Positions 1 to 64,000 of a stretch of DNA of 64,000 nt are shown piece after piece. The translations under genes were made by a program, and so were the position numbers. Origin of the DNA: an uncultured Collinsella sp. (lineage in GTDB: Bacteria; Actinomycetota; Coriobacteriia; Coriobacteriales; Coriobacteriaceae). The notes beneath the pieces are model-generated. The model did not search any database, was not told the origin of the DNA, and worked only from the letters and a program-made list of their open reading frames with translations. Positions within the stretch are counted from its first letter, which is position 1. Every line of letters starts with the position of its first letter. Location of the stretch: assembly GCA_949287065.1 (NCBI GenBank), contig CASEEV010000077.1, positions 1-64,000 on the forward strand. The letters run 5' to 3'.

Positions 1-1247
1 ACTGATACGGGCTCGTATGTGCCGCGCTCACGGAAGCGCGCCAAGTCGCGGGCGAGCGTTGCGGGGTCGCACGACACGTAGGCGACGGCGCGGGGGGCGG
101 CGTCCGAGATGAGGTCGATCACCTCGGACGCGAGTCCGGCACGCGGAGGGTCGACGAGCACGAGGTCGGGGTCGACCTCCGGGAACTCGCGGGCAGCATC
201 GCCTCCGATGGCCTCGACGTTCGCGCAGCCCGCCGCATCTAGGTTGCGTCGCAGGTCGCGCACGGCAGGTCCGTAAGCCTCGAGGGCGTACACCTCGGCG
301 CCCGTTTGCGCGAGGGGCAGGGTAAAGGTTCCGGCGCCGCAGTACAGATCGAGCACGCGGTCGGACTCTCTTGGCAAAAGCGCCTGGAGGGCGATGTCGA
401 TGAGAAGCTCAGCCGCTTCGGTATTGACCTGAAAGAAGGAGGGGGCGGAGAGGCGCATCTCGCTCCCTGCGATCCGCTCGGTCCAGAAGCCCTTGCCGTC
501 GAGAACCTCGACCTTCTTCACGCGGCGCGCCTTGGCTGGTCCTCCGCTCATGACGCGCACGACGCTTGTGGGCTTGCAGGAGTCTTTGAGCACCTTTGCC
601 GCCATGGCGCGCGGGAAAGCTCCCGTAGGAGTCCAAAGCGCCACTTCGAGCTGCTTGGTGCGTCTGCTCGCGCGAATCCCCACGCGTTCGAGACCGAGGT
701 CCTGCCTGCCGCTCAGATATCCGAGGGCGCCTTCTACTGCGGCCACGGCTTTGGGGAAGGCCCTTTCAAACAGGGGGCAGCTTTTGACCTTTACCACGGC
801 GTCGGAATGGGCGAGATGCATGCCGAGCGAGAAGCGCCCCTTTGCAGATCCGGGAGCGAGCTCGATCTTGTTGCGGTATCCCCAGGCGTCGTCGGTGCTC
901 TGGATCGGCTTGACCAGCGCTTCGGCTTCTTCTGGAGAAAAGCGTCCGATGCGCTTAAGGGCGTCGGTGACGGCGTCTTGTTTTGCGGCGAGCTGGGCAT
1001 GGCGCCCGAGCATGCCCCACGGGCAGCCGCCGCACATGCCGACGTAGGGGCAGGGTGCCTCAACGCGGTGGGCGCCCGATGAGATCACCGAGCTGACGCG
1101 CGCTTTAGAGAATCGCTCGCCGTCGGAGAGAACCTCCGCCTCGACGACGTCGCCCGGGGTGCCGCCTGAAACAAAGACGGTCTTCCCGTTGTCGTCGTGG
1201 GCAACGGCGTCTGGGCCGTAGCTCATGCGTTCGATCGTGAGTCTCAT
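1..1247 (-). CDS. 23S rRNA (uracil-C5)-methyltransferase, RlmD/RlmCD/TrmA family (3' end cut by window)
   Basis: SAM-dependent enzyme expected to methylate C5 of a uridine in rRNA or tRNA. The first ~60 residues look like a TRAM RNA-binding domain. Next comes an iron-sulfur type cysteine cluster (C66, C72, C75 in CPYVGMCGGCPW). Near the window edge are the SAM/catalytic motifs VDPPRAGL and SCDPATLARDL, whose Cys (residue 393) is the expected nucleophile. About 415 codons are present, so only a short C-terminus is missing. The ATG at 1247 was chosen because GAGGAG lies just upstream. The family is certain; the target base is not, because RlmD, RlmCD and TrmA cannot be separated here. Confidence 0.9.
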   Translation of the reverse strand, partial: MRLTIERMSYGPDAVAHDDNGKTVFVSGGTPGDVVEAEVLSDGERFSKARVSSVISSGAHRVEAPCPYVGMCGGCPWGMLGRHAQLAAKQDAVTDALKRIGRFSPEEAEALVKPIQSTDDAWGYRNKIELAPGSAKGRFSLGMHLAHSDAVVKVKSCPLFERAFPKAVAAVEGALGYLSGRQDLGLERVGIRASRRTKQLEVALWTPTGAFPRAMAAKVLKDSCKPTSVVRVMSGGPAKARRVKKVEVLDGKGFWTERIAGSEMRLSAPSFFQVNTEAAELLIDIALQALLPRESDRVLDLYCGAGTFTLPLAQTGAEVYALEAYGPAVRDLRRNLDAAGCANVEAIGGDAAREFPEVDPDLVLVDPPRAGLASEVIDLISDAAPRAVAYVSCDPATLARDLARFRERGTYEPVS

Positions 1248-1313
1248 GGCTTCTCCTCGTAGCGGATCTGCGTTGGCGGCTTCATGCCGTGTCCGCAAGC
1301 AAGTATACGCGAA

Positions 1314-1346
1314 GGGCCCGTCGGCGCTTCGCGCGCTGACGGGCCC
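1314..1346 (-). terminator. Stem-loop downstream of ppk1
   Basis: A 9-bp perfect stem (GGGCCCGTC with GACGGGCCC) with further GC pairing inside lies about 50 bases past the ppk1 stop. It has no clear U-tract, so it may be a weak terminator or an RNA-stabilising hairpin. Confidence 0.5.
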
Positions 1347-1398
1347 CAGGTAATCAACAGGGTCGCGGGATATCTGACGGCTTGCGCAACGGGCAGCG

Positions 1399-4095
1399 CT
1401 AACGGGCGCGCGTGCGACGCTTGCCTTCCGAGCTCTCGAGGGCGCGGATCTCGCGTTCCGCCGAGGAGGGGGAGACGAGCGTCTTGATGCCCAAGCGGAT
1501 GAGCGCAAGGCTCGTGCGGAGGCGCCCGCGTTTTTTGGCGGGGCGGTGCTGCGCCGGGCGCGCAGGCGCAGGCTCTGCTGCGGGAGGCTCGATGATCGTG
1601 GCTTCGACGCGCGAAACGGAAGGCGCAGCCTTCTTGGGCGTTTCCGGCTTCTTCTCGGGCGCGGGAGCCTGGGCGTTGCCGCTTTGCTGAGCGGTTTCAG
1701 AGGCCGCAACCGTCGGTGCGTTCGATGCGGCAGGGGCAGTCTGCTCTTCTGCCGCCGTGAGCTCCGCTGCGGGCGCGGTGATGCCGGGGACAAACTCCGG
1801 CACAGCCGCCGATGTGGGCTTCGCCTCGGGGGCGTTTGCGCGCTTCTCTTCCTTCTCGCGCTTCTCGGCTGCCTCCTGGGCGCGTCGGTAGGCGTTGAGG
1901 ATCATGTACTGCTGCGAGTTGAACGGCTCCTCGCCCTCGTGGCGCGGCGCGGTTTCCCATTGGCCCTCGCTCGAGAGCACGCGTGCCTTGACGTTGTCGG
2001 AGAGCTGCATGTGCATGTAGCCGCGCACGAGATCGCGGCACTCGGGGTCGAGCACGGGGAAGGCGATCTCGACGCGGTGCTCGGTGTTGCGGGTCATCAT
2101 GTCGGCAGACGAGAGGTACAGCGTGTCGGCCTCAACGCCGAAGGAGTACACGCGGGCATGCTCAAGGAACCTGCCGACAATGGAGCGAACGTGCACGTTG
2201 TCGGTTTTGCCCGGGATGCCGGGCTTCAGGCAGCAGATGCCGCGGATGATCATCTCGATGCGGACGCCTGCGCGCGACGCTTCGGAGATCTTGTCGATAA
2301 CCTCGCGGTCGGTGAGCGAGTTCATCTTGAAGAAGGCGTAGGCTTCCTCGCCGGCGCGGGCGCGTTCGATCTCGCGGTTGAGGCCGGTCATGATGAGGGG
2401 CTTGAGGCCGACCGGGGCAACGCCGAGGTACTTGTAGCTGCCCTTGAGGTTGCCGAGCGACAGGTTGCGGAAGAACGCGTTGCCGTCTTCGCCGATACCG
2501 GGATGGGCGGTCATGAGCATGAAGTCGGAGTAGAGCTTGGCGGTCTTCTCGTTGAAGTTGCCGGTTCCGAGGAGCGTGATGCGGCTCACGTCAAGACCGG
2601 TGCGGTAAGTGATCTGGCAGATCTTGGAGTGGCACTTAAAGCCCTCGGAGCCGTAGATGACCGTGCAGCCCGCAGCTTCGAGACGCTCCGCCCACTGGAT
2701 GTTGTTGGCCTCGTCGAAGCGGGCGCGCAGCTCCATGAGCACGGTGACCTCTTTGCCGTCTTCGGACGCCGAGATGAGCGACTCGCACAGGCGCGACTGC
2801 TTGGCGACGCGGTAGAGCGTGATGCGGATGCTGATGCACTCGGGATCGTGCGCCGCCTCGTGCACGAGGTCGAGGAAGGGGTCCATCGACTCGTACGGGT
2901 AGAACAGCAGCTTGTCGCCCTCCATGACCTGTTCGCGCATCGAGCGCCCGGGTACCACCATCGGGCTCGGCTGCGGCGTTACCGGGCGGAAGAGCACTTC
3001 GGCGCGCGACGCCGCGGGGATCTTGTCCTCTACGGCGTACACGTAGCTCAAATCGAGCGGCATGTCGGCAACGTTGACGGCCTTGCTCGAAAGCTTGAGG
3101 GCCTTGCGGATGACCTTGAGATCCTCCTTGTTGAGATGCCCCTCCACCTCGAGGCGCACGGGCTGCAGGCGCAAGCGCTGCTTGAGGATGCGCTTCATAT
3201 GCTGACGGTAATCGTCGTCTTCCTCGACGCCTTCGCCGTCGGGGTCGATGTCGGCGTTGCGCGTGACGCGGATAACCGCGCGGTCGGTCGGCGCAAAGGA
3301 GCCGAAGCAGCTGTCGAGGCAGGCCATGACGATGTCCTCGATGAGGATGTAGCGGTACGCTTGGCCGGCCTGCGACTTAACGCGGACCTCGACCGTGCGG
3401 GGGAGATGGCTGGGAACCTCGATAAGGCCGAGAAGGTCCTTCTCGTCGACGCTGTCGAGCCCGCAGACAAGGTAGAGCGCGCCGTTGCGCAGGTTCGGGA
3501 AGGGGTGACGCGGGTCTATGACGAGCGGGGAGATGATGGGCGCGAGGTAGCGGCGGAAGTATTGCTCGACAAAGGTGCGCTCCTCGTCGGTGAGGTTGTT
3601 GGGCCGCAGGCGCTCGACGCCGTAGTCCTCGAGCTCTTCCTCGATTGCGTTGAACCCCGCCTGCGCGCGCTTGAGAAGCGGCGCCAGGTCGGCGAAGATG
3701 CGGTCGATCTGCTCGCTCGCGGTGAGGTTCTCCTTGTTCTCGACCGGCTGCCGCTTGAGCGTGGCGAGGTCGGAGAGGCCGCCGACGCGCACCATGAAGA
3801 ACTCGTCGAGGTTGGAGAAGAAGATCGAGACGAACTTGAGGCGCTCGTAAAGCGGCACGCTCTCATCGAATGCCTCGGTGAGCACGCGGTTGTCGAACTT
3901 GAGCCAGCTGAGCTCGCGGTTCTGCGTGTAGGTGAGGTCATAGCGGCTCGGCCGCTTGGTGCCGCCCTCTGCGGCGAGCGTGTCTACCTCGGCAAAATTC
4001 TTCTTTGCCTTCTTGTGCTTCTTGTCTCCCTTGCTGGGGGAGGAGTGCTTCTCGGCGGGGGTGCCGAGATCGTCGTCTTTGTGCTTTGCAGCCAC
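1399..4095 (-). CDS. ppk1: Polyphosphate kinase 1 with long C-terminal extension
   Basis: Makes inorganic polyphosphate from ATP, reversibly, through a phosphohistidine. The core spans about residues 50-745. The phosphohistidine candidate is H489 in CHSKICQITYR, followed by GTGNFNEKTAKLYSDF, a hallmark of the PPK1 C-terminal phospholipase-D-like fold. The protein has 898 residues against the usual ~690-740. The excess is a Lys-rich N-terminus (1-48) and a tail (746-898) of Ala/Pro/Glu/Lys low complexity that ends in a more ordered-looking basic segment (about 857-890). The start is GTG, with AGGAGG four bases upstream. It appears to be transcribed alone: aroQ upstream ends in its own terminator, and a TTGACA element lies in between. 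Confidence 0.96.
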   Translation of the reverse strand: MAAKHKDDDLGTPAEKHSSPSKGDKKHKKAKKNFAEVDTLAAEGGTKRPSRYDLTYTQNRELSWLKFDNRVLTEAFDESVPLYERLKFVSIFFSNLDEFFMVRVGGLSDLATLKRQPVENKENLTASEQIDRIFADLAPLLKRAQAGFNAIEEELEDYGVERLRPNNLTDEERTFVEQYFRRYLAPIISPLVIDPRHPFPNLRNGALYLVCGLDSVDEKDLLGLIEVPSHLPRTVEVRVKSQAGQAYRYILIEDIVMACLDSCFGSFAPTDRAVIRVTRNADIDPDGEGVEEDDDYRQHMKRILKQRLRLQPVRLEVEGHLNKEDLKVIRKALKLSSKAVNVADMPLDLSYVYAVEDKIPAASRAEVLFRPVTPQPSPMVVPGRSMREQVMEGDKLLFYPYESMDPFLDLVHEAAHDPECISIRITLYRVAKQSRLCESLISASEDGKEVTVLMELRARFDEANNIQWAERLEAAGCTVIYGSEGFKCHSKICQITYRTGLDVSRITLLGTGNFNEKTAKLYSDFMLMTAHPGIGEDGNAFFRNLSLGNLKGSYKYLGVAPVGLKPLIMTGLNREIERARAGEEAYAFFKMNSLTDREVIDKISEASRAGVRIEMIIRGICCLKPGIPGKTDNVHVRSIVGRFLEHARVYSFGVEADTLYLSSADMMTRNTEHRVEIAFPVLDPECRDLVRGYMHMQLSDNVKARVLSSEGQWETAPRHEGEEPFNSQQYMILNAYRRAQEAAEKREKEEKRANAPEAKPTSAAVPEFVPGITAPAAELTAAEEQTAPAASNAPTVAASETAQQSGNAQAPAPEKKPETPKKAAPSVSRVEATIIEPPAAEPAPARPAQHRPAKKRGRLRTSLALIRLGIKTLVSPSSAEREIRALESSEGKRRTRAR

Positions 4096-4169
4096 GATTC
4101 CTCCTGGATGGTTGGCTGGGCCGCCGGACAGGTGCCCGGCGGTGGGTTGCGCGATAGCGCATATGCATA

Positions 4170-4201
4170 AGCATAGCGCCTTGCGTGAGGGCGAATGTCA
4201 A
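4170..4201 (-). promoter_or_regulatory. Candidate ppk1 promoter
   Basis: On the minus strand a perfect -35 TTGACA (4196-4201) is followed, after a long 20-base spacer, by TATGCT (4170-4175). The -35 is strong but the spacing is not ideal. It lies between the aroQ terminator and ppk1, about 75 bases before the GTG. Confidence 0.45.
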
Positions 4202-4209
4202 GGACGTGT

Positions 4210-4244
4210 AAACAAGAAAGCCGACATCTTATGCGATGCCGGCT
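4210..4244 (-). terminator. Intrinsic terminator of aroQ
   Basis: A 10-bp stem, AGCCGGCATC with GATGTCGGCT (one G-U pair), has a six-base loop and is followed on the minus strand by the T-rich run TTCTTGTTT. It closes the aromatic cluster. Confidence 0.8.
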
Positions 4245-4298
4245 CGGGGCTTTCGTGCGAGAGGGGCGTCTCGCGTCTGCAGGTCGCAAGGCGCGACC

Positions 4299-4757
4299 TC
4301 AGTGCTCGCTCTTCTCGTCCAGTTTGTGCGCGAGAAGCTCCAATGCGTGCGCGTAGCCCTGAAGCCCCTCTCCGGCAACGCGCGCAAAGCAGGCCATGCC
4401 GGCGTAGGAGACCTGGCGGAACGGCTCGCGGGCGTCGACGTCCGAGATGTGGATCTCGACAGCGGGGAGGCCGACTGCCTTGAGGGCGTCCAAGATCCCG
4501 ACGCTCGTGTGGGTGTAGGCGGCAGGGTTGATGACGATGCCGTCGAACCTGCCCAAGGCAGCCTGGATCGTATCGATAAGGGCGCCCTCGTGGTTGGACT
4601 GGAAGACCTCGACCTCGGCAAAGCCGGCGGCGGCGCCTGCTTCGCGGCAGATGCGCTCGAGTTCGGCATAGGTGTTGCTGCCGTAAATGGCGGGCTCGCG
4701 TATGCCGAGCATGTTGAGGTTCGGGCCGTTGATCACGAGGGCCTTCCGTGTGGTCAT
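4299..4757 (-). CDS. aroQ: Type II 3-dehydroquinate dehydratase
   Basis: Converts 3-dehydroquinate to 3-dehydroshikimate, step 3 of the shikimate pathway. At 152 residues it has the usual type II length. Visible family motifs are NGPNLNMLG near the N-terminus, the IYG tyrosine region, NPAAYTHTS, and the EIHISDVDAREPFR block carrying the catalytic His and substrate-binding Arg. The ATG at 4757 has AGGAG upstream. It is the last gene of the minus-strand aromatic cluster. It lies just past the argF terminator, so expression probably depends on readthrough or an unseen promoter. Confidence 0.96.
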   Translation of the reverse strand: MTTRKALVINGPNLNMLGIREPAIYGSNTYAELERICREAGAAAGFAEVEVFQSNHEGALIDTIQAALGRFDGIVINPAAYTHTSVGILDALKAVGLPAVEIHISDVDAREPFRQVSYAGMACFARVAGEGLQGYAHALELLAHKLDEKSEH

Positions 4758-4783
4758 AACAACTCCTGTCGCCGGTGGGGTTC

Positions 4784-4824
4784 AAAAGATCGTGCCCGAC
4801 GAAGGTCATGCTCCGTCGGGCACG
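4784..4824 (-). terminator. Intrinsic terminator of argF
   Basis: An 11-bp perfect stem (CGTGCCCGACG with CGTCGGGCACG) is followed on the minus strand by ATCTTTT. It lies between argF and aroQ and would reduce transcription into aroQ. Confidence 0.8.
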
Positions 4825-4880
4825 GCGTGCGTCGGATCGGCTCGCCGGTGCGTGGCACGACCGGCACGTCGCAACGGGCG

Positions 4881-5873
4881 CTACTTGAGCGTCGCGTACA
4901 TAACCGCCTTGATGGAGTGCATGCGGTTCTCGGCCTCGTCGAAGACAACCGATTGCGCGCTCTCGAACACCTCGTCGGTGACCTCCATCTCGGTCAGACC
5001 GAACTTCTCGGCGATCTCGGCGCCGATGGTGGTCTTGGTGTCGTGGAAGCTCGGGAGGCAGTGCATGAAGATGGCCGTCGGCTTGGCGTTGGCCATGGCA
5101 GCGGCGTTGACCTGATAGGGCTTGAGGAGCTTGATGCGCTCTGCCCAAAGGCTGTCGGGCTCGCCCATCGAGACCCAGATGTCGGTGTAGATCACGTCGG
5201 CGTCGCGCGTGCCTGCGTCGAAATCCTCGGTGAGGGTAACGGTGCAGCCGTTCTCGGCGGCAATGGAGCGGCAGGTCTCTACGAGCTCGGCGTCGGGCAT
5301 CTGGGCGGCGGGGCCGCAGGCGGTGAAATTGAGCCCGAGCTTGGCGCAGACGACCATCAGGGAGTTGCCGACGTTGTTGCCGGCATCGCCCATGAAGGTG
5401 AAGTTCAGGCCCTTGAGGCGCCCGAGCTTCTCGCGGATCGTCATCATGTCGGCGATCATCTGGGTCGGGTGGAACTCCGTGGTGAGGCCGTTCCAAACCG
5501 GGACGCCGGCGTTGCGGGCGAGGTCCTCCACGATCTCCTGCGCAAAGCCGCGGTACTCGATGCCGTCGTACATACGGCCCAAGACGCGCGCGGTGTCTTC
5601 GATGGACTCCTTCTTGCCCATCTGGGAGCTGCCGGGGTCGAGGTAGGTCACGCCCATGCCGAGGTCCATGCCGGAGACCTCGAAGCTGCAGCGCGTGCGC
5701 GTGGACGTCTTCTCGAAGAGAAGGACGATGTTCTTGCCTTCGAGGTAGCGGTGCGGGGTACCCGTGCGCTTGAGTCGCTTGAAGTCGTCGGCGAGATCGA
5801 TGAGGTAGGTGATCTCGGCGGGAGTGAAGTCGAGGAGCTTGAGGAAGCTCCTGCCCGAGAGGTTGACACCCAT
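4881..5873 (-). CDS. argF: Ornithine carbamoyltransferase
   Basis: Transfers carbamoyl from carbamoyl phosphate to ornithine to give citrulline, or the reverse in arginine fermentation. The 330 residues show STRTR (57-61, carbamoyl-phosphate binding), the WNGLTTEFHPTQ segment and HCLPSFHD (ornithine site). The sequence looks like the E. coli ArgF/ArcB type. The ATG at 5873 is preceded by AAAGGA. It sits between aroE-aroK and aroQ with no arginine gene nearby and no arcA or arcC, so context does not decide between anabolic ArgF and catabolic ArcB. A strong terminator follows it. Confidence 0.94.
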   Translation of the reverse strand: MGVNLSGRSFLKLLDFTPAEITYLIDLADDFKRLKRTGTPHRYLEGKNIVLLFEKTSTRTRCSFEVSGMDLGMGVTYLDPGSSQMGKKESIEDTARVLGRMYDGIEYRGFAQEIVEDLARNAGVPVWNGLTTEFHPTQMIADMMTIREKLGRLKGLNFTFMGDAGNNVGNSLMVVCAKLGLNFTACGPAAQMPDAELVETCRSIAAENGCTVTLTEDFDAGTRDADVIYTDIWVSMGEPDSLWAERIKLLKPYQVNAAAMANAKPTAIFMHCLPSFHDTKTTIGAEIAEKFGLTEMEVTDEVFESAQSVVFDEAENRMHSIKAVMYATLK

Positions 5874-5966
5874 GTGCTTGTCCTTTCTGTTGCGGTTTTA
5901 CGAAGATAACCTATCATGCCGTGCGGTCGAGAAACCTGTTTGCAACGCCTGGAGGGCGAGCGGCGC

Positions 5967-7334
5967 CTATACGCCCGCGAGCGACTCCTGGAAGGGGAGC
6001 GCCTTATTGAGCGCTTCCGCCGTTGCGCGCGGGTTTTCGCGGGAGTCAACGACGATGTCGGCCCAGGAGCGGTAGAGCGGCATCCTGCGCTGCGCGAGCA
6101 GGGCAATGCCGTCGCGCGCGGAGATGGGCCTGCCGTGAACGGGGAGCTCGTCGAGGTTGCGGTTGAGCATGACGACGAGGCTGTTCTGCCTGAGAAGATC
6201 GCGGTTGCCAGGCACGGTCACCACGCCGCCGCCGCACGAGATCACCTGTCCCGACTTCGAGGCTACCTCGGCGAGCACGCGGGATTCCTCGGCGCGGAAC
6301 GCCGCCTCGCCTTGGGTTTGGATAAACTCCTGGCAGGTCGTTCCCAGCTCCCTTTCGAGCACGTGGTCGATATCGACGTGCGCGCGGCCGGTGAGGCGGC
6401 TCAGCTGCTCGCCCACGCGCGTCTTGCCGCAGCCGGGCATGCCGATGAGGGCGATGTTCTGCGCCGAGAACGACAGGTGCTCGGTGAGACGGGCGATCTC
6501 TTCTGCCTCGACAGCAGAGCCGAGGTAGCGCTCGACAGCCTGCGCAGCCTGGGCGACAAGCATGAGCAGGCCGCCCACGGACGCGATGCCGCGGTTCTCA
6601 GCCTGGAGCATGAGGCCGGTGCGGGCGGGGTTGTACACGATGTCGACGACGCTCTCGAGGCCTTGGGCCACGAGAGCGTCAAAGGCGCTGTCACTGAGCG
6701 GGGAGGCAGGGCATGCGGGATACATGCCGACGGGCGTGCAGTTGACGACTGCCGCGACGCCGCTTTGGGATGCGACCTCGTCGTAGCCGATGACCGGATG
6801 GGGGGCGACTTTGGTCGCGAGCTGCTGGGCGCGCGCGGCGTCGGGGTCCCGTGAGACGCTGACGGGTTCGGCGCCGAGGTCCGCGAGCACGGTCATGCAG
6901 GTCGTGCCCGCGCCGCCGTCACCGCCGAGCACGAGCACGCGCCGCTCGGCAAGGTCGATGCCCGCCGAGGTGACGAGCGATTCGAATCCGAAGTAGTCGG
7001 TGTTGTCTCCGCGCAGCCGACCGTTTGCGAGGCGGGTTACCGTGTTGACGTTCCCGAGGCGATCGGCAACAGGCGAGAGCTCGTCGAGATAGGGAACCAC
7101 GGTGCGCTTGTACGGGATCGTGGCGTTGAAGCCCTCCCACTCCCCGCCGTTCAGGAACGCCTCGACGTTCTCGGGCGCTCGCTCGAATCGGTGGTAGTCG
7201 ATTTCGGCCAGTTCACGGTAGATGACCGGCGTGTAGCTGTGCCCGAGCTTCTCGCCGAGCACGCCGTACGGGCGGCCGGCGACAGGGGCAGCCGTGGGCG
7301 CGGACGGTGTGGCACATACGGTAGGTGCTTTCAT
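5967..7334 (-). CDS. aroE-aroK: Fused shikimate dehydrogenase (AroE) - shikimate kinase (AroK)
   Basis: One 455-residue polypeptide carries two shikimate steps. Residues ~20-285 are AroE: GHSYTP substrate loop, NATIPYK with catalytic K76, GDNTD at 109-113 and a Rossmann glycine region near 136-145. Residues ~291-455 are AroK: P-loop GMPGCGKT (298-305), the DIDH shikimate/Mg segment, the GGGV motif and a lid arginine region. It reduces 3-dehydroshikimate and then phosphorylates shikimate. The ATG at 7334 was chosen over an in-frame start 78 bases upstream because AAAGG lies close before it and the AroE fold begins soon after. The first ~18 residues are Ala/Pro/Thr-rich and not part of the fold. 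Confidence 0.93.
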   Translation of the reverse strand: MKAPTVCATPSAPTAAPVAGRPYGVLGEKLGHSYTPVIYRELAEIDYHRFERAPENVEAFLNGGEWEGFNATIPYKRTVVPYLDELSPVADRLGNVNTVTRLANGRLRGDNTDYFGFESLVTSAGIDLAERRVLVLGGDGGAGTTCMTVLADLGAEPVSVSRDPDAARAQQLATKVAPHPVIGYDEVASQSGVAAVVNCTPVGMYPACPASPLSDSAFDALVAQGLESVVDIVYNPARTGLMLQAENRGIASVGGLLMLVAQAAQAVERYLGSAVEAEEIARLTEHLSFSAQNIALIGMPGCGKTRVGEQLSRLTGRAHVDIDHVLERELGTTCQEFIQTQGEAAFRAEESRVLAEVASKSGQVISCGGGVVTVPGNRDLLRQNSLVVMLNRNLDELPVHGRPISARDGIALLAQRRMPLYRSWADIVVDSRENPRATAEALNKALPFQESLAGV

Positions 7335-7366
7335 AGGAGGGCCTTTCGGGCTGGAGGGTTGCGCGA

Positions 7367-8512
7367 TCAGACGATCTCGGTATAGCTGCCGAGATAGGTG
7401 ACCGAGTCGCATACGTCGTTAAGGGCGTCGAGGAGCTGCGAGAACTCCGGTGCCACGGCCGGGCAGTCGACGTCGAAGTAGAACGCGAACTCGAAGTCGC
7501 GCCCGGCGATGGGGCGGCTCTCGAGCTTGACGAGGTTGACGCCGAACGTGTAGAAGCGCTCGAGCACGCGGTAGAGCGCTCCCGGGTTGTGGGGAAGGGT
7601 GATCATCAGAGAGGATCTGGTGGCGCCGGGGTAGACCGCGCGCTCGGCGGAGATCACGACGAACCGGGTGAAGTTGCTGTCGTTGTCCTGGAATCCCTCG
7701 GCGAGCACGTCGAGCCCGTAGAGGCGTGCGCAGTCTCGCGAGGATATCGCGGCGACATCGCCGCGTCCCGACCGTGCGACGCGCTCTGCCGCCATGGCCG
7801 TGTTCTCGCATACCGTGACCTTGGCGCCCAGCTTGGCAATGGAGCGCTGGCATTGCGCGAGGGCCTGCTCGTGGCTGAAGATCTCGCGTACGTCGCCGAG
7901 AGCGGTGCCCGCAGGCGCGAGAAGGTCATGGTCGATCTTGAGGCGCAGCGAGCGGACGATGGTAAAGCCGTACGACGCGAGGAGGTCGTACACGGCGTTT
8001 ACCGAGCCTGCCGTGGAGTTCTCGATGGGCAGCACGCCGAAGGCGCAGGTGCCGTCGGCGACGGCCTGGAACACGCCCTCGAAGGAGGGCCGGTAGCTGA
8101 TCTGGGGGAGCGAGAAGAGCCGGCATGCCGCGATCTGGCTGTAGGCGCCCTCAACGCCTTGGCAGGCAACGGTTGCCTGCGCGGGGAAGGGCGTTTCGAG
8201 CGTAAGGTAGCTCTTGCGCACCTGTTCCGAGAGCCGGTCGGCGCGGTCTTGCGCGAGGATGTTCTCCTGCTCCGCCCGGCTCATGCTCATGAGAAGGGAG
8301 AAGAGGGCGACCGCCTGAGTCGAGAGGCCTTCGGGCGCCTGGGCGGCAACGCTTGCGAGCTTCTCGCGCTCGCGAGCCGGGTCGTAGACCGCCTTGCCGG
8401 TTCCGCGCTTCGACTCGGCAACCTCGCGCGCAAGGTTCATGCGCTCGGCAAAGAGCCCGACGATGCGGGCGTCCACGTCGTCGATGCGCTCTCGGATGGA
8501 AGAGAGGTCCAT
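7367..8512 (-). CDS. pheA: Bifunctional chorismate mutase - prephenate dehydratase (P-protein)
   Basis: Converts chorismate to prephenate and then to phenylpyruvate. The 381 residues split into an AroQ-type helical chorismate mutase (~1-95), a prephenate dehydratase (~113-285, with GVEGAYSQIA, IENSTAGSV and NFTRF) and a C-terminal ACT domain (~295-370, with NPGALYRVL and LESRP). The LESRP motif is linked in the family to phenylalanine feedback. The ATG at 8512 has GAAAGGA upstream; upstream in-frame codons run into aroC and look non-coding. It lies 14 bases after aroC and 32 before aroE-aroK, so it is co-transcribed. Confidence 0.96.
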   Translation of the reverse strand: MDLSSIRERIDDVDARIVGLFAERMNLAREVAESKRGTGKAVYDPAREREKLASVAAQAPEGLSTQAVALFSLLMSMSRAEQENILAQDRADRLSEQVRKSYLTLETPFPAQATVACQGVEGAYSQIAACRLFSLPQISYRPSFEGVFQAVADGTCAFGVLPIENSTAGSVNAVYDLLASYGFTIVRSLRLKIDHDLLAPAGTALGDVREIFSHEQALAQCQRSIAKLGAKVTVCENTAMAAERVARSGRGDVAAISSRDCARLYGLDVLAEGFQDNDSNFTRFVVISAERAVYPGATRSSLMITLPHNPGALYRVLERFYTFGVNLVKLESRPIAGRDFEFAFYFDVDCPAVAPEFSQLLDALNDVCDSVTYLGSYTEIV

Positions 8513-8526
8513 GTACGTCCTTTCAG

Positions 8527-9639
8527 TTACGCTTCGTCTAGAACGCGAGGGGCGGCTCCGTCTTGAAGCAGTGCGTCGAGCAGAACGAAGGCGCAGACCG
8601 CCTCGGCAACGGGCACGGCGCGCGGAACGATGCACGGGTCGTGACGCCCGCGCACGGCGAGTTCAGCGTTGCTGCCGCAGGTAAGGTCAACGCTGTGCTG
8701 GGGGCGCGCTATGGACGGCGTCGGCTTGACCGCCATGCGCCAGACGATCGGCGCCCCCGTGGTCATGCCACCCGAGCAGCCTCCGGCGTTGTTGGCAAGC
8801 GGTGCGACGCGGTCGCCGCGCATGCCGTACGGATCGTTGTTCTCGGAGCCCTTGAGGTCGGCCGAGGCGAACCCCGCTCCAAACTCGACGCCTTTGACGG
8901 CGGGGATGCCGAATGCCATCTGGGCGATGCGGTTCTCGATGCCGCCGAACATGGGCTCGCCGATTCCTGTGGGAATGGCGCCGTATGCCGCGCACTCCAC
9001 AATGCCCCCGACCGAGTCGCCCGCAGACCGGGCGGCGAGGATGCTTTCCTGCATGCCGTCCGCGGCGTGCTCGTCGATGCAAGGGAGCGCGTTCGTGAGA
9101 ATGGCTCGCTCCTGCTCTTCCCGGTACGCCATGGGATCGAGCGGAGCATCGTCAACGCCGGCCATGCGCTGCGCGTGCGCGACAACGCGGATGCCGAGTC
9201 TCTCGAGGATCTGCTTGGCGATGCCGCCTGCGATGCAGATCGGGGCCGTGAGCCTGCCGGAAAACTGGCCGCCGCCGGCGATATCGTTGTGCCCGCCGTA
9301 GCGGACGTAGGCAGGAAAGTCGGCGTGTCCCGGGCGGGGGACTCTCCGCAGCTCGTCGTAGTCGTGGCTGCGGGTGTTGGTGTTGCGGATGATCGCGGTG
9401 AGCGGTGCGCCGCAGGTGACCCCGTCGGCGATACCGCAGAGAACCTCGGGCTTGTCGGCCTCTTTGCGCTTCGTGGCCGTGGGGCTTTTGCCCGGAGCGC
9501 GACGGTCGAGAAAGCGCTGAAGCTGCTCCTCGTCGATTGCGTACCCTGCAGGAAGGCCTTCGATGGTGCAGCCGATGGCGGGTGCGTGGCTCTGGCCGAA
9601 CACGGCAAGCGTCAGCGCGTTGCCAAATAGATTAGCCAT
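8527..9639 (-). CDS. aroC: Chorismate synthase
   Basis: Removes phosphate from EPSP to form chorismate, using reduced FMN. At 370 residues it is normal in length. It begins MANLFGN and shows the signatures GQSHAPAIGCTIEGLPAG, RPGHADF, GGGQFSGR and, near the end, SVDL with a polar C-terminus. The ATG at 9639 has GAAGGA upstream. The reading frame stays open far upstream, but that part is antiparallel to nothing conserved and overlaps aroA in another frame. It sits between aroA and pheA in one operon. Confidence 0.97.
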   Translation of the reverse strand: MANLFGNALTLAVFGQSHAPAIGCTIEGLPAGYAIDEEQLQRFLDRRAPGKSPTATKRKEADKPEVLCGIADGVTCGAPLTAIIRNTNTRSHDYDELRRVPRPGHADFPAYVRYGGHNDIAGGGQFSGRLTAPICIAGGIAKQILERLGIRVVAHAQRMAGVDDAPLDPMAYREEQERAILTNALPCIDEHAADGMQESILAARSAGDSVGGIVECAAYGAIPTGIGEPMFGGIENRIAQMAFGIPAVKGVEFGAGFASADLKGSENNDPYGMRGDRVAPLANNAGGCSGGMTTGAPIVWRMAVKPTPSIARPQHSVDLTCGSNAELAVRGRHDPCIVPRAVPVAEAVCAFVLLDALLQDGAAPRVLDEA

Positions 9640-9665
9640 ATGCGTGTCCTTCTCGTCTCTGGGCG

Positions 9666-11000
9666 CTACGCGTTGCGCCCGCCGTCTTCGAGAACTACCG
9701 ACCCGCCCAAGGCGCGGTAGTCGTCGAAGAACTGAGGGTAGGACTTGGCCACGCACTCGGCTCCCGCGATCTCGACGGTGCCTTCGCAGCGCGTTGCGGC
9801 TATGGCGGCCATCATGGCGATGCGGTGGTCGTTGTGAGCGTAGACGCGCCCGCCCGCGAGTCGCTGGGTGCCCGTAATGATCAGGCTGTCGCCGTCGATG
9901 CGAACCTTCGCGCCGAGTGCGTTGAGCGCTTTGCTCGTGGTGACGAGTCGGTCGGACTCTTTCATGCGCAGGCGCCCGCAATCGGTGATGTGCGTGGTGC
10001 CCTCGGCCACGACTGCCACGCATGCGAGGATCGGAACGAGGTCGGGGGTGTTGGCGGCCGTGAAGCCGTAGGCGCGAAGCGTGCCCGGCTGCACGGCGGC
10101 AGCGCTGCTGCCGCGGCGTGCGTGCGCGCCGAAGCGCAGCAGCGAGCCGAGGACCGCGCGGTCGCCTTGGGGCGAGTTGGGGTCGAGTCCCGTTACCTGG
10201 ATGGTGTCGTCGCCCATGGCAGCGGCGCAGAGCCAGAATGCGGCGTTGGACCAGTCGCCCTCTACGGTTACCTCGCCCGGGCTCGTGTACGGCTCGCCGG
10301 TCACGGTGTACACGGTGCGCTCGGGATTTCCGCCGCGCGCGCCAAAGCGCTCGCAGCTCACCTCGACGCCGAAGATCCTCATGGCGTTGATCGTGAGGTC
10401 GATATAGGGTTTGCTCTCGATGCGGCCCGTGACGACGATTTCCGAGGGACGCCCGAGAAGCGGAGCAGCCAGAAGAAGGCCGCTGATGAACTGGGAGCTT
10501 ACGTTGCCGGGAAGCTGGAATCGACCGGCGCGGAGCCTTCCGGCGCATGAGAGCGGAAAACGCCCCTGGGGCGAAAGGTTGCAGCCGCCGACGAACAGCT
10601 CGTCGTAGAGTGGGCCGATGGGACGCTCCGCCAGGCGCTGCGAACCGATGAACTCCGCCTCGGCGCCAAGCGCTCCCGCTACAGGGAGCATAAAGCGCAG
10701 CGTGGACCCGGACTCTCGGCAGTCGAGGGTCGCGTTGCGCTGCGGCATCAGCACGTTGTCGGAGGCGGACGAACCCGGAATGGGCGTGACGGCAAAGCCG
10801 TCGAGCGAGCGGATGATGCGAGCGCCGAGCGCCTCGAGGCACGAAACCGTGGCCTCGATGTCGTCGCACGTGGTGTTGCAGCGCACGAGCGTGGGGCCTG
10901 CGCAAAGGGCCGCGCAGATGACGAGGCGGTGCGCCATCGATTTGGAGGCGATGGCGGGTACGGTGCCGGCTAGGCGCGACGGTTTGATACGGGCGAGCAT
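9666..11000 (-). CDS. aroA: EPSP synthase (3-phosphoshikimate 1-carboxyvinyltransferase)
   Basis: Joins PEP and shikimate-3-phosphate. The 444 residues carry SKSMAHR near residue 20 (phosphate and shikimate binding), the DCRESGSTLRF segment, MKESDRL and HNDHRIAMM, all diagnostic for the family. The ATG at 11000 has GAAAGG seven bases upstream. It lies 26 bases before aroC and 62 after aroB in the same direction. Confidence 0.97.
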   Translation of the reverse strand: MLARIKPSRLAGTVPAIASKSMAHRLVICAALCAGPTLVRCNTTCDDIEATVSCLEALGARIIRSLDGFAVTPIPGSSASDNVLMPQRNATLDCRESGSTLRFMLPVAGALGAEAEFIGSQRLAERPIGPLYDELFVGGCNLSPQGRFPLSCAGRLRAGRFQLPGNVSSQFISGLLLAAPLLGRPSEIVVTGRIESKPYIDLTINAMRIFGVEVSCERFGARGGNPERTVYTVTGEPYTSPGEVTVEGDWSNAAFWLCAAAMGDDTIQVTGLDPNSPQGDRAVLGSLLRFGAHARRGSSAAAVQPGTLRAYGFTAANTPDLVPILACVAVVAEGTTHITDCGRLRMKESDRLVTTSKALNALGAKVRIDGDSLIITGTQRLAGGRVYAHNDHRIAMMAAIAATRCEGTVEIAGAECVAKSYPQFFDDYRALGGSVVLEDGGRNA

Positions 11001-11062
11001 CGGGGTACCTTTCGTGTTGTGGCGTACAGGGCGTTTGGGGTCGACGGGGCAAAAGCAGGCGG

Positions 11063-12145
11063 CTAAGAGGCAAGGCCCTCTTCGATGAGGGTTCGGAACG
11101 CTTCGAGGGGCACGTTCTCAATGGAGCATGCGCCGATGCGTCGCGGAATGACGAGGTCGATGGAGTCACCGCGGCGCTTCTTGTCGTGTAGCGCACTTGC
11201 GAAGAGCTCGTCGGCGGAGTAGGGGCTTGTCGTCATGAGGCCGCAGGCTTTGAGAAGTTCGGTCAGGCGGTCGAGAACGCCGGGGTCGCATGCCCCCTCG
11301 GCAACAGCGGCGCGCGTGATGGCGCACATGCCGGCCGCGACGCAATTGCCGTGCCCGATGGTGAACGCCGCGCATGCCTCGATGGCATGGCCGATGCTGT
11401 GCCCGAAGTTCAGGAGCTTGCGCACGCTGCCCTCGCGCTCGTCTTGAGCCACGACGTCGCGTTTGATCTCGATGTTTCGCGCGACGATCGCCTCGACGCG
11501 CGCGAGGTCGGTCATGAGCAGCTGGAGGGTGGGCGGGGTCTGTTCGAGCGCCGCAAAGAGCTCGGGATCGGTGATAACGCCGTGCTTTACGATCTCTCCG
11601 CAACCGTCGGCGAACTGCTCGGACGTAAGCGTGCCCAAACAGCCGATGTCGGCGACAACCACGCGCGGCTGCCAGAAGGCGCCAGCGAGGTTCTTGCCCG
11701 CCTCGAGGTCGATGGCGGTTTTGCCGCCGACGGAGGAGTCGACCATCGCAAGGAGGCTCGTGGGCATCTGGGCGAGCTTGACGCCGCGCATGTAAAGGGC
11801 AGCCGCCAGGCCACCGAGGTCGCCGGTTACGCCTCCGCCCAGGGCAACGACGACGTCGTTGCGATCGAGCTCGTGCTCAGCGAGAAACTCGAGCGCCGCA
11901 AGGAGGGTGTCGGCGCGCTTGTGCTCTTCTCCGGCCTCGAACGTAAAGACGGATACCGCGTAGCCCGCCTCCTCGAGACTTGCGGAGACGATATCGGCGT
12001 AGAGAGGGCCCACGTTGGAGTCGGTGATGATCGCGGCCTGCGTGCCTCCGCACGCGGTTGAGATGATACCGCCCGAGGCTTCGAGGAGGCGGGTGCCGAT
12101 ATGTACGCGATACGGCGTGCTCGCGGGAACGTCGATGATGTGCAT
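11063..12145 (-). CDS. aroB: 3-dehydroquinate synthase
   Basis: NAD- and metal-dependent cyclisation of DAHP to 3-dehydroquinate, step 2 of the pathway. The 360 residues contain GGGVTGDLGG (NAD binding), the PTSLLAMVDSSVGGKTAID block and NFGHSIGHAIE, with the metal-binding histidine region. The ATG at 12145 is preceded by GAAAGG. It starts 3 bases after the tyrA stop, indicating tight co-transcription. Confidence 0.97.
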   Translation of the reverse strand: MHIIDVPASTPYRVHIGTRLLEASGGIISTACGGTQAAIITDSNVGPLYADIVSASLEEAGYAVSVFTFEAGEEHKRADTLLAALEFLAEHELDRNDVVVALGGGVTGDLGGLAAALYMRGVKLAQMPTSLLAMVDSSVGGKTAIDLEAGKNLAGAFWQPRVVVADIGCLGTLTSEQFADGCGEIVKHGVITDPELFAALEQTPPTLQLLMTDLARVEAIVARNIEIKRDVVAQDEREGSVRKLLNFGHSIGHAIEACAAFTIGHGNCVAAGMCAITRAAVAEGACDPGVLDRLTELLKACGLMTTSPYSADELFASALHDKKRRGDSIDLVIPRRIGACSIENVPLEAFRTLIEEGLAS

Positions 12146-12148
12146 GGT

Positions 12149-13072
12149 CTACCTTTCGCCTTGGGAGTGAGCCTGTTCGTCGTCGAGGGCCCTTTTGATG
12201 CGGTCGCCGTCGGCGAGCAGCATGCGCAGGGCGTCTTCGTCGCGTGCTTCGAGTGCGGCGCGGTACGCGTTGAGCGCGTCAACCAAACAGCCGATCTCGC
12301 TCGCGAGGTTCTCGGCGTTGTCGCACATGAGCTCGGACCACATGCGCGCGTTGAGATGCGCCACGCGGGTGAGGTCGCGGTAGCTTCCCGCCGAAAACCC
12401 GTGATGGAGCTGGGCCGTCGGGCTCTTGACGTAGGCGTTTGAGACCACGTGCGCGAGCTGGCTCGTAAACGCGATGACCTTGTCGTGCGCTTGGGGCGTG
12501 GTCACGCTGAACGATCCGAAGCCGGCGGGTTCGAGCAGCGTGTGGGCGCGATCAAGTAGCTTGAGACGGTCGAGGTCGTCGAGGGGCGGCGGCACGAGGA
12601 CGCAGGGCGCTCCCGCAAAGAGGTCGGCGCGCGCATGGGCGAAGCCGGAGAACTGCGTGCCCGCCATAGGGTGGGTGCCGCAGAACGAGAATCCGTGTTT
12701 CTCGGCAAGGGTGAAGGCCTCGTCGCAAACGTGCTGCTTGACACCCGCGGCGTCGATGACGAGGGGACCTGCGCTGCCGAGCTCACCGAGCAGGGGTGCG
12801 TGCTCTTGCAGCCAGCAGACGCAGGCCTTAGGGTATGCCGCGAGGACCACGAGGTCGAGGAAGGGGAGTACTTCCTCGGTGAGGTTGCCATCGATGGTTT
12901 CGATGCGGGCGATGTCCATGGCGTCCGCATCGGTGTCGTACGCGTAGACCTTCCAGCCCGCGGCGCGGTACGCTTTGGCAAAGCTGCCGCCGATGAGGCC
13001 GAGGCCTACGATGCCGACGGATTTGGGCGCAGGGTCCGTATGCGAAACTGAAACAGATGGTTGGCGGTTCAT
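12149..13072 (-). CDS. tyrA: Prephenate dehydrogenase
   Basis: Oxidatively decarboxylates prephenate to 4-hydroxyphenylpyruvate for tyrosine. The 307 residues open with an NAD(P)-binding GIVGLGLIGGS (about residues 20-30), then CGTHPMAGTQFSG, a prephenate-binding region with a conserved His, and a helical C-terminal dimer domain. There is no fused chorismate mutase, so prephenate must come from the PheA mutase domain. The ATG at 13072 with GAGGA upstream was chosen over an open stretch upstream that lacks family similarity. Confidence 0.94.
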   Translation of the reverse strand: MNRQPSVSVSHTDPAPKSVGIVGLGLIGGSFAKAYRAAGWKVYAYDTDADAMDIARIETIDGNLTEEVLPFLDLVVLAAYPKACVCWLQEHAPLLGELGSAGPLVIDAAGVKQHVCDEAFTLAEKHGFSFCGTHPMAGTQFSGFAHARADLFAGAPCVLVPPPLDDLDRLKLLDRAHTLLEPAGFGSFSVTTPQAHDKVIAFTSQLAHVVSNAYVKSPTAQLHHGFSAGSYRDLTRVAHLNARMWSELMCDNAENLASEIGCLVDALNAYRAALEARDEDALRMLLADGDRIKRALDDEQAHSQGER

Positions 13073-13124
13073 GATTGTCCTCGCGTGACGGGTGGGGTTG
13101 CCGCTTGCTTGGCGGGCCGGGCTG

Positions 13125-14147
13125 CTACTCGAGGCCTTCGCCGGTAACGGCGTCGCGCACGAGCGCGATGCGGGCCATGGTGTCGGCGAACATCGCGGGC
13201 GTGAGGGCCTGCGCGCCGTCGGACCAGGCGTGGGCCGGGTCGTTGTGCACCTCGATCTCGAGGCCGTCGGCGCCGGCGGCGGTGGCGGCGAGCGCCATGG
13301 ACTCGACGTAGCGCGTGTAGCCGGTTGCGTGGCTCGGATCGGCGACAACGGGAAGATGCGTGAGGTAGTGAAGGACCGGCACGGCGTTGAGGTCGAAGGT
13401 GTTGCGCGTCCTCGACTCAAAGGTGCGGATGCCGCGCTCGCAGAGGATGACGTTGTTGTTGCCTTCGCTCATGATGTACTCGGCGCTCATGAGAAGCTCG
13501 TCGATAGTACCGGCGATGCCGCGCTTGAGCAGCACGGGGGTCTGGGTCTTGCCGACCTCTTTGAGCAGGTTGAAGTTCTGCGCGTTGCGCGCGCCGATCT
13601 GCATCACGTCGATGCCCTTGTCGACGAAGAGCGCCACGTCGCGCGGGTCCATGACCTCGGTGACGATGGGCATCTTGAGCTCTTCGCGGGCCTGCAGGAG
13701 AAGGTCGAGGCCGCGCTCGCCCATGCCCTGGTAGGCGTAAGGGGAGGTGCGCGGCTTGTACGCGCCTCCGCGCAGCATCGTGGCGCCCGCCGCGTGCACG
13801 GCGCGGGCGATCTCGATGAGGTTCTCGCCCTCCACGGAGCAGGGGCCTGCGATGACCTGGAAGTTGCCGCCGCCGATCTTCACGCCGAAGCCGCAGTCGA
13901 CCACGGTGTCCTCGGGGTGGAACTTGCGGTTGGCCTTCTTAAACGGTTCGGAGACGCGCTGCACGCGCTCCACGATGTCCATCGACTCGAGGAGAAAGGG
14001 GTCGATCTTGGTGGTATCGCCCACGAGGCCGATGATGGTCTCATTCTCGCCGTGGCTGACGTGGGCCTCGAGACCCTTCTTCTCAATCCAGGAAACGAGC
14101 TGGCCAACAGCTCCATCGGGCGCGTCTTTGCGCAGAATAGCGATCAT
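13125..14147 (-). CDS. aroF: DAHP synthase, type I-beta with N-terminal regulatory domain
   Basis: Condenses PEP with erythrose-4-phosphate, the entry step of the shikimate pathway. Of 340 residues, the first ~70 look like the ferredoxin-like domain found in Thermotoga-type enzymes, where it binds an aromatic amino acid inhibitor. The barrel follows, with AGPCSVE (metal Cys), GGAYKPRTSPY, QIGARN, and ADPSHATG near the end (metal His). The ATG at 14147 has AAGGAT upstream. It is the first gene of the cluster, so feedback on this enzyme would gate the whole operon's pathway. Confidence 0.96.
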   Translation of the reverse strand: MIAILRKDAPDGAVGQLVSWIEKKGLEAHVSHGENETIIGLVGDTTKIDPFLLESMDIVERVQRVSEPFKKANRKFHPEDTVVDCGFGVKIGGGNFQVIAGPCSVEGENLIEIARAVHAAGATMLRGGAYKPRTSPYAYQGMGERGLDLLLQAREELKMPIVTEVMDPRDVALFVDKGIDVMQIGARNAQNFNLLKEVGKTQTPVLLKRGIAGTIDELLMSAEYIMSEGNNNVILCERGIRTFESRTRNTFDLNAVPVLHYLTHLPVVADPSHATGYTRYVESMALAATAAGADGLEIEVHNDPAHAWSDGAQALTPAMFADTMARIALVRDAVTGEGLE

Positions 14148-14171
14148 GCTAGATCCTTACCTAGAACGTAC

Positions 14172-14201
14172 GTAATAGATAAGTCTATCTCAGCGCGTCA
14201 G
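14172..14201 (-). promoter_or_regulatory. Weak candidate promoter of the aro operon
   Basis: On the minus strand CTGACG (14196-14201) and TATTAC (14172-14177) are 18 bases apart, just upstream of the DAHP synthase gene. A 5-bp inverted repeat AGATA/TATCT sits between them and could be an operator. Each hexamer matches consensus at four positions only. Confidence 0.3.
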
Positions 14202-14235
14202 CCGGTGTCTCCCTAGGCGCACCTTCAGGCGTGAT

Positions 14236-14628
14236 TTAACACAATGCGCGATGGGCTGAAGACGATCTAGTGCACGCCATTAAGCAATACGGCAAGTCGC
14301 GCAATCGGGCCGACGATCCGGTATTTTCGTTTACGGAAACCTGTGAGGGGTCTGATGCGATCTGGTCGAGGAGCTCGCTGCTGCAGCGCACGTAGCGCGC
14401 AAGCGTATCGATAGAGTATCCGAACATGCGGGGATCCCGGAGGCATTCAAGGGAGGCTCTAAGCCATTCGTCTGTTGACGTGTCGGACTGAACGGCCGAC
14501 GAAATCATCGTGCGCGCCATCTTCTCGTCGAACTCGGACGGTCTGCCTCCTGCACGGGTGCACAGCCAACTCATGGCCCGATTGCTTGCAAGAAGGTCTC
14601 TGAGATCAGTGTCGTATTGCTTCTCCAT
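14236..14628 (-). CDS. Hypothetical protein, unrecognised
   Basis: I do not recognise this 130-residue product. It starts at ATG 14628 with AGGA eight bases upstream; another ATG nine bases further upstream has no usable SD. It is mostly polar and helix-forming, with no membrane segment or known motif, and its last ~25 residues are Ser/Cys-rich. It uses AGA codons and mixed third positions, unlike neighbouring genes, so it may be acquired DNA or not a real gene. It lies between the aro operon and tRNA-Arg, beside a T-arm-like fragment. Confidence 0.45.
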   Translation of the reverse strand: MEKQYDTDLRDLLASNRAMSWLCTRAGGRPSEFDEKMARTMISSAVQSDTSTDEWLRASLECLRDPRMFGYSIDTLARYVRCSSELLDQIASDPSQVSVNENTGSSARLRDLPYCLMACTRSSSAHRALC

Positions 14629-14662
14629 AAAGATCATCCTGCCTACTTATATCGGACCTTTA

Positions 14663-14680
14663 GCAAGGTTCGAACCCTGC
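14663..14680. other. tRNA T-arm-like fragment
   Basis: The 18-base GCAAGGTTCGAACCCTGC reads like a tRNA T-arm in either direction, but the stem-loop geometry is one base off and no acceptor or anticodon arm fits around it. It lies about 55 bases beyond tRNA-Arg and may be a decayed tRNA end or chance. Confidence 0.3.
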
Positions 14681-14685
14681 ATTTC

Positions 14686-14723
14686 AAGGCAACGGGCCCG
14701 CACCTGTTTGAGATGCGGGCCCG
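14686..14723 (-). terminator. Terminator-like hairpin after tRNA-Arg
   Basis: A 10-bp perfect stem, CGGGCCCGCA with TGCGGGCCCG, lies just downstream of the tRNA-Arg 3' end. It is followed by TTGCCTTG, only a weak T-tract. Confidence 0.65.
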
Positions 14724-14733
14724 CGTAGGTCCC

Positions 14734-14810
14734 TGGTGCCCCGTAAAGGGTTCGAACCTTCGGCCTTCTGCTCCGGAGGCAGACGCTCTGATCCACTGAG
14801 CTAACGGGGC
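14734..14810 (-). tRNA. tRNA-Arg (anticodon CCG)
   Basis: A full cloverleaf folds on the minus strand: acceptor GCCCCGT with ACGGGGC, D-stem GCTC/GAGC, anticodon stem TCTGC/GCAGA around loop CTCCGGA (anticodon CCG), and a T-arm around TTCGAAC with one G-U pair. The discriminator is A and the CCA end is encoded. It reads CGG codons. Confidence 0.96.
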
Positions 14811-14822
14811 TTTGCGTGTTGC

Positions 14823-14851
14823 ATTGTAGCCCAATGGGGTGCGTTGCTCAA
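14823..14851 (-). promoter_or_regulatory. Promoter of tRNA-Arg
   Basis: On the minus strand the -35 TTGAGC (14846-14851) and -10 TACAAT (14823-14828) are exactly 17 bases apart. The -10 ends 12 bases before the tRNA 5' end. Confidence 0.8.
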
Positions 14852-14990
14852 GATCGGATGGGACGTGGTCTTAAGAATCGCTTGTTGTGACGAGCGGCGC
14901 CGCCTTCTCGTGTTTGGGGTGCGGTGTTTGCGGATATAGTGTGACGTGTGACATGTACCGCAAGCCGCCAACGGTCTTTCCGGGGTTTCT

Positions 14991-17705
14991 ATGACTGATA
15001 AGATCAACGTTTCAGATAGCGCGTCGGCGCATGCCCCTGTTGGGGGCGCGGCGCCCGCTACGGTGGATCCTGCTTGGACCGATACGGATGCGCTGCGCGA
15101 GCGGGGGCTTACCGCGGCAGAGGTCGAGGAGCGCATTGCCCAGGGCAAGGTCAACGTCAACACCGAGCTCAAGACCAAGTCGGTCAAGCAGCTGCTGATC
15201 GAGAACATCTGCACGCTCTTCAACCTCATCAACGTCGTTCTCGCCGTTCTCGTTATCGTGACGGGCCAGTTCAAGAACCTCACGTTCTTGGTCATCGTCT
15301 TCGCGAATACGCTGATCGGCGTGGCGCAGGCGCTGCGTTCCAAACGCATGGTCGACAAGCTCACGCTTCTGGCCATGAAGAAGGCGGTGGTTATTCGCGA
15401 CGGGGTGGAGCACGAGGTCGAGCTCGACCAGATTGTGCTCGACGATCTCCTGAGGCTCGGGCGCGGGGACCAGATCCCCGCGGACGCCGTCGTGGTGTCG
15501 GGCGAGGCGCGCGTGAACGAGAGCCTCCTCACTGGCGAGAGCGACCTCATACGCAAAACAGCCGGCTCGAAGCTCATGAGCGGCAGCTTTGTGGACTCAG
15601 GGATCATGCTTGCCCGCGTTGAGCACGTGGGCGCCGACAACTACGTGGCCAAGATCAACAACGAGGCCAAGTACGTCAAGCAGGTCAACTCCGAGATCAT
15701 GCGCGCGCTCAACGCCATCGTGCGCTTTGCCAGCGTGGTCATGCTGCCTTTAGGCATCGCGCTTTTCTGGGCCTCGTACTCGGGCGGGGTGGAGCTCTCA
15801 AACGCCATTCTCACGACGGTCGGCGCCCTTCTCGGCATGATTCCGCAGGGGCTCGTGCTGCTCACCTCGTCGGTGCTGTGCCTGGCAACCATCCGTTTGG
15901 CGCGCAAGCAGGTGCTCGCGCAGCAGCTCTACTGCATCGAGACCCTGGCCCGCGTCGATGTGCTGTGCCTCGACAAGACGGGCACGATCACGTCGGGCCG
16001 CATGGAGGTTGCGGGAACGCATCCGCTTGCCGGAAACGATCCCGCCGAGCTCGACTGCGCTTTGGCGAGCCTCGCGCGCGCCACCTCCGCTGATGCCAAC
16101 GAGACGTGCCGGGCGCTTCTCGACCACTACGCTCAAACGGCGGTGGAGCTCCTCGAGCCGACGGCGGTCGTGCCCTTCTCCTCTGCCAAGAAGTGGAGCG
16201 GCGCGTCGTTTGCCACGGGCTCGTACGTGATGGGCGCCGCGCAGTTCGTGCTTGATCCGGAAGTGTTCCGCGCGGTGGAGGGGCGCGTGTCCGAGCTTGC
16301 GAGCACTGCCCGCGTGCTCGTGGTTGCCCGCGTTGACGGCTTTACCGACGAGGGTGACTTTGCGGGGTCAGCCGATCCGATCGGCTTCGTGACCATTCGC
16401 GACGAGATCCGCTCCTCGGCGGCGGAGACCATCGGGTACTTTCGCGAGCAGGGCGTTACCCTCAACGTGATCTCGGGCGACGACCCGCGCACGGTGTCCT
16501 CGATCGCGCGCGTCGTGGGAATCCCGGGTGCCGAGAAGTTCGTCGACGCTACGACGCTCGACACCCCCTCGAAGCTCGACGCCGCCGTTGACGCCTACCA
16601 TGTGTTCGGGCGCGTTACGCCCCAGCAGAAACGCGAGCTTGTGCAGGCCCTCAAGCGCCGCGGCCACACCGTTGCCATGACGGGTGACGGCGTGAACGAC
16701 GTGCTCGCGCTTAAGGAGGCCGACTGCTCGGTTGCCATGGCGGCGGGCTCCGACGCCGCGCGCAACGTGGCCGAGATCGTGCTCGTGAACAACGACTTCG
16801 CGAGCATGCCCGCCGTTGTGGCCGAGGGTCGCCGCTCCATCAACAACCTTCAGCGTTCCGCCGCGCTCTTCCTTATGAAGACGCTCTTCTCCATGGCGCT
16901 TGCGGCCCTCTGCATCTTCTTCCCGCCGTACCCGTTCCAGCCGATTCAGATGACGCTCATCAACTTCTTCTGCATCGGCCTGCCGAGCTTCGTTCTCGCG
17001 CTCGAGCCCAACAAGGCGCGGGTGCGCGGAAACTTCTTGGCCAATGTGCTGGCGCGCGCCTGCCCGGCGAGCGTCTCGGTTGTCGCCGTGGTGGCGCTGT
17101 GCATGTGGTTCTCGTCGCTCTTCCACTACGACGCGCGGCTGCTCTCGACCATGTGCCTCATCGTGACGAGCGCCGTTGGCTGTCGGCTCATCTGGCGGCT
17201 TTCGTTTCCGTTCACGCTGCTCAGAGGAGCGCTCTTCGTCGTCATCGTCGCCGGTATCGTGGGCAGCATCGTTCTGCTTCCCGATCTCTTTATGATTGCC
17301 CCGCTCACCCCCTGGGTCTTGGCGGAACTTGCGTTTGCCGTTGCCGTTGGCTGGGTGCTCTTTGGGTGGCTGTCGCTTACCTTTGACCGCGTGGGGGCTG
17401 CCGTAAAGCGCTTCCTCCACCACTCCGCCTCGCGGCTCGGGCGCGGGGTCCACGTGACCATGGGTCGTCGGGGGGCGCGCACCGTTTCCGCCCAGCCGGG
17501 CAGGATCGAGCGCGCGGCGCGGCGGGCCGTGGAGCGTGCGGGGCGCAAGCAGGACGAGCGGAGCATGCGCGCAGCACAGAAGAGCGCCGAGCGGGCCGTG
17601 GGCGCCGCTGCCCGGACCCGTGTGGGCAGGGCCGGCTTCCGCGTGAGCAAGTCGTCTCATGGCGTGCGGGTCGCTATGCCCCGAGGCAAGAGGCGCTCTG
17701 AGTGA
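14991..17705 (+). CDS. P-type cation-transporting ATPase
   Basis: ATP-driven ion pump of the HAD/E1-E2 superfamily, 904 residues, in the membrane. The parts appear in order: LTGES (TGES at 181-184, actuator), M4 motif PQG (285-287), phosphorylation motif DKTGT (D328), hinge TGDGVND (564-570), then about six C-terminal membrane segments. Overall it resembles the CtpE-like group of actinobacteria and Firmicutes, reported for calcium, but the M4 glutamate (PEGL) is glutamine here, so specificity is open. Residues ~815-904 form an Arg/Ala-rich basic cytoplasmic tail. It is a single gene divergent from tRNA-Arg; the ATG at 14991 lacks a strong SD. Confidence 0.92.
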   Translation: MTDKINVSDSASAHAPVGGAAPATVDPAWTDTDALRERGLTAAEVEERIAQGKVNVNTELKTKSVKQLLIENICTLFNLINVVLAVLVIVTGQFKNLTFLVIVFANTLIGVAQALRSKRMVDKLTLLAMKKAVVIRDGVEHEVELDQIVLDDLLRLGRGDQIPADAVVVSGEARVNESLLTGESDLIRKTAGSKLMSGSFVDSGIMLARVEHVGADNYVAKINNEAKYVKQVNSEIMRALNAIVRFASVVMLPLGIALFWASYSGGVELSNAILTTVGALLGMIPQGLVLLTSSVLCLATIRLARKQVLAQQLYCIETLARVDVLCLDKTGTITSGRMEVAGTHPLAGNDPAELDCALASLARATSADANETCRALLDHYAQTAVELLEPTAVVPFSSAKKWSGASFATGSYVMGAAQFVLDPEVFRAVEGRVSELASTARVLVVARVDGFTDEGDFAGSADPIGFVTIRDEIRSSAAETIGYFREQGVTLNVISGDDPRTVSSIARVVGIPGAEKFVDATTLDTPSKLDAAVDAYHVFGRVTPQQKRELVQALKRRGHTVAMTGDGVNDVLALKEADCSVAMAAGSDAARNVAEIVLVNNDFASMPAVVAEGRRSINNLQRSAALFLMKTLFSMALAALCIFFPPYPFQPIQMTLINFFCIGLPSFVLALEPNKARVRGNFLANVLARACPASVSVVAVVALCMWFSSLFHYDARLLSTMCLIVTSAVGCRLIWRLSFPFTLLRGALFVVIVAGIVGSIVLLPDLFMIAPLTPWVLAELAFAVAVGWVLFGWLSLTFDRVGAAVKRFLHHSASRLGRGVHVTMGRRGARTVSAQPGRIERAARRAVERAGRKQDERSMRAAQKSAERAVGAAARTRVGRAGFRVSKSSHGVRVAMPRGKRRSE

Positions 17706-17855
17706 CGAATCGCGTGGGGCAGCCGGTGGCGGCACTTTAATTCTTTGTATCGAGCGCAGCGGGGCCGTCTGCGCGAGCAGTCGGGCGGCGATATAGTTGA
17801 CCAACGCCGGCTGTGCCGGAACCCACGAGCTTGTCTGCCGACCACTGGGGGTACC

Positions 17856-20501
17856 ATGTCTTGCCTCACCGCAAACCCGTATGTTCGTCAGCTCTGCAGC
17901 GACGACCGCACGTTCACCTATTACGACATCACCGGCGTCGAGGGATCCGAACGTCTCCCGGTGAGCCTCAAGATCCTGCTCGAGAACGTGCTGCGACGCG
18001 CCTCGAGCGCAGAGGAGGCCGACAAGGCCGCTAAGAGCATTGTGTCGGCGGGCCTTGCCGGCGAGGCGGGAGACGAGATCGAGTTCATGCCGGCGCGCGT
18101 GCTCTTTCAAGATTTCACGGGCGTGCCGGTATTCGTTGATTTTGCCGCCATGCGCGACGCCGCGGTGGAGCGCGGTGCCGACCCGGCTGCCGTTAACCCG
18201 CAGATTCCGTGCACGCTGGTCATCGACCATTCGGTTACCGCCGATGTCGCGGGATGCCCTTCGGCGCTTGCCGAGAACATGCGCATCGAAGCTGAGCGCA
18301 ACGCCGAGCGCTTTGCGTTTCTCAAATGGAGCTCCGAGAGCTTTGACAACGTGCAGATTGTCCCTCCGGGGGAGGGCATCTGCCACCAGCTCAATATCGA
18401 GCGGTTCTGCAAGATCGTCGTGACGCGTTCGGGTGAGGATGGCGAGCCCGTGGCCTACTTCGACACGCTCGTGGGCACCGATTCGCACACGACGACGGCA
18501 AACGGCGTCGGCGTGCTCGGATGGGGCGTCGGCGGCATCGAAGCCGAGGCCGCGGCACTTGCCCAGCCCAGTACGATGCGCGTGCCCGCCGTGGTGGGCA
18601 TGCGCCTGACCGGCGCGCTCAAGCCCGGTGTCTCGGCTATGGACGTTGCCCTGACGTTTGCCGAGAAGCTGCGCGCCGTCGGCGTCGTGGGGTCGCTTGT
18701 CGAGTGCTTCGGCCCCGGCGTGGCGTCTCTGACCCCCACGCAGCGGTCGACCATCGCAAACATGACGCCGGAGTACGGGGCAACGGCCACGCTGTTCCCC
18801 GCAGACGAGGCAACACTCGAGCAGCTGCTGCTCACCGGCGCCGACCCGGCTCATGTGGAGCTCGCCCGGACGTACCTGGCCGCACAGGGCGTGCTCGGCC
18901 CCTCCGATGACAACACGGTCTTCTCGCAGGTCATCGACCTTGATCTTGGGGATGTCGAGCCCTCCCTTGCAGGACCGAGCCGTCCTCACAACCGCGTCTC
19001 GATCGCGGGCCTCAAGAGCCGCTTCGAGAGCTCGGCCAAGGACCGCGTCGATCTAAGCGAGACGTTCGAGGTCACGTTCGGAGAGAAGGACGTTGTGCTC
19101 GGGCACGGAGCCCTCGCCATTGCCGCTATTACGAGCTGCACAACCGCCACGGACCCGTCCATGATGCTCGCGGCAGGCCTTGTTGCCCGCAAGGCCGTCG
19201 ACCTTGGTGCCAAGCCGCTTCCCTGGGTGAAGAAGGTGCTCGCCCCCGGTTCGCGGGCGACGCAGGAGCTGCTGAGCCGCGCCGACCTCATCGAGCCGCT
19301 TGAGCGCCTCGGCTTCTACACGTGCGGGTTCGGCTGCATGAGCTGCATCGGCAACTCCGGCGAGATCGAGCCCTGCCTGAAGGAGGTCGCAGACCGAGCG
19401 GAGCTGACGAGCGTTCTTTCGGGCAACCGCAATTTCGACGGCCGCATCAGCCCCGATGTCGCCCAGAACTACCTCTGCGCGCCTGCCCTCGTCGTTGCGT
19501 ACTCGTTAGCGGGCACGATGCGGATCGACCTTTCCCAAGAGCCGCTCTTTGAGGGCGCGAACGGCCCCGTTATGCTCGCGGACATTCTTCCAACTGCCGA
19601 CGAGGTGAGCCGGGCGCTTGAGGAGACGTTGAGCGCCGATGTGTTCGAGGCCGTCGCAGACTCGCTGTTCACAGGGGATGAGGCGTGGCGCGCCTTGTCT
19701 CCCGAGCCCTCCGCGACCTATCGCTGGGACGATGCCTCGAGCTACGTGCGCAACCCGCCGTATTTCTCGATCGCTCGTCCTGCGGGCGAGGAGCTCGAGG
19801 GTGCGCGCGTGCTTGCGCTTCTCGGCGACTTCGTCACGACCGACCATATATCTCCCGCGGGCAGTATCGCCCTGGATTCCTCTGCGGCGGCGTATCTCAA
19901 GGACCGCGGCATAGCTCCAGCAGATTTCAACACCTACGGCGCGCGCCGCGGAAACCACGAGGTTATGATGCGCGGCTGCTTTGCCAACGTTCGCTTAGAG
20001 AACCGGCTCGCCGCGGGACGCGTGGGCGGCTGGTCGTTCAATCATTGGAGCGGCACGGTCGAACCGCTCTTTGATTGCGCCTGCGCCGCGCGCGAGGCAG
20101 GCGCCCCTCTCGTGGTCATCGCGGGTAAGATGTACGGGTCCGGGTCCTCTCGCGACTGGGCGGCCAAGGCGCCCGCGCTCCTCGGCGTGCGTGCGGTTAT
20201 CGCCGAGAGCTTCGAGCGCATCCACCGCTCCAACCTTATCGGCATGGGCGTGCTGCCGCTGCAGTTCAGAGAAGGGGAGTCCGCAGAGTCGATCGGTCTT
20301 ACCGGGCACGAGACGTACCGCATCGGAGCGATTGATCTGAGCTCCGGCTTGCCGGCGGATCCCGAGGTCGAGGTGACGGCTCGATCCGACGATGGTTCCG
20401 AGAAGCGCTTCAGGGTCGTTGTGCGCGTGGACACGCCGACCGAGGGCGCGTACCTGCGGGTGGGCGGAATCCTCCCCTTTGTGTTGAACCGGCTCGTCTA
20501 G
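17856..20501 (+). CDS. acnA: Aconitate hydratase (AcnA/IRP1 type)
   Basis: Interconverts citrate and isocitrate through a [4Fe-4S] cluster. The 881 residues carry the three cluster cysteines: C428 in ITSCTTATDP, and C494 and C497 in GCMSCIGNSG. The swivel domain motif KMYGSGSSRDWAAKAP comes near the end. The length fits AcnA (~890). An upstream in-frame start exists, but the ATG at 17856 is where family similarity begins and has a G-rich SD (CTGGGGG). No other tricarboxylic acid gene is near; a role in glutamate precursor supply is inference. Confidence 0.95.
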   Translation: MSCLTANPYVRQLCSDDRTFTYYDITGVEGSERLPVSLKILLENVLRRASSAEEADKAAKSIVSAGLAGEAGDEIEFMPARVLFQDFTGVPVFVDFAAMRDAAVERGADPAAVNPQIPCTLVIDHSVTADVAGCPSALAENMRIEAERNAERFAFLKWSSESFDNVQIVPPGEGICHQLNIERFCKIVVTRSGEDGEPVAYFDTLVGTDSHTTTANGVGVLGWGVGGIEAEAAALAQPSTMRVPAVVGMRLTGALKPGVSAMDVALTFAEKLRAVGVVGSLVECFGPGVASLTPTQRSTIANMTPEYGATATLFPADEATLEQLLLTGADPAHVELARTYLAAQGVLGPSDDNTVFSQVIDLDLGDVEPSLAGPSRPHNRVSIAGLKSRFESSAKDRVDLSETFEVTFGEKDVVLGHGALAIAAITSCTTATDPSMMLAAGLVARKAVDLGAKPLPWVKKVLAPGSRATQELLSRADLIEPLERLGFYTCGFGCMSCIGNSGEIEPCLKEVADRAELTSVLSGNRNFDGRISPDVAQNYLCAPALVVAYSLAGTMRIDLSQEPLFEGANGPVMLADILPTADEVSRALEETLSADVFEAVADSLFTGDEAWRALSPEPSATYRWDDASSYVRNPPYFSIARPAGEELEGARVLALLGDFVTTDHISPAGSIALDSSAAAYLKDRGIAPADFNTYGARRGNHEVMMRGCFANVRLENRLAAGRVGGWSFNHWSGTVEPLFDCACAAREAGAPLVVIAGKMYGSGSSRDWAAKAPALLGVRAVIAESFERIHRSNLIGMGVLPLQFREGESAESIGLTGHETYRIGAIDLSSGLPADPEVEVTARSDDGSEKRFRVVVRVDTPTEGAYLRVGGILPFVLNRLV

Positions 20502-20570
20502 ACCGGTGACGACCATTCTGGGCTGCGGTGTGCGCTATGATCAGTGCGTCTGTATCTGAAGGGAGCTTTT

Positions 20571-21695
20571 GTGATCTGCCCGCATTGCAATATGACCGTT
20601 GAGGATGGCGCGTCGTTCTGCCCGCATTGTCACGCATTCGTGGGTTCCGAGCCCTCCGCAGCCGACTTGTTTGTGTTCTGCGAGGGCTGCGGGGCTCGGT
20701 TGGTGCCCGGAGACCGCGTCTGCCCTAAGTGCGGCAGGCCCGCCCCTGCGATTTTGTCGACCGATACCGCGGCGAGCGACCTTGCTGCCGGCCGCACCGC
20801 GAGCTTTCCGCGCCTGACGCGCGAGGAGATCGAGCGCCAAGCCGCTGAGCGAGAAGCGCGCATCCCGCGGATCGAGCCTGTTGAGGCGGAGCCCCAGAAC
20901 CCCTTTGACCCCGACGCCACGAGCTCGGTGCAGCCCGAGCCCAAGGTCGAGGTCTTTGAGGAGCGGACCCCCCAGCTCGAGGACCCGTATCATACCTATA
21001 AGCGACCGTGGGCCAAGATCATCTGCGCCGCTGTGGGCATCTCGCTCGTGATCGGCATCGTTTACTTTGTCGCTGCCGACCCGCTGGGCATGATGCCCGG
21101 CTTCTACAGCGACTTCAAACAGGCGGCATCGGAGATGTATCCGTCGCGGTCCGCCGAGGCTGCTGGTACCAAGGAGGATGACGCCGACAAAAAGCCCGCT
21201 CAGAAGGAAGAGGACCAGAAGAAGTCCCAGCTTGTCTCCAACGAAGAGGCGTATCAGGTGCTCATGCGGTGCTACAACACGGTCGGCACCTTCCAGGACG
21301 AGATCGGTACCGCGGTCGACGACTATAACACCGGCTACGTGTACTCCGACTTCGATGCGCGCACCGATTACTCAAAGAGCGCCTACGAGCTGCGCGACAA
21401 AGCACAGGACGTCATCGACGAGCTCGATAAGCTGCTGCTTCCCGAGGGTTCTCCGTACGAGGAGGATCTGGAGCACGTGCGCCAACTTGCAAAATGGATG
21501 TGGACGCGAGCTGACGTTTTATGCGAGTCTTGGGACATCTCCCTTTCACATAAGACGGATGTCTCTTCGTACGAGGACGAGGTCCTCGCACCGTTGCGTG
21601 ACAGGTCTTCTGAGGTGAGCGAGGCCCAAGACGGCTTCGACATGAACTACGGTTCCTGGGAGCCGGTTGAGAAGGGCTCTTCCGACAACGCGTAG
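20571..21695 (+). CDS. Zinc-ribbon membrane protein
   Basis: A 374-residue protein of unknown job. The N-terminus has two zinc ribbons built from four CxxC knuckles (C3/C6, C17/C20, C37/C40, C51/C54). An acidic linker (~65-145) follows, then one membrane segment at ~148-168, and a polar, probably extracytoplasmic, C-terminal domain with helical repeats. The GTG at 20571 was chosen over one 27 bases upstream because GAAGGGAG precedes it at proper distance and the first CxxC starts at residue 3. It is followed closely by a cyclophilin and a TPR membrane protein. Confidence 0.85.
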   Translation: MICPHCNMTVEDGASFCPHCHAFVGSEPSAADLFVFCEGCGARLVPGDRVCPKCGRPAPAILSTDTAASDLAAGRTASFPRLTREEIERQAAEREARIPRIEPVEAEPQNPFDPDATSSVQPEPKVEVFEERTPQLEDPYHTYKRPWAKIICAAVGISLVIGIVYFVAADPLGMMPGFYSDFKQAASEMYPSRSAEAAGTKEDDADKKPAQKEEDQKKSQLVSNEEAYQVLMRCYNTVGTFQDEIGTAVDDYNTGYVYSDFDARTDYSKSAYELRDKAQDVIDELDKLLLPEGSPYEEDLEHVRQLAKWMWTRADVLCESWDISLSHKTDVSSYEDEVLAPLRDRSSEVSEAQDGFDMNYGSWEPVEKGSSDNA

Positions 21696-21774
21696 GGGCG
21701 TCATGCCGAATTCGTGTGCAAGACGCCTTCCTGCTAAAATGTCACTGATTGTCTCAATGAGTCGAGGAGCTGCC

Positions 21775-22320
21775 ATGTTCGGAGATCCGCTGCATACGCC
21801 TGATTACCCCATCGTCGGAGACGAGGTCGCCGTGTTCTCTACGTCTCAGGGCACCGTCAAAGTCGCACTGGACGGCAAGGGCGCGCCGATCCATGTGGCC
21901 AATTTCTGTGAGTTGGCCGAAACCGAGTTTTACGATGGGCTCAAGTTCCATCGCTATGTGCCGGGGTTTGTCATTCAGGGCGGCGACCCCAACACGCGCG
22001 ATATGGATCCTCAGGACGTTGCCGCTGGCAGGCCCGGGCCTGCGGGCATGCCCGGCACGGGCGGCCCCGGTTGGCGCATCAAGGCAGAGTACGCCACCAA
22101 TCCGCGCAACGAGCACAACGACGGCGCTCTTGCGATGGCGCGTTCTCAGCATCCCGATTCCGCGGGCTCGCAGTTTTACTTCTGCCTGGGGCCGCAGCAC
22201 AGCCTCGATTCTGGTTACACCGTCTTCGGCCAGACGATCGAGGGGCTCGACGTAATCCGCAAGCTTCGCGCTGGCGACGTTATCGAGCATGTGGAGATCA
22301 TCCACAGCGCCAAGGCGTAA
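21775..22320 (+). CDS. Cyclophilin-type peptidyl-prolyl cis-trans isomerase
   Basis: Accelerates proline isomerisation in protein folding. The 181 residues include the active-site FHRYVPGFVIQGGD and the GSQFYFCLGPQHSLD block, followed by YTVFGQTIEGLDVI. No signal peptide or lipobox is seen, so it acts in the cytoplasm. The ATG at 21775 with GAGGAG upstream was preferred over in-frame upstream codons that overlap the preceding gene. A TAAAAT hexamer at 21735-21740 could be a -10 for this gene. Confidence 0.93.
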   Translation: MFGDPLHTPDYPIVGDEVAVFSTSQGTVKVALDGKGAPIHVANFCELAETEFYDGLKFHRYVPGFVIQGGDPNTRDMDPQDVAAGRPGPAGMPGTGGPGWRIKAEYATNPRNEHNDGALAMARSQHPDSAGSQFYFCLGPQHSLDSGYTVFGQTIEGLDVIRKLRAGDVIEHVEIIHSAKA

Positions 22321-22382
22321 CGGTAGATTCCTCGGCCCGTCTGCGGGCACATTTCGAGAAGTCCTTAAGGATAGGAGCAAAC

Positions 22383-23651
22383 GTGAACAACCTTTTGGTC
22401 GAGCAGGCGCGTGCCGCGTACCAGTCTCGTGATTTTGCCAACGCCGCGCAGTTCTTCGCTGCCGCCAAAGCGCCCGGCGAGGTCGCCGGGGAGATCGATC
22501 ATCTGCGGGGCAACTCGCTCATGCGTCTTCGCCAGTATCGCGATGCCGTGGCTGCCTACGATGCGGCGCTTGCCGATTCCGCGTACGGACATCGCGGTGC
22601 CCTGCTCACCAACGAGGGCAAGGCGTACCTTGCGCTCAACGACCTCGACCATGCCGCCGCCTGCTTCCGCGAGGCTACGAACGACAGCACCTATCCTACG
22701 CCTTACAAGGCGCAGGTTGCTTTGGGCGAGGTGCTTCTCAAGCAGGGCAACGTGACCGAGGCGGGCGTCGCGTTCCGCCAGGCCGCCATCGATGAGGCCA
22801 ACCCCGACCCGGCGAGCGCCCTGACGCAGCTCGCGGGGTGCTTCATTCAGCTCGGTCGCCCGCAGGACGCTATCGAGGCATACCGCACGGCTCTCGACTT
22901 CGCTGGTCCCGCAACCAATCAGAACGCTCTCTACGCCGGCCTTGGTCAGGCTTGCGTGGCCGCGTCTCGCATGGACGAGGCTGCCGACGCCTTTGCGCAC
23001 GCTGTTGCCGACGGCGCGTACACGCTCTCCGATGAAGAGCAGGCGGACTACGATCGCGCTCAGCAGGCGCTCGCCGAGAAGCCCGCTGGCTCGGGCTCGA
23101 TCAGCGGCACGGCGGGCATTCCCGCCATCGAGGCTGATCCGCTCGATCCTCTGGGCAAGTCCGGCGCTTTCATGCCCGACCCGTCCGACACCGGCTTCTT
23201 CACGCTGAGCGAGTCCGAGCTTATCCAGCAGGACAAGCAGAACATGAAGGTCGAGCGCAAGCGCAAGCACACGGGCCTCAAGGTCTTTCTGGTGATCCTG
23301 CTGCTTCTCGTTCTTGTTGCCGGCGCCGGGGCGTTTGCGTACTACAAGGGCTTCGGCATTCCCTCTCAGCAGGATGCCGTTGACACGCTCTTCAGCACGG
23401 TCTCCTCTGGCGGCGACGCCACCGCTGAGCTTTCTGACCAGCTCTCCGAGGATCAGAAGTCGCTCATCGTCTCGATGGTTCCCCAGAACGCCACTGCTAC
23501 GATCGAGAGCATGGATCAGTCCATGTCCTCCTCGACGGCTCGCGTTGTCGCAGAGCTTGACGAGGGCGGGGAGCAGGAGTACACCGTTACCTTCTCGCGC
23601 GATGGCATCGGTTGGGCCATTTCGGGGCTCGAGCTCGGTTCTTCCGAGTAG
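22383..23651 (+). CDS. TPR-repeat single-pass membrane protein
   Basis: A 422-residue protein of unknown function. Residues ~1-215 form tandem tetratricopeptide repeats, a protein-binding scaffold. A Gly/Asp-rich linker and a basic stretch (ERKRKHTGLK, 291-300) follow. One membrane helix (~298-320) leads to a ~100-residue C-terminal domain rich in Ser/Asp. The basic stretch before the helix predicts TPRs inside and the C-terminal domain outside. The start is GTG with AGGAG five bases upstream. It lies 62 bases after the cyclophilin gene and just before the mre operon. Confidence 0.85.
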   Translation: MNNLLVEQARAAYQSRDFANAAQFFAAAKAPGEVAGEIDHLRGNSLMRLRQYRDAVAAYDAALADSAYGHRGALLTNEGKAYLALNDLDHAAACFREATNDSTYPTPYKAQVALGEVLLKQGNVTEAGVAFRQAAIDEANPDPASALTQLAGCFIQLGRPQDAIEAYRTALDFAGPATNQNALYAGLGQACVAASRMDEAADAFAHAVADGAYTLSDEEQADYDRAQQALAEKPAGSGSISGTAGIPAIEADPLDPLGKSGAFMPDPSDTGFFTLSESELIQQDKQNMKVERKRKHTGLKVFLVILLLLVLVAGAGAFAYYKGFGIPSQQDAVDTLFSTVSSGGDATAELSDQLSEDQKSLIVSMVPQNATATIESMDQSMSSSTARVVAELDEGGEQEYTVTFSRDGIGWAISGLELGSSE

Positions 23652-23685
23652 GGCTGTGTAGATTCAGACACCCTCGGCATGCTCT

Positions 23686-23714
23686 TTGTCTGCCCAGGCT
23701 GGTTGCTCTAAACT
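23686..23714 (+). promoter_or_regulatory. Candidate promoter of the mre operon
   Basis: TTGTCT (23686-23691) and TAAACT (23709-23714) are separated by 17 bases, about 55 bases before the mreB start. Both hexamers match consensus at four positions. Confidence 0.5.
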
Positions 23715-23769
23715 TTTGGTGGAAGATCACGCCGCGGTCCCCTGTTGACCGCAGTTATGAGGAGCGCTT

Positions 23770-24813
23770 TTGTTCTCGCTAATGGATATGCTGTTCGGTC
23801 AGTACGGGGGCGATCTCGCCATTGACCTCGGCACTGCCAACACGCTCGTGGCGGTCCGCGGCAAAGGCATCGTGATTCGCGAGCCCTCTGTTGTGGCCAT
23901 CGACAAATCGGATGAGCGGATTCTCGCCGTCGGCATGGACGCCAAGCGCATGCTTGGCCGTACCCCGGGCAATATCGTTGCCGTCCGCCCCCTTAAAGAC
24001 GGCGTCATCGCCGACTTCGACGTTACCGAGGCTATGCTCAGGTACTTTATTGAGAAGGCCCGCGAGCGCCGGTATCCCTGGTCGCCGCGTCCGCGCGTGG
24101 TCATCTGCGTTCCCTCGGGCGTCACGTCGGTCGAGAAGCGCGCGGTCTTTGAGGCCACGATCTCGGCGGGCGCCCGTCAGGCCTACCTTATCGAAGAGCC
24201 TATGGCTGCGGCTATCGGCGCCGACCTGCCCGTCGAAGAGCCTACGGGCTCCATGGTCGTGGATATTGGCGGCGGTACGACCGAGGTTGCCGTCATCGCT
24301 ATGGGCGGCATCGTCGTGTCCCAGTCCATCCGCATTGCCGGCGATGAGTTCGATCAGTCGATCCTCACGCATGTGCGCGATGCGTACAACCTCGCCATCG
24401 GCGAGCGTACGGCCGAGGACATCAAGATCAAGGTCGGCTCCGCCGTTCCGCTCAAGGACGAGCTTGACGTCGAGGTCAACGGCCGCGACGTGATCTCGGG
24501 CCTGCCCAAGACGGTGCGCATTGAGTCCGAGGAGATCCGCCGCGCGCTCAACAAGCCCTTGGACGATATGACCAAGGCGGTCAAAGACGCACTCGACGCC
24601 ACGCCTCCCGATCTCGCCTCCGACCTTATGTACTACGGCATCCTCCTCACGGGCGGCGGCGCGCTTCTCCGCGGTCTTGACGTGCGCCTTCGCGACGAGA
24701 CGGGCGTTCCCGTAAACGTGAGCCCGACTGCGCTCGACAACGTCGTTAACGGCTGTTCGCGCGTTCTCGAGGCCAACGCCTTCGACGGCGGATTCGTACA
24801 GAGCAACGCGTAG
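23770..24813 (+). CDS. mreB: Rod shape-determining protein MreB
   Basis: Bacterial actin that organises lateral wall synthesis. The 347 residues show the actin-fold phosphate motifs DLGTANTLV near the start and VDIGGGTTEVAVI in the middle, plus GILLTGGGALL near the end. The start is TTG at 23770 with GAGGAG about seven bases upstream; an internal ATG at 23782 is too far from that SD. It heads the mreBCD-mrdA-rodA operon, so cells are expected to elongate as rods or coccobacilli. Confidence 0.97.
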   Translation: MFSLMDMLFGQYGGDLAIDLGTANTLVAVRGKGIVIREPSVVAIDKSDERILAVGMDAKRMLGRTPGNIVAVRPLKDGVIADFDVTEAMLRYFIEKARERRYPWSPRPRVVICVPSGVTSVEKRAVFEATISAGARQAYLIEEPMAAAIGADLPVEEPTGSMVVDIGGGTTEVAVIAMGGIVVSQSIRIAGDEFDQSILTHVRDAYNLAIGERTAEDIKIKVGSAVPLKDELDVEVNGRDVISGLPKTVRIESEEIRRALNKPLDDMTKAVKDALDATPPDLASDLMYYGILLTGGGALLRGLDVRLRDETGVPVNVSPTALDNVVNGCSRVLEANAFDGGFVQSNA

Positions 24814-24855
24814 GCACCCGGGTGCGTGCGCACGGTTTTGGGAGCTGGTCGTTAA

Positions 24856-25932
24856 GTGCCGCGTTCTTCCGGTCGCTACAAGCAAACACTAACTAAACGG
24901 CAGTCAACGGGCTCTCGTCCGTTGATTGCCTTTTGCGTCATCTCTCTTCTCGTCCTGACGTTTTACCTGCGAGAGGGGAGTACGGGGCCCTTCCATATGG
25001 TGCGCGCGGGTGTGACGACCATCACGTACCCTCTGCGTATGGTCGGCAGTGCCGTTGCCACGCCGTTCAACGCGCTGGGCAACATCGCCGGCAACCTCAC
25101 GGCCTCTGAAGAGACCCTGGCTGATCTCAAGGCACGAAACGAGGAGCTTACCGCGCAGGTCGCAGCGCTCACCGAGGCTCAGGAGACGGCAGATCGTCTC
25201 AACAAGCTGCTTGATCTTCAGGACACCTACAAGCTTGAATCGGTTGCCGCGCGCATCATCGGCACCACGGGCGACGCTTGGACTCAGACGGTTACCATCG
25301 ACAAGGGCTCGCTGGACGGCTTCGACGTCAATATGCCGGTGACCAACTCCTCGGGCGTCATCGGTCAGATCATCGAGGTTTCTCCTACGAGCTCGGTCGT
25401 TCGTTTGATCAACGACGACTCCTCCGGTGTTTCGGCGCTCGTTCAGTCCAGCCGTGCCCAGGGCATGCTCGAAGGTCAGCCCGACGGGTCGCTGCGTCTG
25501 AACTACGTGCCGAGTGATGCTCAGGTGGAGGTTGGCGACATCGTGGTAACTTCCGGCATCGGCGGGGTATACCCGAAGGGTCTTCCGCTCGGGCGCGTGT
25601 CCTCCGTCGAGAAGCTCGACAACGACCTGTACTACACCATCGTGGTGGAGGCTGCCTCGTCGGTTGAGAACCAAGAAGAGGTCCTGGTCATTACGTCGCT
25701 CACCGAGGAGCAGACGGCGACCTCCGAGGACATCGAGGCTGCCAACGACAACCCCGAGGGCGAAGACGCCGGCACGGAGGAGGGCTCCGACTCGAGCGAA
25801 GGGTCTGAGTCTGGCGGCGACGAGTCGGCCGACGCATCGGATGACGAGGGCGCGGGCGACGACGGGTACTCTGACGAGGAGTACTACGACGATACGTACT
25901 ACGACGAGGGCTACGATGAGGAGGTGTCGTAG
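24856..25932 (+). CDS. mreC: Rod shape-determining protein MreC with acidic tail
   Basis: Bitopic scaffold linking MreB to PBP2/RodA outside the membrane. Of 358 residues, a membrane helix lies at ~22-38, a coiled coil at ~83-120 and the beta-rich MreC core at ~125-280. The last ~75 residues are highly acidic, with Ser and then a Tyr/Asp cluster, unlike the short tails usually seen. It starts with GTG at 24856, 42 bases after mreB, and is followed 2 bases later by mreD. Confidence 0.95.
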   Translation: MPRSSGRYKQTLTKRQSTGSRPLIAFCVISLLVLTFYLREGSTGPFHMVRAGVTTITYPLRMVGSAVATPFNALGNIAGNLTASEETLADLKARNEELTAQVAALTEAQETADRLNKLLDLQDTYKLESVAARIIGTTGDAWTQTVTIDKGSLDGFDVNMPVTNSSGVIGQIIEVSPTSSVVRLINDDSSGVSALVQSSRAQGMLEGQPDGSLRLNYVPSDAQVEVGDIVVTSGIGGVYPKGLPLGRVSSVEKLDNDLYYTIVVEAASSVENQEEVLVITSLTEEQTATSEDIEAANDNPEGEDAGTEEGSDSSEGSESGGDESADASDDEGAGDDGYSDEEYYDDTYYDEGYDEEVS

Positions 25933-25934
25933 GC

Positions 25935-26480
25935 ATGGAGGTTCGCGATAGGCGCGCGTATATGCGCGCGATCGGCATCGTTGCCGGTATTTGCGTGATG
26001 TTTCAGATGGCGCTTTCGCCGCAGCTCTCGGTGTTCGGCGGCACCATCAATTTCATGATGATCCTCACCGGCTGTGTTGCGTTGCTTGCGGGCAGCAGGT
26101 ACGGGGTATTTGCCGGTTTCTTCTCGGGGATGCTCTACGACTTCACGATGCCCGTTCCGGCCGGCCTCATGATGCTCATGCTGTCGGTTGCGGGCTACAT
26201 CTTGGGTTCCGGCGAGCGCAACCGTCTCCAGGAGCAGCTCGACGCGTCGGTCAAGTTCTTCGCGGGCGTGTGCTTTGGCGTGAACGTCGTCTATTCGATC
26301 GCGCTCGTGCTCACGGGCTCCGAGTCGAGCATCATCGCGGCCGTTCTCGGCCATGGTCTTGCGTCCACCATCCTCGATACGATCTTTGTCATTCCCTTCC
26401 TCTACGGGCTTTCTCGCACCGACTTTGGACAGGCGTTCTCGACCCGCATCGCTCGCAAGGGCTACCGCAAGCTGCGGTAG
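25935..26480 (+). CDS. mreD: Rod shape-determining membrane protein MreD
   Basis: A 181-residue integral membrane protein with about five hydrophobic helices, in the standard place between mreC and PBP2. It shows the loose MreD features (an early FQMALSPQLSVFGG segment and a charged middle loop GSGERNRLQEQ). It helps assemble the elongasome. The ATG lies 2 bases after the mreC stop. Confidence 0.93.
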   Translation: MEVRDRRAYMRAIGIVAGICVMFQMALSPQLSVFGGTINFMMILTGCVALLAGSRYGVFAGFFSGMLYDFTMPVPAGLMMLMLSVAGYILGSGERNRLQEQLDASVKFFAGVCFGVNVVYSIALVLTGSESSIIAAVLGHGLASTILDTIFVIPFLYGLSRTDFGQAFSTRIARKGYRKLR

Positions 26481-26495
26481 TAAGGCGGTATCGGT

Positions 26496-28556
26496 ATGGA
26501 CGCACAGTTCGTTGTCATCATAGCCGGTCTCGCCCTTGTGGCCGTTATCGTGTTCTCCGTGTTCTTTCTGCGCGGATACTCCGGTAAGTTCACGTTTGAC
26601 ACCAAGACCGGAACCACGCCGCGTGCATCCGAGGGCGAGGGCAACATGCAGCAGGTGGCGTTCAAGGGGCGCTTCACGGTTCTGTCCGTGGGCGTTGGCG
26701 CCGCCTTTGCCGCCATCGTTGCCAAGCTCTGGAGCATGCAGATGGTCTCGGCGGACCATTACGAGCAGCTGGCTGAGGAGAATCGCACGCGAACGGTCAC
26801 AACGCCCGCCCAGCGCGGCCGTATTCTCGACCGTAACGGAGAGGTCCTCGTAACCAACCGTCCCTCGCTGGCGGTTACGGCCTACAGCTCACTTGCCGAC
26901 GACGAGATTCTCGTGCGGCATCTGGCCAACACGCTCGGCATGCCCTACGTGGCGGTTCGCCGCAACATCCAGGACAACACCGAGGGAGCTCAGAGCGCCC
27001 ATACCGTTGCGACCGACGTCGATCGGCGCGCAGTCGCCTACATCAAGGAGCATGGAAGCGCTTTTGACGGGGTCGAGATCGCCGAGCGCTCTGAGCGCCT
27101 GTACCCCAACGGGGAGACGGCAGCGCACCTTCTCGGCTACACCGGCACGGTTTCTCAGGAAACGCTTGACGCTCAGGAGAAGTCCGACGACCCTGCCGCA
27201 ATCAAGTACCAGTCTGGCGACATTGTCGGGCAGGCGGGCATAGAGGCCCAGTACGAGAGCGTGCTGCAGGGCATCCGCGGCGAGCAGACGGTGCGCGTGG
27301 ACGCCGACGGCAACGTCGTTGGCCAGGCCGACGCCATCGATCCTCAGCCGGGCTCCGACATTCGCCTTACGATCGACCTCAAGATCCAGAAGGCGTGCGA
27401 GGAAGGTCTTCAGCGCTCGATCGAGCAGGCGCGCAAGCAGGGGTACACCAATGCCGGTGCGGGCGCATGCCTGTGCATCGACTGCACGAACGGCGAGATC
27501 CTCGGCATGGCGAGCGCGCCGAGCTATGACCCCGGCTCCTTTACCGGCGGCATCAGCCAGGACCTTTGGAATCAGCTCAACGACGAGGCCAACCTGTACC
27601 CGCTCATGAACCGCGCCGTTGCCGGACAGTATATGAGCGCGTCGACCATCAAGTCGCTCTCCGCGCTCGCCGGACTCGAGTACGGTATCACCACCGCGGA
27701 CACCGTCGTTACCTGCACCGGGTTTTGGACCGGTCTGGGCGAGGAGTACGGCCAGTACTGCTGGGACCACGACGGTCACGGACCCATGACGCTCCAGCAG
27801 GGCATCATCATGTCGTGCGACCCGGTTTTCTACGAGATCGGCAAGGGCTTCTACTACGACGACAAGAACCCTGAGGGCCTTCAGGAGATGTTCAGGCGCT
27901 GGGGTCTGGGCCAGCAGACGGGCGTTGACCTTGGCGGAGAAGCCGTGGGACGCGTGCCCGACGCCGCGTGGAAGAAGGAGGCGTTCGCCGACTATTCGAG
28001 CGAGGAGCAGCAATGGCGCCCCGGCGACATGACGAACCTCGTCATCGGACAGGGCGACATTCTCGTCACCCCGTTGCAAATGGCCACGGTCTACTGCGGC
28101 ATCGCCAACGGCGGCACCGAGTACGTGCCGCATCTGCTCAAGAGCGTCGTGCGACGCGACGGTTCGGGCGACGTGGTCGAGAGCGAGCCCAAGGAGCGTC
28201 TCACCGCCCATATCAACAGCGATGCGGACCTCGAGCTCGTCCGCGGAGGCCTCAGAGGCGTTATCTACGAGGAGAGCGAGTCCACCGCCGCCCACTTTAC
28301 CAATCTCACCGACGAGAACGGCCAGATGATCACGGTTGCCGGCAAGACGGGCACGGGCGAGAAGACCGATGAGGACGAGTACGCGTGGTTCATCGCTTAC
28401 GCGCCTTACGATAACCCCAAGTACGTTGTCGCGTGCCTGTGCGAACAGGGCGGTTTCGGCGCTTCCACGTGCCTGTACGCCATACGCGACGTTCTCGGCG
28501 TTATCTACGATTGCCCCGACACTTCCACCGAGGCCGTTTCGGATTCTTCCCGTTAG
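26496..28556 (+). CDS. mrdA: Penicillin-binding protein 2 (class B transpeptidase)
   Basis: Crosslinks peptidoglycan during elongation, with RodA as its glycosyltransferase. The 686 residues contain the catalytic SxxK (S383-T-I-K386), the SCD motif (440-442) and KTGT (617-620). The N-terminus has two hydrophobic segments (~5-25 and ~60-80) separated by a polar stretch; PBP2 normally has one. The ATG at 26496 has AAGG upstream at long spacing. An in-frame ATG at 26646 would give the one-helix form. It is the partner of the next gene, rodA. Confidence 0.95.
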   Translation: MDAQFVVIIAGLALVAVIVFSVFFLRGYSGKFTFDTKTGTTPRASEGEGNMQQVAFKGRFTVLSVGVGAAFAAIVAKLWSMQMVSADHYEQLAEENRTRTVTTPAQRGRILDRNGEVLVTNRPSLAVTAYSSLADDEILVRHLANTLGMPYVAVRRNIQDNTEGAQSAHTVATDVDRRAVAYIKEHGSAFDGVEIAERSERLYPNGETAAHLLGYTGTVSQETLDAQEKSDDPAAIKYQSGDIVGQAGIEAQYESVLQGIRGEQTVRVDADGNVVGQADAIDPQPGSDIRLTIDLKIQKACEEGLQRSIEQARKQGYTNAGAGACLCIDCTNGEILGMASAPSYDPGSFTGGISQDLWNQLNDEANLYPLMNRAVAGQYMSASTIKSLSALAGLEYGITTADTVVTCTGFWTGLGEEYGQYCWDHDGHGPMTLQQGIIMSCDPVFYEIGKGFYYDDKNPEGLQEMFRRWGLGQQTGVDLGGEAVGRVPDAAWKKEAFADYSSEEQQWRPGDMTNLVIGQGDILVTPLQMATVYCGIANGGTEYVPHLLKSVVRRDGSGDVVESEPKERLTAHINSDADLELVRGGLRGVIYEESESTAAHFTNLTDENGQMITVAGKTGTGEKTDEDEYAWFIAYAPYDNPKYVVACLCEQGGFGASTCLYAIRDVLGVIYDCPDTSTEAVSDSSR

Positions 28557-28565
28557 GAGGCGCGC

Positions 28566-29783
28566 ATGGCTTCATCCGCAGCGGCGCGCAAGGTTGCTGC
28601 CGAGAAACGCAACCTTACACGCGTCAACAAGCAGGTAGCCCGCAAGCATCAGGGCGCCTTCGACGGCGTCAACATTCCCGTTGCCGTGGCGGCGCTTTTG
28701 CTGGTGGTCTACGGCTGCTTCATCATATGGACGGCGTCGCTGTCCATCGAGGAGGCCTCCTTCCCGCGCCAGCTTCTGGGTGTTGCCATCGGCACGGGCC
28801 TCGCGATCGCCGCATGGAACTTCGACTACCGCGCCTTCGCCAACTGGTCGCATATGCTCCTGATCCTGGACTTCATTCTCATCTTCGCACCGTTTATCCC
28901 CGGTCTTTCCTATGAGGGCGGCGGTATGACGGGATGGATCAGGTTCCCCATCATCGGGCTTACCTTTCAGCCGGTTGAGCTCGTTAAGCTCGTCACCGTG
29001 CTCTACATGGCCTCGGTTACCGCCGAGTACAACGGCGAGATCACCTCGCTCCGCGACTACCTGCGGCTCTGCGCGGTGCTCGGCGCCATCTTTCTCGGCA
29101 TCCTTATCCAGGGCGATCTCGGCTCGGGCATCGTAGTGTTTGTGGCCGGCGCCGTAGTTATCGCCATGGGCGGCCCTAAGCGGGAGTGGGTCCTCGCCAC
29201 GCTCGCGCTTCTCGTAGGGTTCATCGCGCTCTTCTTCGCCCTCAACAGCATCACGACCGCCTACTTCGACCTTCCGCTTATCAGCCAGTACCGCCTGGAC
29301 CGTCTGCTCGTCTTTCTCAACCCCGAGGGCGCTACGAGCGAGGAGGGCTACAACCTCCTGCAGTCGCTCATCGCGGTGGGCTCAGGCGGCTTCTTCGGCC
29401 GTGGCATCGGCGCGGCGACCGCCTCGCAGTCGGGCGCGGGCTTTCTCCCCGAGGCGCACACGGACTTTGTGTTCGCGCTTCTCTGCGAGCAGCTCGGCTT
29501 TATGGGCGCGCTGCTCCTGCTCGTGCTCTACCTTATGCTCATCTTCGGCGCCATTCACGTTGCCGGACGCTGCGAGTCGGTGTTCGGCCGGCTGGTTGCC
29601 GCAGGGATCGTCGGTATGTGGACGTTCCAGATCTTCGAGAACATCGGCATGTGCATCGGCCTGATGCCGATCACAGGTATCCCTCTGCCCTTTATCAGCT
29701 TCGGCTCTTCTTCTATGATGGTTCAGCTCTTGGTCGTGGGCGTGTTGCAGTCTATCTGGCGCCACAGGTCCAAGCCGGCGTAA
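28566..29783 (+). CDS. rodA: Peptidoglycan glycosyltransferase RodA
   Basis: SEDS-family polymerase that builds glycan strands from lipid II. The 405 residues have about ten membrane helices. Visible family motifs are GWIRFPIIGLTFQPVELVKL, the LPEAHTDFVFALLCEQ loop with the essential Asp, and GIPLPFISFGSSSM near the end. The first ~35 residues are a basic cytoplasmic tail. The ATG lies 9 bases after mrdA with AGGAGG before it. Confidence 0.96.
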   Translation: MASSAAARKVAAEKRNLTRVNKQVARKHQGAFDGVNIPVAVAALLLVVYGCFIIWTASLSIEEASFPRQLLGVAIGTGLAIAAWNFDYRAFANWSHMLLILDFILIFAPFIPGLSYEGGGMTGWIRFPIIGLTFQPVELVKLVTVLYMASVTAEYNGEITSLRDYLRLCAVLGAIFLGILIQGDLGSGIVVFVAGAVVIAMGGPKREWVLATLALLVGFIALFFALNSITTAYFDLPLISQYRLDRLLVFLNPEGATSEEGYNLLQSLIAVGSGGFFGRGIGAATASQSGAGFLPEAHTDFVFALLCEQLGFMGALLLLVLYLMLIFGAIHVAGRCESVFGRLVAAGIVGMWTFQIFENIGMCIGLMPITGIPLPFISFGSSSMMVQLLVVGVLQSIWRHRSKPA

Positions 29784-29843
29784 AGCGCCGCACGGCCTGC
29801 GTAAAGAGAACGCGGATGATCCGCATGAATGAAAGGGGATGTT

Positions 29844-30728
29844 ATGCGCGTCCCGATTGAGAATGTCGCAAAGGTGTTCAGGGCGGGTTTTGACACCGCG
29901 CGGGACTCGAGCGAGCAGTTGCGCGTCGGCGTGTACGTCGATGCCTCCGCCACGCCGTTTCTTGTCCAGACTGTTCGCGACGCGTTCGTGCCGCAGCTCA
30001 CGAGCGCCCTGGTGCGCGTTGCGCGCGTCGCGGCGCCGTTGCCCGAGGTCAAGCCCGATACCGATGTAGCCATCGTGATCACGTGCGGCTCGAGCGAGCT
30101 CGAGGCGTGTGTGAACCAGCTCGTGGTCGCGGGCATCCCCACCGTATGCGTTGCCGAATCGAGCGTCGAGGTTCCCTTCATCGTTGCCGACACGGCTATG
30201 CGCGGTCTCATCGCGTCTACCAACAAGACCTATCTGCTCGAGTCCCTCGCCCGATGGATCCTCGACCGCACTGAGAAGGACATGGCGTTTGCCGCGAACT
30301 TTCCCTTCATGCGCATCGCGGCCGCTCATCGCATTGTCGGGCAAGCGTCTTTGGGCAACGCGCTGACCGGCGCCCTGTTCTTTGTTCCCGGCTCAAACTA
30401 CCCTGTTATGGCCATGCAGCAGATCGGCATGATGTTCGCCCTTGCCGAGACCTACGGTCGCGGCCTCAAGGTGGAACGCGCCTACGAGGCTGCGGGCATA
30501 CTTGCCTGCGGCCTGGTCTTTAGAACGGTGAGCCGCGCCGTCTGCAAGCACACGCCTCATGTGGGCTTTTTGATCCAGGGGCTTATCGGAGGAGCCGGCA
30601 CCTATGCCATGGGCCGTGCCCTCATGGGGCTCTACGAGCGCAATGTGAGCTATGACGCCCTCAACGACGTGGTGGGTAGGACGGCTCGCGCGGCTCGCAG
30701 GGTCGTCTCGCCTGCTTCTGAGGCCTAG
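29844..30728 (+). CDS. DUF697/YcjF-like membrane-associated protein, function unknown
   Basis: A 294-residue protein that I cannot assign firmly. Residues ~70-120 look like an alternating beta-alpha fold (TDVAIVITCGSS, then IPTVCVAES) reminiscent of the second half of a GTPase domain, but there is no P-loop. Residues ~150-265 resemble the DUF697 helical domain seen in YcjF and related GTPases (FVPGSNYPVMAMQQIGMM, then GTYAMGRAL), with one or two hydrophobic helices. The ATG at 29844 has AAAGGGGA upstream. It lies between the elongasome operon and the radical-SAM gene. Confidence 0.7.
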   Translation: MRVPIENVAKVFRAGFDTARDSSEQLRVGVYVDASATPFLVQTVRDAFVPQLTSALVRVARVAAPLPEVKPDTDVAIVITCGSSELEACVNQLVVAGIPTVCVAESSVEVPFIVADTAMRGLIASTNKTYLLESLARWILDRTEKDMAFAANFPFMRIAAAHRIVGQASLGNALTGALFFVPGSNYPVMAMQQIGMMFALAETYGRGLKVERAYEAAGILACGLVFRTVSRAVCKHTPHVGFLIQGLIGGAGTYAMGRALMGLYERNVSYDALNDVVGRTARAARRVVSPASEA

Positions 30729-30765
30729 CCTTTTGCATACTTTTCATCGCGAGTGAAGGAACGGA

Positions 30766-32643
30766 ATGCGCGCAGCATACAAAGACCTGTTTCATCTTAT
30801 CGAGCCCTTGCTGCAGGGGGTCGAGAAGCCGAGCCGCTACATCGACCACGAATGGGGCGCTCTCTCCAAACCGGACGCACGCTTCAGGGTCTGTCTTGTG
30901 TACCCGGACACCTACGAGATCGGCTTGCCCAACCAAGGCATCGCCATTCTCTACCGCAAGCTCAACGAGCAGGACGGCATTTCGTGCGAGCGCGGGTACC
31001 TGCCTTGGGTCGACATGGCCGACGCCATGCGGAGCCGAGGCATTCCGCTCTTGTCGCTCGAGGGCGCCGCGCCGCTCGCCTCGTTCGACGTCGTCGGATT
31101 CCATGTTCCGCACGAGATGGCGGCGACGAACTATCTCGAAGCGCTCGATCTGGCGGGGATCCCCCTGTTTTCTGGGGACCGCGGCGAGGACGATCCCATT
31201 GTCATCGCCGGCGGCCCTTCGGTGTACAACCCCGAGCCCATTGCCCCTTACATCGACGCCTTCCTCATAGGAGAAGGGGAGGAGTCTATCGTGGAAGTCG
31301 CGCGCGAGCTCGAGCGCTCGCGCGACGAGGGGCTGCCGCGCGCCGAACGCGTGGCACGGCTCGCACAGGTTCCGGGCACCTACGTTCCCGCCCTTTACGA
31401 CGTCGCGGTCGACCCCGAGCATGCGCCTCACGGCTATGCCGTCTCGCGTGCAGGGGCGGATACGCCCGCGGTGGTCTATAAGCGCGTGATCTCCGATTTT
31501 GCCGCCACCGACCCTATCGCCCAGTCGGTGGTCCCTTATACCGAGCTCGTGCATGACCGCCTCTCGATCGAGGTGCTGCGCGGCTGCGCGCGCGGGTGCC
31601 GGTTCTGCCAGGCGGGCATAACCTACCGTCCCGTTCGCGAGCGCAGCGCCGATCAGATCGTCGCGGCCGTAGCGCGCGGCCTCGAGCAGACGGGTTACGA
31701 CGAGGTCTCGCTCACGTCGCTCTCCACAACCGACCACTCGCAGTGCGAATGCGTGCTCGGCCGTCTTAACGAGCGCTTGGCTGGAACGGGCATATCGGTC
31801 TCCATCCCCTCGCAGCGTCTCGACTCGTTTGATCCCGAGCTCGCCGAGGCGGTGGCGGGTGGCAAGCGCGGCGGTCTGACGTTTGCCGTTGAGGCAGGAT
31901 CGCAGCGTCTTCGCGACGTGATCAACAAAAACGTCACCGAGGAGGACCTTGACCGCGCCATGAGGGCTGCGTTTGCGGCTGGCTGGCGCCGTTGCAAGCT
32001 CTACTTCATGATGGGCCTTCCGACCGAAACCGATGAGGACATCGTCGGGATCGCGCGGCTTGCCGACCATGTGGTCGAGCTCGCGCGCGAGATCGTTCCG
32101 AAGGAACAGCGCGGCGGCGTCTCGGTCTCCATCTCGGTTGCGGTCTTCGTGCCCAAGTCGCACACGCCCTTCCAATGGTGCGGTCAGCTCGATCGCGAGG
32201 AGGTGAAGCGCAGGCAGCAGCTGCTTTTGCGCAGCGTCCGCTCGCGGCAGGTTCGCGTGAGCTACCACGACGCCGACGTTTCGCTGCTCGAAGCGGTGCT
32301 TTCGCGCGGCGGACGCGATGTCGCCCCCTTGATTCTCGAGGCGTGGCGCCGCGGCGCCCGCTTCGATGCATGGTCCGAGCAGTTCAACCTCGACCGGTGG
32401 CGCGATGCGGCTGCCGCTTGCGGCATCGATCTCGATCGTGTGGCATGCGAGCCCTACGAGATAGGACAGCGTCTGCCGTGGGACCATGTATCTCCCGGTG
32501 TTGCCCCGGGCTTCTTGGAGCGCGAGTACCGACGCGCCGCGCAAGCCGAGACGACTCCCGACTGCACGCGCACGTCCTGCACGGGGTGCGGCATCTGCCC
32601 GCGCCTCGGCGCCGAGAACATGATCGAAGGTGAGCGCAAGTGA
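30766..32643 (+). CDS. TIGR03960-type B12-binding-like radical SAM protein
   Basis: A radical-SAM enzyme of unknown substrate, 625 residues. The N-terminal ~200 residues resemble a B12-binding Rossmann domain. The cluster motif CxxxCxxC is at C274, C278 and C281 (GCARGCRFC). The end has another Cys cluster (CTRTSCTGCGIC). Members are regularly next to a DUF2344 gene and rplU, as here. The ATG has GAAGGA upstream. It overlaps the next gene by 4 bases, so the two are translationally coupled. A role in RNA or ribosome modification is suggested only by context. Confidence 0.88.
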   Translation: MRAAYKDLFHLIEPLLQGVEKPSRYIDHEWGALSKPDARFRVCLVYPDTYEIGLPNQGIAILYRKLNEQDGISCERGYLPWVDMADAMRSRGIPLLSLEGAAPLASFDVVGFHVPHEMAATNYLEALDLAGIPLFSGDRGEDDPIVIAGGPSVYNPEPIAPYIDAFLIGEGEESIVEVARELERSRDEGLPRAERVARLAQVPGTYVPALYDVAVDPEHAPHGYAVSRAGADTPAVVYKRVISDFAATDPIAQSVVPYTELVHDRLSIEVLRGCARGCRFCQAGITYRPVRERSADQIVAAVARGLEQTGYDEVSLTSLSTTDHSQCECVLGRLNERLAGTGISVSIPSQRLDSFDPELAEAVAGGKRGGLTFAVEAGSQRLRDVINKNVTEEDLDRAMRAAFAAGWRRCKLYFMMGLPTETDEDIVGIARLADHVVELAREIVPKEQRGGVSVSISVAVFVPKSHTPFQWCGQLDREEVKRRQQLLLRSVRSRQVRVSYHDADVSLLEAVLSRGGRDVAPLILEAWRRGARFDAWSEQFNLDRWRDAAAACGIDLDRVACEPYEIGQRLPWDHVSPGVAPGFLEREYRRAAQAETTPDCTRTSCTGCGICPRLGAENMIEGERK

Positions 32644-33545
32644 GCGAAGAGAACCTGTTCCGCCTCCGCGTGGCCTATGTAAAGCAAGGGCGTCTGAGGT
32701 ACCTCGGTCATCTCGAGGTGCTGCGCACCATCGAGCGCATCGTGAGGCGCGCGGGCCTTCCGTACGCCGTCACCCAGGGCTTCTCGCCCCACATGAAGAT
32801 CTCGTTCACCTCGGCGCTTCCCGTGGGCACGGCTTCTGTATGCGAATGGTACGACGTGTATCTCGAGACGTATGTTCCGGCAAAGCGCGCCCTCGCGGCC
32901 CTCAGGAAGGCGTCGCCTGCGGATCTCTCCCCGTATGCTGCGGGCTACGTCGACTTGCGCGCCGCATCGCTTTCTGCAGCGCTGACGCACGCCGCCTACC
33001 GCGCTACGCTCGAACTTGACGATGCCGAGGCGCTTGCCCGGCGCCTGCCTTTGGGCGCCCCTTCGGTGGGCAGGGCGCTGCAGATCCTCAACGCCCTCAA
33101 AGCCCGTGGAAGCATCACCTACGTTCGCGGACGCAAGAACAAGACGATGGACCTCTCCAACACACTCGACGGCGCCATGGTCACCGAGTTCGTGCGCGAG
33201 ACGGATCCTCAGACGGGCGCCGACTCGCTGCGCGCTCCCAAAACCGGTGAGATCGGCGATCTCTGGGGCCTCGCGCTCGCAACGCGCTCGAGCGAAAAGG
33301 GCGCCCTCAGGCCGGAAGTGCTGATCCGTGCCTGGGAGAAGGCGCTTGCGTTCTGGGCGCATGCCGACCATCACGGGCTGAGCGCCGAGGACGTTGTGGA
33401 AGAGGTGCTCGCCGAGCCTCTCGTTGTCGAGTCGTATGGCGTTTTTGCGCATTATGAGGTGACGAGAGTTTCTCAGCAGATGGAGACCAAAGATGGTAAG
33501 CTTGTTGAGCCGCTGCCGCGCCCTCAAGACGCGAGCGGCCGATAG
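32640..33545 (+). CDS. DUF2344 domain protein (TIGR03936), radical-SAM partner
   Basis: The 301-residue partner of the upstream radical-SAM protein. It begins with the typical FRLRVAYVKQGRLRYLGHLE and the GLPYAVTQGFSPHMKISF region. Its function is not known; in other genomes it can be fused to the radical-SAM gene. It starts with GTG inside the stop of the preceding gene, with GAAGGTGAG upstream. Confidence 0.88.
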   Translation: MSEENLFRLRVAYVKQGRLRYLGHLEVLRTIERIVRRAGLPYAVTQGFSPHMKISFTSALPVGTASVCEWYDVYLETYVPAKRALAALRKASPADLSPYAAGYVDLRAASLSAALTHAAYRATLELDDAEALARRLPLGAPSVGRALQILNALKARGSITYVRGRKNKTMDLSNTLDGAMVTEFVRETDPQTGADSLRAPKTGEIGDLWGLALATRSSEKGALRPEVLIRAWEKALAFWAHADHHGLSAEDVVEEVLAEPLVVESYGVFAHYEVTRVSQQMETKDGKLVEPLPRPQDASGR

Positions 33546-33647
33546 CATGGATCTGCCGGCGGCCGGTGCCGGAATCCTGCGCATGCGCTGGCTCGTATGG
33601 GTCGGCGCGGAAGTATTGGAACGTTGCGGCAAGAAGGGTAAGTGAAC

Positions 33648-33950
33648 ATGTACGCAATCATTAAAACCGGTGGCAAGCAGTACAAAGTCACCACGGATCA
33701 GGTCATCACGGTCGAGAAGCTCGCGGGCAACATCGGCGATACGGTCGAGCTCGACGTGCTGTTCCTGAACGACGGCAAGAAGATCGTTACCGATCCTGCC
33801 GAGCTCGCGAACGCTAAGGTCTCCGCTGAGATCGTCGACCAGTTCAAGGGCGAGAAGGTCATCGCTTTCAAATTCAACAAGCGCAAGCGCTACAAGCGCA
33901 CTAAGGGCCATCGCCAGCAGCTCACCAAGCTCAAGATCACCAACATCTAA
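33648..33950 (+). CDS. rplU: 50S ribosomal protein L21
   Basis: A 100-residue large-subunit protein that binds 23S rRNA. It starts MYAIIKTGGKQYKV, the conserved family start, so ATG 33648 was chosen over GTG 33642. The basic C-terminal part with KRKRYKRTKGHRQ is typical. It lies 92 bases before rpmA; the gene for the Prp protease found between them in Firmicutes is absent. Confidence 0.97.
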   Translation: MYAIIKTGGKQYKVTTDQVITVEKLAGNIGDTVELDVLFLNDGKKIVTDPAELANAKVSAEIVDQFKGEKVIAFKFNKRKRYKRTKGHRQQLTKLKITNI

Positions 33951-34042
33951 GCTGATCTTGTCGGCCTGGAAGCTCCGGGTTATTCCGTACGTTGGCGCGA
34001 GTAATTTGGCTCGCATCTTGTTTTGAAAGAGTAGGTACCATC

Positions 34043-34300
34043 ATGGCACATAAAAAAGGTCTCGGTTCCTCCCGTAACGGCCGCGATTCGCACGCTCAGC
34101 GACTTGGCTGCAAGCGTTTCGCCGGTCAGCAGGTAACCGCCGGCTCGATTCTTGTCCGACAGCGCGGCACGCACTTCCATCCCGGCGAGAACGTCGGTCG
34201 CGGCAAGGACGACACCCTGTTCGCGAAGGTCGACGGCACCGTCGAGTACACGCGCGGCCTGAAGCGTCGCGTGCACGTCCGCACCGCGGTGAACGCCTAA
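34043..34300 (+). CDS. rpmA: 50S ribosomal protein L27
   Basis: An 85-residue protein at the peptidyl transferase centre. It begins [16 protein letters not shown], with no N-terminal presequence, and continues [13 protein letters not shown] and [16 protein letters not shown]. The ATG at 34043 is the family start; the longer upstream reading is not conserved. Confidence 0.98.
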
Positions 34301-34328
34301 CTTTGAGCTTCACACCCTCGCACGCTTG

Positions 34329-34356
34329 ATAGGGCTCCCGTACGCGGGAGCCCTAT
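34329..34356 (+). terminator. Strong hairpin after rpmA
   Basis: A 12-bp perfect stem (ATAGGGCTCCCG with CGGGAGCCCTAT) with a 4-base loop. There is no T-tract, so termination may be partial or depend on factors. obgE begins about 100 bases later. Confidence 0.6.
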
Positions 34357-34430
34357 CTGTATGAAGGAGCGCTACATGCGCTGCCTGCGGCGAGCGGTTT
34401 CGCTACTATTACGTTGAGAGCAGGGGATAA

Positions 34431-36583
<2,153 letters not shown>

Positions 36584-36602
36584 GCCTTGAGGAAGGATCC
36601 TG

Positions 36603-37208
36603 ATGAAAGGCGTAACTAAGGAGCAGGAAGCCTACCTGGAGCGCATGCAAGGGCTTCTCAAGACGCGCATGGCCAAGGACCGTCACCGTCTCAACCATTC
36701 GCTCGGCGTTGCCCGCACGGCCCGCAAGCTCGCAAGAACCTACGGCGTCGATCCGTTCCTCGCAACGGCGGCCGGCCTTATCCACGATTGGGACAAGGTC
36801 GTTCCCGCTGACGAGCTGGTGGCCCGCGCTGTGAGCTACCATCTTGAGCTCGGCGACGGCCCGTCCAAGATGCTCTCGCTGCTTCACGGCCCTGTGGCCG
36901 CTCGCGAGCTGCCCGAGCTCTTTCCCGAACTCGACCAGAGCGTGTTTCAGGCCGTGGCGCGTCACACCAGCGCGGCGACCGACATGACGCCGCTCGATAT
37001 GGTCGTGTACATCGCCGACGGCATCGAGCCCATGCGCACGGGCAAAGAGATCGAGCAGACGCGCAAGATGGTAGGGGAGGCATCGCTCGAGGAGCTGTTC
37101 TTCAACTGCCTGGCGCAGAGCATCGCGTTCGTCATCAAGAAGCGCAAGTATCTCTACCCCGGCTCCCTGACCGTGTACAACGTCTACGCCGAGCGTCTTC
37201 AGCGCTAG
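36603..37208 (+). CDS. yqeK: HD-domain hydrolase YqeK
   Basis: A 201-residue HD-superfamily protein; B. subtilis YqeK is known to cleave diadenosine tetraphosphate symmetrically. The metal-binding residues are visible as RLNHSLGVA, the pair in AAGLIHDWDK, and the RHTSA and YIADGIEP segments further on. It lies between nadD and rsfS, with GAGGAAGG before its ATG. Confidence 0.92.
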   Translation: MKGVTKEQEAYLERMQGLLKTRMAKDRHRLNHSLGVARTARKLARTYGVDPFLATAAGLIHDWDKVVPADELVARAVSYHLELGDGPSKMLSLLHGPVAARELPELFPELDQSVFQAVARHTSAATDMTPLDMVVYIADGIEPMRTGKEIEQTRKMVGEASLEELFFNCLAQSIAFVIKKRKYLYPGSLTVYNVYAERLQR

Positions 37209-37240
37209 GCATCAACCGAACCCGTCTGTAAGGAGGATCA

Positions 37241-37591
37241 TTGGATTCCCGCGAAACCGTTCTGGCTGCCGCCCAGGCAGCCTACGACAAGAAGGCCGAC
37301 AACATTATCGGCATCGACCTCGAGGGCTACACCGACGTGGCTGATTACTTCCTGATCATTACCGCTGCCAACAACCGCCAGATGGACGCCGTGATCGACG
37401 AGATCGAGGACCGCGTGTACGAGAAGTGCTCCGAGAAGCCCTTCTCCATCGAAGGCCGCGCGCAGGGCACGTGGACGGTCATGGACTACGGCCACGTGGT
37501 GGTGCACGTCTTTACGCCCGAGACGAGGGAGTACTACCGCCTCGAGTCCCTTTGGGGCGACGCTCCCCGAGTCGATCTCGACCTCGTGTAG
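37241..37591 (+). CDS. rsfS: Ribosomal silencing factor RsfS
   Basis: A 116-residue protein that binds L14 and blocks subunit joining when nutrients are low. It shows the family pattern DKKADNIIGIDLEGYTDVAD and the late HVFTPETREYYRLESLWGD. It starts with TTG at 37241 just after AGGAGGATCA. It closes the obgE-nadD-yqeK-rsfS run and is followed by an intrinsic terminator. Confidence 0.95.
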   Translation: MDSRETVLAAAQAAYDKKADNIIGIDLEGYTDVADYFLIITAANNRQMDAVIDEIEDRVYEKCSEKPFSIEGRAQGTWTVMDYGHVVVHVFTPETREYYRLESLWGDAPRVDLDLV

Positions 37592-37619
37592 CTCTTCTTC
37601 AAACGCTGATCTGCCTTTG

Positions 37620-37646
37620 ACCCCGTCGCATCGTCGGCGGGGTTTT
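37620..37646 (+). terminator. Intrinsic terminator after rsfS
   Basis: An 8-bp stem (CCCCGTCG with CGGCGGGG, one G-U pair) with loop CATCGT is followed by TTTT. It separates the rsfS operon from dinB. Confidence 0.85.
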
Positions 37647-37659
37647 GCGTGCTGTTCGC

Positions 37660-37665
37660 TATACT
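37660..37665 (+). promoter_or_regulatory. -10 element of dinB, likely leaderless
   Basis: TATACT ends six bases before the dinB ATG, so transcription should begin at or next to the start codon. No -35 match is visible, and no SD precedes the ATG. Confidence 0.55.
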
Positions 37666-37671
37666 TGGTGC

Positions 37672-38985
37672 ATGGGAAAACGCGTACATAACCAGGCACC
37701 TCAGGATCCGCTCGGCGCTTTGCTCGGTTCGTGGACGGGGCCGGCCATCGGGCTCATGGACCTCGACGCCTTCTTTGCAAGCGTGGAGCAGCTCGACCAC
37801 CCCGAATGGAGGGGCAGGCCAGTCATCGTAGGGGGCTCTCCCGAGGAGCGCGGGGTGGTCTCGACGGCATCGTACGAGGCGCGCCCGTACGGCGTGCGCT
37901 CCGCCATGCCTTCGGCGCAGGCAAAGAGGCTCTGCCCTCACGCAATCTGGACACACGGCCATTTTGACCGGTACCGCGAGATGAGCGGGAAGATCATGGC
38001 GATCCTCGCGGACGAGACGCCCTTTGTCGACCAGGTCTCCATCGACGAGGCGTTCTTCGACATAACTCCCGGACGCTTCTCGTCGGAGCATCCGGTCGCT
38101 ATCGCGCGGCGCATATCGGAGCGCGTTGCCGCTCTGGGCGTAACGTGCTCCATCGGCCTCGGATCCAACAAAACGGTTGCCAAGATCGCCAGCGAGCGCG
38201 ACAAGCCGCGCGGCCTTACCGTGGTGTATCCGGGAACGGAGGCCTCGTTTTTGGCTCCGCTGCCGGTAAGGGCCGTGTCTGGAATCGGCGCCTCCGCCGA
38301 GGCAAGGCTCGCACGCGCCGGCATCCGTACCGTAGGCCAGCTCGCGCGCGCACCCGAGCGCGTATTGACCGACGTTTTCGGCGTCAACGGCGAGGCCATG
38401 CGCCTGCGCGCATCAGGCGAGGAGGTCTCGGCGGTGAGCTCCATCGACGACCCCGACGAGGTCAAGTCGGTGAGCAACGAGCGGACCTTTGCACACGACC
38501 TCACCGATGCCGCGGATATCGAGGCGGCGCTCGCCCTGCTCGGCGAAAGCGTGGGGGCGCGCCTCAGGCGGAAGGGACTTCTCGGGCGCACGGTTACCGT
38601 CAAGTTGCGCTACGCCTACGGCCAAGGGCACACGGCCCAGCGAAAGCTCCCGCATCCCACCGATGACGAGAACCTGTTCGTGCTCCAGGCGCGCGACCTT
38701 TTGCACAGCATCTGGCATCCGGGAATGCCCGTCCGGCTGTTGGGGATCGGCATCAGCGACTTCGATCTTTCGCAAGGGGTCCAGACGGACCTGTTCTGCG
38801 AGGTTGACGAACGCGGCGCTGTTGCGAGCGACCGACGAGATCTCTCGGTTGCGATCGACAAGGTGCGCGAGAAGTTCGGCTCTGCTTCTGTTTCGTTTGG
38901 GCGCGCGGGTCGTTTCGGGCGCAGCGTGGTGCGTGCCGACAAGTACGAGGCGTCCGAGCAGGGGGAGCGGGGCGAGTCGCTCTGA
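37672..38985 (+). CDS. dinB: DNA polymerase IV (Y-family)
   Basis: Error-prone polymerase that copies past DNA lesions. The 437 residues include GLMDLDAFFASVEQLD (first metal Asp), the VDQVSIDEAFFD motif (catalytic Asp-Glu), SIGLGSNKTVAKIAS and a helix-hairpin-helix region around SGIGASAEARLARAG. The ATG at 37672 was preferred over a start 27 bases upstream that lies inside the terminator. No clear LexA box is seen in the short upstream gap. It is a single gene between two translation operons. Confidence 0.95.
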   Translation: MGKRVHNQAPQDPLGALLGSWTGPAIGLMDLDAFFASVEQLDHPEWRGRPVIVGGSPEERGVVSTASYEARPYGVRSAMPSAQAKRLCPHAIWTHGHFDRYREMSGKIMAILADETPFVDQVSIDEAFFDITPGRFSSEHPVAIARRISERVAALGVTCSIGLGSNKTVAKIASERDKPRGLTVVYPGTEASFLAPLPVRAVSGIGASAEARLARAGIRTVGQLARAPERVLTDVFGVNGEAMRLRASGEEVSAVSSIDDPDEVKSVSNERTFAHDLTDAADIEAALALLGESVGARLRRKGLLGRTVTVKLRYAYGQGHTAQRKLPHPTDDENLFVLQARDLLHSIWHPGMPVRLLGIGISDFDLSQGVQTDLFCEVDERGAVASDRRDLSVAIDKVREKFGSASVSFGRAGRFGRSVVRADKYEASEQGERGESL

Positions 38986-39097
38986 AGCGCGTTGGTCCGG
39001 ACGCCGAGCGCACGATAGCCGCCGCGTCTTGCCTATCAACGGCCGTGCGCGGCGGGCTGTTCGTGCAGATACCGTGAAGGAGCTGCGGTTTCTTCAG

Positions 39098-39126
39098 TTG
39101 ACGAACGCCGTACCTCGGCATATTAT
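39098..39126 (+). promoter_or_regulatory. Promoter of the rpsP operon
   Basis: TTGACG (39098-39103), a 17-base spacer and TATTAT (39121-39126) form a near-consensus sigma-70 promoter. It implies a 5' leader of about 135 bases before rpsP, containing a small GC hairpin near 39240-39252. Confidence 0.85.
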
Positions 39127-39269
39127 TGGGCGTCGTGTCAACAACATCTACGAAGCTTTCCGGTCTCTGCTTCTCACGCCCTCTGGCTTCAAACCTGAGC
39201 GTATGTTGGCGCGTCCTGTTCGGATTGTCATGTTATGCAGCGCTCGCTGCGCGTTTGGAGGAGTTTTCA

Positions 39270-39593
39270 TTGGCAGTCAAGATTCGCCTCGCCCGTCATG
39301 GTGCTAAGAAGCGTCCGTACTACCGCGTCGTCGTTACCGATGGTCGCAAGCGTCGCGATGGTCGTCCGATCGAGGAGGTCGGCCGCTACAACCCGCTGAC
39401 CACCCCCAAGGTCATCGACCTTGACCTCGAGAAGATCGCTGATTGGCAGGCCAAGGGCGCTCAGATGACCGACGCTGTTGCCGCCCTGGTCAAAGCCGCC
39501 AACGAGGGTCCCAAGGCGGAGGCCGCTCCCAAGAAGTCCAAGAAGCAGCTCGCCAAGGAGGCTGCCGCTGCTGCCGAGGGTGCCGAGGAGTAA
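39270..39593 (+). CDS. rpsP: 30S ribosomal protein S16
   Basis: A 107-residue small-subunit protein. The conserved opening [21 protein letters not shown] follows directly after a TTG start at 39270 that has GGAGGAG upstream. The middle has [14 protein letters not shown]. The C-terminus is Lys/Ala/Glu-rich and a little longer than average. It leads the operon rpsP-khpA-rimM-trmD-lepB. Confidence 0.96.
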
Positions 39594-39595
39594 AC

Positions 39596-39889
39596 GTGTC
39601 TGCTGTTGAGGCACAGGAGTTCGACGGGGAGGCCGCGGAGGAGTATCTCTCCGACCGCATCGCCGACCTCGTTGAGTATCTCGTGGTGAGCATGGTCGAC
39701 AGCCCTGACGAGGTGACTCTCGACGTGATCGACGGGGACGATTCGTCTACGATCGAGGTGAGCGTTGCCGAGGGCGACGTTGCCAAGGTCATCGGTCGCC
39801 ACGGCCGTACGATCAAGGCCATTCGCACGCTCGCGCGCGCCCTTTCGGCCAAGCTCGAAACGTCTGTTGAGGTTGAGGTGCTCGGTTAG
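39596..39889 (+). CDS. khpA: KH-domain RNA-binding protein KhpA (YlqC)
   Basis: A 97-residue protein with a single KH domain; the nucleic-acid loop reads VIGRHGRTIKAIRTLAR. KhpA homologues bind RNA and affect cell division or elongation in some Gram-positives. Its conserved place between rpsP and rimM supports the call. It starts with GTG two bases after the rpsP stop, with GAGGAG spanning that stop region. Confidence 0.93.
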   Translation: MSAVEAQEFDGEAAEEYLSDRIADLVEYLVVSMVDSPDEVTLDVIDGDDSSTIEVSVAEGDVAKVIGRHGRTIKAIRTLARALSAKLETSVEVEVLG

Positions 39890-39898
39890 GGTCTTCTT

Positions 39899-40444
39899 GT
39901 GAGAACTCGCTACAGAAACATCGCCCGTGTGGTAAAGCCGCACGGCACCAAGGGGGAGGTCGTCGTGGTTGCGCTGCGCGGCCTTCCCTTTCTTTTAGAG
40001 GAGGGAATGCGCGTCGCGCTCACCCCTCCCGCGCTCGGTCGCGAGCGTTTCTCGACCGTCGTCGAGTCCGACGGCGAGTACGAGGACGAGTCGGCGCTGG
40101 TGCGCTTCTCGTGCGCCCACGATCTGGACGCCGCGTCCGCGCTCTCCGGTTGCTACGTGCTCGCTAACGACGATGATCTCGACCTCGACCCGCTCGTGGC
40201 CCCCATCGACGAGCTCGTAGGCCGCGATGTCGTTGACGAGCGGTACGGCGCCCTGGGAACCATAACCGAGGTCATCTTGGCGCCCGCAAACGACGCATGG
40301 GTGATCGACGGGCCCTACGGCGAGCTCATCGTCCCCGTTATCGAGTCGGTCGTGCTCGACCTGCCCGAGACCGGGGCCGTTCGCGTTGCGGTTCCGGGCG
40401 GGATCGTGCCGACGGAGGCTGAATCGGCAGGGGAGAGCGCATGA
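39899..40444 (+). CDS. rimM: 16S rRNA processing protein RimM
   Basis: Assists 30S head maturation by binding S19. The 181 residues show the opening ARVVKPHGTKGEVVV, the beta-barrel N-domain, and a PRC-barrel half around IDELVGRDVVDERYGALG. It starts with GTG at 39899, nine bases after khpA, with only a weak SD. Its stop overlaps the trmD ATG by 4 bases. Confidence 0.94.
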   Translation: MRTRYRNIARVVKPHGTKGEVVVVALRGLPFLLEEGMRVALTPPALGRERFSTVVESDGEYEDESALVRFSCAHDLDAASALSGCYVLANDDDLDLDPLVAPIDELVGRDVVDERYGALGTITEVILAPANDAWVIDGPYGELIVPVIESVVLDLPETGAVRVAVPGGIVPTEAESAGESA

Positions 40445-41187
40445 TCATAGAGACGCTTTCGGTGTTTCCCGAGATGTTCGATTCGGTTATGCACGCCTCT
40501 ATTCTCGGCCGCGCCGAGGCCAAGGGGCTGTTCTCGTTTCGCGCCTACGACCTGCGCGACTGGACGCACGACCGCCACCGCACGGTCGACGACGAGCCGT
40601 ACGGAGGCGGTCAGGGCATGCTTATGAAGTGCGAGCCCCTGTACGAGGCCATCGAGGACATCTCTTCCACGGGTCCTCGGCCGCGCGTTGTGTTTTTCAC
40701 CCCGTGCGGCGACCGCTTTACGCAGGCCACGGCAGAGCGCTTGGCTGCCGAGGAGCGCCTTCTTTTGGTGTGCGGTCGCTACGAGGGTATGGACGAGCGC
40801 GTGTACGACCTCGCCGACGAGCGCCTGTCTATTGGCGACTACGTGCTCACCGGCGGCGAGTTGCCGGCCATGGTCGTTGCCGACGCCGTCGTGCGCCTCC
40901 TGCCCGGCGCCCTGGGCAACGCCATGAGCTCGGAGGACGAGTCGTTCTCGTCGGCGGGGCTGCTCGAGTACGCGCAGTACACGCGCCCGGCAGAATACCG
41001 TGGCAAAACGGTTCCCGAGACACTGCTGTCCGGCGATCACGCGCGCGTTGACGCATGGCGCCGTCGCAACGCTATCGAGCGCACCTGCCGCTGGCGCCCC
41101 GACCTTCTCGAGGATGCCGATCTTACCGATGAAGAGCGCGCGTATGCACGCTCGCTGCTACATGAGGGGAGTGAGGGGCATGCGTAG
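40441..41187 (+). CDS. trmD: tRNA (guanine37-N1)-methyltransferase
   Basis: Adds m1G37 next to the anticodon, preventing frameshifts. The 248 residues have the trefoil-knot SPOUT signatures PYGGGQGMLMKCEP, VCGRYEGMDERV and SIGDYVLTGGELPAM. It overlaps rimM by 4 bases upstream and lepB by 8 bases downstream. Confidence 0.97.
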   Translation: MIIETLSVFPEMFDSVMHASILGRAEAKGLFSFRAYDLRDWTHDRHRTVDDEPYGGGQGMLMKCEPLYEAIEDISSTGPRPRVVFFTPCGDRFTQATAERLAAEERLLLVCGRYEGMDERVYDLADERLSIGDYVLTGGELPAMVVADAVVRLLPGALGNAMSSEDESFSSAGLLEYAQYTRPAEYRGKTVPETLLSGDHARVDAWRRRNAIERTCRWRPDLLEDADLTDEERAYARSLLHEGSEGHA

Positions 41188-41746
41188 AGGCTCGGGTTCG
41201 GGCTTGGCGAGCTCTGTGCTCGAATGGGTCGCGGTTTTTGCCGTTGCGTTTGGCTGCGCGTATCTCATTCAATCCTTTGTCATTCAGGCCTATGCCGTGC
41301 CGACGGGGTCCATGGAGGACACGATCGAGATCGGCGACAGGATCTTTGCCCAGAAAGTAACCCGCGAACTCGGCATGTCGGTCAAGCCCGGCGAGATCGT
41401 GGTGTTCTCCAATCCCGATGGCACGTCGGGCCATGACATCCTGGTCAAGCGCGTCATAGCCACGGCCGGGCAGACCGTGGACATGCGCGACGGCCGGCTC
41501 GTCATCGACGACGTCGTTCAGGACGAGTCGTACGTCAAGGGCGCAACGTACCAGCTCGCCACGCAGGCGCCGGGGGTCTCGATCTCCTACCCTTACACGG
41601 TGCCCGAGGGCGAGGTTTGGGTGATGGGCGACAATCGCGAGAACTCCGCGGACTCGCGCTACTTCGGGTCTGTTCCCGAGTCGAGCATCCAGGCCGTCGC
41701 CGTGCTCAGGTATTGGCCGCTTGACCGCGCCGGGGCTGTGTCATAA
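41180..41746 (+). CDS. lepB: Signal peptidase I
   Basis: Membrane serine protease that removes signal peptides from secreted proteins. The 188 residues have one N-terminal membrane helix (~13-31), the nucleophile S44 in PTGSMEDT, the general base K90 in LVKRVIATAG, and the box GDNRENSADSRYFG. The ATG at 41180 with GAGGGG upstream overlaps the end of trmD. Confidence 0.95.
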   Translation: MRRGSGSGLASSVLEWVAVFAVAFGCAYLIQSFVIQAYAVPTGSMEDTIEIGDRIFAQKVTRELGMSVKPGEIVVFSNPDGTSGHDILVKRVIATAGQTVDMRDGRLVIDDVVQDESYVKGATYQLATQAPGVSISYPYTVPEGEVWVMGDNRENSADSRYFGSVPESSIQAVAVLRYWPLDRAGAVS

Positions 41747-41803
41747 TGGCAAAACGCGTCTTCTGACGCCCTGTACGTTCACGATGCGAGGGGAATCCGA
41801 TCT

Positions 41804-42706
41804 ATGGACTCAAGCGCACTGACTTTCCAAGACATTATCCTGCGCCTCCAGCAGTACTGGGGGTCCCAGGGTTGCGTCATCATGCAGCCCTACGACTCCG
41901 AGGTCGGCGCCGGTACCTTCCATACCGCCACCACGCTCCGCTCCCTCGGTCCCGCCGCGTGGCGCACCTGCTACGCGCAGCCCTGCCGCCGTCCCGCCGA
42001 CGGCCGCTACGGCGAGAATCCCAACCGCCTGCAGCACTACTACCAGTTCCAGGTGCTTATCAAGCCGAGCCCCGAGAACTCCCAGGAGCTGTACCTCGAC
42101 TCGCTCAAGGCGATCGGTCTCGATCCCGCCGAGCACGACATCCGCTTCGTCGAGGACGACTGGGAGAGCCCCACGCTGGGCGCCTGGGGTCTTGGCTGGG
42201 AGGTATGGCTCAACGGCATGGAGGTGACGCAGTTCACGTACTTCCAGCAGGTGGGCGGCATCGAGGTCGACCCTGTGCCCGTTGAGATCACCTACGGCCT
42301 CGAGCGTCTCGCCATGTACGTGCAGGGCGTGAATTCCGTGTACGACCTGGTGTGGAGCTACCTGCCCGACGGATCTGCCAGTACCTACGGCGATGTCTTT
42401 CTCGAGAACGAGCGCGAGTTCAGCGCTTACAACTTCGAGGTTGCCGACGTTGCCATGATGCGCGAGAAGTTCGACGACTACGAGCGCGAGTGCCACTCGT
42501 GCCTCGAGGCCAAGCTCCCCCTTCCCGCCTATGACTGCGTCATGAAGTGCAGCCATGCCTTCAACCTGCTCGATTCACGCGGAGCGCTCTCTGCGGTGGA
42601 GCGCGCCAACTACATCCTGCGCGTGCGCACCGTTGCCAAGGCTTGTTGCGAGGCGTACCTGGCCGAAGTGGCCGGCGCCGATTCTGAGAAGGGCGAGGTG
42701 GCATAA
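41804..42706 (+). CDS. glyQ: Glycyl-tRNA synthetase alpha subunit
   Basis: Catalytic subunit of the bacterial alpha2-beta2 GlyRS, 300 residues. It begins with the typical [25 protein letters not shown] region (residues ~5-30) and has [17 protein letters not shown] and the FTYFQQVGG motif. It activates glycine and depends on the beta subunit encoded 5 bases downstream. No T-box leader is visible in the 57-base gap after lepB. Confidence 0.98.
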
Positions 42707-42711
42707 AGACA

Positions 42712-44808
42712 ATGGCCGATACCCGAGACTTTCTGTTTGAGATTGGCACGGAGGAGATGCCCTCCGCGCCGTTGAACAACGCCGTCAAGCAGTTCGGGCC
42801 GCTCATCGAGCGCTCGCTCGACGAGGCGGGGCTCGCGCATGGCGGCGTGCGCGTCGTCTCTTCGCCGCGTCGTCTTGCGGTGCTCGTGGACGCAGTTGCC
42901 GAGGCGACCGACGAGGTGCACGAGGTTCGCCGCGGACCTGCTGCCGCCATCGCCTTCGACGCAGAGGGCGCGCCCACCAAGGCCGCCCAGGGTTTTGCGC
43001 GCAAGTTCGGGCTGACGGCAGACCAGCTCGTGCGCCGCGAGGACACCGACGGACGCGAGTACGTCTTCGCCGAGAAGAACATCGCCTCGGTGCCCGCGCT
43101 TCCGCTGCTTTCGGCCCTTGCCGAGAAGGCTATCGCGTCGCTCGAATGGCCCAACTACCGCAGCCAGCGCTGGGGCTCTTCTCACCAGAGCTTCGTGCGC
43201 CCCATCCGTTGGATCTGCGCGCTCTTTGGTTCGGAGGTCGTGCCGGTTACGTATGCCGACGTTGTGAGCGGCAACACCACGCGCGGACATCGCGTTCTCG
43301 GCCCCGGCGAGCATGTCGTTGCCAGCCCTGCCTCCTACGAGCAGGTGCTTGAGGCAGCGGGCGTTCTGTCGGAGGAGCGTCGTCGCCTGGTCATCGCCGA
43401 CGGCATCCAAAAGATCGAGTCCGAGCTCGGCGGCGCGCACGTCGATACGCCCAAGAAGGTTCTCGACGAGGTCGTGAACCTCTGCGAGTGGCCCACGGTC
43501 CTCGTGGGAACGTTCGACGAGGAGTTCCTCGCGGTGCCGCACGAGATCATTTGCGAGTCCATGCTCTCCAATCAGCGCTATTTCCCGATCTACGACGCCG
43601 ACGGCAAGTTGACCCGTCAGTTCGTGGTGGTAGGCAACGGCAGGCCCGAGTGCTCCGCAACCATCATCGATGGCAACGAGCGCGTTGTTCGCGCACGTCT
43701 CTACGACGCCAAGTTCTTCTACGACGAGGATCTCAAGGTGCCGCTCGAGGAGTTCCGCAGCCGCCTTGCCAGCGTCGCTTTCCAGGAGAAGCTCGGCAGC
43801 GTTCTTCAGAAGTCCGAGCGCATCGAGAGCCTGGCGCTCGCCATCGCCCATGAGGCGCGCATCGGCGCCAAGACCGCTTCTGACGCGCAGCGCGCGGCGC
43901 ACTTTGCCAAGGCCGACCTCGTTTCCTCCGCGGTTATCGAGTTCACGAGCCAGCAGGGCGTGATGGGCGGTTACTACGCGGCGGCAGCCGGCGAGGCCCC
44001 CGAGGTCGCTGCTGCCATCCGCGATCATTACCGTCCGCGTTTTGCCGGCGACGAGCTTCCCGAGGGCATTGCGGGCTGCATCGTCGCGGTTGCCGACAAA
44101 CTCGACACCGTTGCCGGCATGTTTGCCATCGGCGAGCCGCCGACGGGCTCTAAGGATCCCTACGCCCTGCGCCGCAGCACCATCGGCATTCTGAACATCC
44201 TGCGCGACCGTCTCCATTGCGCTTACGAGCCGCTCGTGGAGGTTGCGCTCGGCTCCTATGCCGAGCAGGGCATCGCTTTCGACAAGGACGAGGTTCCGAA
44301 GGCTGTCTGCGCCTTCATCAAGGGCCGCATGGAGCAGATGGCGCGCGACGCCAAGATCTCCGCCGACGTGGTCGCTGCGGTTTCCGCCGGCACGGTTACG
44401 GTCCCCTCGGACTACTTCGCCCTCGCCCAGGCGCTCCAGATCGCGCGTTCCAGCGACCCCGAGACGTTCGAGAACCTCGCCACGGCCTACGCGCGCGCCA
44501 GCCATCTTGCCGACGCCGGCCTCGGTTGCGATGTCGATGCGTCGCTTATGGGCGACGCCGAGACCGCACTGGCACAGGCGACGGACACCGCCGCAGAAGA
44601 GGTTGAGCTTGCGCGCAAGAACAAGGACTTCGACGCGCTCATCTCCGCGCTCGCAGCCCTTCGCGCGCCGATCGACCGCTTCTTCGACGACGTTCTCGTC
44701 ATGGATGACGACGAGGCGCTTCGCGAGAACAGGCTTAAGCTGCTGAACCGCTTTGAGTCCGTCTTCGCCGGCGTTGCCAACATTGGGGCGCTCGCCAAAA
44801 AGAAGTAG
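42712..44808 (+). CDS. glyS: Glycyl-tRNA synthetase beta subunit
   Basis: The 698-residue tRNA-binding and editing-like subunit of GlyRS. It opens DFLFEIGTEEMPSAPL, the family start, and includes RSQRWGSSHQSFVRPIRW, SNQRYFPIYDADG, an HD-like domain and a C-terminal anticodon-binding domain. It ends in KKK. A terminator follows, so glyQS form one unit. Confidence 0.97.
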   Translation: MADTRDFLFEIGTEEMPSAPLNNAVKQFGPLIERSLDEAGLAHGGVRVVSSPRRLAVLVDAVAEATDEVHEVRRGPAAAIAFDAEGAPTKAAQGFARKFGLTADQLVRREDTDGREYVFAEKNIASVPALPLLSALAEKAIASLEWPNYRSQRWGSSHQSFVRPIRWICALFGSEVVPVTYADVVSGNTTRGHRVLGPGEHVVASPASYEQVLEAAGVLSEERRRLVIADGIQKIESELGGAHVDTPKKVLDEVVNLCEWPTVLVGTFDEEFLAVPHEIICESMLSNQRYFPIYDADGKLTRQFVVVGNGRPECSATIIDGNERVVRARLYDAKFFYDEDLKVPLEEFRSRLASVAFQEKLGSVLQKSERIESLALAIAHEARIGAKTASDAQRAAHFAKADLVSSAVIEFTSQQGVMGGYYAAAAGEAPEVAAAIRDHYRPRFAGDELPEGIAGCIVAVADKLDTVAGMFAIGEPPTGSKDPYALRRSTIGILNILRDRLHCAYEPLVEVALGSYAEQGIAFDKDEVPKAVCAFIKGRMEQMARDAKISADVVAAVSAGTVTVPSDYFALAQALQIARSSDPETFENLATAYARASHLADAGLGCDVDASLMGDAETALAQATDTAAEEVELARKNKDFDALISALAALRAPIDRFFDDVLVMDDDEALRENRLKLLNRFESVFAGVANIGALAKKK

Positions 44809-44850
44809 CAGGCTTGCGGTTTTCTTTCCTCGTCTTTGCTGCATCATTCT

Positions 44851-44883
44851 ACGAGGGAGTCGCTTTTCCGGCGGCTCCCTCGT
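44851..44883 (+). terminator. Intrinsic terminator after glyS
   Basis: A 9-bp stem (ACGAGGGAG with CTCCCTCGT) with extra inner GC pairs is followed by GTATTGTT, a moderately T-rich run. Confidence 0.7.
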
Positions 44884-44965
44884 GTATTGTTAGGCTCGAC
44901 ATACCTGATGTTCGTGCTTACTGTGTGGCGATGAGATGAAACGTGCGCCTCGCTCCCAGATCGTG

Positions 44966-44971
44966 TATAGT
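44966..44971 (+). promoter_or_regulatory. Candidate -10 of rplS
   Basis: TATAGT lies about 75 bases before rplS and downstream of the glyS terminator. No convincing -35 is seen. Confidence 0.45.
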
Positions 44972-45047
44972 GTTCTGCCGTGTGTCAGCGCCTATGTGCC
45001 CTCGCGTGAGCGGCGGCACCTCTAGAGCAGAGAGCAAAGGAAGAAAG

Positions 45048-45395
45048 ATGGATTACATCCGCGCTATTGAGCGTCAGCAGATCCGCGAGGACCTGCCCAA
45101 GGTCCAGGTCGGCGACCACGTGCGTGTTCACTACCGCATCAAGGAAGGCGACCGCGAGCGTATCCAGGTTTTCGAGGGCGACGTCATCCGCATGGCCGGC
45201 CCCGGCGCCCGTGAGACGTTCACGGTCCGCAAGATCTCCTTCGGCATTGGCGTTGAGCGTACCTTCCCGGTCCACAGCCCCAAGATCGCCAAGCTCGAGG
45301 TTGTGCGTCATGGTCGCGTGCGTCGTGCCAAGCTGTACTATCTGCGCGATCGCGTGGGCAAGGCTGCTCGCATCCGCGAGAAGCGCGTTCACTAG
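45048..45395 (+). CDS. rplS: 50S ribosomal protein L19
   Basis: A 115-residue protein at the subunit interface. It contains [23 protein letters not shown] and the [21 protein letters not shown] block, ending RIREKRVH. The ATG at 45048 follows AAAGGAAG. In most bacteria it directly follows trmD; here lepB and glyQS come between. Confidence 0.98.
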
Positions 45396-45412
45396 CATCT
45401 CTTCGCTCGTTA

Positions 45413-45441
45413 GGGCCGCTCCTTGTGGGGCGGCCTTTTTT
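45413..45441 (+). terminator. Intrinsic terminator after rplS
   Basis: Stem GGCCGC with GCGGCC plus inner CC/GG pairs is followed by six T. rnhB begins 15 bases later, so readthrough or a second promoter must serve it. Confidence 0.9.
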
Positions 45442-45456
45442 GTTTGGGGGGACGTT

Positions 45457-46245
45457 ATGGCAAATATGAACAGCTCGCGCTCGGCGGCTCAGATCGCCGC
45501 CGAGCTCGGCAGCGCACCTGTAGATGAGATCGACGTTCTTCTTGACAGATTTGCCGACGACCCGCGCACGCAGGTGCAAAAGGCTTGCGAGCGGGCGCGC
45601 AGGCGTCGCGATAAGAAGCTTGCCGAGCGCGCCCGCGTTGACGAGATGTACCGTCTCGCTGTTGAATACGGCGGAGACGGCCTTGTGCTCGGCGTAGACG
45701 AGGTGGGACGAGGCGCCGTTGCGGGCCCTCTCACGGTTGCCGCCGTTGCCCTTCCGCCTGAGCCTCGCATCTGGGGGCTCAACGACTCCAAGAAGCTCAC
45801 GCCCGCTCGGCGCGAGGCGCTGGCCGAGCAGATCGCCGAAGTCGCGCTCTGCATCGGCATGGCGCACATCCCGGCGCATGATATCGATCGCATGGGCATG
45901 GCGACCGCTTTGCGCACAGCTGTTGCCCGGGCGGTTGCCGATACGGGCGTCGAGCCCGACTGCGTGTTGATGGACGGCAATCCTCTTCACGCGCACGAGC
46001 GGGAGCGCTCCGTTGTACACGGCGACGCGCTCGTCGCTCCCATCGCCGCGGCCTCGATCGTTGCCAAGGTGACGCGCGACGATATGATGCGGTCATTTGA
46101 TGACGAGTACCCCGAATACCATTTTGCCGCATCGAAGGGTTATGCCTCTGCCGAGCACATCGCCGCTATTCAGCAGCATGGGCTCACGCCGCTCCATCGT
46201 GCGAGCTTCTGTGGAAACTTTTTGCGGACCGAGTCGCTGTTTTAG
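45457..46245 (+). CDS. rnhB: Ribonuclease HII
   Basis: Cleaves RNA at ribonucleotides embedded in DNA. The 262 residues show the acidic active site: GVDEVGRGAVAGPL (Asp and Glu), LMDGN (Asp), and a late acidic region after PIAAASIVAKVTRD. An N-terminal ~75-residue helical extension precedes the catalytic domain, as in the B. subtilis protein. The ATG at 45457 has a G-rich SD (GGGGGGA). Confidence 0.95.
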   Translation: MANMNSSRSAAQIAAELGSAPVDEIDVLLDRFADDPRTQVQKACERARRRRDKKLAERARVDEMYRLAVEYGGDGLVLGVDEVGRGAVAGPLTVAAVALPPEPRIWGLNDSKKLTPARREALAEQIAEVALCIGMAHIPAHDIDRMGMATALRTAVARAVADTGVEPDCVLMDGNPLHAHERERSVVHGDALVAPIAAASIVAKVTRDDMMRSFDDEYPEYHFAASKGYASAEHIAAIQQHGLTPLHRASFCGNFLRTESLF

Positions 46246-46384
46246 TGGCATGTCGTCGTTTTTCGACGCGGTGCTTTACATCCTAGCCAGGTGTTGTTTG
46301 ACGCTTGTTTGATCGGGCTTGGCCTATGAGGCGCTTTTGGTTGGGGCTTGGTCGGAAAACGGTCAGACGAGTCTGGAACCATCG

Positions 46385-46410
46385 CCCCCACGTAGAGACC
46401 GACGTGGGGG
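46385..46410 (+). promoter_or_regulatory. Hairpin covering the yraN ribosome binding site
   Basis: A 9-bp perfect stem, CCCCCACGT with ACGTGGGGG, has an 8-base loop. Its 3' arm supplies the G-rich SD of yraN, whose ATG is at 46418. If folded it would limit translation of yraN. Confidence 0.55.
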
Positions 46411-46417
46411 TGGATCT

Positions 46418-46813
46418 ATGCAGATCAAGTTGGACCATGTTCCCAGTACGCATGACAAAGGAGCCTATGGCGAAAAGATCGCCGAAAACTACCTTCTGTC
46501 GCGTGGCTACGAGATTCTCGACAAGAACTGGCGATGCCGTTTCGGCGAGGTCGACATCGTTGCGGCAGATGACGAGGAGACCGTACTCGTAGAAGTCAAG
46601 CTGCGCGTTGCGAAAGAGTCGCGAAAGGGCCCGTATCCCGAGGAGGCCGTCGGCTATCGCAAGCGCGAACGGTATCGCCTCATGTGCCGACGCTACCTGG
46701 CAGAGCACCCCGATGCTCAGGTCCGCTTCGACGTCGTCGCCATCTTGCTCTATGAAGGCAGGCGCGCGAGTCTGCGGCACCTCATTTCCGCTTTCGACGG
46801 AGAGGAGGTGTGA
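46418..46813 (+). CDS. yraN: YraN/UPF0102 family protein (endonuclease-like)
   Basis: A 131-residue protein of the UPF0102 family, which has a restriction-endonuclease-like fold and no firm function. It shows GAYGEKIAENYLLSRGYEIL, the RFGEVDIVAAD acidic residue and the VLVEVKLR motif. The ATG at 46418 was chosen because the family starts here. It lies between rnhB and comM, the usual neighbourhood. Confidence 0.92.
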   Translation: MQIKLDHVPSTHDKGAYGEKIAENYLLSRGYEILDKNWRCRFGEVDIVAADDEETVLVEVKLRVAKESRKGPYPEEAVGYRKRERYRLMCRRYLAEHPDAQVRFDVVAILLYEGRRASLRHLISAFDGEEV

Positions 46814-46814
46814 G

Positions 46815-48293
46815 ATGGCCGATTCCTACACGGTGCGCGCGGCGAGCATCAGGGGCGTTGAGGTTCTCCCCGTGAGCGTTGAGGTTGACCTTTCGGGCGG
46901 CATTCCCGGCATGACCGTTGTCGGTATGGCGGATACTTCCATCATGGAGGCGCGTTCGCGCATCAGGTGCGCTTTGCGTGCCGCCGGTTTCGACGTGCCA
47001 AGGCAGCAGATCACCGTCAATCTGGCTCCGGGAGACGTGCGCAAAGTGGGCGCCGGCTTCGACCTGCCTATTGCGGCGGGGATACTCGCCGCTTCCCATC
47101 AAGTGCCTCTCGACGGGTTCGATGACGCCGTGTTCGTAGGGGAGCTTGCCCTTGACGGTCGCCTGACGGCTGTCAAGGGAGAGGTCGCGTACCAACTGTA
47201 TGCTCGGCAGCGCAATCTCACGTTGGTGGAGGCGGCTGATGCCCCTCGGACCGTTCTCGAGAACGTCGAACGCAGGGCCCTCTCGTCGATCGGCGAGCTC
47301 AGGAAGGGTCTGAGCAACCTGTCGGAGCCAAACGGCGCGGTTCTCGAGGAGCATCGCAGGGTTCTGTACGACTTTTCCGACGTCGTCGCCCAGGAGCTTG
47401 CGAAGCGGGCCATGGTGATCGCGGCTGTGGGGGAGCACAGCCTCCTCATGGTCGGGAGCCCCGGATCGGGCAAAAGCATGCTCGCGCAACGACTCCCTTC
47501 AATATTGCCCAAGCTCGAGGGAAGGCCCCTCGAGGAGGCCCTTCTCATTCACTCGGTCGCGGGGGAAAGCCTCGGCGATCTCGCGCGGGGCGAGCGCCCG
47601 CTGCGGTGTCCCCATCATACGGTCTCGCTTGCCGGGTTGGTGGGAGGCGGCAGACCGGTGCGTCCGGGCGAGATCAGCCTCGCTCATCAGGGGGTGCTCT
47701 TCCTCGACGAGCTTGCCGAGTTTCCCACGCACGCCCTTCAAACGCTGCGCCAGCCGCTCGAGGAGCGTTGCGTGCGCATCGTGCGCGCCGAGGGAGCCTA
47801 TCGCTTTCCCGCCCGCTTCATGTTCCTTGCGGCAAGCAACCCGTGCCCGTGCGGCAACTACGGCGACCCTGATCGTCCGTGCACCTGCGCGCCCGCTCGT
47901 ATCGAACGGTACCAAGAGAAGCTCGGAGGCCCGCTTGCCGACCGCATCGACATGGTGCTCACGATCGCACGACCGGATGCGGCGGCAATCGTCAAAGGGG
48001 AGGAGGGGTCTTCCTCGCGCGAGCTTGCCGAAGTCGTCCTGAGGGCGAGGGAGTTCAGATCGTGGAGAGAGCGCGACGGCGTTTGCGCCCGCAAAGCGTC
48101 CTTGCGAGAGCTGGGTTTGAGCCATGAGGCGTCGGACACGCTGGTTTCGCTTGCCCAGAGGATGAACCTTACGGGCAGGTCCATGACCCGACTGGGCAGG
48201 ATCGCGCGCACAATTGCCGATATTGCCGAGAAGAAGACGGTTGGAACCGCTCATGTCCTCGAGGCGGTCGCGTATCGAGGGACAAGGAGGTAG
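46815..48293 (+). CDS. comM: YifB/ComM-family Mg-chelatase-like AAA ATPase
   Basis: A hexameric AAA+ helicase; in naturally competent bacteria ComM promotes branch migration of incoming DNA. The 492 residues have an N-terminal Lon-like ChlI domain (~1-165), a Walker A GSPGSGKSM in the middle, Walker B LFLDELAEF, a Cys-rich element NPCPCGNYGD, and a C-terminal lid domain. The ATG overlaps the yraN end region with GAGGAGG upstream. dprA follows 2 bases later, suggesting joint work on single-stranded DNA. Confidence 0.95.
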   Translation: MADSYTVRAASIRGVEVLPVSVEVDLSGGIPGMTVVGMADTSIMEARSRIRCALRAAGFDVPRQQITVNLAPGDVRKVGAGFDLPIAAGILAASHQVPLDGFDDAVFVGELALDGRLTAVKGEVAYQLYARQRNLTLVEAADAPRTVLENVERRALSSIGELRKGLSNLSEPNGAVLEEHRRVLYDFSDVVAQELAKRAMVIAAVGEHSLLMVGSPGSGKSMLAQRLPSILPKLEGRPLEEALLIHSVAGESLGDLARGERPLRCPHHTVSLAGLVGGGRPVRPGEISLAHQGVLFLDELAEFPTHALQTLRQPLEERCVRIVRAEGAYRFPARFMFLAASNPCPCGNYGDPDRPCTCAPARIERYQEKLGGPLADRIDMVLTIARPDAAAIVKGEEGSSSRELAEVVLRAREFRSWRERDGVCARKASLRELGLSHEASDTLVSLAQRMNLTGRSMTRLGRIARTIADIAEKKTVGTAHVLEAVAYRGTRR

Positions 48294-48295
48294 CC

Positions 48296-49243
48296 ATGGC
48301 GAGCCGTGTTGAAGAATACCGCGGTTGCGAGCGCTTTGAGATCTCCATCGAAGATCTGCGCTACCCTGAGAGCCTGAGGGAGCTCAACGATCCTCCGGAG
48401 CGCCTATACGTCATTGGCAACAGGAGCCTCATCGATTCCCCGTCGCTTGCGGTGATCGGATCCCGCCGGGCCACGCCCTACGGCCTGGCGGTTGCGTCGC
48501 TCGCCGGTCGCATAGCGGGGGAGGCGGGCATTACCGTGGTTTCAGGCGGCGCCATCGGATGCGATCAGGCTGCGGGCAGGGCCGCGCTCAAAGCGGGCGG
48601 CAACCACCTCGTTGTTCTCGGAACCGGGGCGGACGTGGTGTACCCGTCGCAAGGCGCCGATATGTTCGCGCTTGTGGCGAGCGGACGCGGGGCGCTTCTT
48701 TCCATCGCGCCGTGGGGGACCCAGCCCTTACGGTTTCTCTTCCCAAAACGCAATCGCGTGATAGCGGCGCTTTCGCGCTGCCTCTTCATCAGCGAGGCCG
48801 GTGTTCCCTCGGGCACGTTCAGCACGGCAGAGGCAGCCCTCGAGCTAGGGCGCGAGCTCATCTGCGCCCCTGGGTCGATCTTCTCCCCGCAGTCGCGCGC
48901 GACCAATCAGCTCATATCCGAAGGGGCGGGATGCATCGTCGACGAGGACTCGCTCGAGGTTGCGATCTCCCGGATCTTCAACACGCTGCGGTTCTCGGCG
49001 GGTGAGCGCGAGGGTCTTCCGCCCCTCAGCAGAGAAGAGCGGAAGATCATAGCCGCGCTCACATCGTCGCCCGAGCGCATCGACGTGATCGCCCGCATGC
49101 TGGGAGTCGGCATTGTCTCCGCTCTGGAGCGCATAGGTGCTTTGGAGGCAGACGGTCTGGTGACGCGGCTTCCTGACGGCAGGTATGCAACTTCCGAGCA
49201 CGCGTTGCATTGCATGACGACGTTCGGGCAGAATGGTTGGTGA
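48296..49243 (+). CDS. dprA: DNA processing protein DprA (Smf), divergent
   Basis: Loads RecA on incoming single strands in competent cells; its role elsewhere is unclear. The 315 residues have the Rossmann core with VIGSRRATPYG, the loop VVSGGAIGCDQAAG (canonically SGxAxGIDxxAH), GGNHLVVLGTG, FPKRNRVIAALS and APGSIFSPQS. A C-terminal winged helix follows (~245-300). The loop lacks the usual His. The ATG lies 2 bases after comM. Confidence 0.93.
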   Translation: MASRVEEYRGCERFEISIEDLRYPESLRELNDPPERLYVIGNRSLIDSPSLAVIGSRRATPYGLAVASLAGRIAGEAGITVVSGGAIGCDQAAGRAALKAGGNHLVVLGTGADVVYPSQGADMFALVASGRGALLSIAPWGTQPLRFLFPKRNRVIAALSRCLFISEAGVPSGTFSTAEAALELGRELICAPGSIFSPQSRATNQLISEGAGCIVDEDSLEVAISRIFNTLRFSAGEREGLPPLSREERKIIAALTSSPERIDVIARMLGVGIVSALERIGALEADGLVTRLPDGRYATSEHALHCMTTFGQNGW

Positions 49244-49269
49244 CAAAACGGTAGGTGGGAGGAACCATA

Positions 49270-50598
49270 GTGAACGAAACGGTCAGCGTTGTCGGCGGGG
49301 GTCTCGCTGGATGCGAGTGCGCTCTCGCTCTTGCGGCGCGGGGCGTACAGGTCAAGCTGTACGAGATGAGGCCCGAGAAGAGCACGCCTGCGCATCACAC
49401 CGGCTCCCTTGCCGAGCTCGTCTGCTCGAACTCCCTGAAGTCAACGCGTGCGGACTCTGCGGCGGGCCTGCTCAAGTGGGAGCTCGAGCAGCTCGGCTCG
49501 CAGCTTCTCGCGTGCGCGAAGGCGGCCGCGGTTCCCGCGGGCGGAGCGCTTGCCGTCAACCGCGATGTGTTCTCGAGCTTGGTCGAGGAGCGTATCGAGC
49601 AGTCTCCGCGCATCACGGTCCTGCACGAGGAGGTTACGAAGATACCCGAAGGGCGCGTGGTTATTGCCGCGGGCCCGCTCTGCTCCGAAGCGCTTGCCGA
49701 AGAAGTGCTCAACGCATGCGGCTCCGAAGCTCTGGCCTTCTACGATGCCGCCGCGCCCATCGTCGACGCCGAGAGCCTCGACCGTTCGGTGCTCTTCTCC
49801 CAGTCCCGCTACGGCGAGGAGGGGGCGGGGGACTACCTCAACGCTCCGTTTACGCAGGAGGAGTACGAGGCCTTTATCGAGGCGCTCGTGACCGCGGAGC
49901 GCGTTGTCCTCAAGGATTTTGAGCGCACCGATCTCTTCCAGGCCTGCCAGCCTGCCGAGGAGGTGGCGCGCACCGGCAAGGACGCGCTCCGCTTTGGCGC
50001 GATGAAGCCCGTGGGCCTCACCGATCCCCGTACCGGGCGTCGTCCCTGGGCCGCGCTGCAGCTCAGGGCGGAGAATGCCGAGCGGACGGCCTACAATCTC
50101 GTTGGGTTCCAGACGAACTTGACCTTCGGCGAGCAAAAGCGCGTGTTCCGCATGGTGCCCGGGCTGCAGAACGCCGAGTTCTTCCGCTTCGGCGTCATGC
50201 ACCGCAATACCTTCGTCGACGCTCCTCACGTGCTCGACAAGACGTTCGCGATCCCCGGTACCACCGTCAGACTTGCCGGGCAGATCACGGGAACCGAGGG
50301 CTACGTCGAGGCCATCGCCTCCGGCCTTTTGGCTGCGCTCAATACCTACGCCGAGATCTCCGGGGCAAAGCCGGTGGAGCTTCCCGTGAGCACGGCGTTT
50401 GGGTCTCTTGTTGCTTACGCCACCGATCCCGATACGCAGAACTACCAGCCGATGCACGTCAACTTCGGCATCGTGCCGCCGCTCGAAGACGGCAGGCGCA
50501 GGAAGAAGCGCGAACGGTATGCAGCGTATGCCGAGCGCGCGCATGAGGCGCTGAGAGCGTATATAGCCGGTAGGCCCGAGCTGTTTTCTCTGGAGTAG
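49270..50598 (+). CDS. trmFO: TrmFO, tRNA (uracil54-C5)-methyltransferase (folate/FAD)
   Basis: Makes ribothymidine at tRNA position 54 using methylenetetrahydrofolate. The 442 residues start with the FAD motif VVGGGLAGCECA, then YEMRPEKSTPAHHT, ELVCSNSLKS and CQPAEEVARTG. The GTG at 49270 was chosen because GGAGG lies seven bases upstream; the in-frame GTG at 49255 would put the SD inside the gene. It is followed 2 bases later by xerC. Confidence 0.96.
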   Translation: MNETVSVVGGGLAGCECALALAARGVQVKLYEMRPEKSTPAHHTGSLAELVCSNSLKSTRADSAAGLLKWELEQLGSQLLACAKAAAVPAGGALAVNRDVFSSLVEERIEQSPRITVLHEEVTKIPEGRVVIAAGPLCSEALAEEVLNACGSEALAFYDAAAPIVDAESLDRSVLFSQSRYGEEGAGDYLNAPFTQEEYEAFIEALVTAERVVLKDFERTDLFQACQPAEEVARTGKDALRFGAMKPVGLTDPRTGRRPWAALQLRAENAERTAYNLVGFQTNLTFGEQKRVFRMVPGLQNAEFFRFGVMHRNTFVDAPHVLDKTFAIPGTTVRLAGQITGTEGYVEAIASGLLAALNTYAEISGAKPVELPVSTAFGSLVAYATDPDTQNYQPMHVNFGIVPPLEDGRRRKKRERYAAYAERAHEALRAYIAGRPELFSLE

Positions 50599-50600
50599 CT

Positions 50601-51539
50601 ATGCCCGACGAGGACGGGGTGCTTTCGTCAGGGCCAACCGCGTTTGAAGAGGCCATAGAGGACTTCATAGCCCACATCGCCAAGCTCAGGGGCTTCTCGG
50701 CCGAGACCGTCAGTGCCTACGAGGCTCATCTCTCGGCCTTTTCGCGCTGGGCGCGGCGTGTGGAGCTCGATCCGCTCGTCATGGACGCCCGTGAGTTCAG
50801 GCGCTATCTCGCCGAGATGCGCAGCGCCGGCTATGCGCCGCGCACCGTAGCCGCGCATCTCTCGGCTATTCGTTCCCTGTTTCGATGGATGCTCCTCGAC
50901 GGTCGCATCGCCAACGACGTCGTGTCGACCATCCAGAGCCCGAAGATCCCCAGCACGCTGCCGCGCACAGTCACCGGGGCAGAGATGGAGCGTCTGCTCG
51001 GCGCTCCTGACGTCTCGACGGCCGAGGGGCTTCGCGACAAGGCCATGCTCGAGCTTCTCTATGCAGCGGGGGCGCGTATCTCCGAGCTTTCGCGGCTCAA
51101 TATCGCCGACCTTCGCTTTGAGGAGGGCGTGGTGCGCCTCTTCGGCAAGGGCTCCAAGGAGCGCATCGTTCCGGTGTACGCCGCCGCGCTCAAGGCTGCA
51201 GCGGCCTATCTCGCAGACGGGCGGCCCGAGCTTCTCTCTAGGCGGGGGTACACTTCTGCCGAAGAGGCCTTTTTCCTTTCGAGGCGCGGAGTGCGCATGA
51301 GCGCGGCATCGCTCAGGTATCGTTTCGAGAAGCTCGCGCGCTCGTGCGGCCTTTCTTCGGATGTTACGCCCCATGTGATGCGGCACACCTTCGCCACCGA
51401 TCTTCTCGCAGGAGGGGCCGACCTCAGGAGCGTCCAGGAGCTTTTGGGCCATGCGCAGCTCGCTACGACGCAGATTTACACGCATCTGACGCCAGAGCGC
51501 CTTCAGCGCGCGCTCCATCAGGCCCATCCGCGCGGGTAG
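50601..51539 (+). CDS. xerC: Site-specific tyrosine recombinase XerC/XerD
   Basis: Resolves chromosome dimers at dif. The 312 residues have an N-terminal SAM-like core-binding domain (~15-105) and catalytic residues R159, H258, R261, H284 and Y293, complete for the family. The trmFO-xer order is common in Firmicutes too. Being housekeeping in context, it is not a phage integrase. XerC versus XerD cannot be settled here. Confidence 0.93.
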   Translation: MPDEDGVLSSGPTAFEEAIEDFIAHIAKLRGFSAETVSAYEAHLSAFSRWARRVELDPLVMDAREFRRYLAEMRSAGYAPRTVAAHLSAIRSLFRWMLLDGRIANDVVSTIQSPKIPSTLPRTVTGAEMERLLGAPDVSTAEGLRDKAMLELLYAAGARISELSRLNIADLRFEEGVVRLFGKGSKERIVPVYAAALKAAAAYLADGRPELLSRRGYTSAEEAFFLSRRGVRMSAASLRYRFEKLARSCGLSSDVTPHVMRHTFATDLLAGGADLRSVQELLGHAQLATTQIYTHLTPERLQRALHQAHPRG

Positions 51540-51563
51540 CGCGAGAAACACACAATCTTTCTG

Positions 51564-51592
51564 TTGGATTATTGCGATCGACCTGCTATTAT
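51564..51592 (+). promoter_or_regulatory. Promoter of rpsB-tsf
   Basis: TTGGAT (51564-51569), a 17-base spacer and TATTAT (51587-51592). Transcription would start near 51599, leaving a leader of about 125 bases. Confidence 0.82.
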
Positions 51593-51644
51593 GCTTGAGG
51601 TTGTCTCTAGGCAACCAGTTTCTATCACACACGCATGGCGACTT

Positions 51645-51709
51645 TTGGCCCGCGGTGCCCGGATGATCTGCCGGGTGGGACCCAGGGGGATGACCCATGC
51701 GGAGGCCAA
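51645..51709 (+). promoter_or_regulatory. Structured rpsB leader, possible S2 autoregulatory RNA
   Basis: A closing helix pairs TTGGCC (51645-51650) with GGCCAA (51704-51709) and CGC (51651-51653) with GCG (51699-51701). Inside it are hairpin CCCGG/CCGGG (51658-51675) and a weaker TGGG/CCCA hairpin (51676-51697). The fold ends just before the SD GGAGG. Placement suggests translational control by S2, as known for other rpsB leaders, but no family match was possible. Confidence 0.5.
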
Positions 51710-51725
51710 CCAATGGAGGTAATTC

Positions 51726-52475
51726 ATGGCTACCAAGATCACCCTGAGGACCCTGCTCGAGGCCGGCTGCCACTTCGGCCATCAGACCCGTCGCTGGAAC
51801 CCCAAGATGAAGCCGTTCATCTTCGGCGAGCGCAACGGCATTTACATTCTCGACCTCAAGCAGACCATCATGGAGGCCGACAAGGCCTACACCTTCCTCA
51901 AGAACACTGCTGCACACGGCGGCAACGTTCTGTTCGTCGGCACCAAGAAGCAGGCCCAGGAGGCCGTTGCCAACGCTGCCAAGCGCTGCAACATGCCCTA
52001 CATCAACCAGCGTTGGCTGGGCGGCATGCTGACCAACTTCGTGACCATCCGCTCCCGCATCAACCGCATGGAAGAGCTCGAGGCCATGATCGAGAACGGC
52101 ACCATGGCAACCCTTCCCAAGAAGGAGCAGGCTGTTCTGGGCAAGGAGCTCGAGAAGCTGCAGCGCAACCTCGGCGGTGCCCGTGACATGAAGGCTCTTC
52201 CGCAGGCCCTCTTCGTCATCGACACCAAGCGCGAGGAGAACGCCATCAAGGAGGCTCAGCGCCTGCACATTCCGGTCGTCGCCCTTCTCGACACCAACTC
52301 CGATCCCGACGAGGTGGAGTACGGCATCCCGAGCAACGACGATGCCATCTCCTCGATCGCGCTTATGAGCGAGCTTATGGCCGACGCCGTTCTCGCTGGT
52401 TCCGGTAAGGAGCAGATCTCCGAGGCCGAGATGGCCGGCGAGCAGGCTCCTGCCACCGAGGCCGCTGCCGAGTAG
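51726..52475 (+). CDS. rpsB: 30S ribosomal protein S2
   Basis: A 249-residue small-subunit protein. Conserved parts are [31 protein letters not shown], and [16 protein letters not shown]. An Ala/Glu-rich C-terminus follows. The ATG at 51726 has GGAGG upstream. It is paired with tsf, as in most bacteria. Confidence 0.98.
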
Positions 52476-52493
52476 CCTCAACGTTTGCTTCTC

Positions 52494-52516
52494 ACGGCGG
52501 CCCTCGGGGCCTCCGT
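52494..52516 (+). other. Stem-loop between rpsB and tsf
   Basis: ACGG-GGCC pairs with GGCC-CCGT around a short loop, without a T-tract. It could be an attenuator or an RNA processing signal that sets the rpsB to tsf ratio. Confidence 0.5.
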
Positions 52517-52548
52517 ATGATCTCATGTGAGAGAAAGAAGGTTTCATC

Positions 52549-53424
52549 ATGGCTAACGTTACTGCCGCAATGGTCAAGCAGCTGCGCGAGATGACCGACT
52601 CGCCGATGATGGAGTGCAAGAAGGCTCTCGTCGAGGCCGATGGCGATATCGAGAAGGCCGTCGACGTCCTCCGCGCCCGCGGTCTTGCCGCTGCCGCCAA
52701 GAAGGCCGGTCGCGAGACCAACGAGGGCACGATCGGCGTCTTCATCTCCGATGACTGCAAGACCGGCGCTCTCGTCGAGGTCAACTGCGAGACCGACTTC
52801 GTGGGCACCAACCCCAAGTTCGTCGGCTTCGCCAAGGAGCTCGCCGACGTCGTCGTTCGCGAGAACCCCGCCGATCTCGACGCCTTCATGGCCGCTCCCA
52901 TGGCCCAGGGCGACGTCAAGGCCGAGCTCACCGAGCGCATCCACGTGTTCGGCGAGAACATGAAGATCGCCCGCTTCGTCCGTCGCTCGGTCGAGAACGG
53001 CGCTCTTAACTCCTACATCCACCTCGGCGGCAAGATCGGCGTTATCGTCGAGTTTGCTTTCGAGAAGCCCGAGACCGCTCAGTGCGAGGCCTTCACCACC
53101 TTTGCTCACGATATTGCCATGCAGGTTGCCGCTACCAACCCGCTCTGCGCCCGTCGTGAGGATGTCCCGCAGGAGACCATTGATCACGAGATGGGCATCT
53201 ACAAGCAGCAGGCCGCTGATTCCGGCAAGCCTGAGGCCATCCAGGAGAAGATCGCTACCGGTCGTCTCGAGAAGTTCTTCAAGGGCTTCGTGCTCGTCGA
53301 GCAGGAGTTCATCAAGGATTCCTCGCTCACGGTGAGCAGCTACGCCGAGAAGGTCTCCAAGGAGCTCGGCGACAAGATCACCGTCGTCGGCTTTGATCGC
53401 ATGGTTCTCGGCGACAACGAGTAA
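52549..53424 (+). CDS. tsf: Elongation factor Ts
   Basis: Nucleotide exchange factor for EF-Tu, 291 residues. It has the N-terminal UBA-like start with LREMTDSPMMECKKAL, then ETNEGTIGVF and NCETDFVGTN, and two dimerisation-type repeats. It follows rpsB and is closed by a strong terminator. Confidence 0.98.
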   Translation: MANVTAAMVKQLREMTDSPMMECKKALVEADGDIEKAVDVLRARGLAAAAKKAGRETNEGTIGVFISDDCKTGALVEVNCETDFVGTNPKFVGFAKELADVVVRENPADLDAFMAAPMAQGDVKAELTERIHVFGENMKIARFVRRSVENGALNSYIHLGGKIGVIVEFAFEKPETAQCEAFTTFAHDIAMQVAATNPLCARREDVPQETIDHEMGIYKQQAADSGKPEAIQEKIATGRLEKFFKGFVLVEQEFIKDSSLTVSSYAEKVSKELGDKITVVGFDRMVLGDNE

Positions 53425-53454
53425 CCAGGTAATCGAGCATAGGTTGCATGTACG

Positions 53455-53486
53455 GCAGGCTGTGGGTTTAGCCCGCAGCCTGCTTT
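53455..53486 (+). terminator. Intrinsic terminator after tsf
   Basis: A 12-bp stem (GCAGGCTGTGGG with CCCGCAGCCTGC, one G-U pair) has a 5-base loop and is followed by TTTGCTG. Confidence 0.8.
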
Positions 53487-53514
53487 GCTGTGTAAAGGCT
53501 TCGTTCCACAATGC

Positions 53515-53520
53515 TATTAT
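53515..53520 (+). promoter_or_regulatory. Candidate -10 of the pyrH operon
   Basis: TATTAT lies 31 bases before the pyrH GTG and just past the tsf terminator. No good -35 is visible at normal spacing. Confidence 0.5.
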
Positions 53521-53551
53521 GGGGTGAAGTTTCTGATATAAGGAGGCATTC

Positions 53552-54277
53552 GTGTCCGACTACCTGTACAAGCGCGTGCTTCTCAAGCTTTCCGGAGAGG
53601 CGCTGATGGGGGAGGGCGGTTACGGCATCGATCCTTCGGTGACCGACCGGCTTGCCAAGCAGATCAAATCGCTGCGCGAAGACGGCATCGAGGTCGGCAT
53701 CGTCGTGGGCGGCGGCAACATCTTCCGCGGCCTCGCAGGCTCTGCCAAGGGTATGGATCGCGCGCAGGCAGACTACATGGGTATGCTCGCCACTGTTATG
53801 AACGCGCTCGCCTTGCAGGACGCGATTGAGCGCGCCGGCTGCTTCTGCCGTGTCATGAGCGCCATTGCCATGAACGAGGTCTGCGAGCCCTACATTCGTC
53901 GCCGTGCCGTGCATCATCTCGAGAAGGGCTATGTCGTGATCTTCGCGGCAGGCTCGGGCAACCCGTACTTCACGACCGACACCGCGGCGGCGCTTCGCGC
54001 GTGCGAGATCAACGCCGAGTGCCTCATGAAGGCAACCAAGGTCGACGGTATCTACGATCGCGACCCCGTCAAGCATCCCGATGCCGTGCGTTTCGACCGC
54101 ATCACCTATCACGACGTGCTCGTGCGCGACCTGCATGTTATGGACACGACGGCTACGGCGCTATGCCAAGACAACCGTATGCCGATGATCGTCTTCAACA
54201 TCGAAGGCGAGGACAATATCCGCAAGGCGCTGTGCGGCGAGCCCGTCGGCACAGTCGTCGTTCGAGAAGAGGACTAA
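53552..54277 (+). CDS. pyrH: Uridylate kinase
   Basis: Phosphorylates UMP to UDP. The 241 residues have the amino-acid-kinase pattern [21 protein letters not shown], and the C-terminal [12 protein letters not shown] and MDTTATALC segments. The GTG at 53552 has AGGAGG upstream. It starts the long run pyrH-frr-uppS-cdsA-dxr-rseP-ispG. Confidence 0.97.
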
Positions 54278-54280
54278 ACC

Positions 54281-54814
54281 ATGGCCGACATCAACGCCCA
54301 TATGGACAAGACCATCGACAGCCTGCGCCATAACTTCAGCAAGGTCCGCACGGGCCGCGCAAACGCGAGCATCCTCTCCGACATCACGGTCGACTACTAC
54401 GGCGTTGCCACGCCCATTAACCAGATGGCCGCGGTAAAGGTTCCCGAGGCTCATATGCTCGTCGTGGAGCCTTGGGACAAGACGATTCTCGGCGCCGTTG
54501 AGAAGGCGATCGCCGCATCTGATCTCGGCATTACGCCCACCAACGACGGCATCTGCATCCGTCTTCCGTTCCCGGCGCCTACCGAGGAGCGTCGCCGCGA
54601 GCTCGTGAAGGAGTGCCGCGAGCTTGCCGAGCAGGCGCGCGTCTCGATCCGCAATATTCGCCGCGACCAGAACGCTCGCATCGACCGCGACGAGGAGCTC
54701 TCTGAGGACGAGAAGCGCCGCGCTCAGACTCAGGTTCAGAAGACCACCGACTCCTACATCGCCAAGATCGATCAGATCCTCAAGGATAAAGAAGCCGAGG
54801 TCATGGAGATCTAA
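54281..54814 (+). CDS. frr: Ribosome recycling factor
   Basis: Splits post-termination ribosomes with EF-G. The 177 residues show KVRTGRANASIL, the proline-containing YYGVATPINQMA, and RRDQNARIDR. It is slightly shorter than the ~185 norm, but the N-terminus is complete in family terms. It begins 3 bases after pyrH and its stop touches the uppS start. Confidence 0.97.
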   Translation: MADINAHMDKTIDSLRHNFSKVRTGRANASILSDITVDYYGVATPINQMAAVKVPEAHMLVVEPWDKTILGAVEKAIAASDLGITPTNDGICIRLPFPAPTEERRRELVKECRELAEQARVSIRNIRRDQNARIDRDEELSEDEKRRAQTQVQKTTDSYIAKIDQILKDKEAEVMEI

Positions 54815-55600
54815 ATGCAGGTAGATCAGGAGAAACTCGCCGCGTACTTCTCCGATGCCCCTAACGACGTCTCGCTTGAGAGCATAGACGTGGCGCGTCT
54901 CCCGCGCCATGTTTCGGTGATCATGGACGGCAACGGACGTTGGGCCACCTCGCGCGGTCTCGGCCGCAGCGAGGGTCACAAGGCGGGTATCGTGTCCCTC
55001 CGCGAGGTTATCACCGCTTCGGTTCGCCTCGGCATCGACGTGCTGTCTGCTTATGCGTTCTCAACCGAGAACTGGAACAGGCCGCAGCACGAGGTCAACA
55101 TCCTCATGCATCTCTTCGCCAAGACGTTCGTCGACGAACTGCCGTTGCTCAAGCGCGAGAACGTTCGCGTGGTGTTTCTCGGCGACATCTCCGCATTGCC
55201 CGCAAGGACGCGCGAGGTGTTTGAGTACGGCGTCGAGGAATGCGAGCGCCATACCGGTATGGTGCTCGCGCTTGCCGTGAACTACGGCGCGCGAGCCGAG
55301 ATTACGCGTGCCTGTCGTCTGATCGCCGAGGCTGCCGCGCGCGGTGCGATCGACCCTCAGACCATCGATCAGGATACTGTTGCGAACAAGCTCTACACTG
55401 TGGGTCTTCCCGACCCCGAGCTCGTGATCAGAACCTCGGGCGAGCTCAGGCTTTCCAACTACCTGCTGTGGCAGGTGGCATATGCCGAGTTCTACGTGAC
55501 CGATACGTACTGGCCCGACTTTACGCGCTGGGACCTTCTGCGTGCCATACGCTCTTTCCAGCAGCGTGACCGCCGCTTTGGCGGATTGAGCAAGAAGTAA
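54815..55600 (+). CDS. uppS: Undecaprenyl diphosphate synthase (isoprenyl transferase)
   Basis: Adds isopentenyl units in cis to make the C55 carrier of peptidoglycan precursors. The 261 residues contain VIMDGNGRWA with the catalytic Asp, GRSEGHKAG, AFSTENW and the RTSGELRLSNYLLWQ region. The first ~30 residues precede the fold. It directly abuts frr. Confidence 0.97.
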   Translation: MQVDQEKLAAYFSDAPNDVSLESIDVARLPRHVSVIMDGNGRWATSRGLGRSEGHKAGIVSLREVITASVRLGIDVLSAYAFSTENWNRPQHEVNILMHLFAKTFVDELPLLKRENVRVVFLGDISALPARTREVFEYGVEECERHTGMVLALAVNYGARAEITRACRLIAEAAARGAIDPQTIDQDTVANKLYTVGLPDPELVIRTSGELRLSNYLLWQVAYAEFYVTDTYWPDFTRWDLLRAIRSFQQRDRRFGGLSKK

Positions 55601-55604
55601 TCGC

Positions 55605-55645
55605 GACCGCCATGCCCGTGAACGACCCCCGCAGGCATGGCGGTC
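55605..55645. repeat. Perfect 12-bp inverted repeat between uppS and cdsA
   Basis: GACCGCCATGCC pairs with GGCATGGCGGTC around a 17-base loop. There is no T-tract after it. It could be a weak terminator, a processing hairpin or a protein-binding palindrome. Confidence 0.6.
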
Positions 55646-55676
55646 TGCCTATGCGCGGGGGTGAAGCGAGGTAGAC

Positions 55677-56585
55677 GTGGCTTTGTCTGACGAGAGGCCT
55701 TCAACGCAGGCGCACCACGGCTTTGACGAGCCGGTGCTGAGTTCGGAGGAGCAGTCATCGCCTGCAGGTGCGGAAAGCGGTTTCAGCAAATTCTTCGTAC
55801 GCGCCGGGTTCGGCATTCTGTACGCGGTGCTCTTCATCGCGTGCTTGGTTTTCGGGCGCTATACCACGGCTGCGTTTGTTGCGGTTATGAGCTGGCTGTG
55901 CTGCATGGAGTTCTATCGCATGATGCGGCTCGACGGCAAGATGCCCAATGAGTTTCTCGGTCTCGTCGCTGCGGTGCTCTTTCCGCTTTCGGCTCTTGTG
56001 AGCCCGATCTTCCTCACCGCCCTTCTCTTCCTGCTCGTGCTCACACTCGGGCTCTGGTATGTTCGATCGCCGCGTGCGCGCATCGCCGACGTGGCTTTGA
56101 CGGCGCTCGGTCCTCTGTACACCGGCTTTATGCTCTCGGCTATCGTTCTCATTCGCGATGTCGACGCAGGGGCGGCGGGTGCGCTCCTTTCGGTGGGCGT
56201 TTGCGCGTCGCTGTGGGTGTCCGACTCGTTTGCCTACCTTGTGGGCAGCCGCTTCGGCAAGCATAAGATGGTCCCCAAGATAAGCCCCAAGAAGTCATGG
56301 GAGGGCTTTGTCGGTGGCCTTGCGGGCTCGATCCTTATCTGGGTCATTTTGTGGGCTACGCATTGGTACGATCTCGCGCTTTGGTACGCCGTGGTCTGCG
56401 GTCTTGTGGTCGCGGTTCTCGGCGTCGTCGGCGACCTCATCGCTTCCCGCATCAAGCGCGGGGTAGGCGTCAAGGACTCCGGCAACCTGATTCCGGGTCA
56501 TGGCGGCATGCTCGACCGAAGCGACTCGCTGATCTTCGGAGCGATCACCGCCTACTTTCTGCTCGCGATCGGAGGAGTTATCTAA
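55677..56585 (+). CDS. cdsA: Phosphatidate cytidylyltransferase
   Basis: Makes CDP-diacylglycerol for phospholipids, in the membrane. The 302 residues begin with a ~40-residue polar N-terminus and then about eight membrane helices. The signature runs DSFAYLVGSRFGKHKM, SPKKSWEGFVGG and, at the end, VKDSGNLIPGHGGMLDRSDS. It starts with GTG and ends overlapping dxr by one base (TAATG). Confidence 0.96.
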   Translation: MALSDERPSTQAHHGFDEPVLSSEEQSSPAGAESGFSKFFVRAGFGILYAVLFIACLVFGRYTTAAFVAVMSWLCCMEFYRMMRLDGKMPNEFLGLVAAVLFPLSALVSPIFLTALLFLLVLTLGLWYVRSPRARIADVALTALGPLYTGFMLSAIVLIRDVDAGAAGALLSVGVCASLWVSDSFAYLVGSRFGKHKMVPKISPKKSWEGFVGGLAGSILIWVILWATHWYDLALWYAVVCGLVVAVLGVVGDLIASRIKRGVGVKDSGNLIPGHGGMLDRSDSLIFGAITAYFLLAIGGVI

Positions 56586-57781
56586 TGGATGCCCCTCGCA
56601 CTCATGCAAACAACGGAAGTGCCGAGCGTGTTCGCGTAGCTGTTCTCGGTTGCTCGGGATCCATCGGCATGCAGACGCTCGATGTGTGCCGTACCCACGC
56701 CGACAAGCTCGAAGTCGTCGCCCTTTCGGTCAATACGTCTGTTGACTGCCTCGTCAAAGCGGCGGAGGAGTTCAGGCCCAAGCGCGTTGCCATTGCCGAC
56801 AAGGGTCTAAAAGACGACACGCGCATCGCCGATCTTCCTCGCGGTTGCGCGGTGCGCTTTGGCGAGCGCGCCGTGAGCGAGATCGGCATTGAGGACGACG
56901 TCGATGTTGTCGTGGTGGCACTTGTGGGCGCTATCGGCGTGTGGTCGTGCGCACGCGCCCTTGAGGCGGGAAAGCGCGTGGGCCTTGCGAACAAGGAGTC
57001 GCTCGTCATCGCGGGTGACCTGATCATGCCGCTTTCTCGCCGCTCGGGGGAGCTCATACCTATCGATTCAGAGCACTCGGCTATCTTTCAGTGCTATCGC
57101 GGCGAAGATCCTGCCGAAGCGCATGCCATATGGCTTACGTGCTCGGGCGGCCCCTTTTACGGACGCACTCGCGCCGAGCTCGAGAAGGTCACGCCTGCCG
57201 ATGCGCTCGCGCACCCTACCTGGAACATGGGCGCCAAGATCACCGTTGACTCCGCCACGCTTATGAACAAGGGTCTCGAGTGCCTTGAGGCGCATCATCT
57301 GTTTAACGTCGACATGGATTTCATCAACGTCGTCGTTCAGCGGCAGTCCAAGATCCATTCGATGGTGGAGTACTGCGATGGGTCGGTTATGGCGCACCTA
57401 GGCGCGTCCGACATGCGCATACCCATTCAGTACGCGCTCTCGTACCCGCGACGCTGGGATACGCCCTGCCCGCGACTCGACTTCAGACAGCTCGGTTCGC
57501 TTGACTTTGGCGCACCCGACACCGAGGCGTTCCCATGCCTTGCGCTCGCCCTGGAGGCGGGCAAGACGGGGCGCACGATGCCATGCGCTATGAACGCCGC
57601 CAACGAAGTGGCCGTCTCAAGCTTTCTTGCAGGTTCCTGTGGATTCACGGACATCGATCGCACGGTCGCCCATGTCATGGAGCGCCATGAGCCCGAACGG
57701 GTAGAGAGCTTGGATCAGCTCTGGTCGATCGATCGCTGGGCGCGTGAAGAGGCGCGGGCGTTCGTAGCCTCGAGGAGGTAG
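56585..57781 (+). CDS. dxr: 1-deoxy-D-xylulose 5-phosphate reductoisomerase
   Basis: Forms MEP in the non-mevalonate isoprenoid pathway, using NADPH. The 398 residues have GCSGSIGMQTLDV (NADPH), ANKESLV, and IDSEHSAIFQC with the metal and substrate residues, plus NMGAKITVDSATLMNK. The ATG shares a base with the cdsA stop. ispG, a later step, is two genes on. Confidence 0.97.
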   Translation: MDAPRTHANNGSAERVRVAVLGCSGSIGMQTLDVCRTHADKLEVVALSVNTSVDCLVKAAEEFRPKRVAIADKGLKDDTRIADLPRGCAVRFGERAVSEIGIEDDVDVVVVALVGAIGVWSCARALEAGKRVGLANKESLVIAGDLIMPLSRRSGELIPIDSEHSAIFQCYRGEDPAEAHAIWLTCSGGPFYGRTRAELEKVTPADALAHPTWNMGAKITVDSATLMNKGLECLEAHHLFNVDMDFINVVVQRQSKIHSMVEYCDGSVMAHLGASDMRIPIQYALSYPRRWDTPCPRLDFRQLGSLDFGAPDTEAFPCLALALEAGKTGRTMPCAMNAANEVAVSSFLAGSCGFTDIDRTVAHVMERHEPERVESLDQLWSIDRWAREEARAFVASRR

Positions 57782-57782
57782 C

Positions 57783-59147
57783 ATGAGCGCTCTGCTCGGA
57801 ATTATAGCCCCCGTTTTCTGGTTCGTCGTGGTTGTTTCGTTTCTCGTGTTCGTGCACGAGGGCGGGCACTTCTTGGCCGCACGTGCCTGCGGCGTCCGTG
57901 TCACCGAGTTCTTTCTCGGCATGCCGTGCCGCTTCAATCTGAGCCACGTCTCAAAGCGAATCGGCACGAAGTTCGGCGTGACCCCGCTTTTGCTCGGCGG
58001 GTACGCCATGATCTGCGGCATGGAGCCCTTCGACGACGGCCTCGCTCCTCGCGCGCTTGCCCTTGTTCACCGTCGCGGCGTCATGAGCGTCGAGGACCTT
58101 GCGCAGGAGCTCGGCTGCGACGCTGACCGCGCGCTTGACATCTGCGTCGCGCTACAGGGCTGGGGCGCTCTCGCGCCGAGGTACGACGAATCCAAGGGCG
58201 AGCGCCCCGGCGGTCGGTATCTTGCAACGACCTACGCCTCCATGCCGCGCGACGGCGAGGGCCGCACCATCTACGACGGCAAGGCGTTCGACCGCGCCGG
58301 GTCAACGCAGGAGGGCGCTGCGTGGGAGCCGCCTTTCTCGGACGACGAGTTCTTTGCGCGCGAGCGTTCGCGCACCTACGTCGGCGTTGGCTTCTGGAAG
58401 CGCGCGTTCATGCTCGTTGCCGGCATCGTCGTCAACATCGTCGTCGGCTTTGCGCTTATGATGAGCGTGTACTCCATCATCGGCTTCACCGTTGCCCAAG
58501 ACGTCAACACCATCGGATCGGTCGAGCAGGACTCGATTGCCCAAGAGATCGGGCTTGCTCCCGGCGACGCCATCCTGTCGATCGACGGTACGCCAACCGA
58601 TACCTGGACCGACGTCTATACGGCGCTGCAAGAGGCAGCCGGTTCCGGTGAGTTCGAGCTCGTGTTCGATCACGACGGGACGACCGAGACCGCAGCGGTG
58701 GATCTTGACGAGGGCGAGATGCTCGGCATCGGCGTGTCGACCGAGCTCGTTCGGCTCAACCCCGTCGATGCGGCGCAGGTCTCGTGGTCTTCAATCGTCC
58801 TGACTGCTCAGTCCGTTGCGAGCCTGCTCAATCCCTCGCAGACGCTCACCGTTCTCGATCAGTCGACCTCGGTGGTGGGGATTGCCGTCATGTCCGCGGA
58901 GGCCGCTTCAGCGGGCGCGGCAACGCTTCTCAACTTCGCCGCCGCCATTTCGTTCTCCTTAGGGTTCATGAACCTGCTGCCCATCCCCCCTCTCGATGGC
59001 GGCAAGCTTCTCATCGAGATCCTCCAGGCAGTCTTTCGCAGACCCGTTCCGCTCAAGGTGCAAAACGGACTCTCGGTTGTCGGCCTTGCGCTCATCGGCG
59101 TTCTCTTCGTCTATATGCTGCGCATCGACTTCATGAGATTCTTCTAA
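57783..59147 (+). CDS. rseP: Site-2 protease RseP with winged-helix-like insertion
   Basis: Intramembrane metalloprotease that cleaves membrane-bound regulators. The 454 residues show HEGGH (25-29, zinc and catalysis) in the first helix, GGYAMICGME, a PDZ domain (~236-325), and NLLPIPPLDGG (397-407) with the third zinc ligand. Between residues ~83 and 195, where the family normally has a short cytosolic loop, sits an extra segment. Residues 88-152 read as a helix-turn-helix plus wing (SVEDLAQELGCDADRALDI, then a Gly-rich strand pair). The ATG has GAGGAGG upstream. It lies between dxr and ispG, the usual place. Confidence 0.94.
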   Translation: MSALLGIIAPVFWFVVVVSFLVFVHEGGHFLAARACGVRVTEFFLGMPCRFNLSHVSKRIGTKFGVTPLLLGGYAMICGMEPFDDGLAPRALALVHRRGVMSVEDLAQELGCDADRALDICVALQGWGALAPRYDESKGERPGGRYLATTYASMPRDGEGRTIYDGKAFDRAGSTQEGAAWEPPFSDDEFFARERSRTYVGVGFWKRAFMLVAGIVVNIVVGFALMMSVYSIIGFTVAQDVNTIGSVEQDSIAQEIGLAPGDAILSIDGTPTDTWTDVYTALQEAAGSGEFELVFDHDGTTETAAVDLDEGEMLGIGVSTELVRLNPVDAAQVSWSSIVLTAQSVASLLNPSQTLTVLDQSTSVVGIAVMSAEAASAGAATLLNFAAAISFSLGFMNLLPIPPLDGGKLLIEILQAVFRRPVPLKVQNGLSVVGLALIGVLFVYMLRIDFMRFF

Positions 59148-59159
59148 GGGAGCCGCCTT

Positions 59160-60227
59160 ATGGCCAATACAGAAACGCCTCGTTCTCTCACGCGTCCCGC
59201 GCATGTTGGCCCCGTTGTGATCGGGGGAGGCGCTCCTATCGTCGTGCAGTCGATGACCTGCACAAAAACCGAGGACACCGAGGCGACGGCGGCGCAGGTC
59301 CGCTCGCTCGCAGAGGCAGGCTGTGACCTGGTAAGGGTTACGCTGCCGCACAAGGGCGCGGTGGACTCCTTTGCCGCGATATGCGCGCAGAGCCCTGTTC
59401 CCATTGTCGCCGACATTCACTTCGACTACGAGCTCGCTATAGCGGCGGCGCGCTCGGGTGCGGCGAAGCTGCGCATCAACCCGGGCAACATCGGTTCGTG
59501 GGACAAGGTCGACGCGGTTATCGAAGCCGCAGGGGAGAACGGCTGCGCGATCCGCATCGGCGTGAACGCCGGCTCGCTCGACAAAGCGGTCGACGCGCGA
59601 GAAGACCTGACCTTGCCCGAGAAGCTCGTAGCCTCCTCCGTCGAGTTCATTCGCCACTTCGAGGCTCGCGGCTTTGACAACATTGTTCTTTCTGCCAAGG
59701 CGCACGACGTGCCGACGACTATCGAAACCTACCGCGCGCTTTCGCGAGAGCTGCCGCAGGTTCCCTTGCATCTGGGGGTCACCGAGGCGGGCACCCCTCA
59801 GCAGGGCACGATCAAAAACGCCGTAGCCCTCGGCGTTCTGCTGAGCGACGGCATCGGCGATACGCTTCGGGTTTCATTGACCGCCGATCCGGTCGAAGAG
59901 GTGCCGGTGGCCTGGGGCATCCTGCAAAGTCTCGGGCTCAGGCGCCGCGGTCCCGAGCTCGTCTCATGCCCTACGTGCGGTCGCACGCAGGTGAACCTTA
60001 TTCCCGTTGCGGAAGAGGTGGAGCGTCGTCTCCGCATGTTAGATAAGCCCATCTCCGTTGCCGTGATGGGCTGCGTTGTCAACGGCCCGGGCGAGGCCAA
60101 GGGCGCCGACGTGGGCGTTGCCTGCGGCAAAGGGTGCGCGCTTCTCTTCCGCAAGGGCGAGGTACTGCGCAAGGTACCGGAAGACGCTATAATCGACGAA
60201 CTGTTCAAGGAGATCGACGCACTGTAG
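59160..60227 (+). CDS. ispG: 4-hydroxy-3-methylbut-2-enyl diphosphate synthase
   Basis: Penultimate step of the MEP pathway; a [4Fe-4S] enzyme. The 355 residues contain MTCTKTEDTEATAAQV, RINPGNIG, and the cluster region CPTCGRTQVNL with a third Cys in MGCVVNGPGEAKGADVG. It is in a conserved row after dxr and rseP. ispH and the middle pathway genes are not in this window. Confidence 0.97.
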   Translation: MANTETPRSLTRPAHVGPVVIGGGAPIVVQSMTCTKTEDTEATAAQVRSLAEAGCDLVRVTLPHKGAVDSFAAICAQSPVPIVADIHFDYELAIAAARSGAAKLRINPGNIGSWDKVDAVIEAAGENGCAIRIGVNAGSLDKAVDAREDLTLPEKLVASSVEFIRHFEARGFDNIVLSAKAHDVPTTIETYRALSRELPQVPLHLGVTEAGTPQQGTIKNAVALGVLLSDGIGDTLRVSLTADPVEEVPVAWGILQSLGLRRRGPELVSCPTCGRTQVNLIPVAEEVERRLRMLDKPISVAVMGCVVNGPGEAKGADVGVACGKGCALLFRKGEVLRKVPEDAIIDELFKEIDAL

Positions 60228-60321
60228 GAAGCGAAGGGCAGGTACTCTGCCTGTTCGCAATCGACGTGATCCTGCAGGGCGCTGCGATAGCTCGTTTAGC
60301 AACTAGGAGAAGAGGAACACC

Positions 60322-62049
60322 ATGACGCAAGCTATGAAGATGAGCCGCCTGTACGCGCCCACCCTCAAGGAGGACCCAGCGGAGGCGGAGCTTGCGAGCC
60401 ATAAGCTCATGCTTCGAGCGGGCATGATCCGCAAGGCCGCTTCGGGCCTGTACAGCTACCTGCCTCTTGCGTGGCGTACGCTCAGAAAGATCGAGGCCAT
60501 CGTTCGCGAGGAGATGGACGGCATCGGAGCTCAGGAGTGCCTGCTCCCGATCCTCATTCCTGCCGAGTACTGGCACGAGTCGGGCCGCTGGGATGCCTAC
60601 GGCCCCGAGATGATGCGCGTCACCGATCGCCATGGCCGTGAGTTCTGCCTCGGTCCCACGCACGAGGAGGGCTTCACCGACCTCATCCGCAACGAGCTCA
60701 AGAGCTACAAGCAGCTGCCCTGTACGCTTTACCAGATTCAGGACAAGTTCCGCGACGAGATGCGCCCGCGCTTTGGCCTTATGCGCGGCCGCGAGTTCAT
60801 CATGAAGGACGCCTACAGCTTCTCCGCCACGCAGGAGTCGCTGCAGGAGATCTACGACGACATGAAGGACGCCTACGCGCGCATCTGCGAGCGCTGCGGA
60901 GTCCATGCGCTTCCTGTTGCCGCGGATTCGGGCGAGATCGGCGGCGACACCTCCGTTGAGTTTATGGCGCTCGCCGAGGCCGGCGAGGCCGCCCTCGTGT
61001 ACTGCGACGACTGCGGCTACGCCGCTGACGAGGAGGCCGCCGTCTCCACCGTTGCCGTTTCGGAGGGCCCAGGTTCTGGCGAGCTTGAGCGCGTGTACAC
61101 TCCTGGTCTCGGCACTATCGAGGCGGTTGCCGAGTTCTTCGGCTTCCCCGAGAACGGCACGCGCAAGTCACTCGCCCTTATCGACGGTGAGGGCAAGCCT
61201 GTTGTGGCTATCATTCCCGGCGACCATGAGCTGAATGAGATCAAGGCCGGCAAGGCCTTCGGCAGTTTCCACCTTATGACCGAGGAGGAGCTTAACGAGA
61301 CAGGGCTCCATAAGGGCTTCATCGGCCCGGTCAACCTTCCCGAGGGTGTGCGCCTGGTGTGCGACGAGAGCCTGCGCGCCTCCAAGAGCTGGACGTGCGG
61401 TGCCAACGAGGTCGACTATCACTTTACCGGCGCCTGCCCGGGGCGCGACTTTGAGGTTGACGCCTGGGCCGACCTCGTTACCGTGCGCGAGGGCGATCCG
61501 TGCCCGCATTGCGGCCGCCCGCTCAAGGGCGCGCGCGGCATCGAGGTGAGTCAGGTCTTCCAGCTTGGAACGAAGTACTCCGAGGCCATGGGCGCTACGT
61601 TTGTGGGGGAGGACGGCAAGGAGCGCCCGCTCATCATGGGCTGCTACGGCGTCGGCGTCTCGCGCACGCTCTCGGCGGTTATCGAGCAGCACAACGACGA
61701 GAACGGCATTATCTGGCCGGTTCAGATCGCTCCCTACGAGGTTTCGGTCATCGCCCTCGACAAGAAGGGCGAGGCTTTTGACGCTGCCTCCGACCTTGCC
61801 GACAAGCTCGCTGCCGAAGGCATCGAAACGGTGTTTGACGACCGCGCCGAGCGCCCCGGCGTTAAGTTTGCCGACAACGACCTCATGGGCTTCCCGTTTC
61901 AGATCGTGGTCGGCAAACGCGGTTTCAAGAACGGCACGGCCGAGCTCAAGAACCGTGCGACGGGCGATCGCGAGGACGTGGCGCTCGACGAGGTCGTGGC
62001 AAAGGTTGCCGCCCTCGTGCGCGCGCAGCGTATGCCGTACGCCGGCTAA
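60322..62049 (+). CDS. proS: Prolyl-tRNA synthetase (bacterial type)
   Basis: Charges tRNA-Pro. The 575 residues have the class II motifs, including FRDEMRPRFGLMRGREFIMKDAYSF region segments, the INS editing domain in the middle (~230-390), motif 3 as GCYGVGVSRTL, and a C-terminal anticodon-binding domain. The editing domain makes it the long bacterial type. No T-box is seen upstream. It ends in a clear terminator. Confidence 0.98.
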   Translation: MTQAMKMSRLYAPTLKEDPAEAELASHKLMLRAGMIRKAASGLYSYLPLAWRTLRKIEAIVREEMDGIGAQECLLPILIPAEYWHESGRWDAYGPEMMRVTDRHGREFCLGPTHEEGFTDLIRNELKSYKQLPCTLYQIQDKFRDEMRPRFGLMRGREFIMKDAYSFSATQESLQEIYDDMKDAYARICERCGVHALPVAADSGEIGGDTSVEFMALAEAGEAALVYCDDCGYAADEEAAVSTVAVSEGPGSGELERVYTPGLGTIEAVAEFFGFPENGTRKSLALIDGEGKPVVAIIPGDHELNEIKAGKAFGSFHLMTEEELNETGLHKGFIGPVNLPEGVRLVCDESLRASKSWTCGANEVDYHFTGACPGRDFEVDAWADLVTVREGDPCPHCGRPLKGARGIEVSQVFQLGTKYSEAMGATFVGEDGKERPLIMGCYGVGVSRTLSAVIEQHNDENGIIWPVQIAPYEVSVIALDKKGEAFDAASDLADKLAAEGIETVFDDRAERPGVKFADNDLMGFPFQIVVGKRGFKNGTAELKNRATGDREDVALDEVVAKVAALVRAQRMPYAG

Positions 62050-62065
62050 CGAGCGCTGTATCTTC

Positions 62066-62101
62066 GGGCCGCGTCGTTTTTGACGCGGCCCTTTCTCTTT
62101 T
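62066..62101 (+). terminator. Intrinsic terminator after proS
   Basis: A 10-bp perfect stem (GGGCCGCGTC with GACGCGGCCC) with a GTTTTT loop is followed by TTTCTCTTTT. Confidence 0.92.
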
Positions 62102-62137
62102 ATCCGCTTACATACGCATGGTCTGAGAGGATTACCT

Positions 62138-63166
62138 ATGAACTACGCTGAATGTGCGCTCGGCGCGCGCGGACATATGGGTCCGTATTGCAAGGCATGC
62201 ACGGTGTGCGACGGCAGGGGATGCAAAGGCGCCATCCCGGGGCCGGGGGCCAAGGGCTCGGGGACGGTCGCAGTGGCCAACCACGCAGCCTGGCAGGGCC
62301 TGTACGTGAACATGGATACGTTCCATGAGCCGTTTGAAGCCGACACGACGTTCTCGTTCTTTGGACGCGAGCTGAAGGCGCCCATCATGGTTGCTCCCGT
62401 TGGCGATGTGCAGCGTCATTATGGCACTGAGCTTACGATGGACGCCTACAACGACGAGGTAACTGCCGGAGCGGCGGAGGCGGGAACCATCGCTTGGACA
62501 GGAGACGGCGTGGATCCGGGGATCTACCGCCATGCCTGCGAGGATCTCAAGGCTCTCGGCGGGGCAGGGGTGGCCGTGTGCAAGCCATGGTCGCAGGATG
62601 TTGTCGACGAGAAACTTGCGCTTGCCCTCGATGCGGGCGTGACTGCCGTTGCCATGGACGTCGACTCTGCCGGGCTTCCTTTTCTTAAAGGCGTGGTACC
62701 GCCCGCAGGCCCCAAATCCGAGTCGGCGCTTGCCGAGATCATCTCCTCGTGCCCCGTTCCGTTTATCGTCAAAGGGGTTATGACGCCCGACGCTGCCGAG
62801 AAGGCCGTTCGCGCAGGCGCCTCGGGCATCGTCGTGTCGAACCATGGCGGGCGCGTTCTCGACGGCACGCCGCCTACCGCAAGCGCTCTGCCGGCTATTG
62901 CCGCATCTGTTCCCGACGACGTGTGCGTGCTCGTAGACGGCGGCATACGGAGCGGTCTCGACGTGTTCCGCGCGCTGGCCCTGGGTGCCGATGCTGCGCT
63001 CATCTGCCGTCCGTTTGTCGTTGCGGTATATGGCGGGGGCGCGAGCGGGGTCAAGGGCTACTTCGATCAGCTCGTAGCCGAGCTCAAGGACGTCATGGAG
63101 ATGTGCGGTGCCAAGACGATCGCCGACATTGAGCGGGGCATGCTTTACGAGGGGTTTAGGCGCTAG
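62138..63166 (+). CDS. FMN-dependent alpha-hydroxy-acid oxidizing protein
   Basis: A flavoprotein of the glycolate/lactate oxidase family, 342 residues. It has the catalytic H236 in SNHGGRVLDG, the FMN-phosphate motif VDGGIRSGLDVFRALALGADA and a Lys before GVMTPDAAEKA. The N-terminus carries a cysteine cluster (C18, C21, C24, C29) in the style of clostridial relatives. The substrate is not known from sequence; lactate or another 2-hydroxy acid is possible. It stands alone between proS and the tRNAs. Confidence 0.88.
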   Translation: MNYAECALGARGHMGPYCKACTVCDGRGCKGAIPGPGAKGSGTVAVANHAAWQGLYVNMDTFHEPFEADTTFSFFGRELKAPIMVAPVGDVQRHYGTELTMDAYNDEVTAGAAEAGTIAWTGDGVDPGIYRHACEDLKALGGAGVAVCKPWSQDVVDEKLALALDAGVTAVAMDVDSAGLPFLKGVVPPAGPKSESALAEIISSCPVPFIVKGVMTPDAAEKAVRAGASGIVVSNHGGRVLDGTPPTASALPAIAASVPDDVCVLVDGGIRSGLDVFRALALGADAALICRPFVVAVYGGGASGVKGYFDQLVAELKDVMEMCGAKTIADIERGMLYEGFRR

Positions 63167-63199
63167 AGCGGCGACTCAAAACTTTTTTGGAAAAAGTGC

Positions 63200-63228
63200 T
63201 TGCATTCGCTCGGAGGTTCCCGTATATT
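63200..63228 (+). promoter_or_regulatory. Promoter of tRNA-Ala
   Basis: TTGCAT (63200-63205), a 17-base spacer and TATATT (63223-63228). An A/T-rich tract with ACTTTTT/AAAAAGT pairing lies just upstream and could act as UP element or end the previous transcript. Confidence 0.75.
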
Positions 63229-63259
63229 ATTCCTCGCACCGCACGTGCGGTTGCGATTC

Positions 63260-63335
63260 GGGGGCATAGCTCAGCTGGGAGAGCGCATGACTGGCAGTCA
63301 TGAGGTCGCGGGTTCGAGCCCCGCTGTCTCCACCA
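63260..63335 (+). tRNA. tRNA-Ala (anticodon GGC)
   Basis: Cloverleaf: acceptor GGGGGCA with TGTCTCC (two G-U pairs), D-stem GCTC/GAGC, anticodon stem CATGA/TCATG with loop CTGGCAG, T-stem GCGGG/CCCGC. CCA is encoded. It reads GCC and GCU codons. Confidence 0.97.
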
Positions 63336-63342
63336 GAAACAC

Positions 63343-63376
63343 AATGGCTCACAGGCTTTGCTTGTGGGCCATTTTG
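63343..63376 (+). terminator. Hairpin between the two tRNAs
   Basis: An 11-bp stem (AATGGCTCACA with TGTGGGCCATT, one G-U pair) is followed by TTTTGC. It ends tRNA-Ala or serves as a processing site. Confidence 0.7.
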
Positions 63377-63381
63377 CTACT

Positions 63382-63457
63382 GGGCTCTTGGCGCAATGGT
63401 CAGCGCAGGGGACTCATAATCCCTGGGTTGCTGGTTCGAGTCCGGCAGGGCCCACCA
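63382..63457 (+). tRNA. tRNA-Ile2 (anticodon CAT, lysidine type), less likely tRNA-Met
   Basis: Cloverleaf: acceptor GGGCTCT with AGGGCCC, D-stem GCGC/GCGC, anticodon stem GGGGA/TCCCT around CTCATAA, T-stem GCTGG/CCGGC, encoded CCA. It lacks the three G-C pairs at 29-31/39-41 expected of initiators and has a paired first base. The 3' half resembles E. coli and B. subtilis tRNA-Ile2 more than elongator Met. TilS must modify C34 for it to read AUA. Confidence 0.9.
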
Positions 63458-63467
63458 AGAATCGAGG

Positions 63468-63495
63468 AGCCGGGACTGTAGGTCCCGGCTTTTTG
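63468..63495 (+). terminator. Intrinsic terminator after tRNA-Ile2
   Basis: An 8-bp stem, AGCCGGGA with TCCCGGCT, is followed by TTTTGCTTTTT. Confidence 0.92.
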
Positions 63496-63524
63496 CTTTT
63501 TACGGGCGCCGTGTCGCTTGATGC

Positions 63525-63530
63525 TACAAT
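63525..63530 (+). promoter_or_regulatory. Candidate -10 of the last gene
   Basis: TACAAT lies 27 bases before the ATG, after the tRNA terminator. A -35 is not evident. Confidence 0.5.
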
Positions 63531-63557
63531 TTGGGACAGTGAGGGGAGGTTGTGCCG

Positions 63558-64000
63558 ATGCAGCCAGAGAGTTCCGTCCCGCGGGTATATACCGGACCGC
63601 AGCGCGTGCTGCGCTTCATGGGCGTGCTGTATCTCGCGTGGTGCGCCATTCGCTACGGAAGCAACATCGTGTTCGTTCTCCTTGCGTTGCTCTTTGGTTT
63701 TGACCCCCTCGGGATCGTGGGCGCTACGGCCGGAGACTCCGTTCTCCGCATCACCGATCTCGCCTTGCTCGGCGTTTCGGCGGCGTGCAATTTCTTCGTG
63801 GCATGGTTCGCCTACTATGTCGCCGTGCATCCGCGATACGCTCGCCGCTTCCGCATCGTTGCGCTCGTTCTCGTGGTAATCAACGTGCTGGGCATCGTCT
63901 CCGACTGCTATTTCAGGCAATTCCCCGACCTCATCTCGAGTTTCTACAGTCTCGTGATCTCCGGCATGCTGTTTTGGCTTGCCTCGCAGATTCGCGAAGA
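63558..64000 (+). CDS. Multi-pass membrane protein, 3' end cut by window
   Basis: An open reading frame of 147 codons running off the window. The product begins with a ~20-residue polar N-terminus and then about four hydrophobic helices separated by short charged loops. I see no enzymatic motif and cannot name the family. The ATG at 63558 has GGGGAGG eight bases upstream; an in-frame GTG at 63552 is too close to that SD. Confidence 0.75.
   Translation, partial: MQPESSVPRVYTGPQRVLRFMGVLYLAWCAIRYGSNIVFVLLALLFGFDPLGIVGATAGDSVLRITDLALLGVSAACNFFVAWFAYYVAVHPRYARRFRIVALVLVVINVLGIVSDCYFRQFPDLISSFYSLVISGMLFWLASQIRE

Follow-up and report, generated by a model that had tools for sequence, protein, structure and literature searches.

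The window, meaning the whole 64,000-nucleotide stretch of DNA that was analyzed, carries toward its end an open reading frame that by score, by catalytic motifs and by the presence of a PDZ domain is a member of the RseP family (TIGR00054, M50) and is predicted to encode a site-2 protease. The gene stands in the usual order frr-uppS-cdsA-dxr-rseP-ispG-proS, the neighbors being judged from their translations, and the single PDZ domain (PDZ_6, 37.8 bits at residues 244-293, Pfam cut-off 27) lies between TM2 and TM3, as in group I site-2 proteases. Pfam finds no CBS domain in the protein, and the chain stops after the last transmembrane helix, so that the feature by which group III is recognized is absent. 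A second, smaller M50 protease (a 286-aa frame; L002/L003, G000:C77:66752-67294) was observed 8 kb downstream of rseP, just beyond the end of the window. The features of rseP are collected in the table below.

Features of rseP, with positions in the window, strand and the basis on which each was assigned
Feature	Position	Strand	Basis
rseP (454 aa, predicted site-2 protease with inserted winged helix)	57783..59147	+	TIGR00054 164 bits (cut-off 147.55); Pfam M50 142.7 bits
HExxH zinc motif HEGGH (residues 25-29) in TM1	57855..57869	+	sequence; conservation of 90% or more in alignment A1
Membrane-reentrant beta region and GG-Y strand (residues 53-77)	57939..58013	+	modelled strands E53-56, E63-67 and E75-77; equivalence to the E. 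coli MRE beta-loop via alignment
Winged-helix domain (residues 86-153)	58038..58241	+	AlphaFold2, Foldseek, profile searches, conservation
Recognition-position helix H3 (residues 114-126), acidic	58122..58160	+	model; mean net charge -4.0 over residues 113-126, 147 sequences
Trp127, family signature right behind H3	58161..58163	+	kept in 141 of 147 distinct sequences
Variable linker, wing to TM2 (residues 154-203)	58242..58391	+	alignment; loop lengths 95-175 residues
PDZ domain (approximately residues 234-323)	58482..58751	+	PDZ_6 37.8 bits; absent from Eggerthellaceae orthologues
C-terminal catalytic motif NLLPIPPLDGG (residues 397-407)	58971..59003	+	sequence; N397, P400, P403 and D405-G407 invariant in A1

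Comparison of the whole protein with the PDB returns the RasP and RseP structures (Foldseek, E 1.6e-21 to 1e-12; phmmer, 1.3e-33 and weaker), namely E. coli RseP (7w6x), A. aeolicus RseP (9j82), K. koreensis RseP (7w6y) and the B. subtilis RasP model (9a6w), with which it shares the core, the catalytic motifs, a PDZ domain and the overall fold of group I. Two differences set it apart. Firstly, it has only one PDZ domain. Secondly, in the alignment with 7w6x the query runs from residue 77 to residue 204 while E. coli RseP runs from 72 to 94, such that 126 residues stand in the loop between TM1 and TM2, after the GG-Y strand, where the E. coli protein has 21. This net gain of approximately 105 residues bears out the insertion described in the sequence-only reading (58029-58367, residues 83-195). 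As the extent of a domain, however, that span holds only in part: a conserved domain occupies approximately residues 86-153, whereas residues 154-200 form a variable linker. Beyond the core, the insert (approximately residues 137-195) comprises a variable wing and the linker, the latter being long in Coriobacteriaceae and Atopobiaceae and short in deep lineages. In one Atopobiaceae RseP (L053, genome G244) the loop is approximately 44 residues longer still (175 versus 131), owing to an Asp/His/Gln-rich extension past the winged helix.

Modelling of the full protein with AlphaFold2, using 37 relatives and giving a mean pLDDT of 85, places in the insert helices at residues 88-98, 103-110 and 114-126 and strands at residues 100-102, 130-133 and 150-153. 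Residues 88-153 therefore follow the order H1-S1-H2-H3-S2-wing-S3, with ten-residue block means of pLDDT of 84-95 over residues 81-140 and of 79-91 over residues 141-160, and the insert predicted alone yields identical elements (pLDDT 91, pTM 0.85). When the insert is compared with the PDB, most of the 50 best Foldseek matches are winged-helix proteins or contain a winged helix; the E-values are weak (best 0.0085), while the probabilities are mostly at least 0.9, and small targets, FtsK-gamma and Z-alpha among them, give TM-scores of up to 0.66-0.78. The single insert has no significant match in Pfam or NCBIfam. A profile of 21 diverse family members, searched against PDB sequences, matches DDRGK1 (1.8e-4), FtsK-gamma, MntR and other winged helices, and family members match the Pfam models PafC HTH, FtsK-gamma, TrmB and MarR. 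The spacing of helix, turn-helix, recognition helix and two strands that had been noticed in the letters is thus recovered by structure prediction, fold comparison and profiles, and residues 83-195 are predicted to hold a winged helix and to be neither disordered nor PDZ-like. On the strength of these models, the insert in the RseP of Coriobacteriia contains a true winged-helix domain.

Among known proteins, two comparisons are informative. The gamma domain of FtsK is likewise a small, independent winged helix carried by a membrane protein (TM-score approximately 0.66-0.75 on the target; profile E 0.008), but FtsK-gamma binds DNA, whereas in RseP the domain is acidic and lies within a loop of a protease. 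DDRGK1, a component of the UFM1 ligase complex, is membrane-anchored, and its winged helices join it to its partner UFL1. Its winged-helix region is the best PDB profile match to the RseP domain; it differs in being eukaryotic and in having no protease, and the match, weak per domain (approximately 14 bits), is no proof of common descent.

The domain was found in 120 of the 121 Coriobacteriia genomes whose RseP was read individually, in nearly all of the families that were sampled, whereas the 57 RseP proteins from other actinobacteria all lack it. Profile scores are 36-90 bits in Coriobacteriia, where those of the 21 sequences from which the profile was built hold by construction and the remainder are independent, versus at most -1.9 bits in the other 57. 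Since the profile scores at this exact place in Coriobacteriia and not in other actinobacterial RseP, the match to the domain is not a chance one. The domain is therefore conserved class-wide and is not special to the genome of the window, and the possibility that it is an already described loop common to all actinobacterial RseP is ruled out. The exception (L233, genome G006) is a Coriobacteriia RseP with a short loop and no domain, and the domain is thus not essential to the protease. In a tree built by a quick method without the insert and PDZ columns, the Coriobacteriia RseP proteins are all set apart from the rest by a branch supported at 97%, and the nearest outgroups (L113, L124) have a short loop. 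Two changes are needed to account for the domain on this tree, one of them a gain and the other explained by L233, which either lost the domain or branches at the base. Judging from this distribution, the class acquired the domain at its base or close to it, and in this sequence-based reconstruction it did so once. A search for a phage relative of the domain by tblastn gave no match.

What the domain does must be considered in light of where it lies. The substrates that E. coli RseP cleaves are type II membrane proteins, which have a cytosolic N-terminal part; a membrane-reentrant loop of the enzyme binds them and enters the membrane from the cytoplasmic side (PMC4597795). By homology with this enzyme the loop and its domain would be on the cytosolic face, and linear order together with that homology suggests a position next to the active site. 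With the reentrant loop on one side of it and TM2 on the other, the domain would be near the substrate's cytosolic end, where the N-terminal, cytosolic segment of a type II membrane protein passes in and out of the enzyme. In that place it may dock either a cytosolic partner or the substrate's cytosolic domain (for example, that of an anti-sigma factor together with its sigma factor), and would thereby add substrate selection inside the cell to the extracytoplasmic filter formed by the PDZ domain; for the PDZ region of E. coli RseP, a size-filter role has been put forward (PMC10202637). We consider it reasonably probable that the winged helix acts next to the substrate entrance, on the cytosolic side, as a module for gating or protein docking and that DNA binding is not its role; the broader idea of a substrate- or partner-sensing module is plausible. 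Counting for docking or gating are the position directly after the substrate-contacting reentrant loop and the retention of the winged helix in Eggerthellaceae RseP proteins that have lost the PDZ domain, while the finding of DDRGK1 as best PDB profile match counts for protein docking in particular. Counting against it is the fact that winged helices can be kept as mere scaffolds.

A rival view holds that the winged helix is a structural spacer or stabilizer, acquired a single time by a loop that tolerates inserts and retained without any partner to bind. The loop does accept insertions, as unrelated inserts are found at the same place in two other actinobacterial RseP groups, and the lineage of L233 lacks the domain. 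Nevertheless, residues 75-131 are free of gaps in 147 distinct Coriobacteriia RseP sequences, Leu124 is present in all 147, Trp127 is retained as tabulated, and Gly99 occurs in 135 of 147. Such fixed length and a near-invariant Leu/Trp signature throughout the class, next to a linker that varies freely, do not favor a spacer, and the gap-free core, the two signature residues and class-wide retention together argue for a selected function. A spacer role is thus possible, but we regard it as unlikely. The inserts of the other actinobacterial families (L133-L135 and L205-L208, f34; L126 and L202-L204, f65 and f78) measure approximately 70-100 residues and are probably helical, judging from their sequences; homology of the winged helix to either set was rejected, as hhalign found no profile similarity.

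A role as a small-ligand sensor that switches the protease has also been considered, by analogy with group III site-2 proteases and their ATP-binding CBS domain. Cytosolic ligand-binding accessory domains do exist in the wider site-2 protease family, SpoIVFB being a case in point (PMC6242693), although there the CBS domain is C-terminal and no PDZ domain is present, whereas the winged helix of Coriobacteriia RseP is in the TM1-TM2 loop. Winged helices seldom bind ligands alone, however, and the column counts do not point to a conserved polar pocket; a ligand sensor is quite improbable.

With respect to nucleic acid, the mean net charge of the core (residues 88-135) is -4.9, ranging from -11 to 0 with none of the 147 sequences positive, and that of the recognition helix H3 is -4.0. 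The corresponding mean in a control of 20 MarR-type matches of the same class, drawn from five of the same genomes, is +0.6, a comparison that is uncorrected for relatedness and in which one control match (L271) looks spurious rather than a real helix-turn-helix. The basic or neutral DNA-facing helix and core expected of DNA-binding winged helices are therefore not seen, and the suggestion made from sequence that the module might even face DNA is disfavored. Though the fold is that of DNA-binding winged helices and FtsK-gamma and MarR are among its nearest matches, an acidic core and H3, set against near-neutral MarR controls, make it highly improbable that the domain binds DNA, either tethering the protease to the chromosome or being released as a regulator. 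The domain probably grips proteins instead.

For a docking module, the natural question is what might be docked. The anti-sigma zinc finger PF13490, sought as a hint to substrates, was absent from 12 of the 13 genomes searched. In the genome of the window itself (G000:C44), a gene for an ECF-type sigma factor (L247 1489-2142) is followed by a frame (1791-3317) encoding a protein with one likely membrane segment, an N-terminal part before the segment and a long part after it. This single-segment protein is a candidate anti-sigma factor and a candidate RseP substrate.

Group I site-2 proteases are defined by their PDZ domains. The RseP of Eggerthellaceae (approximately 380 aa; L056-L059, L150, L152-L181) has the winged helix and no PDZ domain. 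A search of 121 genomes with this protein gave a match in 120, and among the matches listed, the near-full ones continue across the TM2-TM3 junction with no gap of PDZ size; the PDZ-less form is present in essentially all of the Eggerthellaceae genomes that were searched, and a single PDZ loss in the family would be consistent with the tree. A second, unrelated PDZ-less RseP (L148, genome G336; 318 aa), without a winged helix, was observed outside the Coriobacteriia. In Eggerthellaceae genomes, a gene for an HtrA-type protease (L246 1615-3051) was also seen upstream of, and on the same strand as, the pyrH-frr-uppS-cdsA-dxr-rseP cluster. Of the 36 Eggerthellaceae genomes in which a single contig carries both, 33 have it at most approximately 21 kb upstream, a proximity that is a correlation from one lineage, and no such gene was found near rseP in the Coriobacteriaceae or Atopobiaceae genomes looked at. 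One could extend the docking proposal such that control of Coriobacteriia RseP comes from within the cell, with the winged helix docking the cytosolic regulatory domain of substrates and the PDZ filter of Eggerthellaceae thereby becoming dispensable, the protease there being read from its cytosolic face; this extension we hold to be speculative and rather doubtful.

Searches of the open-licence literature for site-2 proteases that contain a winged helix or helix-turn-helix, or for those of Coriobacteriia, returned nothing on point, and within that literature both the winged-helix RseP and the PDZ-less RseP of Eggerthellaceae are apparently undescribed. The winged helix is a real, class-wide variant of a known protease family, with a function that we infer. 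RseP-type proteases are taken as controlled mainly from outside, through site-1 cleavage and the PDZ filter. A class-wide and presumably cytosolic module, together with a family that has dispensed with the PDZ domain while keeping that module, offers a direct way to ask about signals from inside the cell, and does so in a class that includes common gut bacteria, in which envelope-stress pathways are little known.
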